Positions 1-42,038 of a DNA stretch of 42,038 nucleotides are shown in pieces (the stretch's first letter is position 1; every line of letters begins with the position of its first letter). Under the pieces are notes generated by a model, which ran no database searches, was not told the origin of the DNA, and worked only from the letters and a program-made list of their open reading frames with translations. The translations under genes were made by a program, and so were the position numbers. Origin of the DNA: a virus. The stretch is from IMG/VR virus record IMGVR_UViG_3300005253_000482, positions 1 to 42,038 of that record, one strand, 5' to 3'.

Positions 1-2961
1 GTCGGCTGGTTAAAAGACCCATTCAAGGCAATGGAGGCTTATGAGGCAGTAGCAAACAGGGTTCTATATTATGAACCGATGCTGCAAATGATAGCCACGA
101 TAGCCAATAATCCTCTGACTCACCCGACAGCCAGCAGATACTTAAAGGACTATTCCAGAAGAATGACGGGGGAACAATCCAAGTTTGACCAGGATGCAAA
201 CGTAACTCTGGCTGAGTTCGGTAGAATGATTGAGAAGCTGCCAGGTGGTGAGAAGGTATCCAAGTATTTCACCCAGGGTAATGCTGCTGGTATGGCTTCT
301 TATCACCTGACAAGTGCTTTATATACGCTATGGTTGGGTGGTAAAGCTACGTCTGCTATAAGGAATCTTAGTCAACACACTCTTATAATCGGGGAAGTTG
401 GACCAACAAACTTTGCAAAAGGTATAGCTCTACGATTCACAGAGGAGGGGAAGAGAGCCTTAGATCATTCATTGACATGGCGTTCTCGTAGAGCTGCATT
501 TATACCAGGAATAGACGATTCATTTGTAGCAGGTTGGACAGATAAATTCAGGGAAGTGGCACTATTTATGTTCCGAGAAGCAGATGCTCAGAATGTTAAG
601 GATGCTTACTTGGCTGGATTCGCAGAGGCAAAAAGTGATTTCCCTGATGCCAATCCCCAATTATGGTATGACAGGGGGGATGAGGTGGCTGCTGATACGC
701 AGTATTTATATACAAAGATGAACAGCATGGCAGTATCTCAGACCTCACTCGGCAGGGTATTCTCGGTGCTGACTACTTGGTCTGTAAACTGGATGGAGTT
801 GATGACGAAGTGGGTTAGTCGCAGGCCATCGCAGGTTTATCTACGGTACACAAAGGAAACGGGCAGGACACCACCCAAGAAGAACTGGTCGCAGACATAT
901 AAATCCATTGTGATGTACATGATAATAGTAGGGCTTGGTTATGTGCTCAAAGAAAGAACTAGACTGAAGGCATGGGAGTATACGGGCATAACCTCCATAA
1001 GATATTTAGCTGATGTGGCTGGTGGTGACTTTCCTGGGTTGCAAGCTCCCGGCGCTATCGCAAGTATGATAGCTGGTTTTATAACTGATGATGAAAGAAT
1101 GATGAAGTCTGGTTGGGCTAGTGCCAAGTCCACGTTTATCCCTGGTATAGCCAAGCAACTGGATTATGTTGCCTCTGGCGAGAGGGATTGGCTGACGCTA
1201 CTCTTATATCTTGAGGGCAAAGATTATTACATCACGCAGTTAAAGACTAGATGGGAGAAGGGCTGGAAGGATTACGAAGCTATTACAGTTGCCAAGGAGC
1301 GGAGCGACTATAGGGAAAACAATCCACTAATCGAAGCCCAGATGTTTATTACAAGCAAGTTCACCACACTTTCCACAGAGGAAGCTAGGGCGGAAGTTCT
1401 CAGGATAATCGAGAAGAATAATCTGGATACCGAATTGATAGATGGTTATGAAAAGGTGTTTGGGGTTGATACTGATGAGAAGTTTGCTACCTTCAGGAAA
1501 ACACTTGGGGAAGTGGAGCTTGACGATGAAGGTAATCAGAAGGTTAAGGATAATGGCGAACTAGATTACTTCACCACATCCAACTTTGCCTCGGAAGTCA
1601 ACAAACTAGAGAAGGTTGTCGGCAGATACAAGATAGAGAAAGACGGCAATGCACTGGCGATAGAATATCTCAGGGCTAAGGACTTATTTGTTCAATACGA
1701 GAGTCTTACCGAGGATGATGCGAGAACCTTATACCGACAGCAGTTTCCCGATGTTGAGGCAAGTTTATATCTCTGGGGCAAGATTGGGTCATTCAAGAAC
1801 CCCAAGAGTGCCGAGATTCTACTAGGTCTGATGGAGAAATATAAGATACCACCGGAGTCGGTGCCCGCTTTTCTTGATAATCCAGAGAAGTATGATGAAT
1901 TATTTACCCAGAAGTTCGAGTTACAGAAGAAGTCGTTTGACCTGGATACCCAGTATGAGAACTACGGTAATGAGGAATCGCCGCTCTACATTGAGGACGA
2001 GGAGTTACGCAAAGAAGCAAGAGCTAAACTAAAAGAGGATAATCCTAATTGGGTAGCTGACTTAAGAAGGATAGAGGCTATTGACCATGGTGCCATACCA
2101 GAGATTATAGAGAGTTGGTCTGAACGGGGCAAAGCCATTGATGAGTTCGGGGCGGGTAGCTCTGAGGCCAAGGTCTGGCTTGTTGATAACAAGGATGTAT
2201 GGGACTGGGCATTGGAGCAGGAGATATTGACAGACGATGGCAGTGATTGGAATGTCCCTGTCCTGAGAATCAATGTGGAAATGGCGACTCTGGTAGAGGA
2301 TTCCGCACAATACAATCTCCTAAAACGCAAAAAGGAAGCCTACACTGAGGGTTTTGCTGAAACCGAAATAGATAATTATGTGGCTTACTATGAATTACCA
2401 GTTGAAGGATACCGACAAGAACGATTTTTAATCGAGAACCCTGTCTTTGGGAAGGCAATGCAAGAGCTCAAGGGAATTGATATTCCTAAGAAAGTTCCAT
2501 CCGAGCAATACGATATTCTATTAGAAAAAGAAGATAAGACTCCTGAAGATGAACGTAGGATGGAGGCTTATAAGACATACTTCCCTGAAGAGTATATTGA
2601 CGCCTATGTGGACTGGTATGAGAATCCCAGAAAAGACTACGAAGATGACTGGTTCCTTCAGGAGAATAAAGAATTCTATAGAGCCATGGTATCAGAGGGT
2701 ATTTTGCAGAAGCGAGACTTTAGTAAGGTTCCAACTAGGAAAGTTTATGAGCACTACTTAATTTACACTGGACTCCCACTAGGTCAAACCAGGTTAGATT
2801 ATCGGGCACAGAATCCTGACCTTGAGGAATGGCTTGTAGAGGTTAAGAGATACACACCACTAGAAGGTAGGGGCGATGTGGGAGCTGATATATCACGCTT
2901 TGAACAACTATCAGAGGATATAGCTGAAAGTTTAGAGCGGATAAAAGCACTCGGAGAATAA
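1..2961 (+). CDS. Giant virion protein B, 3' part (5' end outside window)
   Basis: Open from the first base in frame 1; 986 codons to a TAA, so the start lies outside the window. It is a clear paralogue of the giant protein at 37082-42038: the 19-residue stretch starting RGDEVAADTQ is identical in both (673-729 here, 40394-40450 there), and blocks such as NLSQHTLII, WRSRRAAF and NWMELMTKW also match. The C-terminal third carries degenerate repeats around an R-x-x-N-P core. It lies just before scaffold and coat genes. By position and size it is probably an internal or ejected virion protein of a short-tailed phage, or a large multi-domain polyvalent protein; I recognise no enzymatic motif. Role is inference. 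Confidence 0.85.
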   Translation, partial: VGWLKDPFKAMEAYEAVANRVLYYEPMLQMIATIANNPLTHPTASRYLKDYSRRMTGEQSKFDQDANVTLAEFGRMIEKLPGGEKVSKYFTQGNAAGMASYHLTSALYTLWLGGKATSAIRNLSQHTLIIGEVGPTNFAKGIALRFTEEGKRALDHSLTWRSRRAAFIPGIDDSFVAGWTDKFREVALFMFREADAQNVKDAYLAGFAEAKSDFPDANPQLWYDRGDEVAADTQYLYTKMNSMAVSQTSLGRVFSVLTTWSVNWMELMTKWVSRRPSQVYLRYTKETGRTPPKKNWSQTYKSIVMYMIIVGLGYVLKERTRLKAWEYTGITSIRYLADVAGGDFPGLQAPGAIASMIAGFITDDERMMKSGWASAKSTFIPGIAKQLDYVASGERDWLTLLLYLEGKDYYITQLKTRWEKGWKDYEAITVAKERSDYRENNPLIEAQMFITSKFTTLSTEEARAEVLRIIEKNNLDTELIDGYEKVFGVDTDEKFATFRKTLGEVELDDEGNQKVKDNGELDYFTTSNFASEVNKLEKVVGRYKIEKDGNALAIEYLRAKDLFVQYESLTEDDARTLYRQQFPDVEASLYLWGKIGSFKNPKSAEILLGLMEKYKIPPESVPAFLDNPEKYDELFTQKFELQKKSFDLDTQYENYGNEESPLYIEDEELRKEARAKLKEDNPNWVADLRRIEAIDHGAIPEIIESWSERGKAIDEFGAGSSEAKVWLVDNKDVWDWALEQEILTDDGSDWNVPVLRINVEMATLVEDSAQYNLLKRKKEAYTEGFAETEIDNYVAYYELPVEGYRQERFLIENPVFGKAMQELKGIDIPKKVPSEQYDILLEKEDKTPEDERRMEAYKTYFPEEYIDAYVDWYENPRKDYEDDWFLQENKEFYRAMVSEGILQKRDFSKVPTRKVYEHYLIYTGLPLGQTRLDYRAQNPDLEEWLVEVKRYTPLEGRGDVGADISRFEQLSEDIAESLERIKALGE

Positions 2962-2975
2962 GGCTGTACTACCCA

Positions 2976-3003
2976 TTGTGGTATTTATATAGCAGAATAC
3001 AAT
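2976..3003 (+). promoter_or_regulatory. Weak possible promoter before scaffold-coat genes
   Basis: TTGTGG (2976-2981), 16 nt spacer, TACAAT (2998-3003), lying between the giant protein stop and the scaffold start. The -10 is good, the -35 poor. Read-through from upstream could equally drive these genes. Confidence 0.25.
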
Positions 3004-3024
3004 ATATAGGAGGAAAACTGAATC

Positions 3025-3738
3025 ATGGACGGAACTGAAGAACGCGAGAACTCTTCTCAAGGTGGGGACTCTCCTGGCGAACAGAAGGGAACTTCAGAAA
3101 CACCCCAAACTTTTACCAAGGACTCAGAGGCAAAGGCGGTACTGGATGCCCTGTCTACTGCTGGTAGGGATGCCAAAACTATTAAGGACAAGACTGCTGA
3201 GGCAGAACGAATCCTCACTGATGCTAAGAAGCTAAGTGACGGCACTAAGGTAGAGCGAGAACAGTGGCAGAAGGACAGAGATGAGGCAGAGCGTGAAGCT
3301 GTCCGCGATGACCATGAAGCTCTGAAATCGCTTACAGAAAGACAGAGGCAGAGGAATGAGGCAACCAAACTTGCCAAAGAGAGATCTGAACTGGACACTG
3401 AGAAGGCAAAGCATCAAGAAAGTATCACTGCTGACAAGGAGCAAATAAGGGTTTTTAACAGAACCCAACTTGCTGCCGAGATAGCTGTGTCTAAAGGTGT
3501 TAATGTAGACACTATTCTCAATCTCGCCAAGGATGACTCTCGTGAAGCAATGGAGGCTGTAGCCAATGTCCTATCAAAGACGCCAGAGAAACCGCCCTTG
3601 AAATCTGACGATGGTACAACTCTTGGGGGTGGCGCATCATTTGAGCAGATTAGGGATGCGATGATTAAGCACCCTAGTAATGATGCCATTATGAAGCGCT
3701 ATATCGAAGCAAAAGCTGAGAGAGACAAAAATAGATAG
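3025..3738 (+). CDS. Capsid scaffolding protein
   Basis: 237 aa, strongly charged. Residues about 35-145 are rich in Lys, Glu, Asp, Gln and Ala in heptad-like spacing, predicting a long coiled coil; the N-terminus is acidic and Ser/Gly-rich and the C-terminus ends in a short basic helix, as scaffolds use to grip the coat. It is placed immediately before the coat gene (11 nt apart), the usual scaffold position. ATG has AGGAGG 11 nt upstream. It would direct procapsid assembly and leave before packaging. Identification rests on composition and position. Confidence 0.8.
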   Translation: MDGTEERENSSQGGDSPGEQKGTSETPQTFTKDSEAKAVLDALSTAGRDAKTIKDKTAEAERILTDAKKLSDGTKVEREQWQKDRDEAEREAVRDDHEALKSLTERQRQRNEATKLAKERSELDTEKAKHQESITADKEQIRVFNRTQLAAEIAVSKGVNVDTILNLAKDDSREAMEAVANVLSKTPEKPPLKSDDGTTLGGGASFEQIRDAMIKHPSNDAIMKRYIEAKAERDKNR

Positions 3739-3749
3739 GAGGAAATAAG

Positions 3750-4640
3750 ATGGCTATAACGACTGATACAGTCTTAGCCGACACTGTTCCTACCGTCCTG
3801 GAGAAAGCCAGGTTTACCCAGCGATTCAAAGCTGTTATGGCTTCACTATGCTGGAATATCCGGAAGGAACTCCATGACGGAAAGAACGTAAATGTGCCCT
3901 ACTTTGGCACAGTCGTGGCTTCTTCACTAACTGAAGGCGTGGACATGGCCGATTCTGAGGATATGGAAGACACCTTAGTTACCATTACCCCTGCAGAAGT
4001 TGGCTGTAAAATAATCCTGACCGACAAGTTAGTGAGGGACAACAACGAGGACATCAAGGGAGCCGCAGGTCGTATTCTCGGTGAGGCTATGGAGTATAAG
4101 AGAGATGTCGACTTACTAGGTCAACTTGATGATGCCACAACCTCACTTGGTAGCACTAGCACAACTGGAACGATGGGAGCTATTGCTGCTGCCCGGGCAC
4201 TTCTAAGTGGTAATGCTGTTTCTGCTGGTGGGCCAGCACCAATGCCCTATGCCTTTGTGCATCATCCCTTCGCACTACTTGACCTTGTTGATGTGCTAAC
4301 CCCGGTTCAAACACTATCATGGTATCCGCAAGCCACTCAGGTGCCCTCACTTGCTGATGAGGTTTTACGCAACTACACCATGGGGAAATTGTTTGGGATG
4401 CCAGTTATAGAAGACGGCAATTTAGACATCTCAACCAGCAGCTCTGGCAAGGGTGGTGTATTCGCTACTGGTGAAGGGGGAGCTTTAATACTTGCCACTG
4501 CCGATGAATGGTCGATTGAGCCTGAGCGTGATGCTTCCCTGCGAGCTACTGAACTTAATGTCGTAGGTGAGTATGGCGTGGGCGAATATCTGGCAGGCTG
4601 GATGGTGGAGATTCTTTGGGATGCGACAACCCCCGCATGA
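3750..4640 (+). CDS. Major capsid (coat) protein
   Basis: 296 aa, typical size for an HK97-fold coat protein. Features seen: N-terminal helix-rich segment (residues 1-50), the segment around YFGTVVASSLTEG as the start of an E-loop-like region, a P-domain-like helix around GRILGEAMEYKRDVDLL, and a C-terminal beta-rich region ending EYLAGWMVEILWD. It directly follows the scaffold with an AGGAGG site 8 nt before ATG. It forms the icosahedral shell. Fold assignment is from family pattern and context; no close relative was identified. Confidence 0.85.
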   Translation: MAITTDTVLADTVPTVLEKARFTQRFKAVMASLCWNIRKELHDGKNVNVPYFGTVVASSLTEGVDMADSEDMEDTLVTITPAEVGCKIILTDKLVRDNNEDIKGAAGRILGEAMEYKRDVDLLGQLDDATTSLGSTSTTGTMGAIAAARALLSGNAVSAGGPAPMPYAFVHHPFALLDLVDVLTPVQTLSWYPQATQVPSLADEVLRNYTMGKLFGMPVIEDGNLDISTSSSGKGGVFATGEGGALILATADEWSIEPERDASLRATELNVVGEYGVGEYLAGWMVEILWDATTPA

Positions 4641-4658
4641 GTTGTAGGGGTTAGGATA

Positions 4659-4687
4659 TTGACATTATCACTCCGATATGCTATACT
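4659..4687 (+). promoter_or_regulatory. Consensus sigma70 promoter of HNH gene
   Basis: TTGACA (4659-4664), exactly 17 nt, TATACT (4682-4687). The predicted start near 4694 leaves a short leader containing AAGGAGG before ATG 4709. An independent promoter inside the virion operon lets the nuclease gene be expressed early. Confidence 0.85.
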
Positions 4688-4708
4688 GAAATAAAAGGAG
4701 GTATAGCA

Positions 4709-5227
4709 ATGAGGAGAAACCTGAAATGCAAAAACTGTGGAGCTGAATTTGAGAGTACACGAAGCGATGCTAAGTGGTGTGGTGAATGTAGAAAAAGACG
4801 GATGCGAGAAGGGTTATCCACTATTTGCCCTGATTGCGGAAATACCAAATATACTACATCACACCGATGCCAGTCCTGTGAAAACAAGCATCGTGCCCAA
4901 AAGGGCGAGAGGTCTTGGAACTGGAAAGGCGGTAGAGGCAAACATAAAGGGGGCTATGTCATTATTCTCAAGCCTCAAGGATATGAAAACCTTAAACACC
5001 GTTATGTCTTTGAGCATCGAGTCATCTGGGAAAAAGCGAATGGCAAGTTACCTGAAGGTTATGTCATACATCACCTTAATGGTATCAAGGATGATAACCG
5101 CCTTGAGAACCTTGTTCCTCTTCCCCGTTCAGCACATTCAGGGTCAACAGTACTCAATGTCTTCAAATCTCGCATCCGAGAACTGGAGTCGCAAATCAGG
5201 GCGCTTCAGTCAACCACACCTGCTTGA
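4709..5227 (+). CDS. HNH homing-type endonuclease with zinc knuckles
   Basis: 172 aa. N-terminal CxxC pairs at residues 7/10, 24/27, 40/43 and 54/57 form zinc knuckles for DNA binding. The HNH core is YVFEHRVIW followed by HHLNGIKDDNRLENLV (residues 111-126; catalytic His pair and Asn residues). The C-terminus (140-168) is a short coiled coil. Free-standing enzymes of this kind nick or cut a site in a phage lacking the gene and spread by repair. It is wedged between coat and decoration genes with its own promoter, and is paralogous to the HNH gene at 9637 over the catalytic and coiled-coil parts. Confidence 0.92.
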   Translation: MRRNLKCKNCGAEFESTRSDAKWCGECRKRRMREGLSTICPDCGNTKYTTSHRCQSCENKHRAQKGERSWNWKGGRGKHKGGYVIILKPQGYENLKHRYVFEHRVIWEKANGKLPEGYVIHHLNGIKDDNRLENLVPLPRSAHSGSTVLNVFKSRIRELESQIRALQSTTPA

Positions 5228-5254
5228 TAAAAGAAGGAAAAAGGAGGAAATAAA

Positions 5255-5995
5255 ATGAGTTTTCCAGTTACAGGAAGAGCAACCTTTGAGGGTTTATATG
5301 CTGCCCCAACTGTCACAGCCACTGCCACAATAGGTGAGGTGAGAGAAGATGAAATGGGCGGAAGGTGGAGATACTGCAAGGCTGGTGCCGCCATAGCTCA
5401 ACCATTACTTGGTATGGGAGCTTTTGCTACGTATACATCGGTCACACCAGCCATAACTGCCGTTGGGTTACTTACTATGGCTTACACTGGTTCAGGTGAC
5501 GCATCTTGTACTGTTGACCAGTATGCCAATGGCACAATCATCATCGGTGCTGCTGCGGCTAATAGGCGCATCTATCATATCAAGGGGAATATTGTAAGCG
5601 CCGATACGACTGGGACACTAACTTTTTATCACCCAGTACGATACGCAATGGCAGGAACAGAATGGGCTACAATAAACCCCTGCCCCTATGCGGATGTACG
5701 ACCAATGGCTTCAGATGGGTATAGGAGTGTAGTCTGTTTCCCGTTACAACCAGTCACTAGCGGGTACTACTTCTGGGCTAAGACCAGAGGTTTGTGCTTT
5801 GGTACGGTGGCAAGCACTACTCCTGGTGCTGCTGCCGATGATAGGGCACTCGCCTTCAATAGGGATGGTGCACTTATCATGGTTGATGAGGCTTGGGGTA
5901 AATCAACACCGAACTCCATGCAATACGCCGGTTACTTGGTTGAAAAAACTGCTTCAGGTGATGGCGACCAAAGTTTCATGCTCCAACTAGAATGA
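5255..5995 (+). CDS. Probable capsid decoration / head protein
   Basis: 246 aa, rich in Ala, Thr, Gly and small hydrophobics with alternating beta-strand pattern and few charged residues; no signal peptide or enzyme motif. It follows the coat gene (separated only by the HNH insertion) with a clean AGGAGGAAATAAA site before ATG, the place where decoration or minor head proteins usually lie. Would coat the shell surface. Function is inferred from position and composition only. Confidence 0.6.
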   Translation: MSFPVTGRATFEGLYAAPTVTATATIGEVREDEMGGRWRYCKAGAAIAQPLLGMGAFATYTSVTPAITAVGLLTMAYTGSGDASCTVDQYANGTIIIGAAAANRRIYHIKGNIVSADTTGTLTFYHPVRYAMAGTEWATINPCPYADVRPMASDGYRSVVCFPLQPVTSGYYFWAKTRGLCFGTVASTTPGAAADDRALAFNRDGALIMVDEAWGKSTPNSMQYAGYLVEKTASGDGDQSFMLQLE

Positions 5996-6008
5996 GCAAA
6001 AGGCTTTT

Positions 6009-6042
6009 GGGGGCAAGCCTAAAGGTAGAAATACCAGCCCCC
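6009..6042 (+). promoter_or_regulatory. Two-tier RNA hairpin with GAAA tetraloop
   Basis: Outer stem GGGGGC (6009-6014) with GCCCCC (6037-6042); inner stem GGTA (6024-6027) with TACC (6032-6035) closed by a GAAA tetraloop. It ends 19 nt before the next ATG and is not followed by a T-run, so it is not a standard terminator; an mRNA stability or processing element is possible. Confidence 0.5.
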
Positions 6043-6061
6043 GCTAGAAAGAGAGGTGTCT

Positions 6062-6496
6062 ATGAAAGTAACTCCAGCTATCGAGGCTGCTGGGTATGGT
6101 AGGAGTGGTGATATCGGGGGACTTCCCAGACAGACCTACTACACACCAGATGGTAGAACTATTAGGGCTATACCTTCTTTAAGAGAGTATGTCAGGAAAA
6201 AGGATGGCAAGGTTGTAGAGACAGGCACCAGGGATGCCAACTTTGATAAGGGATGGCTACCGGTGATGCCTACTGACCTCAAGCCTCACTGTCCTCATTG
6301 TGGGGAATGGCACGATAATCAGGAGGAAGTTGATGCCTGTGCTCTTGAGATAAAGAAACGAACTGCATGGGGAGTTAGGCTGGCAAAGAAGGTCAGAAAG
6401 CAAGAGTCCGATGATATAACCAGCTTGAAGGAAGAGGTAGCCGAACTAAAAGAGATGCTTGAGAAGGCATTGGAGGTGAAGAGTGAAAAAACTTAA
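6062..6496 (+). CDS. Hypothetical protein with zinc-finger-like motif and coiled coil
   Basis: 144 aa from ATG 6062, which has AGAGAGG five nt upstream; an in-frame GTG at 6056 lies on top of that site and is less likely. Residues about 76-95 hold HCPHCGEWHDNQEEVDACA, a Cys/His cluster fit for one zinc ion; residues 115-140 form a charged coiled coil. It lies in the head gene block. I do not recognise the family; a minor structural or assembly role is possible. Confidence 0.7.
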   Translation: MKVTPAIEAAGYGRSGDIGGLPRQTYYTPDGRTIRAIPSLREYVRKKDGKVVETGTRDANFDKGWLPVMPTDLKPHCPHCGEWHDNQEEVDACALEIKKRTAWGVRLAKKVRKQESDDITSLKEEVAELKEMLEKALEVKSEKT

Positions 6497-6575
6497 AAGA
6501 TGGTGTCATAAATGTCTATCTTATGCTTGGAGCATTGATAATATATGCCTCAAGTGTGGAAGGGATAGAGGCTAA
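6483..6575 (+). CDS. Tiny CxxC...CxxC zinc-knuckle protein
   Basis: 30 aa from GTG, with GGAGG six nt upstream inside the previous gene. The peptide carries CHKC near the start and CLKC near the end, spaced like a zinc ribbon. Its TAA overlaps the next ATG (TAATG), so it is translationally coupled on both sides. Function unknown. Confidence 0.6.
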   Translation: MKKLKRWCHKCLSYAWSIDNICLKCGRDRG

Positions 6576-6955
6576 TGGGTAAGAAGCCGATGTTTATGTA
6601 TTGTGTTCTTTGCTCAAAGACCATTTTTTATCCCTTGGCTCATTGGTTAACGGGGACAAATATGTGTCTTAGGTGCAATGCCCTCTTAGGTAAATTGCCT
6701 AGACCAATCGAGCGGATAAAAAGGAAAGCCTTGGCTGTATACTATTTTTTCATACATGATTGGTATGTGGAAAAGGGATTTGCTCCTTATAACCTTAATG
6801 AGGCCCCCACGGTTGTTTTGCTTTGTCGTCACTGCCCTGCCACAAAGGTGGTTGGGATAGATAAAGTTGGGGAAAACGAAAAGGAAGCCATAAAAGCGAT
6901 TGTGGATTTATGCCAGATAAGAAATGTATTAAGGGGGAAAACATATTATGGGTAA
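6575..6955 (+). CDS. Hypothetical cysteine-rich protein
   Basis: 126 aa. CVLC (residues 10-13) and CLRC (31-34) make one zinc site and a later CRHC (about 83-86) lies before a conserved-looking IDKVGENEKEAIKAIVDLC tail. Start codon overlaps the stop of the 30 aa gene. The 3' end overlaps the next gene by 8 nt. No recognised family; composition suggests a soluble nucleic-acid or protein-binding factor. Confidence 0.65.
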   Translation: MGKKPMFMYCVLCSKTIFYPLAHWLTGTNMCLRCNALLGKLPRPIERIKRKALAVYYFFIHDWYVEKGFAPYNLNEAPTVVLLCRHCPATKVVGIDKVGENEKEAIKAIVDLCQIRNVLRGKTYYG

Positions 6956-7130
6956 ATTTCAATTTGAGAGGGATGCTGATTTTAGAGGGTATTGGATTGA
7001 AGGACTAGTTGCTTTTACTGCTATGCTTCGTAAACAAGAGCTACAGCCCTCGGAATACCAAAAAGAGATATTCATACCAGATACCCTTTTGAGAGAATTA
7101 GGCTGGACAAAGGAGGTGCGAGTTGGGTAA
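6948..7130 (+). CDS. Hypothetical protein, 60 aa
   Basis: Small soluble protein starting inside the end of the previous gene and overlapping the next by 8 nt. A GGGGG run lies about 10 nt before ATG. Not recognised. Confidence 0.55.
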   Translation: MGKFQFERDADFRGYWIEGLVAFTAMLRKQELQPSEYQKEIFIPDTLLRELGWTKEVRVG

Positions 7131-7449
7131 ATTTTTTAATCAGGTCATAATGCCTATGGGGAAAATCCCACTGGGCAAAATTAGGCGCAAGGATTCCTTG
7201 GAAGAATTGCGAACAAAGTTTAATGAGAAACAGGTCGAAACCAAACAAGCGCCACTTTATGTAAGCGATAAGGACAGAGCGAATGGCAAATCTATACATA
7301 GCACGGAGGGCGCCGAGACGGGGATTGCTCCTTCCACAGGGATTCAACAAAGCCAACCCCGCACTGATATTTCCACTAGACGGAGTGGACAGAAGCGAGT
7401 TAGACGAATTAGCAAGAGCGTTGTTGCAGAAACAAGGCATCACAAATGA
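7123..7449 (+). CDS. Hypothetical protein, TTG start, overlaps next gene
   Basis: 108 aa if started at TTG 7123, which has GGAGG six nt upstream. Residues 1-55 look like a normal basic/acidic protein; the part from 7283 on is Ser/Thr/Arg-rich as expected of an out-of-frame shadow of the next gene, which it overlaps by 167 nt. Either a true overlap or a sequence/recoding change joins the two into one product. Not recognised. Confidence 0.5.
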   Translation: MGKFFNQVIMPMGKIPLGKIRRKDSLEELRTKFNEKQVETKQAPLYVSDKDRANGKSIHSTEGAETGIAPSTGIQQSQPRTDISTRRSGQKRVRRISKSVVAETRHHK

Positions 7450-7630
7450 AGCTGATGTTCAGGCTGTAATTGAAAGTGCCGAAGCTGATTATGAGACGAG
7501 GCTAAAGGTTGGGGAAGCTCGCCGGGAGCTTCGTAGACTAATGGCTCTCAAAGCAGAGGGTGCAAAACTAATGCAAGTTGGCTTCCGTAAATGGAAGCAG
7601 GTTTTTGTTAGACCGATAAAAGGGAGGTGA
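7283..7630 (+). CDS. Hypothetical helical head-region protein
   Basis: 115 aa. The middle and C-terminal parts (from about residue 35) are helical and charged, with ESAEADYETRLKVGEARREL suggesting a coiled coil, and the C-terminus is basic. Ribosome site is weak, so the true start could lie in the frame upstream through a +1 shift. Not recognised; position suggests a virion or assembly role. Confidence 0.6.
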   Translation: MANLYIARRAPRRGLLLPQGFNKANPALIFPLDGVDRSELDELARALLQKQGITNEADVQAVIESAEADYETRLKVGEARRELRRLMALKAEGAKLMQVGFRKWKQVFVRPIKGR

Positions 7631-7634
7631 ATTT

Positions 7635-7952
7635 ATGAATTACCCACCGTATCCTGTAAGAATGGACCCCATGTGGAGGACTATATCCTTTGAACAGATT
7701 ACAGATATTAGTTCTGCTACTGGGCTCACCGATGGCAAATATAACGCAGCAGGTGTCCTCTATGCTCAGATTCAGGTTACAACCAGTGATATGCGTTACC
7801 GAACAGATGGAACCGACCCAACCAGCGCCATTGGTCCTTACACAGCAACGAATGGCATAATAGAGGTTTGGGGGCAGGATGATATGGCTGCCTTTCGTGC
7901 CATAGATTCAGCTGGAAGTTCAAAATTAGAAGTAACATACTTCGGACCATAA
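7635..7952 (+). CDS. Small virion accessory protein, beta-rich
   Basis: 105 aa beginning MNYPPYPVRMDPMWR, then an Ig-like beta pattern (YAQIQVTTSDMRYRTDGTD ... FRAIDSAGSSKLEVTYFG) resembling the small chitobiase-type beta domains often found in phage virion genes. GGGAGG lies upstream of ATG. Likely a minor structural or adhesion protein; inferred from fold-like pattern only. Confidence 0.6.
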   Translation: MNYPPYPVRMDPMWRTISFEQITDISSATGLTDGKYNAAGVLYAQIQVTTSDMRYRTDGTDPTSAIGPYTATNGIIEVWGQDDMAAFRAIDSAGSSKLEVTYFGP

Positions 7953-7970
7953 TAAGGAGGTAATAGAACG

Positions 7971-8561
7971 ATGGGAGTAAAAATAATTAGTGGGGGAGCA
8001 CCATCCCCAGCCGCCCAGATTTCACCACTACCCGTACAAGTTACAGGTGGGAATATAAATGTTCTTGAGGGAGCACCAGTCGCAGCTGTCTGGGCTGGGC
8101 CTAAGGGCTACTACGAAGTCAATGACAGACAGGTAACTACAACTAACCCAGGCACAACCTTTGTAGACCTCTCAGGTGCAACTGCCTCTGACGCAGCTAA
8201 AGCTGCTGGGGAATGGAGTGTTGCTAATAGGACTGCTTTTCTAGCCGAGTTTCCAGATGCTCGACCTGGCCTGTTGTACGGAATCATCTATGTTGCTTGG
8301 GGAAATTCCTATGGAACTATAGAAGATATGTATAATTTCGATACAACTTCTACTAGGTCATACCGTGATAGACAGAGTTGGGCATACACTAGCGGCTCAT
8401 TCTCGCTTGGCAAGTTATTTGAGCCAAAGACAAGTTCTGGTGGGATGTGGCAGATTACCTTTCCCAAGCCAGTACCATTCCACATGGGACTCCGAGTATC
8501 TTACGATAATGGGGTTGCTAGATACTACTTCTGTTATAGTTTAGACCCATCATTTGCTTAA
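7971..8561 (+). CDS. Hypothetical virion surface protein
   Basis: 196 aa with a short N-terminal segment PSPAAQISPLPVQVTGG like that of phage structural anchors, and a beta-rich body rich in Tyr, Trp, Ser and Gly (GGMWQITFPKPVPFHMGLRV). Strong AAGGAGG before ATG. Could be a head fibre or carbohydrate-binding protein. Function inferred from composition. Confidence 0.55.
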   Translation: MGVKIISGGAPSPAAQISPLPVQVTGGNINVLEGAPVAAVWAGPKGYYEVNDRQVTTTNPGTTFVDLSGATASDAAKAAGEWSVANRTAFLAEFPDARPGLLYGIIYVAWGNSYGTIEDMYNFDTTSTRSYRDRQSWAYTSGSFSLGKLFEPKTSSGGMWQITFPKPVPFHMGLRVSYDNGVARYYFCYSLDPSFA

Positions 8562-8571
8562 AAATAAAATA

Positions 8572-8601
8572 AGAACGAAACATACTTATCCGAGGGATTA
8601 A
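8572..8601 (+). pseudogene. Relic of adaptor gene 3' end (10 codons)
   Basis: Encodes RTKHTYPRD and a stop, against RTKHSYPRD and stop at the end of the adaptor gene (11215-11244). The last 16 nt, tatccgagggattaag (8587-8602), match exactly; earlier differences are few. A recombination or duplication scar beside the reverse-strand moron. Confidence 0.8.
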
Positions 8602-8604
8602 GAC

Positions 8605-8922
8605 TTACTGCTTCCAGCGAAAGGGGGATTTTTCCTTGCTTAATCTAATTACGCTATAAAAGTCTTCTTGGTCATGGCAGTACACCAAAATTGCGTCTGA
8701 CTGCCAATCTAGGGTTTTGAGAAATTGAATGAACGCATCAATATCCATATTATTAAACCCACCCATTAAAATTGCGGGGGACATACACTTCTCACCTCCC
8801 CCACTACAGCAATCTATCTCAACAACGGCGTTATGATTTTGCCCTTTGAGATAGTTGTTTATTTCCTCTAAATGGTTATTTGCAAATAGTGATAGAATTA
8901 TTGTACTTGTCACACTACTCAT
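8605..8922 (-). CDS. Reverse-strand moron, unknown function
   Basis: 105 aa, the only reverse gene in the virion block. It has its own consensus promoter and a GGGGGTGAAGTA site before ATG, the hallmarks of a moron (cargo gene expressed independently, for example in a lysogen or early). Sequence: soluble alpha/beta protein with a Cys-Cys pair and SGGGEKCM loop, then GGFNNMDIDAFIQFLKTLDW, no membrane segment. I do not recognise a named family. Candidate roles are host modulation, exclusion or anti-defence, purely from genetic context. Bounded on the left by a relic of the adaptor gene. Confidence 0.75.
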   Translation of the reverse strand: MSSVTSTIILSLFANNHLEEINNYLKGQNHNAVVEIDCCSGGGEKCMSPAILMGGFNNMDIDAFIQFLKTLDWQSDAILVYCHDQEDFYSVIRLSKEKSPFRWKQ

Positions 8923-8944
8923 TACTTCACCCCCTTTAATGAGG

Positions 8945-8974
8945 ATTATAACACAGTAACCGAAAAAAAATCAA
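8945..8974 (-). promoter_or_regulatory. Reverse promoter of the moron
   Basis: On the reverse strand: TTGATT (complement of 8969-8974), 18 nt, perfect TATAAT (complement of 8945-8950). Predicted start near 8938, 16 nt before the moron ATG. It overlaps the ribosome site of the forward gene at 8986. Confidence 0.75.
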
Positions 8975-8985
8975 GGAGGAATAAA

Positions 8986-9150
8986 ATGGATGCAACTAAA
9001 GTACAGGGACTTTTAGACCTTATAGAGAAGGCTTCAGTCCCGCCACCCAACACAGACCAAGACCAAACAAGATACGATGAGATTGTTGCCAGGAATGAGG
9101 CAATAATAGCCAAGGCTGAGGTGGAAATAGACGCAGAACTGGCGGTGTAA
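8986..9150 (+). CDS. Hypothetical small acidic protein
   Basis: 54 aa helical, acidic (IEKASVPPPNTDQDQTRYDE, then ARNEAIIAKAEVEIDAELAV). AAGGAGGAATAAA precedes ATG. A 14-residue very basic peptide frame follows at 9152-9196 and overlaps the next start, too short to judge. Not recognised. Confidence 0.65.
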   Translation: MDATKVQGLLDLIEKASVPPPNTDQDQTRYDEIVARNEAIIAKAEVEIDAELAV

Positions 9151-9195
9151 TATGCCACATCCACACAAGAAGAGAAAGCGTAGGGGGAGGAAGTG

Positions 9196-9363
9196 ATGCC
9201 TGCTAAAACCAAAGAACAAAAAACCGCCGCATGTATGGCTCTTGCTATGAAGAGGGGAGACCTTAAAAAAACACCAGGTACTCCAGCTGGTGATATGGCA
9301 GAGTCAATGACTGAGGAGCAATTAGTTGAACTTTGTGGAAGTAAGGTGAAAAAGGGAGGTTGA
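9196..9363 (+). CDS. DUF3008-like small protein
   Basis: 55 aa beginning MPAKTKEQKTAACMALAMKR and ending with a MAESMTEEQLVELCGS block. This matches the layout I recall for DUF3008 proteins (PAKSKxQQRAA start, Lys/Arg-Gly turn, then MxxSMTExELxxF). GGGGGAGG lies upstream and the ATG overlaps the preceding mini frame. Function of the family is unknown; common in phages and bacteria. Confidence 0.75.
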   Translation: MPAKTKEQKTAACMALAMKRGDLKKTPGTPAGDMAESMTEEQLVELCGSKVKKGG

Positions 9364-9364
9364 T

Positions 9365-9625
9365 ATGGCAAGGAAAATAAAGAACCCGATTGAGGTAAGG
9401 GCGGTAGTCCTCTATGACAATGATGGATTGCATATTCAGTCAGCCCTGATTCGCTATACCTTATCCTGTGAGCACAATGTAAATGAGAGGAAGGAGATGG
9501 AGGTTCTCCAGAATCCCGAGATTCAGAATTGTGTTAAGGACTTTGTTGAAGAGGGACTGAAACAGGCAGACATTCACGAAGGGATAGCCGGGGCAGATTC
9601 CTTACTAGAATATCCAGTAGCATAG
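9365..9625 (+). CDS. Hypothetical protein, 86 aa
   Basis: Soluble, mixed alpha/beta, one nt after the previous stop with AGGGAGG upstream. Helical C-terminus (CVKDFVEEGLKQADIHEG). Not recognised; belongs to the run of small genes before the adaptor gene. Confidence 0.6.
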   Translation: MARKIKNPIEVRAVVLYDNDGLHIQSALIRYTLSCEHNVNERKEMEVLQNPEIQNCVKDFVEEGLKQADIHEGIAGADSLLEYPVA

Positions 9626-9636
9626 GGAGGTAGATG

Positions 9637-10185
9637 ATGCCTAAAACATTTGATACTTTGATCAATGAAGTACAGTCACCACAGATAGGTGAAATCAGAA
9701 GGGGCGATAAAATTGGTAGAGTCTCTTCAGTATTATCGAACTTTATTTGGGCTGCCTGCATTGATTGCGGAAAGGAGCGTTGGGTTAGATACATTCGTAA
9801 AGCACCAGAATTTCAGAGATGCTTGGCGTGTAGCAAGGTCGGAAACAAAAATAATTGGCAAGGTGGGCGAACGTATTTTGATGGTTATATAATGATTCAT
9901 ACCCCAAACCATTATCGTGCTAATTCTAGGAGCTATGTCTTTGAGCATATTCTGGTCTGGGAAAGAGTACACAATAGGAAGCTGCCTACAGGATGGGTTA
10001 TCCACCACCTGAATGGTATAAAAGATGACAATCGTCCTGAGAATTTAGTTGCTCTGAAGAGGGGGGAACATACTCACCTAGAAAAACCTTTCAAGGAGAG
10101 GATTCGTACACTTGAAATGAAAGTAGAACTTCTTGAAAAGGCATTAGACGCAAACCAGTTAATATATAAACTGGAGGAAAATTAA
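9637..10185 (+). CDS. HNH homing-type endonuclease with captured adaptor N-terminus
   Basis: 182 aa from ATG 9637 (GGAGG six nt upstream; ATG 9634 is too close). The first residues MPKTFDTLINEVQS copy the start of the next gene, MAKTFAALVNEIQS. Then CxxC at about 42-45 and 62-65 (zinc knuckle), and the HNH core YVFEHILVW and HHLNGIKDDNRPENLV, followed by a coiled coil. Paralogue of the HNH at 4709. Ends one nt before the adaptor ATG, whose GGAGG lies inside this gene. It has no obvious promoter of its own, using the operon instead. The copied 5' end suggests it moved in with, or next to, the adaptor start. Confidence 0.9.
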   Translation: MPKTFDTLINEVQSPQIGEIRRGDKIGRVSSVLSNFIWAACIDCGKERWVRYIRKAPEFQRCLACSKVGNKNNWQGGRTYFDGYIMIHTPNHYRANSRSYVFEHILVWERVHNRKLPTGWVIHHLNGIKDDNRPENLVALKRGEHTHLEKPFKERIRTLEMKVELLEKALDANQLIYKLEEN

Positions 10186-11244
10186 ATGGCTAAAACGTTT
10201 GCCGCGCTGGTGAATGAAATTCAAAGTGACCTTGGTGATGACACCACTACCTATACCGATGCAAAAGTGACCATCCAATTAGAGAAAGCCCTCAAGAAGG
10301 TTTCTGAGCATCTGCCGTATGTGCGGAAGGTTTCCTATTTTATTGAGTCAAGGACTGGGACAGCAACCACTGATACAGCCGATGCCCTTGTTGATACTAC
10401 GGAAAACCAATTCCTTACCACTGATGCAGACAAGGTGATTCACAATACGCAAAATAATACTTGGGCCGTTGTTTCCGATGCCCAGTATGCCGTGAGTGAC
10501 GATAAACTTGTTCTTAGCAAGGACATAATGGTTGATGGTGATGAAAAATACGAGATGTATAATGAGGGTTGTACTTCTAAATACCAGATAAACATTGAGG
10601 ATGTTACTGATTGGGTAGGGTCTGCAAAGCATGGAATTATTGCTGTAGAGTATCCTATCGGCACAAAAAGGAACTTCATCATTGATGGGGATATTTTAAC
10701 TATACTTGTTGACTCAGTATCAGACAGCAAAGTAGCAGACCCAGCAACAGATACGGAAGTTCTGGTATGGTTTGAGACACGACAAAGAGTTTCCCAACTT
10801 GTAGATTTGGCAGGAACGGTAAACGGCACAGTTTTAGCAGGGGCTACGACTTTCACAATCGCTGCTGTGGGGAGTGGCAGCGAGGTAATAGCAGAGGACA
10901 CACTATTCACATTTTATCTTTTTACTGTCAGGGGAACTTATAAGATAAAGTATGACCTCACCTTATCTGGTGGTGGGGGTACAATAGTTTTCTGGCCAGG
11001 GCTTGAGAGTGCACCTGCTAATGGTGCTATCGTAGTCTTTATCGGCTCTACGCTGAATAGCGTGCAGGAAAGGTTGGTTGTTGAATTGGCAGCTGCTTAT
11101 TGTGGATTAGCCCTACAGGCTGACGCTATATCAAAAGGTGGGCAAGCTGTCTATAACCGGTATTTAGAGAAAAGAGAAAAGGCTATAGCAGAATTGAGAA
11201 GCCTCCAGAAGCCGAGAACTAAACATTCCTATCCGAGGGATTAA
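10186..11244 (+). CDS. Head-tail adaptor / tail connector protein
   Basis: 352 aa. N-terminus FAALVNEIQSDLGDDTTTYTDAKVTIQLEKALKKV is the helical pattern of phage connector subunits (gp4/gp6-like: short helices placing residues against the portal); the centre is a beta-rich insertion (about 70-280); the C-terminus (300-350) returns to helices, VERLVVELAAAYCGLAL-like, ending PRTKHSYPRD. It would form the ring below the portal. Identity rests on the split-helical layout and gene order. Its 5' end and its 3' end are each partly copied upstream (9637 and 8572). Confidence 0.6.
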   Translation: MAKTFAALVNEIQSDLGDDTTTYTDAKVTIQLEKALKKVSEHLPYVRKVSYFIESRTGTATTDTADALVDTTENQFLTTDADKVIHNTQNNTWAVVSDAQYAVSDDKLVLSKDIMVDGDEKYEMYNEGCTSKYQINIEDVTDWVGSAKHGIIAVEYPIGTKRNFIIDGDILTILVDSVSDSKVADPATDTEVLVWFETRQRVSQLVDLAGTVNGTVLAGATTFTIAAVGSGSEVIAEDTLFTFYLFTVRGTYKIKYDLTLSGGGGTIVFWPGLESAPANGAIVVFIGSTLNSVQERLVVELAAAYCGLALQADAISKGGQAVYNRYLEKREKAIAELRSLQKPRTKHSYPRD

Positions 11245-11246
11245 GT

Positions 11247-12602
11247 ATGAGGTCATTATCAGATACTTTAACTTCTATGCAGAAAGCTTCTGGGCCGGCT
11301 CTATGCAAAATTGTTCTAACTCAGCAGGGTGATTCAACCACCCACACCTATGACCTCGGCACTACAAACAGGATTATGGGTCTAAGCCATCCAGAGCAAG
11401 AATGGGGGCAGACAGCACAAGTCTTGATAGATAACCGTGATGCTAACCTGTCGGCCTTGACCCTGGAGGGATATACTGCTGTTATCAGCTATGGGTATAA
11501 CACAAGCTCAGGTGAGGAGTATTCTGCTACCGCACCGCTTACTGTTATTTCTCAGGTGAACGATACGATATTTAGACCGAATGGGGACTTGCTAACAACC
11601 TTCGGGCTGGCTGGGCTTTTCAACCTGTGGGGTGAGCAGGAAGCCTCAGAAGCCTATGCCCCTGATAGAATAAATACCGACACGGTTAAGACTATTCTTG
11701 ACGCGATAGCAGGGGCTACTTTGACCGCCTTCAGCGATTACCCGGCGCATACTATAACCTACGATAGTGGGTATGACGACAGTATTATCAACGCTTTCAA
11801 GCCAAAGGATGCGTTCTTTGTAGCAAAGGGTGAGAGCAGGCTATCAGCCTTCAAGAAGGTATTAGCTTATACCAAGACTAAAGCTAGGGTAGAGAATGAC
11901 TCAGGCACAGCCACAATCCATATCTTCCAGCCGACAACAACAGGCTCTACTTATGATTATGAATATGACGATGCTCAAGCGCTGACCAACCACAACTTCT
12001 TTAACAAGAGTGTCAGGACAAGGCTGGTGCTACCCAATAAGGTAGTAGTCAAGAACCACCCGGACCATGAGGACTCATTCACGGGCAACGATACAGATGC
12101 TGCTTCTTATGCTGCGTTGGGCAATCAATATTACACTGAGACAATATATGCTAGGACAGCCAGTAATGCCGAGTGCACAAGGCTTGCCGAGGCAAGGATA
12201 CTGACACACCAGCTTAATGCCGAGAAGGGACACGGCATAGCTCCGATGAATGTGGGGCAGGAAGTCATAGATTATATAAATATTACCGACTCGGCAGCAG
12301 GTGATAGCAGGGCTGGTAATATAGGGTTCTTACAGAGGAATTACAGCCAGGGCTCTGCCTTTGAGTTTGAGTTCAGGTTCGGTAGGCTTCTAACGACAGG
12401 GCTGGCGGGAACTCTCCCACCAAGAGGAACAGCCGTTGACTCGCCAGAATTAAGCGCAATGTGGGACTATCTGGAAGGGCTTAACGATAACCAGCAGTTA
12501 ATAGTTAGCGCATTAGAGTCACTATTTGACAGGACAGAATTCACCCACTTATCAGTAACAGAGGAAATGGAGATACCACAGGGGGCGAATAAATTTACGT
12601 GA
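11247..12602 (+). CDS. Tail hub / baseplate-like protein
   Basis: 451 aa. N-terminal beta domain (LCKIVLTQQGDSTTHTYDL, then LIDNRDANLSALTLEGY) as in phage proteins that describe a tail ring; a middle region with SRLSAFKKVLAYTKTKARVE, as seen in gpD/gp27-type hub proteins; a C-terminal beta barrel (MNVGQEVIDYINITDS) and helical tail. Starts two nt after the adaptor stop. Likely the tail tube or nozzle hub. Medium confidence, from motif style and position. Confidence 0.6.
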   Translation: MRSLSDTLTSMQKASGPALCKIVLTQQGDSTTHTYDLGTTNRIMGLSHPEQEWGQTAQVLIDNRDANLSALTLEGYTAVISYGYNTSSGEEYSATAPLTVISQVNDTIFRPNGDLLTTFGLAGLFNLWGEQEASEAYAPDRINTDTVKTILDAIAGATLTAFSDYPAHTITYDSGYDDSIINAFKPKDAFFVAKGESRLSAFKKVLAYTKTKARVENDSGTATIHIFQPTTTGSTYDYEYDDAQALTNHNFFNKSVRTRLVLPNKVVVKNHPDHEDSFTGNDTDAASYAALGNQYYTETIYARTASNAECTRLAEARILTHQLNAEKGHGIAPMNVGQEVIDYINITDSAAGDSRAGNIGFLQRNYSQGSAFEFEFRFGRLLTTGLAGTLPPRGTAVDSPELSAMWDYLEGLNDNQQLIVSALESLFDRTEFTHLSVTEEMEIPQGANKFT

Positions 12603-12614
12603 TAGAGGTATTAA

Positions 12615-13640
12615 ATGGCTATACTTATTGCTCCTGTGGCTACTTCAAGCCGAGAACTAAGACGCTTTGACCCTACTTGGGCAGAGGCTTGGACTGCCGC
12701 TTCCGCTAGTTTGCTACGGAGCACTAGCTTAATTCTATGTGGAACCCAAACCTCAAATTCAAGCCAATATATAATTTATAGATTAGCCCTCCCATTTAAT
12801 ACATCATCCCTTCCTGCCGATGCTGTTATTTCATCAGCTATACTACGCTTATCTGTTAATACTTTTGTTAATCAGAGTCAAGACGAAGGTGGGGAGATAG
12901 AACCCTTTACTTTTTCAATTAGTAATGGACAACCTACTTACCCACGTATACCTGTTGTTTTGGGGGATTACGATAAGGAGCTTTATAGTGGGAATGGTGG
13001 CGAGGTGCTTGCTGCTAGTGGTCTTCTTTATATGACGCTAAATAGCACTGGGAGAAGTTGGATAAATATAGGAGGGACTACCAAGTTTTTTCTACGAAGT
13101 AGTAGGGATATAGAAAATACTCCCAGCTACAGGGAGGGCAGCAGTGGCGTAATAGCGGATTTGTGTAGCATTATGAAGACTCTCTCTCTCACCCGATTGA
13201 TAATTACTTATATCGCTTTAATAGTAACGTCTCAAGAGTGCACAGACACAATTGCAGAACAGTCTACTGGACACGGCACCATAACTGATTTGGGCAGTAG
13301 CAATGTTACGCAACATGGACACGTTTGGTCTACCTCTTCGGGTCCTACTACTGCTGATAGTAAGACTGAGAATGGGGCAAAGCCCAACCTCGGACAGTTC
13401 AGGTCAAATATAACAGGGCTAATTCCCTCCACTACCTATTACGTAAAGGCTTATGCCACTAATACTGAGGGCACAGCCTATGGCGGTGAGGTTGAGATTA
13501 CAACGCTTGGCACAATAGGTAGAAGGCACTGGTGGATAGAAAAAGATTGCCTACACTACTTTGACCAGTTCGGTGTGGAAAGGAAGATAGAGGGGACTAC
13601 CGTTACCGGGTATGTCCCAGTTTGGATGCTTTTCAGGTAA
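12615..13640 (+). CDS. Adhesion protein with jelly-roll and Fn3-like domains
   Basis: 341 aa. Residues about 40-170 match the DNRLRE/jelly-roll style (LALPFNTSSLPADAVISSAI) seen in carbohydrate-binding surface proteins. Residues about 195-300 are a fibronectin-type domain (PSTTYYVKAYATNTEGTAYGG), and the last 45 residues (GRRHWWIEKDCLHYFDQFG ... WMLFR) form a conserved end cap. The Fn3-like domain plus end cap is repeated as a separate gene next door. Probably part of the host-contact apparatus. Confidence 0.65.
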   Translation: MAILIAPVATSSRELRRFDPTWAEAWTAASASLLRSTSLILCGTQTSNSSQYIIYRLALPFNTSSLPADAVISSAILRLSVNTFVNQSQDEGGEIEPFTFSISNGQPTYPRIPVVLGDYDKELYSGNGGEVLAASGLLYMTLNSTGRSWINIGGTTKFFLRSSRDIENTPSYREGSSGVIADLCSIMKTLSLTRLIITYIALIVTSQECTDTIAEQSTGHGTITDLGSSNVTQHGHVWSTSSGPTTADSKTENGAKPNLGQFRSNITGLIPSTTYYVKAYATNTEGTAYGGEVEITTLGTIGRRHWWIEKDCLHYFDQFGVERKIEGTTVTGYVPVWMLFR

Positions 13641-13652
13641 AAGGAGATTTGA

Positions 13653-14084
13653 ATGGCTACCCCGACAGTAACAACCCAAGAGTGTACGAGCACAATAGCG
13701 GAAGCATCAGTGGGTCATGGTAATTTAACTTCGCTCGGTGATTCTGCTGTCTCCCAGCACGGACACTGTTGGGATACTTCTACTGACCCCACTACTTCTA
13801 ATAGTAAAACATCAAAAGGAGTTGCACCTAATCTTGGGCAGTTCAAGTCGTTAATAACTGGATTAACTCCAAGCACACTTTACTATGTGCGCGCCTATGC
13901 AACTAATAGTTCTGGTACAGTCTATGGTTCTAATGTCACAATCACGACAACTGGGACGATTGGCAGAAGGCATGTCTGGACAGAGGGCACTGCCTTTCAT
14001 TACTTTGACCAATATGGGGTGGAGAGAAAATTTGAGGGAACTACCGTTACTGGGTATATTCCTTATTGGATGCTCTTTCGGTAA
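13653..14084 (+). CDS. Duplicated Fn3-like domain protein
   Basis: 143 aa, a stand-alone copy of residues about 200-341 of the preceding protein: same CT(S/D)TIAE opening, GHG, TTYYV/TLYYV core and GRRHxW ... YFDQ(Y/F)GVERK ... WMLFR end. AAGGAGA site upstream of ATG. A tandem partial gene duplication, divergent enough (roughly 60-70 percent by eye) to be old. Likely an additional virion adhesion subunit. Confidence 0.7.
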   Translation: MATPTVTTQECTSTIAEASVGHGNLTSLGDSAVSQHGHCWDTSTDPTTSNSKTSKGVAPNLGQFKSLITGLTPSTLYYVRAYATNSSGTVYGSNVTITTTGTIGRRHVWTEGTAFHYFDQYGVERKFEGTTVTGYIPYWMLFR

Positions 14085-14095
14085 AGGAGGTCTTA

Positions 14096-14419
14096 ATGAC
14101 TGTAGATATAAAGTCACTGGCAGATGGGCAACTAGCAGCATCTAAGGCAACTCTGTATACTGCTCCGGCAGCGACACAGGCTGTCGCAAACTCTATTTCT
14201 CTGGTCAATACCGATAGTAGCGCGAGAACAGTCAACCTTTATTTCAAGGCCAGTGGTGGGACTTCTCGTAGAATCATACCAAAGGACTTGAGTTTGGCAG
14301 TAGGGGCAGAGTTCACCCTTAATAGAAGTATATCACTAGAAGCTGCCGATATTTTAGAGGGCGATGCCAGTGCTGCGAATGTAGTCGATTTTGTCATCTC
14401 AGGAGTTGAAAACGCATGA
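14096..14419 (+). CDS. Small virion protein, beta-rich
   Basis: 107 aa from ATG 14096, which has AAGGAGG six nt upstream; a longer in-frame start at 14066 lies inside the previous gene. Pattern VANSISLVNTDSSARTVNLYF ... RIIPKDLSLAVGAEFTL resembles small phage structural proteins that cap or bind fibres. Its stop overlaps the fibre start (ATGA). Confidence 0.6.
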   Translation: MTVDIKSLADGQLAASKATLYTAPAATQAVANSISLVNTDSSARTVNLYFKASGGTSRRIIPKDLSLAVGAEFTLNRSISLEAADILEGDASAANVVDFVISGVENA

Positions 14420-17400
14420 CCTGGGAAATTAGGAATACATCTGGGGTAATAATTGACTGGGATAAATACCACGTTGTCACACATGATGAGGGTGGCGTTG
14501 ACCCCTTGACAACCGTTGTTTTCAAGTCTCTATTTGATGCCCAGACGGTTCTACATGCCACTTCCGATGATACCCCTGTTGCCTTAACTGTTACTGAGCA
14601 AACTTTAGTAGGGCGACTTACTGGCGAGAATATCTCTGCTGTCGCCATTGGGATTGCAAATGATAACATCTTACAGGTAGACCATGCCTCACCCGCAGAT
14701 GATGATTATGCTAAGTTTACTGCCGCTGGTTTAGAGGGTAGAAGCTACCAAGAGCTAGTCAATGATATTAGCGGTGTAATTAAGGCTACCGATGTAGAAG
14801 TCTCTGAACTTTCCACCGCCACCTACGATGATGTTCAGGACTATATCAATTTTCAGGGTGATAGAACGCTTTTTACGGGTGGGGGTTTTACGGACAACGG
14901 GGACGGAACAGTTGCCGTTGCTGCTGGGACTGGTTGGTGTAAGGAAACTGACTCGGATACCGCCGTTGGTAGGTTTTTTGACTTCTCGGCGGATAATAGT
15001 GTGTCGCTAACAGACCAAGTTACTAACTATCTCTATGTAGATTATAACGCAGGGACCCCGCAGATTGTAGTCGCCACATCACGCCTTACCTTCGGCTTCC
15101 AGCAAGACCACATTCCCATCGGCTGTATATTCAGAGACGGAACGGCCTTACACCCACACCCGTTTGCCCGCCTCGGCATACAGGGAATCAATCGGGCACA
15201 CATGCACCACATTGAGGAAGCAGATGGGCATCGGGCTAGTGGGATTGTCACGACTGGCACGGGGACTCGCAACTTAGATGTAACGGCTGGCGTACTATAT
15301 GTAGGCTTAGACAGAACTACCACATCCCCCTTCACTACGCCCAATTCTGGAACAGCCGATGCTACCGAGGCTAATAAACTACACGATGCCGATGGTGGAT
15401 TTGCCTCTACCGATGTAGGCAAGCAAGTCCACAACACTACAGACGATACTTATGCAAATGTAACTGCCTTTGTGAATAGTGGGGAACTAACCCTTGATGG
15501 AGATATATTCGTAAGCGGGGAGAACTACGACCTAGATATATTCTCTTATTGGTACACTTCCGACGGTGGTTCTACGTGGACTGATGTACCAGGCGCTACC
15601 GCTATCAGCAATACACAGTACAATAATATAGCCAGTGGATTGGCGAGTCTGACATCAAACAAGTATGGTGTCCATTGGGTATATATGGACTTTGACGGGG
15701 GTCACCTACATATAGTTTATGGGCAAGGAAATTACACCGCCAATCAAGCTGAGACCGCCGCCGTACCCAGCATCTTGCCCAACCTAGTAACCAATTACTG
15801 TGTTCTCCTAGCCAAGATTATCAACCAAGAGGGAACTAATACATTAACGATAACATATCCTTGGACTTCTACATTCACATCTTCACTCGCTACTGACCAC
15901 GGCTCACTAGCAGGATTAAGCGATGCTGACCATACTCAATATCCCCTCAAAACCCTGTGGGATGCTAACACAATCCTCAAGGCTGATATTGATAACACCC
16001 CGGAAGCACTAACCGTAGCCGAACAGAGAATAGTAGGCAGGATTACTTCTGGAGAGATTACCGGTCTTACCGCGGCAGAGGTAGCCACCTTGGTAGAAGG
16101 CTCAGTAGACCACGGTAGTGTTGCGGGACTGGGGGATGACGACCATACACAGTATTTCCTATTAGCAGGTGAAGCTACAGATGCTAAACTATATTCTGGC
16201 GCTGATTTCTATTTATACTCTGATGCTGGTTCTACGGTAAAAGCACATATAGACGGAGCTACGGGGCATATCGGTCTAGGCGGTAGTTTAGCCAGTGCAG
16301 CTTACGCTATCTATACCAATGAGATAATAAATATAGATGACGACGAGGACAGATATGGGATGTGGATGGAGCAATCCGCCTATAAAACAAGTGCTGCCTA
16401 TATTGCTCAACATATAGGTGGGGTTTTTGTCGCACAACTCAGTAATAGTAATACCCAAAACTGGACTAATCAACTTGGTTTGGTTGGCATTTTTGCTCAA
16501 GCCCAAATTCTCAGTGGTACCGCAGCAGTAAAGACCATCACAGGCATTGCTGGCGTTTATGTTGCCAAGGGTCTTCCGTCTGCAGCCAACGACCCTGTAG
16601 TAACCAACTCTTATGGGGTTTATATAGGGGCACAAGCACTAGTCCCTAACAGTAAACTAACCAACGATTATGGTATCTATATTGGGAACCAAGCGGGTGG
16701 GGCTACATTAAACTATGCTATCTATACTGCTGGGGGTTCAGTTTATCATGTTGGAGACCTTACCGCAGCTAATATAATTACAGCAGGAAATGTGGATGGG
16801 ATAGATGTTTCGGCTCATGATGTAGCCACAACGGGGGTTCATGGAGCGGGGGGTAATACAATATTATACTCCAACCATACTGGTGATGTGGATGCCCATG
16901 TTGTTGGTGCAACTGCTGGTCAGTTACTGGTTGCTACCGCAGCCACTACGGCAGTGTGGCAGAATACGGGAGTAACCCTAACATCTCCTACAATCAATGG
17001 AACAATAGCTACTACGGGATTGACTATGCCAGCGATTACTCTTGGCGGAGCAGTAGCAGGTGGAGACCAAGCCTTTACAGGTGTAGGGGATATGACCTTT
17101 ACGGCTGGTAGTATTCTTAAATCAGGTGGCTCTAATGGGAATACATTATTACTAGCAGCCAATGATACCACCTTTATAACCCTCACTACGGGTACTACTG
17201 ATGCCTGCACTCTAAACACAGTCACGATGCAAGGCACTTGGAAGAAGACTGGAACGGTTGCTTTCCCAGAAATCATTATTGGTAGTTGGGTTATAGGGAC
17301 TGACATTACCGCTAGGGATACTAGGACATTCAGTTGTTTGCAGGCTGATGGCCCTTACTATATTGACTTTACTGCCAGACTTGATGGCACGGGTGCAGTT

Positions 17401-18315
17401 GAAGTGGCTAGAATGCAAAGCGTGGCGGCTGCTGGAGATGCTTTCTGGAGTATGGGGGCTGCCCAGCAAAACTTATTCTACACCAGTGGTCTGGTAACTC
17501 TTGGTGGTGCGGTAACACTTGGTAGCACAATAGCTTTGGGGGGCAAGCTAACTGGTGGAGCCAATGAGATAGAAGGTTCTAACTTTGACATCAATGGCGG
17601 AGATATAACGGGAACTACTTGGCAAACATACACCTTTACGCTCACTGGGAATTTAATCAGGTCTGGTGCTCACGCACTGACATTAACAACTTTGGGAACT
17701 ACTGATGTTACATTCCCCACAAGTGGAACTTTAGCAACACAAACTTATGCGGACAACGCAGTATCTACTCACACAACTGACCCCAACGCTCATCACACTC
17801 CCCCCGTGTCCTACCTTGGCTTAATTGAAGATAAGGTATTGGTAGGAGATACCAGCACAGTAACTTTCAGTAATATCCCCGCCGGCTATGCTTTTCTACA
17901 GCTTCAAGGCTATGACATTTACGGCAACTCTACCAGCTGGATAAACCTTCTTATGCGGTTCAACTCTGACACTGGCAATAACTATGACGCCTCTTGGGGA
18001 GAGTCAGGTGTCAATTCAACGTCGACAAACGCCCTAACCGGTATCCGTATTGCCAGGTTTTCTGACACGGATGCCTACCAAGCCCACAGCACCAATCAAA
18101 TAAATATATTCAACCGCCCTACTCACGAAAAGGTTGCCTTCGGTACAACTAACACTTACTATAAGGGTGGTGGGAGCGTGGAAGATATCGTCTCTTACCG
18201 CTTAGAGGGGAAATGGCGGAATGTCGCAGATGAAATTGACACTATAACCCTCGTAACCTCGACTGGCCAAATAGTAGCCGGCACACGATTTATCCTGCTA
18301 GGTGTAAAGATATAG
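14416..18315 (+). CDS. Tail fibre / receptor-binding protein
   Basis: 1299 aa, Gly/Thr/Ser/Ala-rich, low in Cys and Lys, with repeated fibre motifs: DHGSLAGLSDADHTQYPL and DHGSVAGLGDDDHTQYFL, the classical collar/shaft sequence of phage fibres, followed by FLLAGEATDAKLYSG-type and HIGLGG repeats. Contains several imperfect repeats (LTVTEQTLVGRLTGE / LTVAEQRIVGRITSG). The C-terminus (about 1130-1299) is a separate beta domain (SYLGLIEDKVLVGDTSTVTF) likely binding the receptor. The adjacent frame continues with a plausible extension (see 18306). Confidence 0.85.
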   Translation: MTWEIRNTSGVIIDWDKYHVVTHDEGGVDPLTTVVFKSLFDAQTVLHATSDDTPVALTVTEQTLVGRLTGENISAVAIGIANDNILQVDHASPADDDYAKFTAAGLEGRSYQELVNDISGVIKATDVEVSELSTATYDDVQDYINFQGDRTLFTGGGFTDNGDGTVAVAAGTGWCKETDSDTAVGRFFDFSADNSVSLTDQVTNYLYVDYNAGTPQIVVATSRLTFGFQQDHIPIGCIFRDGTALHPHPFARLGIQGINRAHMHHIEEADGHRASGIVTTGTGTRNLDVTAGVLYVGLDRTTTSPFTTPNSGTADATEANKLHDADGGFASTDVGKQVHNTTDDTYANVTAFVNSGELTLDGDIFVSGENYDLDIFSYWYTSDGGSTWTDVPGATAISNTQYNNIASGLASLTSNKYGVHWVYMDFDGGHLHIVYGQGNYTANQAETAAVPSILPNLVTNYCVLLAKIINQEGTNTLTITYPWTSTFTSSLATDHGSLAGLSDADHTQYPLKTLWDANTILKADIDNTPEALTVAEQRIVGRITSGEITGLTAAEVATLVEGSVDHGSVAGLGDDDHTQYFLLAGEATDAKLYSGADFYLYSDAGSTVKAHIDGATGHIGLGGSLASAAYAIYTNEIINIDDDEDRYGMWMEQSAYKTSAAYIAQHIGGVFVAQLSNSNTQNWTNQLGLVGIFAQAQILSGTAAVKTITGIAGVYVAKGLPSAANDPVVTNSYGVYIGAQALVPNSKLTNDYGIYIGNQAGGATLNYAIYTAGGSVYHVGDLTAANIITAGNVDGIDVSAHDVATTGVHGAGGNTILYSNHTGDVDAHVVGATAGQLLVATAATTAVWQNTGVTLTSPTINGTIATTGLTMPAITLGGAVAGGDQAFTGVGDMTFTAGSILKSGGSNGNTLLLAANDTTFITLTTGTTDACTLNTVTMQGTWKKTGTVAFPEIIIGSWVIGTDITARDTRTFSCLQADGPYYIDFTARLDGTGAVEVARMQSVAAAGDAFWSMGAAQQNLFYTSGLVTLGGAVTLGSTIALGGKLTGGANEIEGSNFDINGGDITGTTWQTYTFTLTGNLIRSGAHALTLTTLGTTDVTFPTSGTLATQTYADNAVSTHTTDPNAHHTPPVSYLGLIEDKVLVGDTSTVTFSNIPAGYAFLQLQGYDIYGNSTSWINLLMRFNSDTGNNYDASWGESGVNSTSTNALTGIRIARFSDTDAYQAHSTNQINIFNRPTHEKVAFGTTNTYYKGGGSVEDIVSYRLEGKWRNVADEIDTITLVTSTGQIVAGTRFILLGVKI

Positions 18316-18419
18316 AGCCACCACGCTACCACGAAGCTCAGAAGCTAGCCATTGCTACCATAGCCAAGATAAACGGTGTAGCGTTAGCTGATATTACAAA
18401 GGTAAACGGAGTAGCTTAA
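18306..18419 (+). other. Out-of-frame fibre C-terminal extension
   Basis: The frame one base back from the fibre gene is open from 18240 to the TAA at 18417 without ATG, GTG or TTG. It encodes a segment ending KINGVALADITKVNGVA, a repeat style common at phage fibre ends. A -1 shift at AAAG (18306-18309), just before the fibre stop, would append it. Programmed frameshift, decay or an indel are all possible. Confidence 0.5.
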
Positions 18420-18428
18420 GGAGGAACT

Positions 18429-18638
18429 ATGGCAAACATTAAACTAACCAATGAGGAAGTATGGCTAATCAGTTCTACAAACACTAATGTGCAAAATGCC
18501 CAGCAGGAACTTCAACGACTGATGGCAGCTAGGGCAAGCCTAACTCAGTTATTGGAGAATAAGTACAATGCTGTATTTAATCCTAAGACTGGGCTATTAG
18601 AACCTAAGCCAAAGGACAAATCCAAGAAGGAGGAATAA
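18429..18638 (+). CDS. Hypothetical short coiled-coil protein
   Basis: 69 aa with GGAGG before ATG. Residues 15-45 (NTNVQNAQQELQRLMAARA) form a helix and the C-terminus is Lys-rich. One nt before the holin-like gene, so in the lysis module. Not recognised; a chaperone or lysis helper is possible. Confidence 0.65.
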   Translation: MANIKLTNEEVWLISSTNTNVQNAQQELQRLMAARASLTQLLENKYNAVFNPKTGLLEPKPKDKSKKEE

Positions 18639-18639
18639 C

Positions 18640-18825
18640 ATGAAAAAGAAGAAATGGTGGCAGTCAAAGACGCTATGGGCTAATGTAGTAGCTATTATAG
18701 CGGTGGTTATCAGTAGCCAAAGGGGTATCGAGTTAGATGCTGAAGCCCAGGCATTGATAGTCACATTGATATTCGGCGTTATGAATATCATCCTGCGTAT
18801 CTATACCAAACAACCGGTGAAGTAA
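18640..18825 (+). CDS. Holin-like small membrane protein
   Basis: 61 aa: basic N-terminus (MKKKKWWQSK), a transmembrane helix (LWANVVAIIAVVIS), a short polar loop, a second hydrophobic segment (ALIVTLIFGVMNIILRIY) and basic tail. This is the layout of class II phage holins, which I recall with the (W/K)SKTxWxN ... NIxLRxxTK pattern. It would form membrane lesions that time lysis. AAGGAGGAATAAC precedes ATG. Confidence 0.75.
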   Translation: MKKKKWWQSKTLWANVVAIIAVVISSQRGIELDAEAQALIVTLIFGVMNIILRIYTKQPVK

Positions 18826-18826
18826 T

Positions 18827-19285
18827 ATGAAGGACCTGCTGATTAAGATTAGTCGGCTGATACTAGAGATGTTTGGCGAGGTGGTTGTCGATGAATATAA
18901 GCCCACTGTAGATATTCCATCACCTCGGGATATTGTGCCCAATGAGAATATCGCTTATAACAAGGCGAAGAAAACCATTACCATCAAGGGCATCAGGGGT
19001 GATATCTGGCTTACCACGGTATCTGACACGAACTCTATGGACCCAGTGATGGATTATGGCCACACCTGTATTCTAACAAGCGACTTCAACCACGAGGACT
19101 TGGTGATTGGCAGTGTGGTGGTCTACTGGAATGGGGAACGGGACATAATTCACCGCATTACTGATATCGGCGATGATGACGAAGGTAGATTTTATATACT
19201 CAAGGGTGACAACAACAGCCAGCCGGACAACTACATAGTAAGAGACTGGCATATCCATTGGCTACTTCTGGGCGTTATCTATTAG
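18827..19285 (+). CDS. S26 signal-peptidase-like serine protease
   Basis: 152 aa. SMDP at residues 70-73 gives the catalytic Ser70; DIIHRI places a His at 109 instead of the bacterial Lys; KGDNN at 126-130 with Asp128 completes the Ser-His-Asp arrangement of the archaeal/ER-type (S26B, SipW-like) subfamily. It has only an amphipathic N-terminus and no clear membrane anchor. It starts one nt after the holin-like gene stop. S26 enzymes cleave signal peptides; a phage copy in the lysis module is unusual. It might mature a virion or membrane protein. Family assignment fairly sure, role unknown. Confidence 0.75.
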   Translation: MKDLLIKISRLILEMFGEVVVDEYKPTVDIPSPRDIVPNENIAYNKAKKTITIKGIRGDIWLTTVSDTNSMDPVMDYGHTCILTSDFNHEDLVIGSVVVYWNGERDIIHRITDIGDDDEGRFYILKGDNNSQPDNYIVRDWHIHWLLLGVIY

Positions 19286-19304
19286 AAAAGCGAGGGTTAC
19301 TATC

Positions 19305-19370
19305 ATGGCTAATAACAATGAAAAGAACTGCCGAGGAAGACCATCTAAATGGCTGACCCTAAATATTTGA
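19305..19370 (+). pseudogene. Truncated copy of the 19874 gene start
   Basis: 21 codons: MANNNEKNCRGRPSKWLTL then a stop. Its RGRPSKWLTL parallels GGRPPRYLTI of the gene starting at 19874, so it looks like a 5' fragment of a related gene left at the upstream edge of the HNH insertion. GAGGG lies 8 nt before ATG. Confidence 0.6.
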
Positions 19371-19395
19371 CAACCTCCCAAAGTTCTGTTATTAT
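19367..19395 (+). promoter_or_regulatory. Consensus sigma70 promoter of HNH gene
   Basis: TTGACA (19367-19372), exactly 17 nt, TATTAT (19390-19395), 21 nt before the HNH ATG. The -35 box overlaps the stop codon of the gene fragment. Confidence 0.85.
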
Positions 19396-19416
19396 GACAT
19401 TGGAGGTAGCGAACCA

Positions 19417-19884
19417 ATGCCATACAAAAACAGAGAAGACAGACTAGCACACGATAGACGATATAGCCGGGAGCACCCGGAATATGCAAAACTGCATAGA
19501 GCAGCCCATCTAGAAAGATATAAAGAATTAGCTCACTTGTGGTATAAGAGAAATAAGGAAAAAGTGATAGCCAACGTCAAAAAGCATTCCCAAGCGTACA
19601 GGGAGCGCAGAAACGAACTGAACCGCAAGCGGCGGCAAGCACTAAAAATAGAAGTTCTAACTCATTATAGTAATGGTAAATGTGCTTGCGTGCGGTGTGG
19701 ATTTGATGATTTGATGGCACTAAGTATTGACCATATAGAGGGTGGGGGCGCGAAACATCGGCGGGAAATCAGGGGTTTAACGATTTATTACTGGCTGACC
19801 CTCCAGGGATTCCCCAGCGGATATCAGGTGTTGTGTATGAATTGCCAGTTTATTAAAAAATGGGGAGAGCGGAATGAAAAATGA
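19417..19884 (+). CDS. HNH homing-type endonuclease, CxxC type
   Basis: 155 aa. The N-terminal 75 residues are very basic and helical (RRYSREHPEYAKLHRAAHLE), a DNA-binding arm. Then CVRCGF(D)DL, LSIDHIEGGGAKHRRE and VLCMNCQFIKKW: the zinc-bound beta-beta-alpha HNH core with metal Cys pairs at both ends. It is the same subfamily as the gene at 23627 (matching DHI(E/N)GGG and CxxCGF). The HNH gene has its own promoter and separates a gene fragment (19305) from a look-alike full gene (19874). Confidence 0.9.
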   Translation: MPYKNREDRLAHDRRYSREHPEYAKLHRAAHLERYKELAHLWYKRNKEKVIANVKKHSQAYRERRNELNRKRRQALKIEVLTHYSNGKCACVRCGFDDLMALSIDHIEGGGAKHRREIRGLTIYYWLTLQGFPSGYQVLCMNCQFIKKWGERNEK

Positions 19885-20056
19885 GGGGACTGAACAAAAA
19901 AAAGGAAACCGAGGTGGTAGGCCACCTCGCTATCTCACAATAGTGGAATTTAACAAATTCCTCAACAACCACTTTGTGCATCTAAAAGTCGAGGTGCGGG
20001 TAGCCCTCATTATAAGCATAACTATCCTTGGTGTCTTGCTTACTAGGTCAAGCTGA
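19874..20056 (+). CDS. Small membrane protein of the lysis module
   Basis: 60 aa. Basic GNRGGRPPRYLTI opening, then FNKFLNNHFVHLKVEV and one C-terminal transmembrane segment (VALIISITILGVLL). Overlaps the HNH end by 11 nt. This RPPRYLT...NN.F.HL layout with one C-terminal anchor is familiar from small phage lysis-region membrane proteins. It is followed by the terminator. Possible holin partner. Confidence 0.65.
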   Translation: MKNEGTEQKKGNRGGRPPRYLTIVEFNKFLNNHFVHLKVEVRVALIISITILGVLLTRSS

Positions 20057-20112
20057 GGCGCATCAAGGCTTAAATCTGAGGGTTTATATATAATACTGGT
20101 AGGAAACTATAC

Positions 20113-20139
20113 GGGAGGGCTTTTTGCTCTCCCCTTTTT
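20113..20139 (+). terminator. Strong intrinsic terminator of the virion/lysis operon
   Basis: Eight-bp stem GGGAGGGC (20113-20120, one G-U pair) with GCTCTCCC (20126-20133), five-T loop, then CTTTTTG. It ends the forward late block. Confidence 0.85.
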
Positions 20140-20196
20140 GTCGTTATAGAGGGGAAAGTATTTTTAAGAACCAGTGACAAACTCATTAAAAAGGGC

Positions 20197-20225
20197 TTGA
20201 CAAACAAGGTAGGTAGGTATATACT
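20197..20225 (+). promoter_or_regulatory. Early promoter giving a leaderless message
   Basis: TTGACA (20197-20202), 17 nt, TATACT (20220-20225). Only 6 nt separate the -10 from the ATG at 20232, so transcription should start at or next to the A of ATG. Confidence 0.85.
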
Positions 20226-20231
20226 TGCCAT

Positions 20232-20357
20232 ATGAGATGTAGAAAGTGCAGGTCAAGAAGGGTAGTGAAGGCGGGATTTCGCATAACTAAAGATGCTCAC
20301 TTACAACGCTATCAATGTAAAAAGTGTGGTCATATATTTGTCGTAAAGGAAAAGTAA
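20232..20357 (+). CDS. Small zinc-ribbon protein, leaderless
   Basis: 41 aa. CRKC at residues 3-6 and CKKC at about 30-33 with basic residues between: a zinc ribbon like the N-terminal part of IS1-type InsA or transposase zinc beta-ribbons. Its mRNA has no room for a leader or ribosome site. Its stop lies one nt before the next gene, so both may be translated together. Probably a DNA-binding regulator; function unknown. Confidence 0.7.
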   Translation: MRCRKCRSRRVVKAGFRITKDAHLQRYQCKKCGHIFVVKEK

Positions 20358-20358
20358 G

Positions 20359-20748
20359 ATGCAATTACTTGAAGAGAGAAAACCTGCCCGAGTTAGACAA
20401 AAAGTATATCGACTTATTCAAAGAGGTGAGTTAGTTAGGGCATCTGTCTGTGAAGAGTGCCAAGCGGAAGCATATACATTACCGCATCATCCAGATTATG
20501 ATAAACCATTAGAGATAAGATGGCTTTGCCCATCGTGTCATGCTAAATTAGATTGCCCAGCGCATAAGCCAAAGAAAAGAGGGCATTGTGCTGATGGCCG
20601 TGGAAATAGACCAAAGACAGAGAGAAATCAGAAGATTATGGAATACTGGGATAGGGGATATCGCCAGAACTCCATAGCAAAGATGTTCAAGATGAAGGTT
20701 TCGGCTGTTGGGATGGTAATCTTTAGAGAGAAGAAGGCGGGGAGGTAA
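20359..20748 (+). CDS. HNH-like zinc protein with HTH tail
   Basis: 129 aa. CEEC at 31-34, LPHHPDYDKPLEI (42-54) and CPSCHAKL (57-64) give the Cys/His pattern of a compact HNH/zinc module; the C-terminal half (about 90-125) is a helix-turn-helix style region (YRQNSIAKMFKMKVSAVGMVI). Co-transcribed with the leaderless gene. Either a homing-type nuclease or a zinc-finger regulator; catalytic His pair HH43-44 is present, Asn less clear. Confidence 0.65.
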   Translation: MQLLEERKPARVRQKVYRLIQRGELVRASVCEECQAEAYTLPHHPDYDKPLEIRWLCPSCHAKLDCPAHKPKKRGHCADGRGNRPKTERNQKIMEYWDRGYRQNSIAKMFKMKVSAVGMVIFREKKAGR

Positions 20749-20753
20749 TGGGT

Positions 20754-21062
20754 ATGTATACTAAGGAAGACTGGCATCAAGACAAACAGACAGGCTATAC
20801 TATATTCTGTGGCAAAATTCAAGTGGCGACAGTAGCTTATGCCCCATTTTCTAGGGAGGTTAAATTTGCCAACGCCCAGCGAATAGTAGATTGCGTGAAT
20901 GGATGCAGGGGCATAAACCCTGAGGTGGTAAGGGATTTATATGAGGCGTGTAAGGCGATATGGGAAGCGTATGGTAAATCCCGCCTAGATTATGGGGCAG
21001 AACTGTTGGCTGAAATATCAAAACTTGATACACTTTTGGCTAAAGCCAAGGAAAAGAAATGA
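20754..21062 (+). CDS. Hypothetical protein
   Basis: 102 aa from ATG 20754 with GGGGAGG 8 nt upstream (ATG 20748 is only two nt from that site). Alpha/beta protein with WHQDKQTGYTIFCG start, NAQRIVDCVNGCRGI and helical tail, resembling small phage proteins of unknown role. The stop overlaps the next start (ATGA). Confidence 0.6.
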   Translation: MYTKEDWHQDKQTGYTIFCGKIQVATVAYAPFSREVKFANAQRIVDCVNGCRGINPEVVRDLYEACKAIWEAYGKSRLDYGAELLAEISKLDTLLAKAKEKK

Positions 21063-21232
21063 CCGAGTTGTATTATTGTGGATACCCTGCCACCGAGAAG
21101 TATATCAAGGCTGACTTAAGGGCTAGGGGGTTAACTAAAACACAGATTGAGTATTATCTGCTAGAGATTAGGTTCTGTTCCTCAGCTCGGCAGGCCCTAA
21201 AAGCCAAACAGATGGGAAAAGGAAATGACTAA
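21059..21232 (+). CDS. Hypothetical protein, 57 aa
   Basis: Basic helical protein (TKTQIEYYLLEIRFCSSARQ) overlapping both neighbours by a few nt (ATGA junctions). The helix pair after residue 15 could be DNA binding. Not recognised. Confidence 0.6.
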   Translation: MTELYYCGYPATEKYIKADLRARGLTKTQIEYYLLEIRFCSSARQALKAKQMGKGND

Positions 21233-21425
21233 ACAACCTGTAATATTCGCTCGGTTTTTTGCGAAGCCGAAGTGTAAGCCTTGGGATATAGTAAAGGGGA
21301 GAAGGTTTAAGTGTTGCCATGGTTTAGGTGAGCATACTCTTTGGTGCCTTGAAGGTATGAGGGGCAAGACGATTATTATCCCCAAATTTAGCCAAATATC
21401 TGTGGGGGATTTAGTAAATGACTAA
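21225..21425 (+). CDS. Hypothetical protein, 66 aa
   Basis: Basic protein starting MTKQPVIFARFFAKPKCKPW with four Cys/His-type residues (KCC, H, C) near residue 30, possibly metal binding. Overlaps the previous gene by 8 nt and the next by 8 nt. Not recognised. Confidence 0.55.
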   Translation: MTKQPVIFARFFAKPKCKPWDIVKGRRFKCCHGLGEHTLWCLEGMRGKTIIIPKFSQISVGDLVND

Positions 21426-21588
21426 GCAAGGAGAGATAAAAATAATTATAACTTCTAGCAAAGAACTTCCGTGGGAGGGGTATTCCAAAGAGTCTCCTCT
21501 ATTTAAGAAGGAGGCAATATGCCTAATAAATGGGCTATCAGCAATAGAACCATTGATAGAGGAGGTCAAAGATGGTACTAGAAGCTAG
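21418..21588 (+). CDS. Hypothetical protein, 56 aa
   Basis: Soluble acidic protein starting inside the previous gene end. Not recognised; it shares the MTKQ start with its neighbour only by chance or old duplication. Overlaps the following gene by 17 nt. Confidence 0.55.
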   Translation: MTKQGEIKIIITSSKELPWEGYSKESPLFKKEAICLINGLSAIEPLIEEVKDGTRS

Positions 21589-21811
21589 AGGCAAAGCCAA
21601 AGATGTCTTCCCTGCAGTTAAACGACTAACTGAGAAATATCCGACTAAGACCATAGGCGATTTCAAGACCTGCCAGCAGTGTGGCCACTCAGGGTTCAAC
21701 GTAGAAACCGTATCAATCCATGTCGGTGGTCAGGGATATGTTGAGAGAGATTACTGCCAAGATATAAGGGCTTGTTTTGCGAGGAGGGATAATGAGAATC
21801 TTAAACGATAA
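21572..21811 (+). CDS. Zinc-ribbon-like protein
   Basis: 79 aa. CQQCGHSGFNV at residues about 35-45 and a later CQDIRACF give a four-Cys zinc site. ATG has GGAGG(TCAAAG) upstream. Overlaps the next start. Not recognised. Confidence 0.6.
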   Translation: MVLEARGKAKDVFPAVKRLTEKYPTKTIGDFKTCQQCGHSGFNVETVSIHVGGQGYVERDYCQDIRACFARRDNENLKR

Positions 21812-21998
21812 AGAGATTTTCGGTAGCCCATACGAGGAAGCACTACAACCACCACCTTATGAAGACTGGGAATTACTAGGTCGGCATGTAAAGGTAATTC
21901 CTCCCCCAGATACGTCACGGCCAAGCAAAAAGGAAAGGCGAATTATAGAAGATAGACGGACTTCGAAGGGGATGATAGAACAGCGCCGGGGGAGTTGA
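21792..21998 (+). CDS. Hypothetical protein
   Basis: 68 aa from ATG 21792, which has GAGGAGGGATA upstream; an in-frame TTG at 21777 sits before that site. Proline-rich middle (QPPPYEDW, VIPPPDTSRPSKKERR) and very basic end. Not recognised. Confidence 0.6.
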   Translation: MRILNDKEIFGSPYEEALQPPPYEDWELLGRHVKVIPPPDTSRPSKKERRIIEDRRTSKGMIEQRRGS

Positions 21999-22039
21999 AA
22001 GTGAATAAAAAACATCGGCTCCCCCTATGGAGGTAAGTG

Positions 22040-22864
22040 ATGAGTGAAAAAGGGAATTGCCCAGAGCACGGAGAGTTTGTCTTGATGGATGGCTGCGCTC
22101 AGTGCCTTGCTGACCAGAAGGCGGAAAGGAAAGCACCTCCTCCCCCCCCACTACCCGGTGAGGGACCCGATGCCTGGATTGAAAAAGGGTTTCCACCACC
22201 CCCACCACCAATAACGGCAATCCAGACCATAGTGCCAGACCAGGATGCCGAGGTTTTGAATATCCACTCTGAAATCCTAAAGGCTCGGGACCGCGCCGTA
22301 ACTATGAAGGTAGAGACTCACGAGGATGCCAATGCGGCTGTCACTGACCTCAGTTGTATCAAGGCTCTCAGGCAAAACTTGGAGGTAAAGCGCCGGAGTT
22401 TCATCGACCCGCACAGAGCCTATGTCAGTGAAGTCAATGAGGCTTTCAAGATTTTTGAGGCGCCTATCATCGAGGCCGATAAGTCGCTTCGGGGCAAGTG
22501 GACCACCTTCAAGCTCAAACAGGAAGCGATACGGCAAAATGCCCTGGAAGCAGTAGAAGCCCAACGAATAGCAGATGCCAAGGCCAAAGAGGTAAGGGAA
22601 GCAACTGGTGAGATAGTACCCAAGCAGACCGAGGCGCAGGTGGTTGTCCCAGATGCTTCAACCAGGACGCACACCGATATGGGGACTGCTGGAATGGTGA
22701 TGATTAAGAAATGGGCAGTGGCAGACGAAAACAAAATACCTCGTAGCTATATGGAACCAAATACCAAGATGATTGGTAAGGTGATAAGAGCAGGTGGCGA
22801 TATCCCTGGCATAAGAGTTTGGGACGAACCATCATCAAGAATAACGGCTAAAGGAGGAGAATAA
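22040..22864 (+). CDS. Recombination-associated phage protein
   Basis: 274 aa from ATG 22040 (GGAGG upstream). N-terminus has a Cys pair and proline-rich runs (PPPPPLPGEGPD); the middle (about 80-190) is a long helical hairpin (KRRSFIDPHRAYVSEVNEAF); the end WAVADENKIPRSYMEPNTKM ... GIRVWDEPSSR is a block that I recall in proteins encoded beside phage annealing genes. It directly precedes the Rad52-like gene by 3 nt. Likely a partner of the recombinase. Function inferred. Confidence 0.6.
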   Translation: MSEKGNCPEHGEFVLMDGCAQCLADQKAERKAPPPPPLPGEGPDAWIEKGFPPPPPPITAIQTIVPDQDAEVLNIHSEILKARDRAVTMKVETHEDANAAVTDLSCIKALRQNLEVKRRSFIDPHRAYVSEVNEAFKIFEAPIIEADKSLRGKWTTFKLKQEAIRQNALEAVEAQRIADAKAKEVREATGEIVPKQTEAQVVVPDASTRTHTDMGTAGMVMIKKWAVADENKIPRSYMEPNTKMIGKVIRAGGDIPGIRVWDEPSSRITAKGGE

Positions 22865-22867
22865 GAA

Positions 22868-23521
22868 ATGGAACCGGGCAAGAAGATTACAGATGAAATC
22901 AGAGAGAAACTGAGAGCACCTTTCCCACCAGAGGCTATCACAGACCACCCAACCAAGACATACCTGAGCACCATTAAGGCTGCCTATGTTATGGAACGGC
23001 TGAATGATGTCTTTGGGATATGTGGATGGGAGATAGAGCATGAGGTAGTAAGCGACACCGATGAGTATGTGACGGTCAAGGGGTGTATCCACTTAACAGA
23101 ATTTAACCTGCGAACATCAGAGCAGTATGGCGGTCATGGGAAAACGGGAAAAAACACAGAACCCGCAGATGGCTATAAGTCTGCCGTTACCGATTTGATG
23201 TCCAAGTGTGCCTCTTATCTAGAGATAGGGATTGATGTCTTCAAGGGGCTGAAAGGAATCCAAAAGAAACAACAAGTAGGGAAGCCCGCGGCACCAATAC
23301 CTCCTAAAGATAAATCTAGTTTGACTCAGAAAAGCGAAGCCCCCACTAACAGCAAGGTAGATGAGGTTCTCCAGTATATCGCTGACAAGATGAAGTTCAA
23401 TAATACTGGCACTGCTAGGCAATGGCTGGAGAAAAGTATGAAGATAGCCACAGGGAGGATAGACAGCGAACCCGAAGCGGTGCTGAAAGAAGTAGCCGAC
23501 CTTCAGGGTTGGAATCTTTAA
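22868..23521 (+). CDS. Rad52-type single-strand annealing protein
   Basis: 217 aa. Residues 15-140 hold the Rad52/Rad22 pattern: LRAPFPPEAI start, KTYLSTIKAAYVMERLNDVFG, GWEIEHEV, TVKGCI, EQYGGHG, then GYKSAVTDLMSKCASYLEIG. The C-terminus is a variable linker and helix, as in phage annealing proteins. It binds ssDNA and anneals complementary strands for phage recombination and repair. Sits beside its predicted partner at 22040. Confidence 0.85.
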   Translation: MEPGKKITDEIREKLRAPFPPEAITDHPTKTYLSTIKAAYVMERLNDVFGICGWEIEHEVVSDTDEYVTVKGCIHLTEFNLRTSEQYGGHGKTGKNTEPADGYKSAVTDLMSKCASYLEIGIDVFKGLKGIQKKQQVGKPAAPIPPKDKSSLTQKSEAPTNSKVDEVLQYIADKMKFNNTGTARQWLEKSMKIATGRIDSEPEAVLKEVADLQGWNL

Positions 23522-23568
23522 GAGCTAACGCATCACTATTAGCGGGGATGAAAAACTGGGATGGAAAC

Positions 23569-23597
23569 TTGACATTAGGGGGAGGGTGTGGTATAGT
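23569..23597 (+). promoter_or_regulatory. Consensus sigma70 promoter of HNH gene
   Basis: TTGACA (23569-23574), 17 nt, TATAGT (23592-23597), 29 nt before the HNH ATG with GAGAGGAG as ribosome site. Confidence 0.85.
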
Positions 23598-23626
23598 AAA
23601 CTTACCTGAATTGAGAGGAGTTTCTT

Positions 23627-24127
23627 ATGCCATATAAGGATAAGGTAAGGCAGAGAGAATGCAATCGCCAGTATAGCCTATCACACAAGAAAGAACGAGC
23701 TTTGTGGATGAAACTTTATAGGCAACGCCCCGAGGTGGTAATCAAAAGACGAGAATACCAAAGAAAATATTCGAGGCGGTATAGAGCTGCTCACCCAGAG
23801 ATAACGGCAAAGAGGAGGAAGGAATTTAATCAAAGCCACCGCTCCCAAGTCAATGCCTATGTCCGGGCTAGAAAACGAAAACTCCGCCAAGAAGTGATTG
23901 CCCATTTTGGTAGCAAGTGTGTGCATTGCGGTTTTAGCGACTGGCGAGCACTTCAGATTGACCATATTAATGGAGGAGGAAGCGAGATATTCAAGACAAA
24001 CTACTGTGTATCTACCTACTACAAAACTTTATTGAGGGAAACTCCTGGGGAAAATTTCCAACTTTTATGTGCGAATTGTAATCAGATAAAAAGGTATACA
24101 AACTATGAGGGGGTAGTGCGAGATTAG
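23627..24127 (+). CDS. HNH homing-type endonuclease, CxxC type
   Basis: 166 aa. Basic helical arm (about 1-85, many RR and KR pairs), then CVHCGFSDWRALQIDHINGGGSE with later CANCNQIKRY: the same core as the HNH at 19417. Has its own promoter and GAGAGGAG site. Sits between the annealing gene and a small membrane gene. It would promote its own spread. The 168 nt after it (24128-24295) show no convincing gene. Confidence 0.9.
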   Translation: MPYKDKVRQRECNRQYSLSHKKERALWMKLYRQRPEVVIKRREYQRKYSRRYRAAHPEITAKRRKEFNQSHRSQVNAYVRARKRKLRQEVIAHFGSKCVHCGFSDWRALQIDHINGGGSEIFKTNYCVSTYYKTLLRETPGENFQLLCANCNQIKRYTNYEGVVRD

Positions 24128-24295
24128 CACAGGCTTTCAAAGTTGGCTTTTCAGTATTCCCTGTCCGGAGTAGGACAACATACCCGCAAGAGGGTAGGAC
24201 CGAAAAAGACAGGGGTGTTGTGGAGTAGTCGGGGCTGGTGGGGTTTTGGTATATGGCTTCATCTGCCCCGCAAGCAAACAGGAAGGAGAAGAAAT

Positions 24296-24460
24296 ATGAA
24301 TTGGATGGCATTTGTAATCGGTCTTATCTTAATCGGCATAGGCATTGCTATCCCTTCGGTGGGGATAACCGATATCTTGCCTAATACGCAGTCAATCATA
24401 GCTTTCATGTCGCTCTTCGCTGGTGCTATTTGCTTGGCTCTGGCGGGTGGTAAGGAGTAA
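24296..24460 (+). CDS. Small membrane protein
   Basis: 54 aa from ATG 24296 (AAGGAGA upstream; a much longer in-frame extension would begin at 24143 without support). Two hydrophobic helices (FVIGLILIGIGIAIP and FMSLFAGAICLALA). Not recognised. Confidence 0.6.
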   Translation: MNWMAFVIGLILIGIGIAIPSVGITDILPNTQSIIAFMSLFAGAICLALAGGKE

Positions 24461-24465
24461 GGGGA

Positions 24466-24654
24466 ATGAAAATAAAAATAGACGAAGCTATTAAAAGACT
24501 TACTACACTAACTGTGGGAATGGACCATTTTAAGGACCATCCTGACTCAAAAGCGGTTAAGCTAGGCATTGAAGCCCTGAAAGCCTGGAAAGAACACCGA
24601 GAACACCATCTTCCTCAATACCGATGGCTGTTACCAGGGGAGACAAAGGAGTAG
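24466..24654 (+). CDS. Hypothetical protein, 62 aa
   Basis: Helical soluble protein, KIKIDEAIKRLTTLTVGMDH ... GIEALKAWKEHREH. The repeat-free helical pattern is common in small phage early proteins. AAGGGGAATG precedes start. Not recognised. Confidence 0.6.
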   Translation: MKIKIDEAIKRLTTLTVGMDHFKDHPDSKAVKLGIEALKAWKEHREHHLPQYRWLLPGETKE

Positions 24655-24657
24655 CCA

Positions 24658-25107
24658 ATGGATAATGAAGCAGTGCAACAAACATACAGCTTGAACTGTG
24701 TTGAGTGCGGGGAAGTATACCAAAGCCCTGATGGTTTTCCCGAACCACAATTATGCCCTCAGTGTCTTGAGCCAAAGCCCTCAGAGGATGGGTTGCTGAC
24801 GAACAAAGAAAGGGTAACTATTGGAACGAGGGGAGGCACTAGCTTCTATGCTTGGGGAAATGAGGAGATTACTACCCTCCTTGAAGCCCAGCGAGACCTG
24901 ACCACCTCTATCAAAGACCCTCATATCAAGCAGCTAAAAATGTGCATTGGTGATTTGAAGCGACAATTAAGGGAGCTGGAGCAAGAGTGCCAGCAGGGAG
25001 TGGACGGGATAAAGAGGGGGATAGAGGAGCTACTCGTTGGACATCCTATGTCTCTTACTTTCTGGCTTGAATGGCAAGATTTCTGGAAGGTTGAACTAGA
25101 GAGATAA
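24658..25107 (+). CDS. Zinc-ribbon protein with coiled coil
   Basis: 149 aa. CVECGEVYQ (14-22) and CPQC (33-36) form an N-terminal zinc ribbon; residues about 75-120 are a coiled coil (KQLKMCIGDLKRQLRELEQE). Possibly nucleic-acid binding. Three nt after the previous gene. Not recognised further. Confidence 0.65.
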   Translation: MDNEAVQQTYSLNCVECGEVYQSPDGFPEPQLCPQCLEPKPSEDGLLTNKERVTIGTRGGTSFYAWGNEEITTLLEAQRDLTTSIKDPHIKQLKMCIGDLKRQLRELEQECQQGVDGIKRGIEELLVGHPMSLTFWLEWQDFWKVELER

Positions 25108-25136
25108 GTAGAATCGCAATTTTAGAGGAGTAGCCA

Positions 25137-25313
25137 ATGGGAGCAAGCCAAGATATAGCTAAGGCACTGTTAAAATTATACCCTGATAAGTGCAAAATTG
25201 TTGAGATAAAGCTGCTTCATACCAAGGTGACCAGGAAATTTATAATGGGGATTGAGGAAGCTCACCATAGAGCAGCTAAAAGTAAATTGCGTTTCAAGGA
25301 GGTGAAGCTATGA
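25137..25313 (+). CDS. Hypothetical protein, 58 aa
   Basis: Basic helical protein (KIVEIKLLHTKVTRKFI, then EEAHHRAAKSKLRFKEV) with a TAGAGGAG ribosome site and ATGA junction into the next gene. Not recognised. Confidence 0.6.
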   Translation: MGASQDIAKALLKLYPDKCKIVEIKLLHTKVTRKFIMGIEEAHHRAAKSKLRFKEVKL

Positions 25314-25585
25314 CACTAAAGGAGTTGAAAGAGAAGGCACGGCTGACTAATGAGGAGATTACCACCCTCCAGTTAGATGTTACAACTCCTAACAGGGCTT
25401 TCAATGCTATGGAACGATTAAAGAAAGCCCAGCTAGACAAAGCCTATGGGGAAACCCTCATCCAGTTCTGTGACAATGAACACATATACAAAGTAACAGA
25501 CTTAACCGCCATCCCCATGAAATACCTTAAATACTTCAAGCCAGTAGCAAAGGTGTTTGGGTCTGTTAAAAAGGTGCTGGGGTGA
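25310..25585 (+). CDS. Hypothetical protein, 91 aa
   Basis: Helical soluble protein, TNEEITTLQLDVTTPNRAF and a basic tail. Overlaps both neighbours by 4 nt. AAGGAGG upstream. Not recognised; the early-region position fits a small regulator or DNA-binding factor. Confidence 0.55.
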   Translation: MTLKELKEKARLTNEEITTLQLDVTTPNRAFNAMERLKKAQLDKAYGETLIQFCDNEHIYKVTDLTAIPMKYLKYFKPVAKVFGSVKKVLG

Positions 25586-25977
25586 AGTGTGGCAAGCCAC
25601 TCAAGAAAACCCTGCTCAAGCGAGGCAAGGGGATAAATCCTATAAGCCCGGAGCAGAAGCAGATTAACATAGAGTGGGATGCCCTTGTCGGGTATCTTGC
25701 CGAGAATCGGGCTGATTGGGAATGTGAGATACCTTGCGGTGGCCGGTATAACCTTCAGGGACACCATATTATTAAGCGCTCCCAAGGTGGGCTCCACAAC
25801 GCTGGCAACTGTCTCATTGCTTGCCATGACTGCCACCGCCATGATAAGTGGGGACCAGGCATCCCAATACCTGCAGAGGAAGCCCTGGTTCTGGTGGCAG
25901 GGCTCAACAAGAAGTATAATATAGACGGGGAAATGACCGGAGCCGATGTATTGAGGATGACCAAAGGGGCGAACTGA
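25582..25977 (+). CDS. HNH endonuclease (NinG/recombination type)
   Basis: 131 aa from GTG, which overlaps the previous stop. Very basic start (KCGKPLKKTLLKRGKG) then LQGHHIIKRSQGG (59-70) and CLIACHDCHRHDKWG (77-91): His pair, Asn76 and Cys metal ligands of HNH. The short KxxLKRxxP start is typical of phage HNH proteins near recombination genes, rather than of the mobile ones. It could process recombination intermediates. The C-terminal MTGADVLRMTKG is copied at 26226. Confidence 0.8.
   Translation: MKCGKPLKKTLLKRGKGINPISPEQKQINIEWDALVGYLAENRADWECEIPCGGRYNLQGHHIIKRSQGGLHNAGNCLIACHDCHRHDKWGPGIPIPAEEALVLVAGLNKKYNIDGEMTGADVLRMTKGAN
25931..25950 (+). repeat. 20 bp direct repeat, copy 1
   Basis: aaatgaccggagccgatgta is repeated exactly at 26224-26243, 293 nt downstream, and encodes the MTGADVL end of the HNH protein. 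Flanks the small membrane gene. Confidence 0.85.
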
Positions 25978-26029
25978 TGAAACTATTAGCATACTGTCTA
26001 CTAAAAGGAATGAAAGGGGGTGGGAGAAT

Positions 26030-26224
26030 ATGAAAATAATTTGCACCTCAAAAGATTGGAAACTTGGATATACTGGTTTTGTCGGAATACTTATCGCCTT
26101 GTCAGGGATGTTGTTTTTCTCTGGCGGTTTCAAGGATTGGCGATGGTGGGTTTTTGTAGTATTAGTTGCTTTCTTAAATGCTTTCCTAATGGATAAGATG
26201 AGGCAACCCAATGACAAGAAGTAA
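26030..26224 (+). CDS. Small two-helix membrane protein
   Basis: 64 aa. Two transmembrane helices (YTGFVGILIALSGMLFFSGG and RWWVFVVLVAFLNAFL), basic ends. GGGGGTGGGAGA upstream. Lies between the two copies of the 20 bp repeat, so may be an inserted cargo gene. Not recognised. Confidence 0.65.
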   Translation: MKIICTSKDWKLGYTGFVGILIALSGMLFFSGGFKDWRWWVFVVLVAFLNAFLMDKMRQPNDKK

Positions 26225-26276
26225 AATGACCGGAGCCGATGTACTGAAAGGAAAGGAGGTTCAAGATGATGAATAA
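26224..26276 (+). pseudogene. 20 bp repeat copy 2 and copied HNH end
   Basis: The repeat copy (26224-26243) starts a 16-codon frame, MTGADVLKGKEVQDDE, that copies the end of the HNH gene. The second half overlaps the start and ribosome site of the following gene. A relic or a scar of an insertion. Confidence 0.6.
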
Positions 26277-26454
26277 AAGACCAACTTGCGCTCAAATAGT
26301 TGTGGGGACAGGAGAGAAATGTGTTAAGCCAGCGATTTTTTATGTTCAGTGGGATAATAGCCAAACACCCGTGTGCGGTTTATGTGCTAGGCGTTATACT
26401 GCTAAGGCTCTTCATCCCTTGAGATTAAAGGATTGGTTCGAGAAGGAGGGGTGA
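26266..26454 (+). CDS. Cysteine-rich small protein
   Basis: 62 aa with GGAGG six nt before ATG. Cys at residues about 8 and 19 and CGLC at 37-40 form a likely four-Cys zinc site. Not recognised. Confidence 0.6.
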   Translation: MMNKRPTCAQIVVGTGEKCVKPAIFYVQWDNSQTPVCGLCARRYTAKALHPLRLKDWFEKEG

Positions 26455-26458
26455 GGGG

Positions 26459-26584
26459 ATGGAGCTTGCTCTTTGGGCTATAAATGGAGGACTTTGGGGT
26501 TGTGTTATCTACTTTGCTTTGGTAGACCCCTGGTTTGAGAGACGAGAGAAGAAAAGGCTTGACAACTTCCCTCGAATAGTTTAA
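26459..26584 (+). CDS. Membrane-anchored mini protein
   Basis: 41 aa: one hydrophobic helix (LWAINGGLWGCVIYFALV) and charged end. GGAGGGGTGAGGGG precedes. Not recognised. Confidence 0.5.
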   Translation: MELALWAINGGLWGCVIYFALVDPWFERREKKRLDNFPRIV

Positions 26585-26610
26585 GGTAGTTAGTAATAGA
26601 GTGTTGAAGA

Positions 26611-26766
26611 ATGAAATACGACTCACTTAGAAAGATAGCACGCAACAAGCAACTCCTAAAATACCGCAAGGAAAACCCTGAGTTAAGCCTTAAAGAAATT
26701 GGTGAAGCATTCGGCATCAGCCATGTCCGAGTACATCAAATCCTCAAGGTCAACAGGAGTAAATGA
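26611..26766 (+). CDS. Small HTH DNA-binding protein
   Basis: 51 aa. ELSLKEIGEAFGISHVRVHQIL is a textbook helix-turn-helix (sigma region 4-like: helix, turn, recognition helix with R/H side chains). The basic N-terminus precedes it. Its stop overlaps the next ATG. TTGACA lies 47 nt upstream with a poor -10 (TAAGGT) at 17 nt. Likely an early regulator. Confidence 0.75.
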   Translation: MKYDSLRKIARNKQLLKYRKENPELSLKEIGEAFGISHVRVHQILKVNRSK

Positions 26767-27032
26767 TGCTACAGGCAACTAGAAGGATTGTCAAGGACTA
26801 CCCAGAGTTTGGTGAACTTCTTGCCGAGTTTGAGAACCGAATCAGCTACCTTGAAAACTCCCAGCCGTATTCTCGACTAGAAGAAGAACCGTCGCCTACT
26901 CCTACCACTGATAGACTCTCAAATAAGGAACGAGACGTTATTGCTAGTTTGAGAGCAATGGTTTTACACATTGAAAAGAAGCTTAACGAATACATTGATG
27001 CTTCCAAGAAAAGAAAAAGAGGTACTTATTAG
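26763..27032 (+). CDS. Hypothetical coiled-coil protein
   Basis: 89 aa, helical with two charged segments (ELLAEFENRISYLEN and SLRAMVLHIEKKLNEY). The 3' end is at the edge of a G-rich tract. Not recognised; perhaps works with the preceding HTH protein since the genes are coupled. Confidence 0.6.
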   Translation: MMLQATRRIVKDYPEFGELLAEFENRISYLENSQPYSRLEEEPSPTPTTDRLSNKERDVIASLRAMVLHIEKKLNEYIDASKKRKRGTY

Positions 27033-27062
27033 GGGGGAGGGGTTATAAGGGGAGGGGTGGGG
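27032..27062 (+). promoter_or_regulatory. Five-run G-quadruplex motif
   Basis: G runs of 6, 4, 4, 4 and 4 (27032-27037, 27039-27042, 27049-27052, 27054-27057, 27059-27062) with loops of 1, 6, 1 and 1 nt. Any four can fold into an intramolecular quadruplex. It lies just before the replication ATPase operon; a role in origin or transcription control is inference. Confidence 0.7.
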
Positions 27063-27097
27063 TTTATTACATTATAGCAGAAATTTCACGCCTAGAA

Positions 27098-27241
27098 ATG
27101 GGGTCCAAAGCAAGTAGTATGATTGAGGCTAGCAGGCACGAAGAAAGCGCTACAAGACCGCAACATGGGTATTACGAGCGTTACCTATCCCCACAAGTAT
27201 TACAATCGTTACAATCATTACTTGAGGAACGGAAACAATGA
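27098..27241 (+). CDS. Hypothetical small protein upstream of ATPase
   Basis: 47 aa, polar. Its stop overlaps the ATPase ATG. DNA in its end carries ttacaatc repeats (27206-27220), possibly iteron-like but also translated as LQSLQSLL. No good ribosome site. Not recognised. Confidence 0.4.
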   Translation: MGSKASSMIEASRHEESATRPQHGYYERYLSPQVLQSLQSLLEERKQ

Positions 27242-28125
27242 AGCAATTAACACAAGCAGTTGTTGAGCAGTGGGTTTCTCTAGCGAGCGGGCAGTTTAAT
27301 GTTAGGTCTGTGTGGAATGAACTGGGGATAGAATCCCCAGAGGGGAAGTCACATTTAAGAGTTATTCTAGGCAGGTTAAAAGCGAAAGGGTTACTCGCTA
27401 AAGACCCCAGCAGGGATGATATTTATAGAATTGTTGATAGCGAAATTAGTGGAATTGACTGGCAAGCTGCTGACCCCAAGAAGACAATACCCTTAAAGTT
27501 TCCTTTTGAATTGGAGGCGCATGCTAGGATTTACCCTAAGAGTATCATCATTTTGGCTGGTTCGAAGAACGCCGGGAAAACTGCTTGGCTATACAATTTT
27601 ATTATACTTAATATGGGCAAATTCAAAATAGATTTATTTAACAGCGAGACGGGGCCGGAGCAAATGAATGAGCGGTTTAGCCCATTTGATATACCTACCC
27701 CAGCGCCATTCAATGTCTACGAAAGGTATGATAATTTTTCTGATGTTATTCACCCTGACCATATTTCAGTTATTGATTACTTAGACTTTAATAGTGAGGT
27801 TTATTTGGTGGGTGCTGAGATTGATGCTATATTTCGCAAGCTAAATAAGGGGGTAGCAGTGATTGGATTGCAGAAACCTCCTCCTTCTATAACCTTTGTT
27901 AAGGGTGTTAAGAAGGTAATAGAGCGAGACTTGGCCTATGGCGGTGGGTTTACAGCGAAGAGGTCTGTCTTATATATCTCAATGGGGGGGAATAAGCTGA
28001 AGCTAGTTTATGTGAAGACACCGGCAGTGCCTACTGTTAACCCTAATAATATGGCATGGTCGTTCTCGTTTAATTCAAGTGGCTCGCACTTTGAGAATAT
28101 TCAAAGGCATTTTGGTGAGGAATGA
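27238..28125 (+). CDS. RecA-fold ATPase with wHTH, replication-type
   Basis: 295 aa. Residues 1-65 resemble a winged helix (VEQWVSLASGQFNVRSVWNE, then LRVILGRLKAKGLLAKD). Walker A GSKNAGKT at 108-115, Walker B ISVIDYLDF ending at Asp180. The fold looks like the RecA/DnaB-type motors in replicative helicases or plasmid RepA proteins. It is near the G-quadruplex tract, so is the best candidate for a helicase, loader or initiator. It lacks a primase or DNA polymerase partner in the window. Walker motifs are certain, exact role is not. Confidence 0.75.
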   Translation: MKQLTQAVVEQWVSLASGQFNVRSVWNELGIESPEGKSHLRVILGRLKAKGLLAKDPSRDDIYRIVDSEISGIDWQAADPKKTIPLKFPFELEAHARIYPKSIIILAGSKNAGKTAWLYNFIILNMGKFKIDLFNSETGPEQMNERFSPFDIPTPAPFNVYERYDNFSDVIHPDHISVIDYLDFNSEVYLVGAEIDAIFRKLNKGVAVIGLQKPPPSITFVKGVKKVIERDLAYGGGFTAKRSVLYISMGGNKLKLVYVKTPAVPTVNPNNMAWSFSFNSSGSHFENIQRHFGEE

Positions 28126-28205
28126 AGGAGCAGGAGACGGAAGCGAGAGAATGGAGCAATGCCGATATACCTTTATTCCCTAGTTTAACAGGGATAGCAA
28201 AGTGA
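28122..28205 (+). CDS. Small protein, 27 aa
   Basis: Starts within the ATPase stop (ATGA). Acidic start then an IPLFPSLTG segment. Too short to classify; could be a degraded or accessory peptide. Confidence 0.4.
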   Translation: MKEQETEAREWSNADIPLFPSLTGIAK

Positions 28206-28261
28206 GGGAATGGCGAAGAGATACCAGATTATATATGCTGACCAAATAAAAGGGGGAAGAA

Positions 28262-28417
28262 ATGGCACGATATAAGAACTATATTACTAAGGTTACCTGC
28301 TGGAATTGCCGAGAGCAAATGCGAATTAAAATCCCTGTCGGGATGAAGGCAACAGAGATTTGTTGCCCTCGGTGTGGATGTAAGGAATTGATGTCTGGTC
28401 ATTTGACTTGGCAATGA
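28262..28417 (+). CDS. Zinc-ribbon mini protein
   Basis: 51 aa with GGGGGAAGAA before ATG. CWNC at 12-15 and CPRCGC at about 34-39 form a zinc ribbon. Not recognised; similar small ribbons recur in this genome. Confidence 0.65.
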   Translation: MARYKNYITKVTCWNCREQMRIKIPVGMKATEICCPRCGCKELMSGHLTWQ

Positions 28418-28436
28418 AGTAGAGAGTGATATAGAG
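28418..28436 (+). repeat. 19 bp repeat before a start codon, copy 1
   Basis: agtagagagtgatatagag is exactly repeated at 30748-30766. In both places a start codon follows two nt later (ATG 28439, TTG 30769), suggesting a shared translation or operator element. Confidence 0.8.
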
Positions 28437-28438
28437 AT

Positions 28439-28531
28439 ATGATACGATATCCTAAGCTAATGGCAACACTAGCACTGACGGCCACCTGGCTCGTTATGAT
28501 GCTGATTCTGGCGAGGTGTGGGGTGATATGA
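28439..28531 (+). CDS. Tiny membrane peptide
   Basis: 30 aa, single hydrophobic helix (LALTATWLVMMLILARC). No ordinary SD; instead the 19 bp repeat lies before ATG. Stop overlaps the next ATG. Confidence 0.45.
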   Translation: MIRYPKLMATLALTATWLVMMLILARCGVI

Positions 28532-28641
28532 AAAAGCCCGATGAACCCTGCTTTATTTGCGGGTCAGATGAGTGGTGGCTCCGGGGTAAGGACTGGCTTT
28601 GCTCAAGATGTCATCCGGAGGCAAAGGAGAGGAAAAGATGA
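28528..28641 (+). CDS. Zinc-ribbon mini protein
   Basis: 37 aa: CFICGSDEWWLRGKDWLCSRCHPE is a complete small zinc finger (two CxxC pairs plus His). ATGA coupled to both neighbours. Probably binds nucleic acid or protein. Confidence 0.6.
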   Translation: MKKPDEPCFICGSDEWWLRGKDWLCSRCHPEAKERKR

Positions 28642-28691
28642 AAACTACTATCTATGTCGAGCCAAAGAGCAAAGGGCTATTGATGTCATAG
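28638..28691 (+). CDS. Mini frame, 17 aa, possibly truncated
   Basis: Starts in the previous stop and runs into the RusA promoter at 28680. The short length and overlap with the promoter suggest a gene cut off by the arrival of the RusA cassette. Weak evidence. Confidence 0.3.
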   Translation: MKTTIYVEPKSKGLLMS

Positions 28692-28708
28692 ATAATTTAT
28701 AGTATACT
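28680..28708 (+). promoter_or_regulatory. Promoter of RusA-zinc gene, leaderless type
   Basis: TTGATG (28680-28685), 17 nt, TATACT (28703-28708), then 6 nt and ATG 28715. Same -10 to ATG distance as at 20225-20232. Confidence 0.8.
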
Positions 28709-28714
28709 TAGAAT

Positions 28715-29524
28715 ATGGTTACTACTATCCTAAATAAGCCTTACCGCTTAAATCCAAAACAGGTCTTGCTTAATCTCACAATAGAAGGTGAACCGATAGC
28801 TTGCGCTAGACCAAGGTTAGGTAAATATGGAACATATATCCCTGCTAAAAACCAAGAGTATTATGACCTTGTTGGATGGCACATTAAAAATGTATATCAA
28901 GGTAACATAGATACTGATGCATGTTTTGGGTTGAGAGTAATATTTTTTCGCTCTAACCGTCAACGCGTGGATATTGATAATCTACTCAAGAGTATCATGG
29001 ATGCTATAACTAAAGTACAGGTATGGGGTGATGATTCTCAAGTTAGGGAAATCTCTGGGCGCCTTATACTCGCCGATAAAAATCCGCGAGTTGAGTTTGT
29101 AATATACCACACTCAAGATTTTTCACCGGTGGCAAATTGTGTTCACTGTGGCAAACCACTAAGAAACTCTTATCCATCTAAGAAAACAACTTACTGCTCA
29201 AGAGAATGTTTTTTCGCATCCCGAAGGGTATCTAGGACTTGTACTTTTTGTAGGAGGGTTTTCACTATTGCTCAATCGAAGACTAAGCAGCATCCTTCTC
29301 TCTACTGCTCACGTGAATGTAATCTTAAAACTATAGCACAAAAACGGAAAGCTAATAAAACAACTGCTAAGTGTAAAACTTGTGGTGGGCCAGTAAGTCG
29401 CAAGGAATATAAACACTGTTTATCATGTTACCTTAAATCAAGGAAGATCACGAGTAACTACTGGAAACATAGACCACAGCAGTTATCAAAAAGAGATTCG
29501 GGGATCCACCTCGGATTGAATTAG
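28715..29524 (+). CDS. RusA-type resolvase fused to zinc-knuckle array
   Basis: 269 aa. Residues 1-135 are a RusA Holliday-junction nuclease: D86 and D88 in VDIDNLLKS, Lys92, and D106/D107 in WGDDSQV, all catalytic positions conserved. Residues 142-240 add zinc knuckles (CVHCGK, CSREC, CTFC, CSREC, CKTC, CLSC) not found in ordinary RusA of about 120-140 aa, but like those of free-standing HNH homing enzymes. It has its own promoter and no leader. It could resolve branched DNA or act as a site-directed mobile nuclease. Nuclease domain call is strong; mobility is inference. Confidence 0.85.
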   Translation: MVTTILNKPYRLNPKQVLLNLTIEGEPIACARPRLGKYGTYIPAKNQEYYDLVGWHIKNVYQGNIDTDACFGLRVIFFRSNRQRVDIDNLLKSIMDAITKVQVWGDDSQVREISGRLILADKNPRVEFVIYHTQDFSPVANCVHCGKPLRNSYPSKKTTYCSRECFFASRRVSRTCTFCRRVFTIAQSKTKQHPSLYCSRECNLKTIAQKRKANKTTAKCKTCGGPVSRKEYKHCLSCYLKSRKITSNYWKHRPQQLSKRDSGIHLGLN

Positions 29525-29546
29525 AAATAACAGAGGAGGTATAGAT

Positions 29547-29948
29547 ATGGACAAAAGAAAGTTAGTGCTTACAGTCAAAGAGGCAAAGAACATTGAGGTA
29601 GGCGGTAGATTGGCGATAAAGAGACTCCTTGATTTAGGGCGTATAAGCGAGGAGGAATTTGAAGCCATAAGCCTTGCCACTGTAAAGAAGGCTGAACCCC
29701 TGATACGGCAGGATGAAGCTGTTAAATGGATTAAAGCCCTGATGAGGGGGGGGATTATGGTATCCAAGCCCGAACAGCTAATAGGTGCGGGGGAGCGGAT
29801 ACGGAAGGATACCTTGAGTGAGGTAATGGAAATCGTTAGGGAATATCAACTAGATGGTTGTTTGGCACGTGATGATTACCTAGTAAGAAGAGCAAAGGGG
29901 TGGCTAAAACTTGACGCCCTCAAAGCCACAGAAGGTAAGGAGGGGTGA
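29547..29948 (+). CDS. Hypothetical protein
   Basis: 133 aa, helical, with ATG after GGAGG. Residues 20-60 (AIKRLLDLGRISEEEFEAIS) are a helical hairpin and 85-125 another (RKDTLSEVMEIVREYQ). Soluble; not recognised. Confidence 0.6.
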   Translation: MDKRKLVLTVKEAKNIEVGGRLAIKRLLDLGRISEEEFEAISLATVKKAEPLIRQDEAVKWIKALMRGGIMVSKPEQLIGAGERIRKDTLSEVMEIVREYQLDGCLARDDYLVRRAKGWLKLDALKATEGKEG

Positions 29949-29949
29949 G

Positions 29950-30303
29950 ATGAAGATAAAACCTTGTGTCCAATGTGGCGAGTGTTGTAAAAGTGGTGTT
30001 TCTTGTATCTTCGGGCAAATACTTTTTGATATTACCGAGGATGACCCAACATCTTGCCCTGCCTTGGAATATGAGAAAGGGTTATATTGGTGTGGGCTTA
30101 TACGAAACCCTATAAAGTGGTTTGCCCCCTTAGTCGGAGATGTGGGGTGGAAGTGTGAAGCGATGGCAGATATTACTCGTATCTACATTGGGATAGGGGC
30201 TGGCTGTTGTATGAGTCCTTCCAAGGAAGAGATAATAATTAAAATGAAGGAACGCTTTGCTATTCGTAAGAAGCCCTTCTCTGTCGGCACCGGGTCGCCT
30301 TGA
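29950..30303 (+). CDS. YkgJ-like cysteine-cluster protein
   Basis: 117 aa from ATG 29950, which has GGAGGGG upstream; an in-frame longer start at 29911 lies in the previous gene. CVQCGECCKSGVSC (Cys 6, 9, 12, 13, 19) plus Cys 36 and 48 is the CxxCxxCC cluster of the YkgJ family, thought to bind zinc or iron-sulfur. Role in phage unknown. Confidence 0.7.
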   Translation: MKIKPCVQCGECCKSGVSCIFGQILFDITEDDPTSCPALEYEKGLYWCGLIRNPIKWFAPLVGDVGWKCEAMADITRIYIGIGAGCCMSPSKEEIIIKMKERFAIRKKPFSVGTGSP

Positions 30304-30305
30304 GG

Positions 30306-30335
30306 CTAACATTACAAGCCAAGATACAGTATAAT
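30306..30335 (+). promoter_or_regulatory. Possible promoter for the regulator genes
   Basis: CTAACA (30306-30311), 18 nt, perfect TATAAT (30330-30335), 16 nt before ATG 30352. The -35 matches four of six. An internal promoter for the end of the early region. Confidence 0.5.
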
Positions 30336-30351
30336 GGGATTAAGGTGATAA

Positions 30352-30558
30352 ATGCCTAAGCTCTGGGAGATTGTGAAACCCGACCAGCTCGTGTTCTTAG
30401 CGAATTATCAGTGGAAAACATACGGCACTAAGCTGGATGTAGTTATTCATGCCCGCGAAGAGAAGAATGTCAATATCAAAGTAAGCTACCCTTCCCTAGC
30501 AGAGATAACCGTAACCATGAGAGAGAAGCCGCGCCAGCTGAGGGGCAAGGGGTGGTGA
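30352..30558 (+). CDS. Hypothetical protein, 68 aa
   Basis: Mixed alpha/beta (LDVVIHAREEKNVNIKVSYP), ends RGKGW. First gene after a promoter; overlaps the next by a few nt. Not recognised. Confidence 0.55.
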   Translation: MPKLWEIVKPDQLVFLANYQWKTYGTKLDVVIHAREEKNVNIKVSYPSLAEITVTMREKPRQLRGKGW

Positions 30559-30749
30559 AGAAGTACCAGATTAAATTACCGCCTGATTTTGGCGAAGATG
30601 AACTGTCAGACAAGCACATATCTTGTATATTCAATGCTGATGTTAAAGGGTTTATCGGTAAGTTAGAATTATATAATGGGTCTTATATTGATAAGCGTTT
30701 TTGGCAATCTCAATTCTGGAAGAAGCTAAAGTCTGAATTCAATAGTTAG
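30552..30749 (+). CDS. Hypothetical protein, 65 aa
   Basis: GTG start with GAGGGG upstream. Acidic/basic mix, CIFNADVKGFIGKLELYNGS. Not recognised. Confidence 0.55.
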   Translation: MVKKYQIKLPPDFGEDELSDKHISCIFNADVKGFIGKLELYNGSYIDKRFWQSQFWKKLKSEFNS

Positions 30750-30766
30750 TAGAGAGTGATATAGAG
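30748..30766 (+). repeat. 19 bp repeat before a start codon, copy 2
   Basis: Identical to 28418-28436; precedes TTG 30769 by two nt. Confidence 0.8.
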
Positions 30767-30768
30767 CT

Positions 30769-31221
30769 TTGAGTGAACTTGAATACTGGTGCTCACCTTA
30801 TAAGATAACCTATCCATACCGACAGGTTACTTGGCTCTTGGATGCTATGAAAGAATTAAGGGTCGGCATCTGGCCGCCTCATCCAGAGGGCAGGTCTTCC
30901 GGATATATTGATCCCCGAATCGTCCTCAAGAGTGGTGAGTATAAGGCATATACTGAGAACATAGGGAATGTCGCCGGCACCTTAGAGAGACGGTTAAAAA
31001 AGACTGGCTATGATGGAGCAATGGCATACCTAGTGTATAGTTGTGGGTTGAGCTACCATGAAGTAGGCAGATTATTTTGTATACCCGAGGCAAAGACTAT
31101 TGAAAATGTTGAGCTTGCCATTAGGTATTGCTGCGGTAGGAAGGATAAGAGGAGCACATATTACCAGTATAAAAAAATATGCCATGATTACGCTCAGAGG
31201 AAGCAGAAAGAAATTACTTGA
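30769..31221 (+). CDS. Probable late-gene transcription regulator
   Basis: 150 aa from TTG (no ordinary SD; the 19 bp repeat precedes it). The layout (YRQVTWLLDAMKELRVGIWP at the start, helical centre, then GLSYHEVGRLFCIPEAKTIEN as a helix-turn-helix, and a Tyr/Lys-rich tail) is one I recall in phage proteins of ArpU/RinA-like role. It is the last early gene with a recognisable family pattern before the terminase genes, the usual place of late activators. Confidence in DNA binding is moderate, in exact family low. Confidence 0.55.
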   Translation: MSELEYWCSPYKITYPYRQVTWLLDAMKELRVGIWPPHPEGRSSGYIDPRIVLKSGEYKAYTENIGNVAGTLERRLKKTGYDGAMAYLVYSCGLSYHEVGRLFCIPEAKTIENVELAIRYCCGRKDKRSTYYQYKKICHDYAQRKQKEIT

Positions 31222-31409
31222 CAAATCCCTCAGCTTCAGTTTACTATATTAACAGAGGGCGACTATACCCTCTAAGCGAGTGCATTGCTCTAATCCAATT
31301 GAGCTACGAGGCCACTTATAGTGACGGCAGTGTCGCATTACAACCCGAAGGGTGTTCCAAGCACCTTCCAGCCTTTGTTAAGTACAGGGCTGAGATGATA
31401 GCAAGATAG
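31218..31409 (+). CDS. Questionable ORF with antisense tRNA-like segment
   Basis: 63 aa from TTG overlapping the previous stop. Its CIALIQLSYEA part is the antisense translation of a tRNA D-arm (31287-31304), so this may not be a genuine protein. Also contains a perfect AGAGGG/CCCTCT hairpin. Alternatively a real small gene with coincidental overlap. Confidence 0.35.
   Translation: MTNPSASVYYINRGRLYPLSECIALIQLSYEATYSDGSVALQPEGCSKHLPAFVKYRAEMIAR
31287..31313 (-). other. tRNA-like 5' half (D-arm and acceptor strand)
   Basis: Reverse strand reads GGCCTCG, TA, GCTC, AATTGGATTA, GAGC: a full acceptor 5' strand, U8-A9 and consensus D-arm. No matching anticodon stem, T-arm (no GGTTCGA) or 3' acceptor partner follows, so this is a fragment or degenerated tRNA. 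Confidence 0.5.
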
Positions 31410-31460
31410 GAGAGGATATCTAAAGGTATCCAGTAACCCTAATCTCAGCCCTTCTATATA

Positions 31461-31488
31461 GCTCCAGTCAAACAGGCTGGGGCTTTCT
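31461..31488 (+). terminator. Terminator at end of forward early region
   Basis: Stem GCTCCAG (31461-31467) with CTGGGGC (31477-31483, one G-U), loop of nine, then TTTCT. Separates forward genes from the reverse block. Confidence 0.65.
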
Positions 31489-31508
31489 CTGTTGATAGGA
31501 TGGCTCTA

Positions 31509-31628
31509 TCACTGGTGTCTGGTAGTTGTCCTGCCGCACTTGGGACATCGAAAACGCTGAACTTTCTTTTTACCGGACCACACCTTACCGTTTTTGTGCA
31601 TAGATGTTTTACAATCTGGACAATTCAT
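31509..31628 (-). CDS. InsA-like zinc-ribbon mini protein
   Basis: 39 aa from the ATG at 31628 (GGAGG 8 nt upstream; another ATG at 31634 is too close to it). CPDCKTSMHKNGKVW and CPKCGRTTT form a zinc ribbon with a basic centre, the style of IS1 InsA and related transposase ribbons. Similar in type to the forward protein at 20232. No transposase follows. Possibly a regulator. Confidence 0.65.
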   Translation of the reverse strand: MNCPDCKTSMHKNGKVWSGKKKVQRFRCPKCGRTTTRHQ

Positions 31629-31651
31629 ACTCATTGCCTCCTTATATAGTA

Positions 31652-31897
31652 TTAGTGTTTAGGATATTTCGTTCCGCAAAATGGGCAATAAGCCCACCAA
31701 GGGCGAGGGGCTGAGCCACACTTGGGGCATTGTATTTTGACTCGCCTTGCTTGCCTCTTATCCTCTTTAGCCTTAATATACTCAGGGTCGTGGATTTTGC
31801 AATACCACTTGCCATCTCGCTTTACCACAGCCTTTTTAGAACACTGTGCCTTGTCCCAGTCGCTTATCCACACCCTTGTCGAGCATTGTCCGCCCAT
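31652..31897 (-). CDS. Zinc-ribbon protein
   Basis: 81 aa; AAGGAGGTACGGCG upstream. Four CxxC-type or single Cys at the front, then CPKCGSAPRPWWAYCPFCGTKYP, a complete double-CxxC zinc ribbon at the end. Function unknown. Confidence 0.65.
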   Translation of the reverse strand: MGGQCSTRVWISDWDKAQCSKKAVVKRDGKWYCKIHDPEYIKAKEDKRQARRVKIQCPKCGSAPRPWWAYCPFCGTKYPKH

Positions 31898-31926
31898 CGC
31901 CGTACCTCCTTACTGTTTATTACTAC

Positions 31927-32163
31927 TTAAGCCCCTTTTTGCATCGGGAGAAATATCACTGGAACAGTCTCAAGGTTAAGCTCAACTGCTATCGCTAACC
32001 TATTCAATCCATCCCATACTATTTTTGAGCCGTCCTCTCTAACTCTGATTTCAATAGGCTCTTTAATTCCGTTCAGTTTTACATCTTCCAAAAGCTCGTT
32101 ATTTATCTCTATGAGTTCCAGCGGTAGCCTAGTTTCTATTTTAAGTACCTCTTCTAGATTCAT
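31927..32163 (-). CDS. ParB/sulfiredoxin-fold domain protein
   Basis: 78 aa. LPLELIEINNELLEDVKLNG (14-33), GIKEPIEIRV (32-41), DG-SKIVWDGLNRLAIA (45-60) and a VPVIF end follow the ParB N-terminal pattern (GIxxPI ... DGxxR). GGAGGG precedes ATG. No helix-turn-helix follows, so it is only the CTP/phosphate-binding fold. Could act on DNA or as a small regulator; phage genes of this kind often sit near DNA-modification or host-control genes. Confidence 0.75.
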   Translation of the reverse strand: MNLEEVLKIETRLPLELIEINNELLEDVKLNGIKEPIEIRVREDGSKIVWDGLNRLAIAVELNLETVPVIFLPMQKGA

Positions 32164-32196
32164 TGTCTAACCCTCCTATTTATTACTTAACAACTC

Positions 32197-32321
32197 AATA
32201 GAATGGGTGGGCTGGTGATGCTTCTATAGTCTCACCACTAGGGTTTGCGCCAGCCGCTTGAGAGTTGGTATTTAGCTCCCCAATCTGGCTCTGTTCACCT
32301 TCAACACCCGCCCACTCTATT
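32197..32321 (-). ncRNA. Compact structured element with long closing stem
   Basis: Arms 32197-32211 and 32307-32321 pair over 15 positions (13 Watson-Crick, one wobble, one mismatch on either strand). Between them lie a TGGTGA/TCACCA hairpin and GCCAG/CTGGC and TTGG/CCAA stems. No start codon opens the only long frame through it. Looks like a folded RNA or a DNA cruciform; strand undecided and the reverse strand is assumed with the flanking genes. Not recognised as a known RNA class. Confidence 0.5.
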
Positions 32322-32327
32322 AAACTG

Positions 32328-32651
32328 TTAAAAGTAGTGTCTCGCTATTTCCATGGTTTGCTCTGCGGTGAACCAACTGCCCTTCATTAAGTTGCATCGC
32401 CTACAAGCCACAGCCACATTATTCTTAATGTATCCCCTGCGGTTGTCCTTTCTATCAATCGTTCTATCAGTGAGGCGGTGCTTATGTCCGGTGCCTATGG
32501 TTAGCCTTTCTCCACAGTAATAACAATTAGTTTGCTGAGATAATTCCCCTATATCCTGTAAAGATAAATTGAATTCGGTTTTATCTCCTATAGCCTTGTA
32601 AAGCAATTTGTGATACCTTCCCTTAACAGTATTGCGGTAGTAATTGCTCAT
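32328..32651 (-). CDS. HNH endonuclease, N-terminally truncated
   Basis: 107 aa from ATG 32651. CYYCGERL (43-50), TIDRKDNRRGYIKNN (64-78) and CRRCNLMKG (83-91) form an HNH core with Asp/Arg in place of the first His, as in many phage versions. The frame continues upstream without a start codon and encodes GYRSYCKACNAKY, an orphan half zinc knuckle, up to a stop at 32703-32705, so the usual N-terminus is missing. Its nuclease part may still be expressed. Confidence 0.75.
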   Translation of the reverse strand: MSNYYRNTVKGRYHKLLYKAIGDKTEFNLSLQDIGELSQQTNCYYCGERLTIGTGHKHRLTDRTIDRKDNRRGYIKNNVAVACRRCNLMKGSWFTAEQTMEIARHYF

Positions 32652-32717
32652 ATATTTGGCATTACAAGCCTTACAATAGCTACGATAACCACTATTAAGG
32701 TGCTAACTGATACACTC

Positions 32718-32747
32718 AATATAGCATAGCAGGGCATAGTGTGTCAA
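32718..32747 (-). promoter_or_regulatory. Reverse promoter of truncated HNH block
   Basis: Reverse strand: TTGACA (complement of 32742-32747), 18 nt, TATATT (complement of 32718-32723). Start of transcription near 32711, about 60 nt before the HNH ATG. Confidence 0.7.
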
Positions 32748-32873
32748 TAGATATGGAGCATATATACAGATATTTTAAAAAAATAATCCCCGCGCCTACA
32801 TATATATAATCCCAGGGGTGGCCATGGGCTGGGGGGAATACATACATACATATATAAGGATGACATATATATA
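32748..32873. other. AT-repeat and GC-rich segment before small terminase
   Basis: 126 nt with two copies of acatatatataat (32799-32811, 32863-32875), an atacatacatacatatat repeat and, between them, a GC-rich stretch containing CCCAG...CTGGG and TGGCCA. No gene. Possible packaging or terminase-binding site, from position alone. Confidence 0.4.
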
Positions 32874-33284
32874 ATGGCTATATTAAAAAATAGTAAATAT
32901 GAGATATTCGCCCGCGGTATAGCTAGTGGGAAGAGCCCTCATGATAGTGGCATTGATGCTGGATTTAGAGATGGACCTGGTTTAGCTGTTACCACATCAA
33001 GATTGGTACATAAGGCTAATATCGCTTCACGCATAGAGGAATTAAAGCAATTAGCAGCTGATGGAACAGTTATGACGATACAAAAGCGCTTGGAGCGATT
33101 AACAGAGATTGCTGAGTTACCAATTACCAAAGATATTAAAGCCAGGGAGTCAGTCCAGGCCGTTGCTGAATTAAATAAGATGACTGTGAACGCGTATCCC
33201 CCGGCTAAGGTAGAGGTCGAGACCGGGAAGGAGCTGACAGAGTTTTTGAAGGGCTTGAGGGGATATGGTAATAGGAAGGAATGA
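32874..33284 (+). CDS. Terminase small subunit
   Basis: 136 aa. N-terminal helix-turn-helix pattern (EIFARGIASGKSPHDSGIDAGF) then coiled/helical body (ASRIEELKQLAADGTVMT) as in terminase-2-like small subunits; immediately upstream of the large terminase cluster. ATG overlaps the TATATATAATGG sequence and has only a weak AAGGA site. It binds the packaging site and regulates the motor. Stop overlaps the next ATG. Confidence 0.75.
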   Translation: MAILKNSKYEIFARGIASGKSPHDSGIDAGFRDGPGLAVTTSRLVHKANIASRIEELKQLAADGTVMTIQKRLERLTEIAELPITKDIKARESVQAVAELNKMTVNAYPPAKVEVETGKELTEFLKGLRGYGNRKE

Positions 33285-33379
33285 GTCAGCTTGCTGGGGC
33301 TGTCCGTTTAGGCTTCGATGAGCAAGTGTTCATCGGGTTCTGCCGAATAGAAAAGAATAAGGCAGAGGAGCCCCAGTAA
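33281..33379 (+). CDS. Small protein between terminase genes
   Basis: 32 aa, coupled to the small terminase (ATGA overlap). GFDEQVFIGFCRIEKNKAEE. Too short to classify. Confidence 0.45.
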   Translation: MSQLAGAVRLGFDEQVFIGFCRIEKNKAEEPQ

Positions 33380-33427
33380 GCAATCAATATAGTTTGAACC
33401 GAATGGTGATATGAAGAAGGAGGGGTG

Positions 33428-33601
33428 GTGCCACTATCAAAGAAGAAAGATAGGGAGAGAAAACAGGTAGAGAGGGCTAGGATTAGGTTGGACAATCTAC
33501 TAGATGTCGCACCTGTCCAACCCGAAACAGTAAGAATAGAGGGTGAGGACTACATTATCCCTGAAATAGACGCTGATGGGAATGTGATACCTGAGCTATG
33601 A
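33428..33601 (+). CDS. Hypothetical protein between terminase genes
   Basis: 57 aa from GTG with AAGGAGGGG upstream. Basic helical start (LSKKKDRERKQVERARIRL) and acidic beta-like end (VRIEGEDYIIPEIDADGNVI). Stop overlaps the large terminase ATG. A small partner of packaging is possible. Confidence 0.55.
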   Translation: MPLSKKKDRERKQVERARIRLDNLLDVAPVQPETVRIEGEDYIIPEIDADGNVIPEL

Positions 33602-34965
33602 CAACAAAGACAATAAGTGATGTTGACTTTCGACATAACATAGAATGGGCACGCTCTACACTGGGTCATACATGGGGACCTGAGCAAGAAGCCATAATAC
33701 TATGTAATGATAGAGAGATATTGGCAGGTGGTGGGGAGCGTGGTGGCAAGAGTTATGTGGCCGCTGATTACCTGAATGTCCGCTTCTGGGAAGGTGAGCT
33801 ATACTGGATTGCCGGCAAAGACTATGACCGGTGCCATGCCGAGTTCGAGTATATAGCCCAAGCAATGAAAGCTCTCGGGGCAGTCAAGCCGAATAATATA
33901 CATACACCGGCAACGGGTCAATGGCACATGCAACTGGATACAGGTGCGGTTATCAAAACGTGGTCCCTTAAGGACTGGCTAAAGATAGGGTTTGAGGCAC
34001 CTGACGGCATAATCATTGCTGAAGTCGCTCAGATATCGCATACAGAGTATACCAGGCTATGTGACAGGACTGCCGAGAAGCGGGGCTGGGTAGTTGGTAC
34101 AGGGACATTTGAGAGCTCACTGGGTTGGTTTCCTGAGATGTGGAAACTATACCAGCTCCCCGGTCAATCGGGTAAGTCGTTCTCGTTGCCGTCATGGAGC
34201 AATAAACATGTCTACCCAGGGGGGTATAACGATCCAGAGATACAGAGGTTAAAGGCAAAATATCCTGAAGACTATTTCCTTGAGCGGTTCGGTGGTGTGC
34301 CCTGTCCGCCTAAAGGCTTGGTGTTCCCAGAGTTCCGATACTTAACACATGTTAGAGAAATGAACATCGCCGATGCCCCTGTGTACCTGTGGATTGACCC
34401 GGGGTATGCCGGTGCCTATGCGGTAGAGGTGGTCCAGCTTGAGGGTGAGACTGTCAACATTGTAGAAGAGATATACGAGCAGGGTCTAGTCACTGAGCAG
34501 ATAATAGATGTTTGTATGCAGAAACCATGGTGGCATCTGGTAGCGGGTGGGGTGGCAGACATAGCAGTTAGACAGCATCAAGCAATGCCGGCAGTCGAGG
34601 AGATATGGCAGAAGAAGGCACAGCTAACCCTGACCTCGGGTGTTGTCCAGGAGGCAGAGGGTAGAGAGCGGCTACACACTTTCTTGACTGTTAATCCAAT
34701 TGACCATCAGCCGAGGTTGTTTGTTGACCCCAAATGCCAGGGGATACTATCAGAGTTCGGGGTGTGTCCCAATCCCTTTACCGGCGAGGCATCACCGTTC
34801 AAATGGAAAGAGGATCGGCTGGGTAATGTGGTAGGGGAGCACCCGGACGACAAGCATAACCACGGCATCAAGGCAGTGTGGTATGGGCTGGTTGATAAGT
34901 TCGGATATGTGACTGGGAAGCGAGGCAACAAGCCGAAGACAAAGCACTCCAGTTTCAGGTTTTAG
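33598..34965 (+). CDS. terL: Terminase large subunit (packaging ATPase-nuclease)
   Basis: 455 aa. ATPase half: Walker A AGGGERGGKSY (44-52), Walker B-like GIIIAEVAQI (137-146), coupling region KRGWVVGTGTFESS. RNaseH-like nuclease half: WIDPGY with Asp267, then VADIAVRQH with Asp321, and a third acidic site in the C-terminal DDKHNHG region. Length and order are usual for TerL. It threads genomic DNA into the procapsid through the portal and cuts it. Confidence 0.92.
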   Translation: MTTKTISDVDFRHNIEWARSTLGHTWGPEQEAIILCNDREILAGGGERGGKSYVAADYLNVRFWEGELYWIAGKDYDRCHAEFEYIAQAMKALGAVKPNNIHTPATGQWHMQLDTGAVIKTWSLKDWLKIGFEAPDGIIIAEVAQISHTEYTRLCDRTAEKRGWVVGTGTFESSLGWFPEMWKLYQLPGQSGKSFSLPSWSNKHVYPGGYNDPEIQRLKAKYPEDYFLERFGGVPCPPKGLVFPEFRYLTHVREMNIADAPVYLWIDPGYAGAYAVEVVQLEGETVNIVEEIYEQGLVTEQIIDVCMQKPWWHLVAGGVADIAVRQHQAMPAVEEIWQKKAQLTLTSGVVQEAEGRERLHTFLTVNPIDHQPRLFVDPKCQGILSEFGVCPNPFTGEASPFKWKEDRLGNVVGEHPDDKHNHGIKAVWYGLVDKFGYVTGKRGNKPKTKHSSFRF

Positions 34966-35000
34966 AATGTTCTAGTCAGGCTGGCATAATAGGAGGCGAT

Positions 35001-35228
35001 ATGATAGAAGTAACTATTTCGGAGATAGCGGGTGTTCGGTTTTACACAGATATCAAGATATTAGAGCCTGATGATAAGGTTGGGGGGTTCGCAGTTCATG
35101 GAATACCCTATAAGATTGTTGCGCAAGATGCAGAATTTATGAGGGCTATAAAGGCAGTGGGGTTAAGAAGGGTTGGGAGAGATGTTTCTTGCCGTGTGGA
35201 TTTATATGCTCAATTCCCTGTATCTTAA
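35001..35228 (+). CDS. Hypothetical protein, 75 aa
   Basis: Between TerL and portal, ATG after AGGAGG. Acidic beta-rich start (EVTISEIAGVRFYTDIKIL), then GGFAVHGIPYKIVAQD. Not recognised; small head gene by position. Confidence 0.55.
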   Translation: MIEVTISEIAGVRFYTDIKILEPDDKVGGFAVHGIPYKIVAQDAEFMRAIKAVGLRRVGRDVSCRVDLYAQFPVS

Positions 35229-35250
35229 TTGTTGGTTTAGGAGGGTTTAG

Positions 35251-36906
35251 ATGGCCACAGATTATTTACAGAAGGTTAAAGATAAAGAGGAAGAGTTTTC
35301 CGCACTATATACTCGGCACGACAGTGACAGGGACCTGCTCTACCTCACGCCGTATGTTATGATGGATGCTTCTGGCAATAATAAAGTTCCTGACATTGTA
35401 AATGTCACCCTCAACATACCGGGGCGGTTTGCCCATGATGTCGTGGCGATATTGGGTACAGCAAAAGAGCAGATAGTAGTTGAGAGTGAGGACAAGAATC
35501 TGGACACTGCCTACATCGAGGACTTCCAGAGGGCGGGGTTTTCTGCAGCGAATGAGAGATTACGATTGCGTAACAAATGGGAATTGAATCCTTGGTTTGA
35601 TTTCCATTCAAGTAATAGAGGGGGGTGTGCGGCGAAGTGTCTATTCCAGATGGTAGATGGTGTTCTTGTTGCTGATATTACCCCCTGGGACAGAAGGTAT
35701 GTAACCTATGCCACTGGTGTAAAGGGTTTGGACTGGGCGGGGAACAAGATGATTAAGACGAAGGATAGTATAGAAGGGCAGACATGGGCTCAGGAAAAAG
35801 GTTTTACTATTGATGCTAAAGAGGCTGAAGTTCTTGAGGTCTTAACAACTGAACATGTGGAGATATGGGTGGCGGGGAAGAAAGAATTTGAGCAGGAACA
35901 CGACTTTGGTTTCTGCCCGGTTGTGATTCAGACGGTAACACTCGGCTCAATGTTTTCTGATAAAGATAGCCTTGCCCATCAAGGTGAGGGGATATTTTTC
36001 TTAATTCGGGAAGCTATCCCCGAACTTGAGAGACTACTTAGTATAATGCAGACCCTCAACCTGAAGACGGTTAAAGGGCCTGTGCAGTGGGAGAGTAAGG
36101 AAGGTCAACTTAAAGACCCTCCCGAATATGAAGATGTTCAGGCTTCGGGTGCGATAACTTCAGCTGACATTGGTGGTGGGGCAAAGCGTATTGATTTCGG
36201 TGATGCCCAGCGGTCTGCACAGTTAGCATATAGTATTATGCGTGAGGCGATACGGGATGCTACTGTCGCCGCTTCTGATTTGGGAGTGATTGAATCCCCG
36301 CCGGCATCTGGTGTGAGGGCAATGGTGGCAGGGGAGAGCAGAGACCAATTATTAGGGCCGCGGCTGGGGACAAAAGCGTTTATGAATCAAGGTCTGGCTA
36401 ATATGTTCACAGCTCAGGTTAAACTTATAGGCGGAAGTATAGAACTCGGCACCCTGGCCCAGAAGAGGACTTTTGATGTCGGTAAGTTGGAAGGTGCTTA
36501 TGAGACACACTATAAATATACAATCAAGTCTGCGGCAGTAGATGCAGGGCGTGCTTCCTTGGCTGCGGCTTACGGGAACCTGATACCAGACAGAGCGAAG
36601 CGAACTGAGATATTACAGAGAGAAGACCCCGATGGCGATGAGAAGCAATTACGTTGGGAAGAGATTGAGAGGTTGGTTCCTGAAATCAAAATGCGTAGAG
36701 ATATCAAAGCCTTAATAGATATGGATGAAGATGCTGAAGCAAGACTTGTTTTGGCTAAACTGGGTGTCACATTAAAACAGATGCTGCTTGGTGAAGTGAC
36801 TCCGCCTAAACCCGAACCAAAACAAGAGCCGAAGCAGGTATTGTCCCTGTTTGGTGGTGGGGGTGGCAGAGTACAGCAACCAGTAGTTCCTGAAGGGGAG
36901 GAATGA
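35251..36906 (+). CDS. Portal protein
   Basis: 551 aa, next to TerL. Contains the usual features: N-terminal helical clip part, LNIPGRFAHDVVAILG, a beta wing (EVLTTEHVEIWVAG), a long helix (IREAIPELERLLSIMQTLN), the crown/stem SADIGGGAKRIDFGD ... YSIMREAIRDATVAA segment and a C-terminal tail of charged helices and Pro/Glu-rich linker. It forms the dodecameric DNA entry vertex. The C-terminal PKPEPKQEP and GGGGG linker may reach the giant protein. Confidence 0.85.
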   Translation: MATDYLQKVKDKEEEFSALYTRHDSDRDLLYLTPYVMMDASGNNKVPDIVNVTLNIPGRFAHDVVAILGTAKEQIVVESEDKNLDTAYIEDFQRAGFSAANERLRLRNKWELNPWFDFHSSNRGGCAAKCLFQMVDGVLVADITPWDRRYVTYATGVKGLDWAGNKMIKTKDSIEGQTWAQEKGFTIDAKEAEVLEVLTTEHVEIWVAGKKEFEQEHDFGFCPVVIQTVTLGSMFSDKDSLAHQGEGIFFLIREAIPELERLLSIMQTLNLKTVKGPVQWESKEGQLKDPPEYEDVQASGAITSADIGGGAKRIDFGDAQRSAQLAYSIMREAIRDATVAASDLGVIESPPASGVRAMVAGESRDQLLGPRLGTKAFMNQGLANMFTAQVKLIGGSIELGTLAQKRTFDVGKLEGAYETHYKYTIKSAAVDAGRASLAAAYGNLIPDRAKRTEILQREDPDGDEKQLRWEEIERLVPEIKMRRDIKALIDMDEDAEARLVLAKLGVTLKQMLLGEVTPPKPEPKQEPKQVLSLFGGGGGRVQQPVVPEGEE

Positions 36907-37073
36907 TGGCAAAACTAATAATGGATGATGTTGATAAGCAAATCAAGGAGTGGTTGACTCCTCCTGTAGAGCGACCTGATATTAAGACTCAGTTGCTTGG
37001 AAGAATTAGAGGTAGGGGGGCGCAACCTGCTCTACCTAGACTGCCAAGATTTCCCAGAGCGCCGAGAGTATAG
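36903..37073 (+). CDS. Small protein after the portal
   Basis: 56 aa, ATG overlapping the portal stop. Acidic start, then a very basic, Pro-rich end (GRIRGRGAQPALPRLPRFPR). A DNA- or portal-associated head protein is possible. Not recognised. Confidence 0.6.
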   Translation: MMAKLIMDDVDKQIKEWLTPPVERPDIKTQLLGRIRGRGAQPALPRLPRFPRAPRV

Positions 37074-37081
37074 GAGATTAA

Positions 37082-40000
37082 ATGCCAGTACCGAGTTTAG
37101 AGTATGTTGAACTTTTAAGGGCAAGGGAAAAGAAAGCCAAGGCTTTACCCGAACCTGTTGTTGAACCTCCTGTTATTCCCGAACCAGCTCCCCCTAGAGA
37201 AGAGGGGTATTTAACACAAGAACAAGCCAAGGCACAATATGGTCTTGACCTTGACCCTGGGTGGCAGGCGAGGGTTCGAATCCATCCTCAAATGGGGGAG
37301 CAAGTCTCTTATCTCTCACCCGAAGGTTGGAAATATGAACAGGTAAGGTGGGATGAGGCAGGCAATGTTACTGATTATTTAGCCTTTGACCCTGAAGGAA
37401 GGGCATTCGGTAAAGCAGAACTGGAAGAACTTGAAGTTTCTATTGCTGAGGAAGCCCGCATACAAGAAGAAGTATTAGCACCATTCGAGGCAGTGTTCCC
37501 GGGGATTGATGTTGAGGGATTGTTCGCAAGTATGGCCGTTACGCCCGACATGTCAAGGCGTGAACGCTTGGGCCCGGAGCAAGCACAAGATGACTTCATT
37601 GATGCTATCCAGGAAATAGGGAGGACTTCTGAGACTGAGGCTATCCTAAGACAACTGGGAATTGAGGAAACTGATATCGGTTTGTTCTTCCCCGAAGAGG
37701 AGGGGGAAAATATTACTGCCCTTATACCTGAACCAGAACCCGAAGTAGTGGAACCTGCTCTATGGCAAAGGGTACTTGAATATGGGCTATATCCCTTCAC
37801 CTTCTTCGGAATAAAGATGAAGGAAACAGTTGATGCATTTAAGGAGTTGCCTGAAATATTGAAAGATATCCCATCTTTTATAGCTAGAGATGCGGATGTC
37901 AGTGCTTACGAAGGTGTAAATAAGTTTATTAGGGCTGGACTTATGGGACAAATAGCTGAGCCTTTTATACCCGAAGATGCCCCCGAGGAAGTACAAGCTC
38001 TCTTTGCCGCACCCAAGATGGCTGATTATTTTATAGGTGGTGCAGAATATAATGAGTTTAGGCAGTTACCTTGGTGGCAACAGTTACTTTATGAATTACC
38101 TCTATGGATGACTATTCCCGGGGCTGCTGCCACCAGAGGGGCTTTAGCTCCGACAATCGCTAGGGGTGGTGCCAAGGCAATTCCAGCCAGGGTAGTCAGC
38201 GGTGCTTTAAGACCAGCCGTTGCCGTAGAGAGGGCAATATCATTCCCAATCAGAAAGACATTTGAAAGAATAGCCCAGCGGAACTTCCACAGATATCTGG
38301 TGAGTCAAGGGATTGAACTCCCCCCCAAAGCCGAAAAGCTCTTGATGAATGTTTATGCCAAGTTCCCAATCGTCAGTCCCGATACTGGGGCTAAACTCTA
38401 TGCTACATTGGGGGCTAAGTATGGGAATAGGGCAGTGGCTGAGTATTATTCCTCCGGTAGACTTACTACTGACATCGTTAAGAGAATTATTGCCTATGCC
38501 GAGTCGCAAGGTGACAAAACACTTGCGAGGGCTGGCCAAAAGTTCTTGCTTCGCTTAGAGAGAAGTGGGCGTGTCGAAGCAGGGGTTGACTTACTCACAG
38601 ATAAATTTGCCGTAGACTTTACCAAGGCATTCGAGGAAATAGGGGCAAAAATCACCCCAGATATGGGTTACGAGATTTCTAGGGCTGCGGCAGAAGCAGC
38701 TAGACAATACTTCCCAATGCTCTATTCTACAGATGTTGCCCTTACGGGTGCTAACAAAATGACCCATACCCTCATGATGGATACTGTTTTACCCTCTCTG
38801 CTAGAACAGGCGCTAAAACCATCTGCCATCAATGCTGAATTGATAGCCTCCCTTATTGGTAAGGGTGTACTTGGGATAACTGCCAGCCTGACTAAGCAGT
38901 TGGAGAAAATAGGTCTTGATACTGCGACCATTGAAGCGATGTCTCCCAACGAGGCATGGGCTAGTTTACTTAGTGGTACAATCCCTACCCCAGCAGTGGA
39001 GGCAGTTACCCCAGAAGTCGCACCAGAAGCCCTCAGACCACCAACAGAGGTTGTTGCACCTGAAGTTGCCCCAGTGGTACCACAGGTGGTAAAGCCACCC
39101 GTTAAAAAGCCACCCATTATTGAAGCACCTGAAAGAACTGTAGTTAAAGAGGGCGGTGTCCCTGCCAGCCCTGCCGAGCCAATAGCAACGGGGGTATCGG
39201 ACAGTATCCCTGTGATAAAAGATATAGGGGCGAAGGAAAGGATTCGACCAGCACGTAAAGTCTTTGAGAAGATGGGTTTGTCTGAGGAATTTAGGGGTAT
39301 ACAGAGGGCAGAAGTTGAAAAGGGTGAGGCAAGGGTAGTCTTTGATAAGAAACTCAAAGAGATGTCCAAGTTGGTTGATAAAAATAGGCGGCATATAGTA
39401 TTCAGGGAAATAGAAAACCCTGGCTCGCAAGTTGGACTTACGTTTAATGAGAAGAGGGCAGTCGCTTTTTTTAGAACTAACTTCGATAAGTGGGCTGATA
39501 AACTAAATCTTTCCCAAGAAAAGCGGATTAAGAACTATATAACCCATATCTTTGAGGCTGATATTACGGAGCAGTTAAAAGCCAAACACCCAATGGATGC
39601 TGCTATGGCTAAGGCATTGGAATACCTAGCACCCAAGAAGATATTTAACCCCTTCTTACAGGAGAGATTAGGGGCGACTGTTGGTTTGATTGAAGATCCA
39701 TTCGCTGCTGCCTCTGCCTATGAGTCCAGGCAACTAAAGGTGCTTTATTATGAACCATTCTTAGAGAAGTTAGCTGCCATTGCCAATGATGTAAATACCC
39801 CCCGGGCTGCGAGAAATTATCTGAAAGACTACTCTATGCGTATGACAGGTGAACCATCCAAGCTTGACTTAGAGATAAACACAACCCTTCAGGAGTTTGC
39901 CGAGAAATTAAAGGGGTTGCCTGGCGGCAATATACTCGCAAACTATTTAAGCAGGGGGAATCCTTCGGGAATGGCATCCTATAACTTCACAAGTGCGCTA

Positions 40001-42038
40001 TATACTTTATGGCTGGGTTTTAAGGCGACATCCGCCATAAGGAATCTCAGCCAGCATACATTGATAATCGCTGAAGTTGGCCCGGCCGATTTTGCTAATG
40101 GTATTAAATTGAGGTTTACTAAGGAAGGCAAGGTTGCGTTAAAGGAGTCGTTGGCTTGGCGTTCCCGTAGAGCGGCTTTTGTGCCTGGCATTGATGATTC
40201 GTTTGTGTCAAGGTGGCCTGACACGTTCCGTGAATCAGCATTAGCTATGTTCCGTGGTGCTGACGCCCAGAATGTTAAGGACGCTTTCCTTGCTGGGTAT
40301 TCAGAGGCAAAAAAAATACTTACAGAAGACCAAAATAAAGCGCCCTTAGATGAGAGACTTTCCCAAGAAAAACTTAGGCAGCACTTTATAGGCAGGGGGG
40401 ATGAGGTTGCTGCCGATACTCAATATTTATATACCAAGATGAATAGTATGTCCTTTTCCCAGAGTGCCCCAGGTAGAACCATGTCTATGCTAACAACATG
40501 GACTGAGAACTGGATGGAGCTAATGACTAAGTGGATAAAGAGAACTCCATCCCAAGTCTACTTAGAGCAAGAGAGACTAACGGGTAAGGCAATACCTACA
40601 AAGAACTGGTCTCAGACGTATAAAGCAATAGGACTTTATATGGTATTGGTTGGGTTAGCCTTCGCCTTTGATAACCAAACCAGATTAAAAATAAAAGAAT
40701 ACACAGGCATAGGGTCTTTAAGATACTTGGCTGGTGCCGTTGGAGGTGAGTTCCCTGCAATGGAGGCTGTGGGGTCTGTGGCTAATATGATAGCAGGTTT
40801 TCTTACTGACGATGAAAGGCTGCTTAACTCTGGACTAGCTGAATTCAAGTCCACCTTTACCCCAGGCGTTATAAGGCAACTAGGTAATGTAGGTTCTGGG
40901 GAAAAGGATTGGTCTACGCTTCTCTTCTACCTTGAGGCTAAGAACTTCCAGATTAAAAACCTCAAGGACAAATGGGAGAAGGATTGGCAGGAATATCCCA
41001 CCTTTGAAACCCCTGAAGATAAAACTGAATATATTAAAACTCATCCCAAGCATAGAGGGTGGTCAGATGCTAAAATCAGGAATCAATGGCGAGAGGATAA
41101 TCCCCGACTTGAAGCTCAGATGTTTGTTGTGGGTCAATTCACAACTCTATCATCCGACAAGGCTAGGTCAGAGGTATTAAGGCTGATTGAGGAACACAAC
41201 CTTGATACTGAAGTAATAAGTGGTTATGAGAAGGTTTTTGGGATTGATACTAAGGTTGAGCTTAAAATATTTGAAGATAGAATTGGAAACCTTGAAGACT
41301 TAGTTGCTGGCGAGGAGCCCAAATACTTTACAATGGGTAACTATGTATCTGAAGTTAATAAGTTAGTAAACTCTGTCGGTAGATCAAAGGTTCAAAAGGA
41401 AGCATCTCCATTAACACGGGGGATATTAGAAGCACAAGATACTATCGAGGGTTACGAGGTGTTAGAAGAGGGCGATGCTAGGACATTATGGAGACGGCAA
41501 TACCCTGAGGGGGAAGCCTGGATGTGTTTGATGGGTCAGGTTCAATCTCCAACAAGCCTCAAGAGTGCTGAGATATTGCAAGGTTTAGTAGAGAAATATA
41601 ACATCCCCCTTAATATAATACCAGCATTTCAACTTACCGATAAGGGCAAGGAACGGATACCCTCTAATCGTGATTTGTGGGGACACTACTTTTTTTACTA
41701 TGACTTACCCGGCACTTCTTACCTTAATATGACTCAAGGGCAGGTTGACTCAGGTCAGCTCCCTGAGAAGTATCGGGGGGAGTGGGAGACATACCAGAAG
41801 TTAAAGACTGATACGGCAAAGAGTGCCTTCCGTAAAGGACACAGGGAAGCAGCCTACGGTAACTGGCGGGATGATTTTAGAAGAGATAATCCAGAGTTTG
41901 ACCAATGGCTACAGGATGAGAAGGATATGAAACCCCTGACTGGTACTGCCCCTATTAGACGTGCTAGGGCTGGTGCTACAAGTATAAGACTGGCAGGGGC
42001 AGGTGGTGGATTTGGGGGTGCTACGGTATCACCACGGG
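37082..42038 (+). CDS. Giant virion protein A, runs off the window
   Basis: Open from ATG 37082 (AGGAGATTAA upstream) to the last base, 1652 codons, no stop. Residues 17-45 are Pro/Glu-rich linkers (EPVVEPPVIPEPAP), about 335-395 hydrophobic-basic (LPLWMTIPGAAATRGAL), about 640-690 a second Pro-rich linker, and from about 860 the region paralogous to the protein at 1-2961. A hydrophobic helix KAIGLYMVLVGLAFAFD lies about residue 1180. Probably an internal/ejected virion protein delivered with the DNA. No enzymatic motif recognised. The C-terminal R-x-N-P repeats are shared with the other copy. Confidence 0.85.
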   Translation, partial: MPVPSLEYVELLRAREKKAKALPEPVVEPPVIPEPAPPREEGYLTQEQAKAQYGLDLDPGWQARVRIHPQMGEQVSYLSPEGWKYEQVRWDEAGNVTDYLAFDPEGRAFGKAELEELEVSIAEEARIQEEVLAPFEAVFPGIDVEGLFASMAVTPDMSRRERLGPEQAQDDFIDAIQEIGRTSETEAILRQLGIEETDIGLFFPEEEGENITALIPEPEPEVVEPALWQRVLEYGLYPFTFFGIKMKETVDAFKELPEILKDIPSFIARDADVSAYEGVNKFIRAGLMGQIAEPFIPEDAPEEVQALFAAPKMADYFIGGAEYNEFRQLPWWQQLLYELPLWMTIPGAAATRGALAPTIARGGAKAIPARVVSGALRPAVAVERAISFPIRKTFERIAQRNFHRYLVSQGIELPPKAEKLLMNVYAKFPIVSPDTGAKLYATLGAKYGNRAVAEYYSSGRLTTDIVKRIIAYAESQGDKTLARAGQKFLLRLERSGRVEAGVDLLTDKFAVDFTKAFEEIGAKITPDMGYEISRAAAEAARQYFPMLYSTDVALTGANKMTHTLMMDTVLPSLLEQALKPSAINAELIASLIGKGVLGITASLTKQLEKIGLDTATIEAMSPNEAWASLLSGTIPTPAVEAVTPEVAPEALRPPTEVVAPEVAPVVPQVVKPPVKKPPIIEAPERTVVKEGGVPASPAEPIATGVSDSIPVIKDIGAKERIRPARKVFEKMGLSEEFRGIQRAEVEKGEARVVFDKKLKEMSKLVDKNRRHIVFREIENPGSQVGLTFNEKRAVAFFRTNFDKWADKLNLSQEKRIKNYITHIFEADITEQLKAKHPMDAAMAKALEYLAPKKIFNPFLQERLGATVGLIEDPFAAASAYESRQLKVLYYEPFLEKLAAIANDVNTPRAARNYLKDYSMRMTGEPSKLDLEINTTLQEFAEKLKGLPGGNILANYLSRGNPSGMASYNFTSALYTLWLGFKATSAIRNLSQHTLIIAEVGPADFANGIKLRFTKEGKVALKESLAWRSRRAAFVPGIDDSFVSRWPDTFRESALAMFRGADAQNVKDAFLAGYSEAKKILTEDQNKAPLDERLSQEKLRQHFIGRGDEVAADTQYLYTKMNSMSFSQSAPGRTMSMLTTWTENWMELMTKWIKRTPSQVYLEQERLTGKAIPTKNWSQTYKAIGLYMVLVGLAFAFDNQTRLKIKEYTGIGSLRYLAGAVGGEFPAMEAVGSVANMIAGFLTDDERLLNSGLAEFKSTFTPGVIRQLGNVGSGEKDWSTLLFYLEAKNFQIKNLKDKWEKDWQEYPTFETPEDKTEYIKTHPKHRGWSDAKIRNQWREDNPRLEAQMFVVGQFTTLSSDKARSEVLRLIEEHNLDTEVISGYEKVFGIDTKVELKIFEDRIGNLEDLVAGEEPKYFTMGNYVSEVNKLVNSVGRSKVQKEASPLTRGILEAQDTIEGYEVLEEGDARTLWRRQYPEGEAWMCLMGQVQSPTSLKSAEILQGLVEKYNIPLNIIPAFQLTDKGKERIPSNRDLWGHYFFYYDLPGTSYLNMTQGQVDSGQLPEKYRGEWETYQKLKTDTAKSAFRKGHREAAYGNWRDDFRRDNPEFDQWLQDEKDMKPLTGTAPIRRARAGATSIRLAGAGGGFGGATVSPR

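Follow-up and report, generated by a model that had tools for sequence, protein, structure and literature searches.

The window analysed here is a 42,038-nucleotide stretch of viral DNA (positions 1 to 42,038 of IMG/VR record IMGVR_UViG_3300005253_000482). It possesses a gene, here named rusA-Zn, whose product contains a RusA resolvase domain followed by an array of C4 zinc fingers (Table 1). The domain was identified by its match to PF05866 over aa 25-130 (E 1.6e-16, 61.5 bits against the Pfam cut-off of 22.8), and several PHROG RusA families also matched the product. In phmmer alignment against PDB, D86, D88, K92 and D107 corresponded to D70, D72, K76 and D91 of E. coli RusA, and all four were invariant across 30 aligned sequences. 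The catalytic residues are intact, as the initial annotation had stated. An AlphaFold2 model built from 30 window and locus sequences had a mean pLDDT of 85, and its RusA part resembled 1q8r (Foldseek, TM 0.80, E 4e-8). The product is thus predicted to be a RusA fold with a basic tail. It gave no match in a defence-system library.

Table 1. Positions of rusA-Zn, its parts, nearby elements and HNH genes in the window.
Feature	Position	Strand	Description
rusA-Zn gene	28715..29524	+	269 aa: RusA resolvase domain and three-finger C4 zinc array
RusA catalytic domain, aa 25-130	28787..29104	+	PF05866; E. coli RusA alignment; Foldseek
Catalytic codons	D86 28970; D88 28976; K92 28988; D107 29033	+	
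Finger 1	29138..29209	+	C142 C145 ... C161 C165, YCSREC type
Finger 2	29240..29320	+	C176 C179 ... C198 C202, YCSREC type
Terminal finger	29372..29428	+	C220 C223 ... C235 C238 (CKTCGGPVSRKEYKHCLSC), then SNYWK
Sigma-70-like promoter (putative)	28680..28708	+	TTGATG-17-TATACT; consensus match only, not above shuffles
17-codon ORF upstream	about 28639..28692	+	'interrupted small gene' of the initial annotation
HNH genes above Pfam cut-off	4709-5227; 9634-10185; 25582-25977		
HNH genes, weak	23627-24127; 32328-32651 (-)		
HNH genes by motif only	19417-19884; 20359-20748		

Textbook RusA is a minimal enzyme of ~120 residues. The rusA-Zn product has the domain, catalytic residues and fold in common with E. 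coli RusA (1q8r, 2h8c; PF05866), which possesses 120 aa and no zinc fingers, whereas the present protein has 269 aa. Nearly all RusA proteins are about 120 aa long (PMC3485210). SPP1 G44P, an enlarged RusA-type dimer which cuts Holliday junctions, is likewise a phage RusA extended by an added region, but its extra 13 kDa is N-terminal and zinc is not mentioned (PMC3485210), while the array of rusA-Zn is C-terminal. DUF968-RusA fusions (mentioned in PMC4118853) also join RusA to a Cys-containing, nuclease-related domain; however, DUF968 carries an HNH motif, and no DUF968 (PF06147) match was found in the rusA-Zn product by Pfam at E 0.1.

In the window, rusA-Zn is neighboured by genes with weak matches to exonucleases, Rad52 and helicases, with the terminase downstream. 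It has no Shine-Dalgarno sequence, while most neighbours have one. Foreign codon usage was considered and rejected: its GC3 of 0.316 is the lowest among 49 called genes, but the codons chosen are normal (z 0.6). The private promoter proposed in the initial annotation is present as a consensus match, but such sites do not exceed chance, with three in the 2.2-kb region against a shuffle mean of 4.7. Judged from its position, the putative promoter would place the transcription start near the ATG and give a leaderless message, which is consistent with the missing Shine-Dalgarno sequence. Together with the lowest GC3, these features would fit a recent arrival of the gene. The proposal that it interrupts a small gene was not borne out, since the 17-codon upstream ORF has no second half downstream of 29524 and only 22 bases separate this stop from the next start at 29547. 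Relatives of the flanking genes were found in none of the viral contigs, and phages gave no DNA match. As the searches brought up no virus closely related to the window phage, no empty site could be shown, and residence at this exact site is judged from distant kin. Two tiny Cys-pair proteins (28262-28417 and 28516-28641) are encoded directly upstream of rusA-Zn, and a small Cys-pair ORF also lies just upstream of a zinc-less rusA at locus L042. A small protein at 29911-30303, which gave no Pfam or PHROG match, has a CxxCxxCC cluster that, judged by eye, may bind metal.

Zinc finger array of rusA-Zn

Six Cys pairs follow aa 141 (142/145, 161/165, 176/179, 198/202, 220/223 and 235/238), forming three C4 fingers. 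The count of about six pairs given in the initial annotation is therefore right, while its label 'zinc knuckle', a CCHC type, does not apply; its description of RusA fused to homing-type fingers is correct. The rusA-Zn ORF contains more CxxC/CxxxC motifs than any other ORF of the window, and because the array also recurs in relatives it is far beyond chance. In the secondary structure predicted with the AlphaFold2 model, each finger has a helix after its second Cys pair, an arrangement that is probably that of treble clefs. The array would bind zinc.

An HMM made from the arrays of other RusA proteins, with the window left out, scored the window array at 61.6 bits. The same HMM recognised a Vsr-like three-finger enzyme (L066, 44 bits) and the HNH enzyme at 4709-5227 of the window (22 bits). 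Between the window protein and its closest full-length relative, L126, all 12 array cysteines are kept while the other array residues are 40% identical; at a 40% rate per Cys, retention of 12/12 has a chance of about 1.5e-5. As judged from sequence comparison, the array is under selection. It is strongly basic, with a net charge of +20 per 100 aa compared with about +2 in the RusA part, and across the family the arrays range from +6 to +22 and are positive in 34/34. The PHROG HNH matches, among them phrog_1271 (E 1e-4), cover the finger region only. The phrog_1271 arrays, the HNH enzyme at 4709-5227 and the Vsr/DUF559 enzyme have CxxC...YCSxxC and CxxCG...RCxxC fingers as in rusA-Zn, attached to other nuclease domains instead of RusA. 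This resemblance to HNH and Vsr-like nuclease fingers probably reflects a common DNA-binding module, which its carriers would have in common through descent or exchange, and the fingers of rusA-Zn presumably bind DNA. When the array alone was used in tblastn against phages, no match was found. PDB profile matches of the array to classical C2H2 and RING proteins were judged compositional.

Relatives and their finger number

The search for RusA with repeated CxxC motifs recommended in the initial annotation revealed about 30 relatives with an array of one to four fingers in viral contigs and prophages. A degenerate DNA pattern combining the RusA motif with CxxC...YCS retrieved true fusions; among the matches of the DNA pattern scans, L006-L010 and most of L011-L040 were due to chance and were discarded once translated. 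With profile searches, full-length relatives came to light both in viral contigs and in the genomes of Streptomyces, Nonomuraea, Nocardia, Mycobacterium and Paraoerskovia, as well as in several MAGs. Closer kin are L126/L127 (39% over aa 16-253) and L128 (49%), which is without fingers. Most relatives possess three fingers, while four are present in L043, L044, L051, L105 and L109, two in L046 and one in L071 and L113-L115. Mycobacteriophages, L112, L120, L042, L049 and L128 have none. The mycobacteriophage resolvases (BigNuz gp52, Willsammy gp49) have a related domain (28-37% identity) and the same gene position as the zinc-bearing prophage relatives, but they are about 166 aa long and lack the array. 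A BigNuz gp52-gp53 match extending to aa 202 was a read-through of a stop, and a Vipetofem RusA match reached aa 168; zinc is absent from both. Downstream of the zinc-less RusA of L042, L049, L112, L120, L080, L076 and L128, inspection by eye showed no array in another frame or in a gene of its own.

The architecture was rare. Within the genus of L106, for which 296 genomes were searched, the L106 protein as query matched in 2, one of these matches being disrupted by stops, and the window protein gave a full-length match in 1 of the 199 genomes from the phylum of L104. In tblastn against 50,697 phage records no match covered 80% of a zinc-bearing query, and no description of RusA with a zinc array was found in the open-licence literature, whose partial coverage makes this weak evidence of novelty. 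On these two grounds, the architecture may have been overlooked. In L062, L072 and L004 the zinc-bearing RusA stops inside finger 2 and the rest of this finger lies in another frame, pointing to a frameshift or recent truncation. A zinc-bearing relative in the L106 genus (L206, G230) has two in-frame TGA codons and is probably decaying.

Comparison of loci showed the array to be present or absent at a fixed place. The most telling case is that of L106 (three fingers) and L112 (none), between which homologous genes are collinear for about 7 kb on each side, with RusA at the same spot. Similarly, the three-finger L059 and the zinc-less mycobacteriophages have related genes immediately before RusA (58-61% identity over about 350 aa), the one in Willsammy being annotated as FtsK-like. 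Both comparisons indicate that the tail varies while the resolvase keeps its place. At least six changes of zinc state were counted on a tree of RusA domains, and eight when a larger set was used; gain and loss are lumped in this count. A single clade of zinc-bearing sequences was rejected, while a clade with ten zinc-less kin added was not, so one origin followed by repeated loss is possible. The window RusA grouped with the zinc-less L128, L042 and L049 and with the zinc-bearing L126 (97/99 support); the domains nearest to it, L128 and L042, lack the array.

Gene families neighbouring the zinc-bearing relatives include RecT, YqaJ, DnaB, AAA_25, SSB, DNA methylases and replication initiators, and by eye L126 has RecT-like and replication-type genes upstream. 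HNH genes near the relatives were sought by profile scans, since a regex scan was too insensitive, and HNH_3 was present in only 4 of 112 neighbours of zinc-bearing relatives.

Role of the array

Related viruses carry this enzyme in one and the same position with anything from no finger to four, which makes the tail look like an optional add-on, a DNA-gripping addition to an ordinary resolvase. We consider it likely that rusA-Zn encodes a resident phage resolvase of branched DNA (Holliday junctions) whose strongly basic three-finger C-terminal array is an optional module. Of the two readings offered in the initial annotation, that of a junction resolvase fits better. We infer that the product dimerises and cuts junctions: the RusA domain, probably as a dimer, would cut four-way or replication/recombination branches, while the fingers probably grip the duplex arms beside the branch, a grip which may raise affinity or alter substrate choice. 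In plant topoisomerase 3-alpha, zinc finger T1 was concluded to target the enzyme to Holliday-junction-like intermediates (PMC6160208). The module, presumably homologous to the arrays on other phage DNA enzymes, would come and go, and grow or shrink, while the resolvase keeps its place within the replication/recombination module. Zero to four C-terminal fingers at one locus would then represent a natural experiment on what a DNA-binding tail does to a junction resolvase, and the finger arrays of homing-type nucleases would be a shared module joined to housekeeping phage enzymes as well.

The new class of mobile nuclease suggested in the initial annotation, in which the fingers read a long site in relatives free of the gene, RusA cuts it and repair copies the gene in, is very improbable. 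The likeness of the fingers to HNH (phrog_1271, E 1e-4) and Vsr-like (L066, 44 bits) arrays, the low GC3, the missing Shine-Dalgarno sequence, the possible own promoter and the richness of the window phage in HNH genes would all suit it. However, the relatives are placed in replication/recombination modules, comparable loci vary in the tail at a fixed place and not in the whole gene, and no interrupted gene was found, nor, with only distant kin to compare, an empty site. RusA is a structure-selective enzyme, which also argues against homing, and a homing nuclease domain is absent: RusA was the sole catalytic domain found in rusA-Zn with Pfam and PHROG, where the HNH matches are confined to the fingers, and no HNH, GIY-YIG, LAGLIDADG or Vsr-like catalytic domain was found. 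According to the initial annotation, its reading would be refuted by a shared position of the gene in every relative together with a zinc part that is only a structural appendage of normal resolvases. The outcome comes close to this, since zinc-bearing and zinc-less RusA occupy one position in collinear loci.

Three to four tandem, strongly basic fingers with diverging residues between fixed cysteines are what a resolvase sent by its fingers to one place in the genome, such as an origin, a packaging or a recombination site, might display. This reading is unlikely, as the fingers show no sign of base-specific contacts and kin with one finger (L071, L113-L115) or none exist; the role of the gene thus does not depend on targeting. 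Its extension, that the arrays are evolvable DNA readers in which finger number and contact residues set the site of a site-directed junction resolvase, is likewise unlikely; if true, different phages would each direct branch resolution to particular places (origin, packaging or recombination sites). Treble-clef fingers are able to bind proteins, and the array comes and goes easily, as would suit a mainly protein-protein or folding appendage that docks, for example, to the replication or packaging machine. The net charge of about +20 per 100 aa and the occurrence of array homologues on DNA-cutting enzymes make this role improbable, and the optional DNA-gripping module is preferred.

Fingers of the same type on other phage proteins

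The window phage possesses many HNH-type genes, several of which have Cys-pair fingers of their own. At L066 9068-9922 (-), corresponding to about 37995-38849 of Mycobacterium phage Willsammy, an ORF without annotation lies antisense to gp53; its product combines a Vsr/DUF559-like nuclease domain with three fingers like those of rusA-Zn. Three phage ORFs which are WhiB-like by eye (L065 1307-2074, L077 1399-2166 and L082 1727-2314) end in a single finger of this type and look like another carrier protein for the module.
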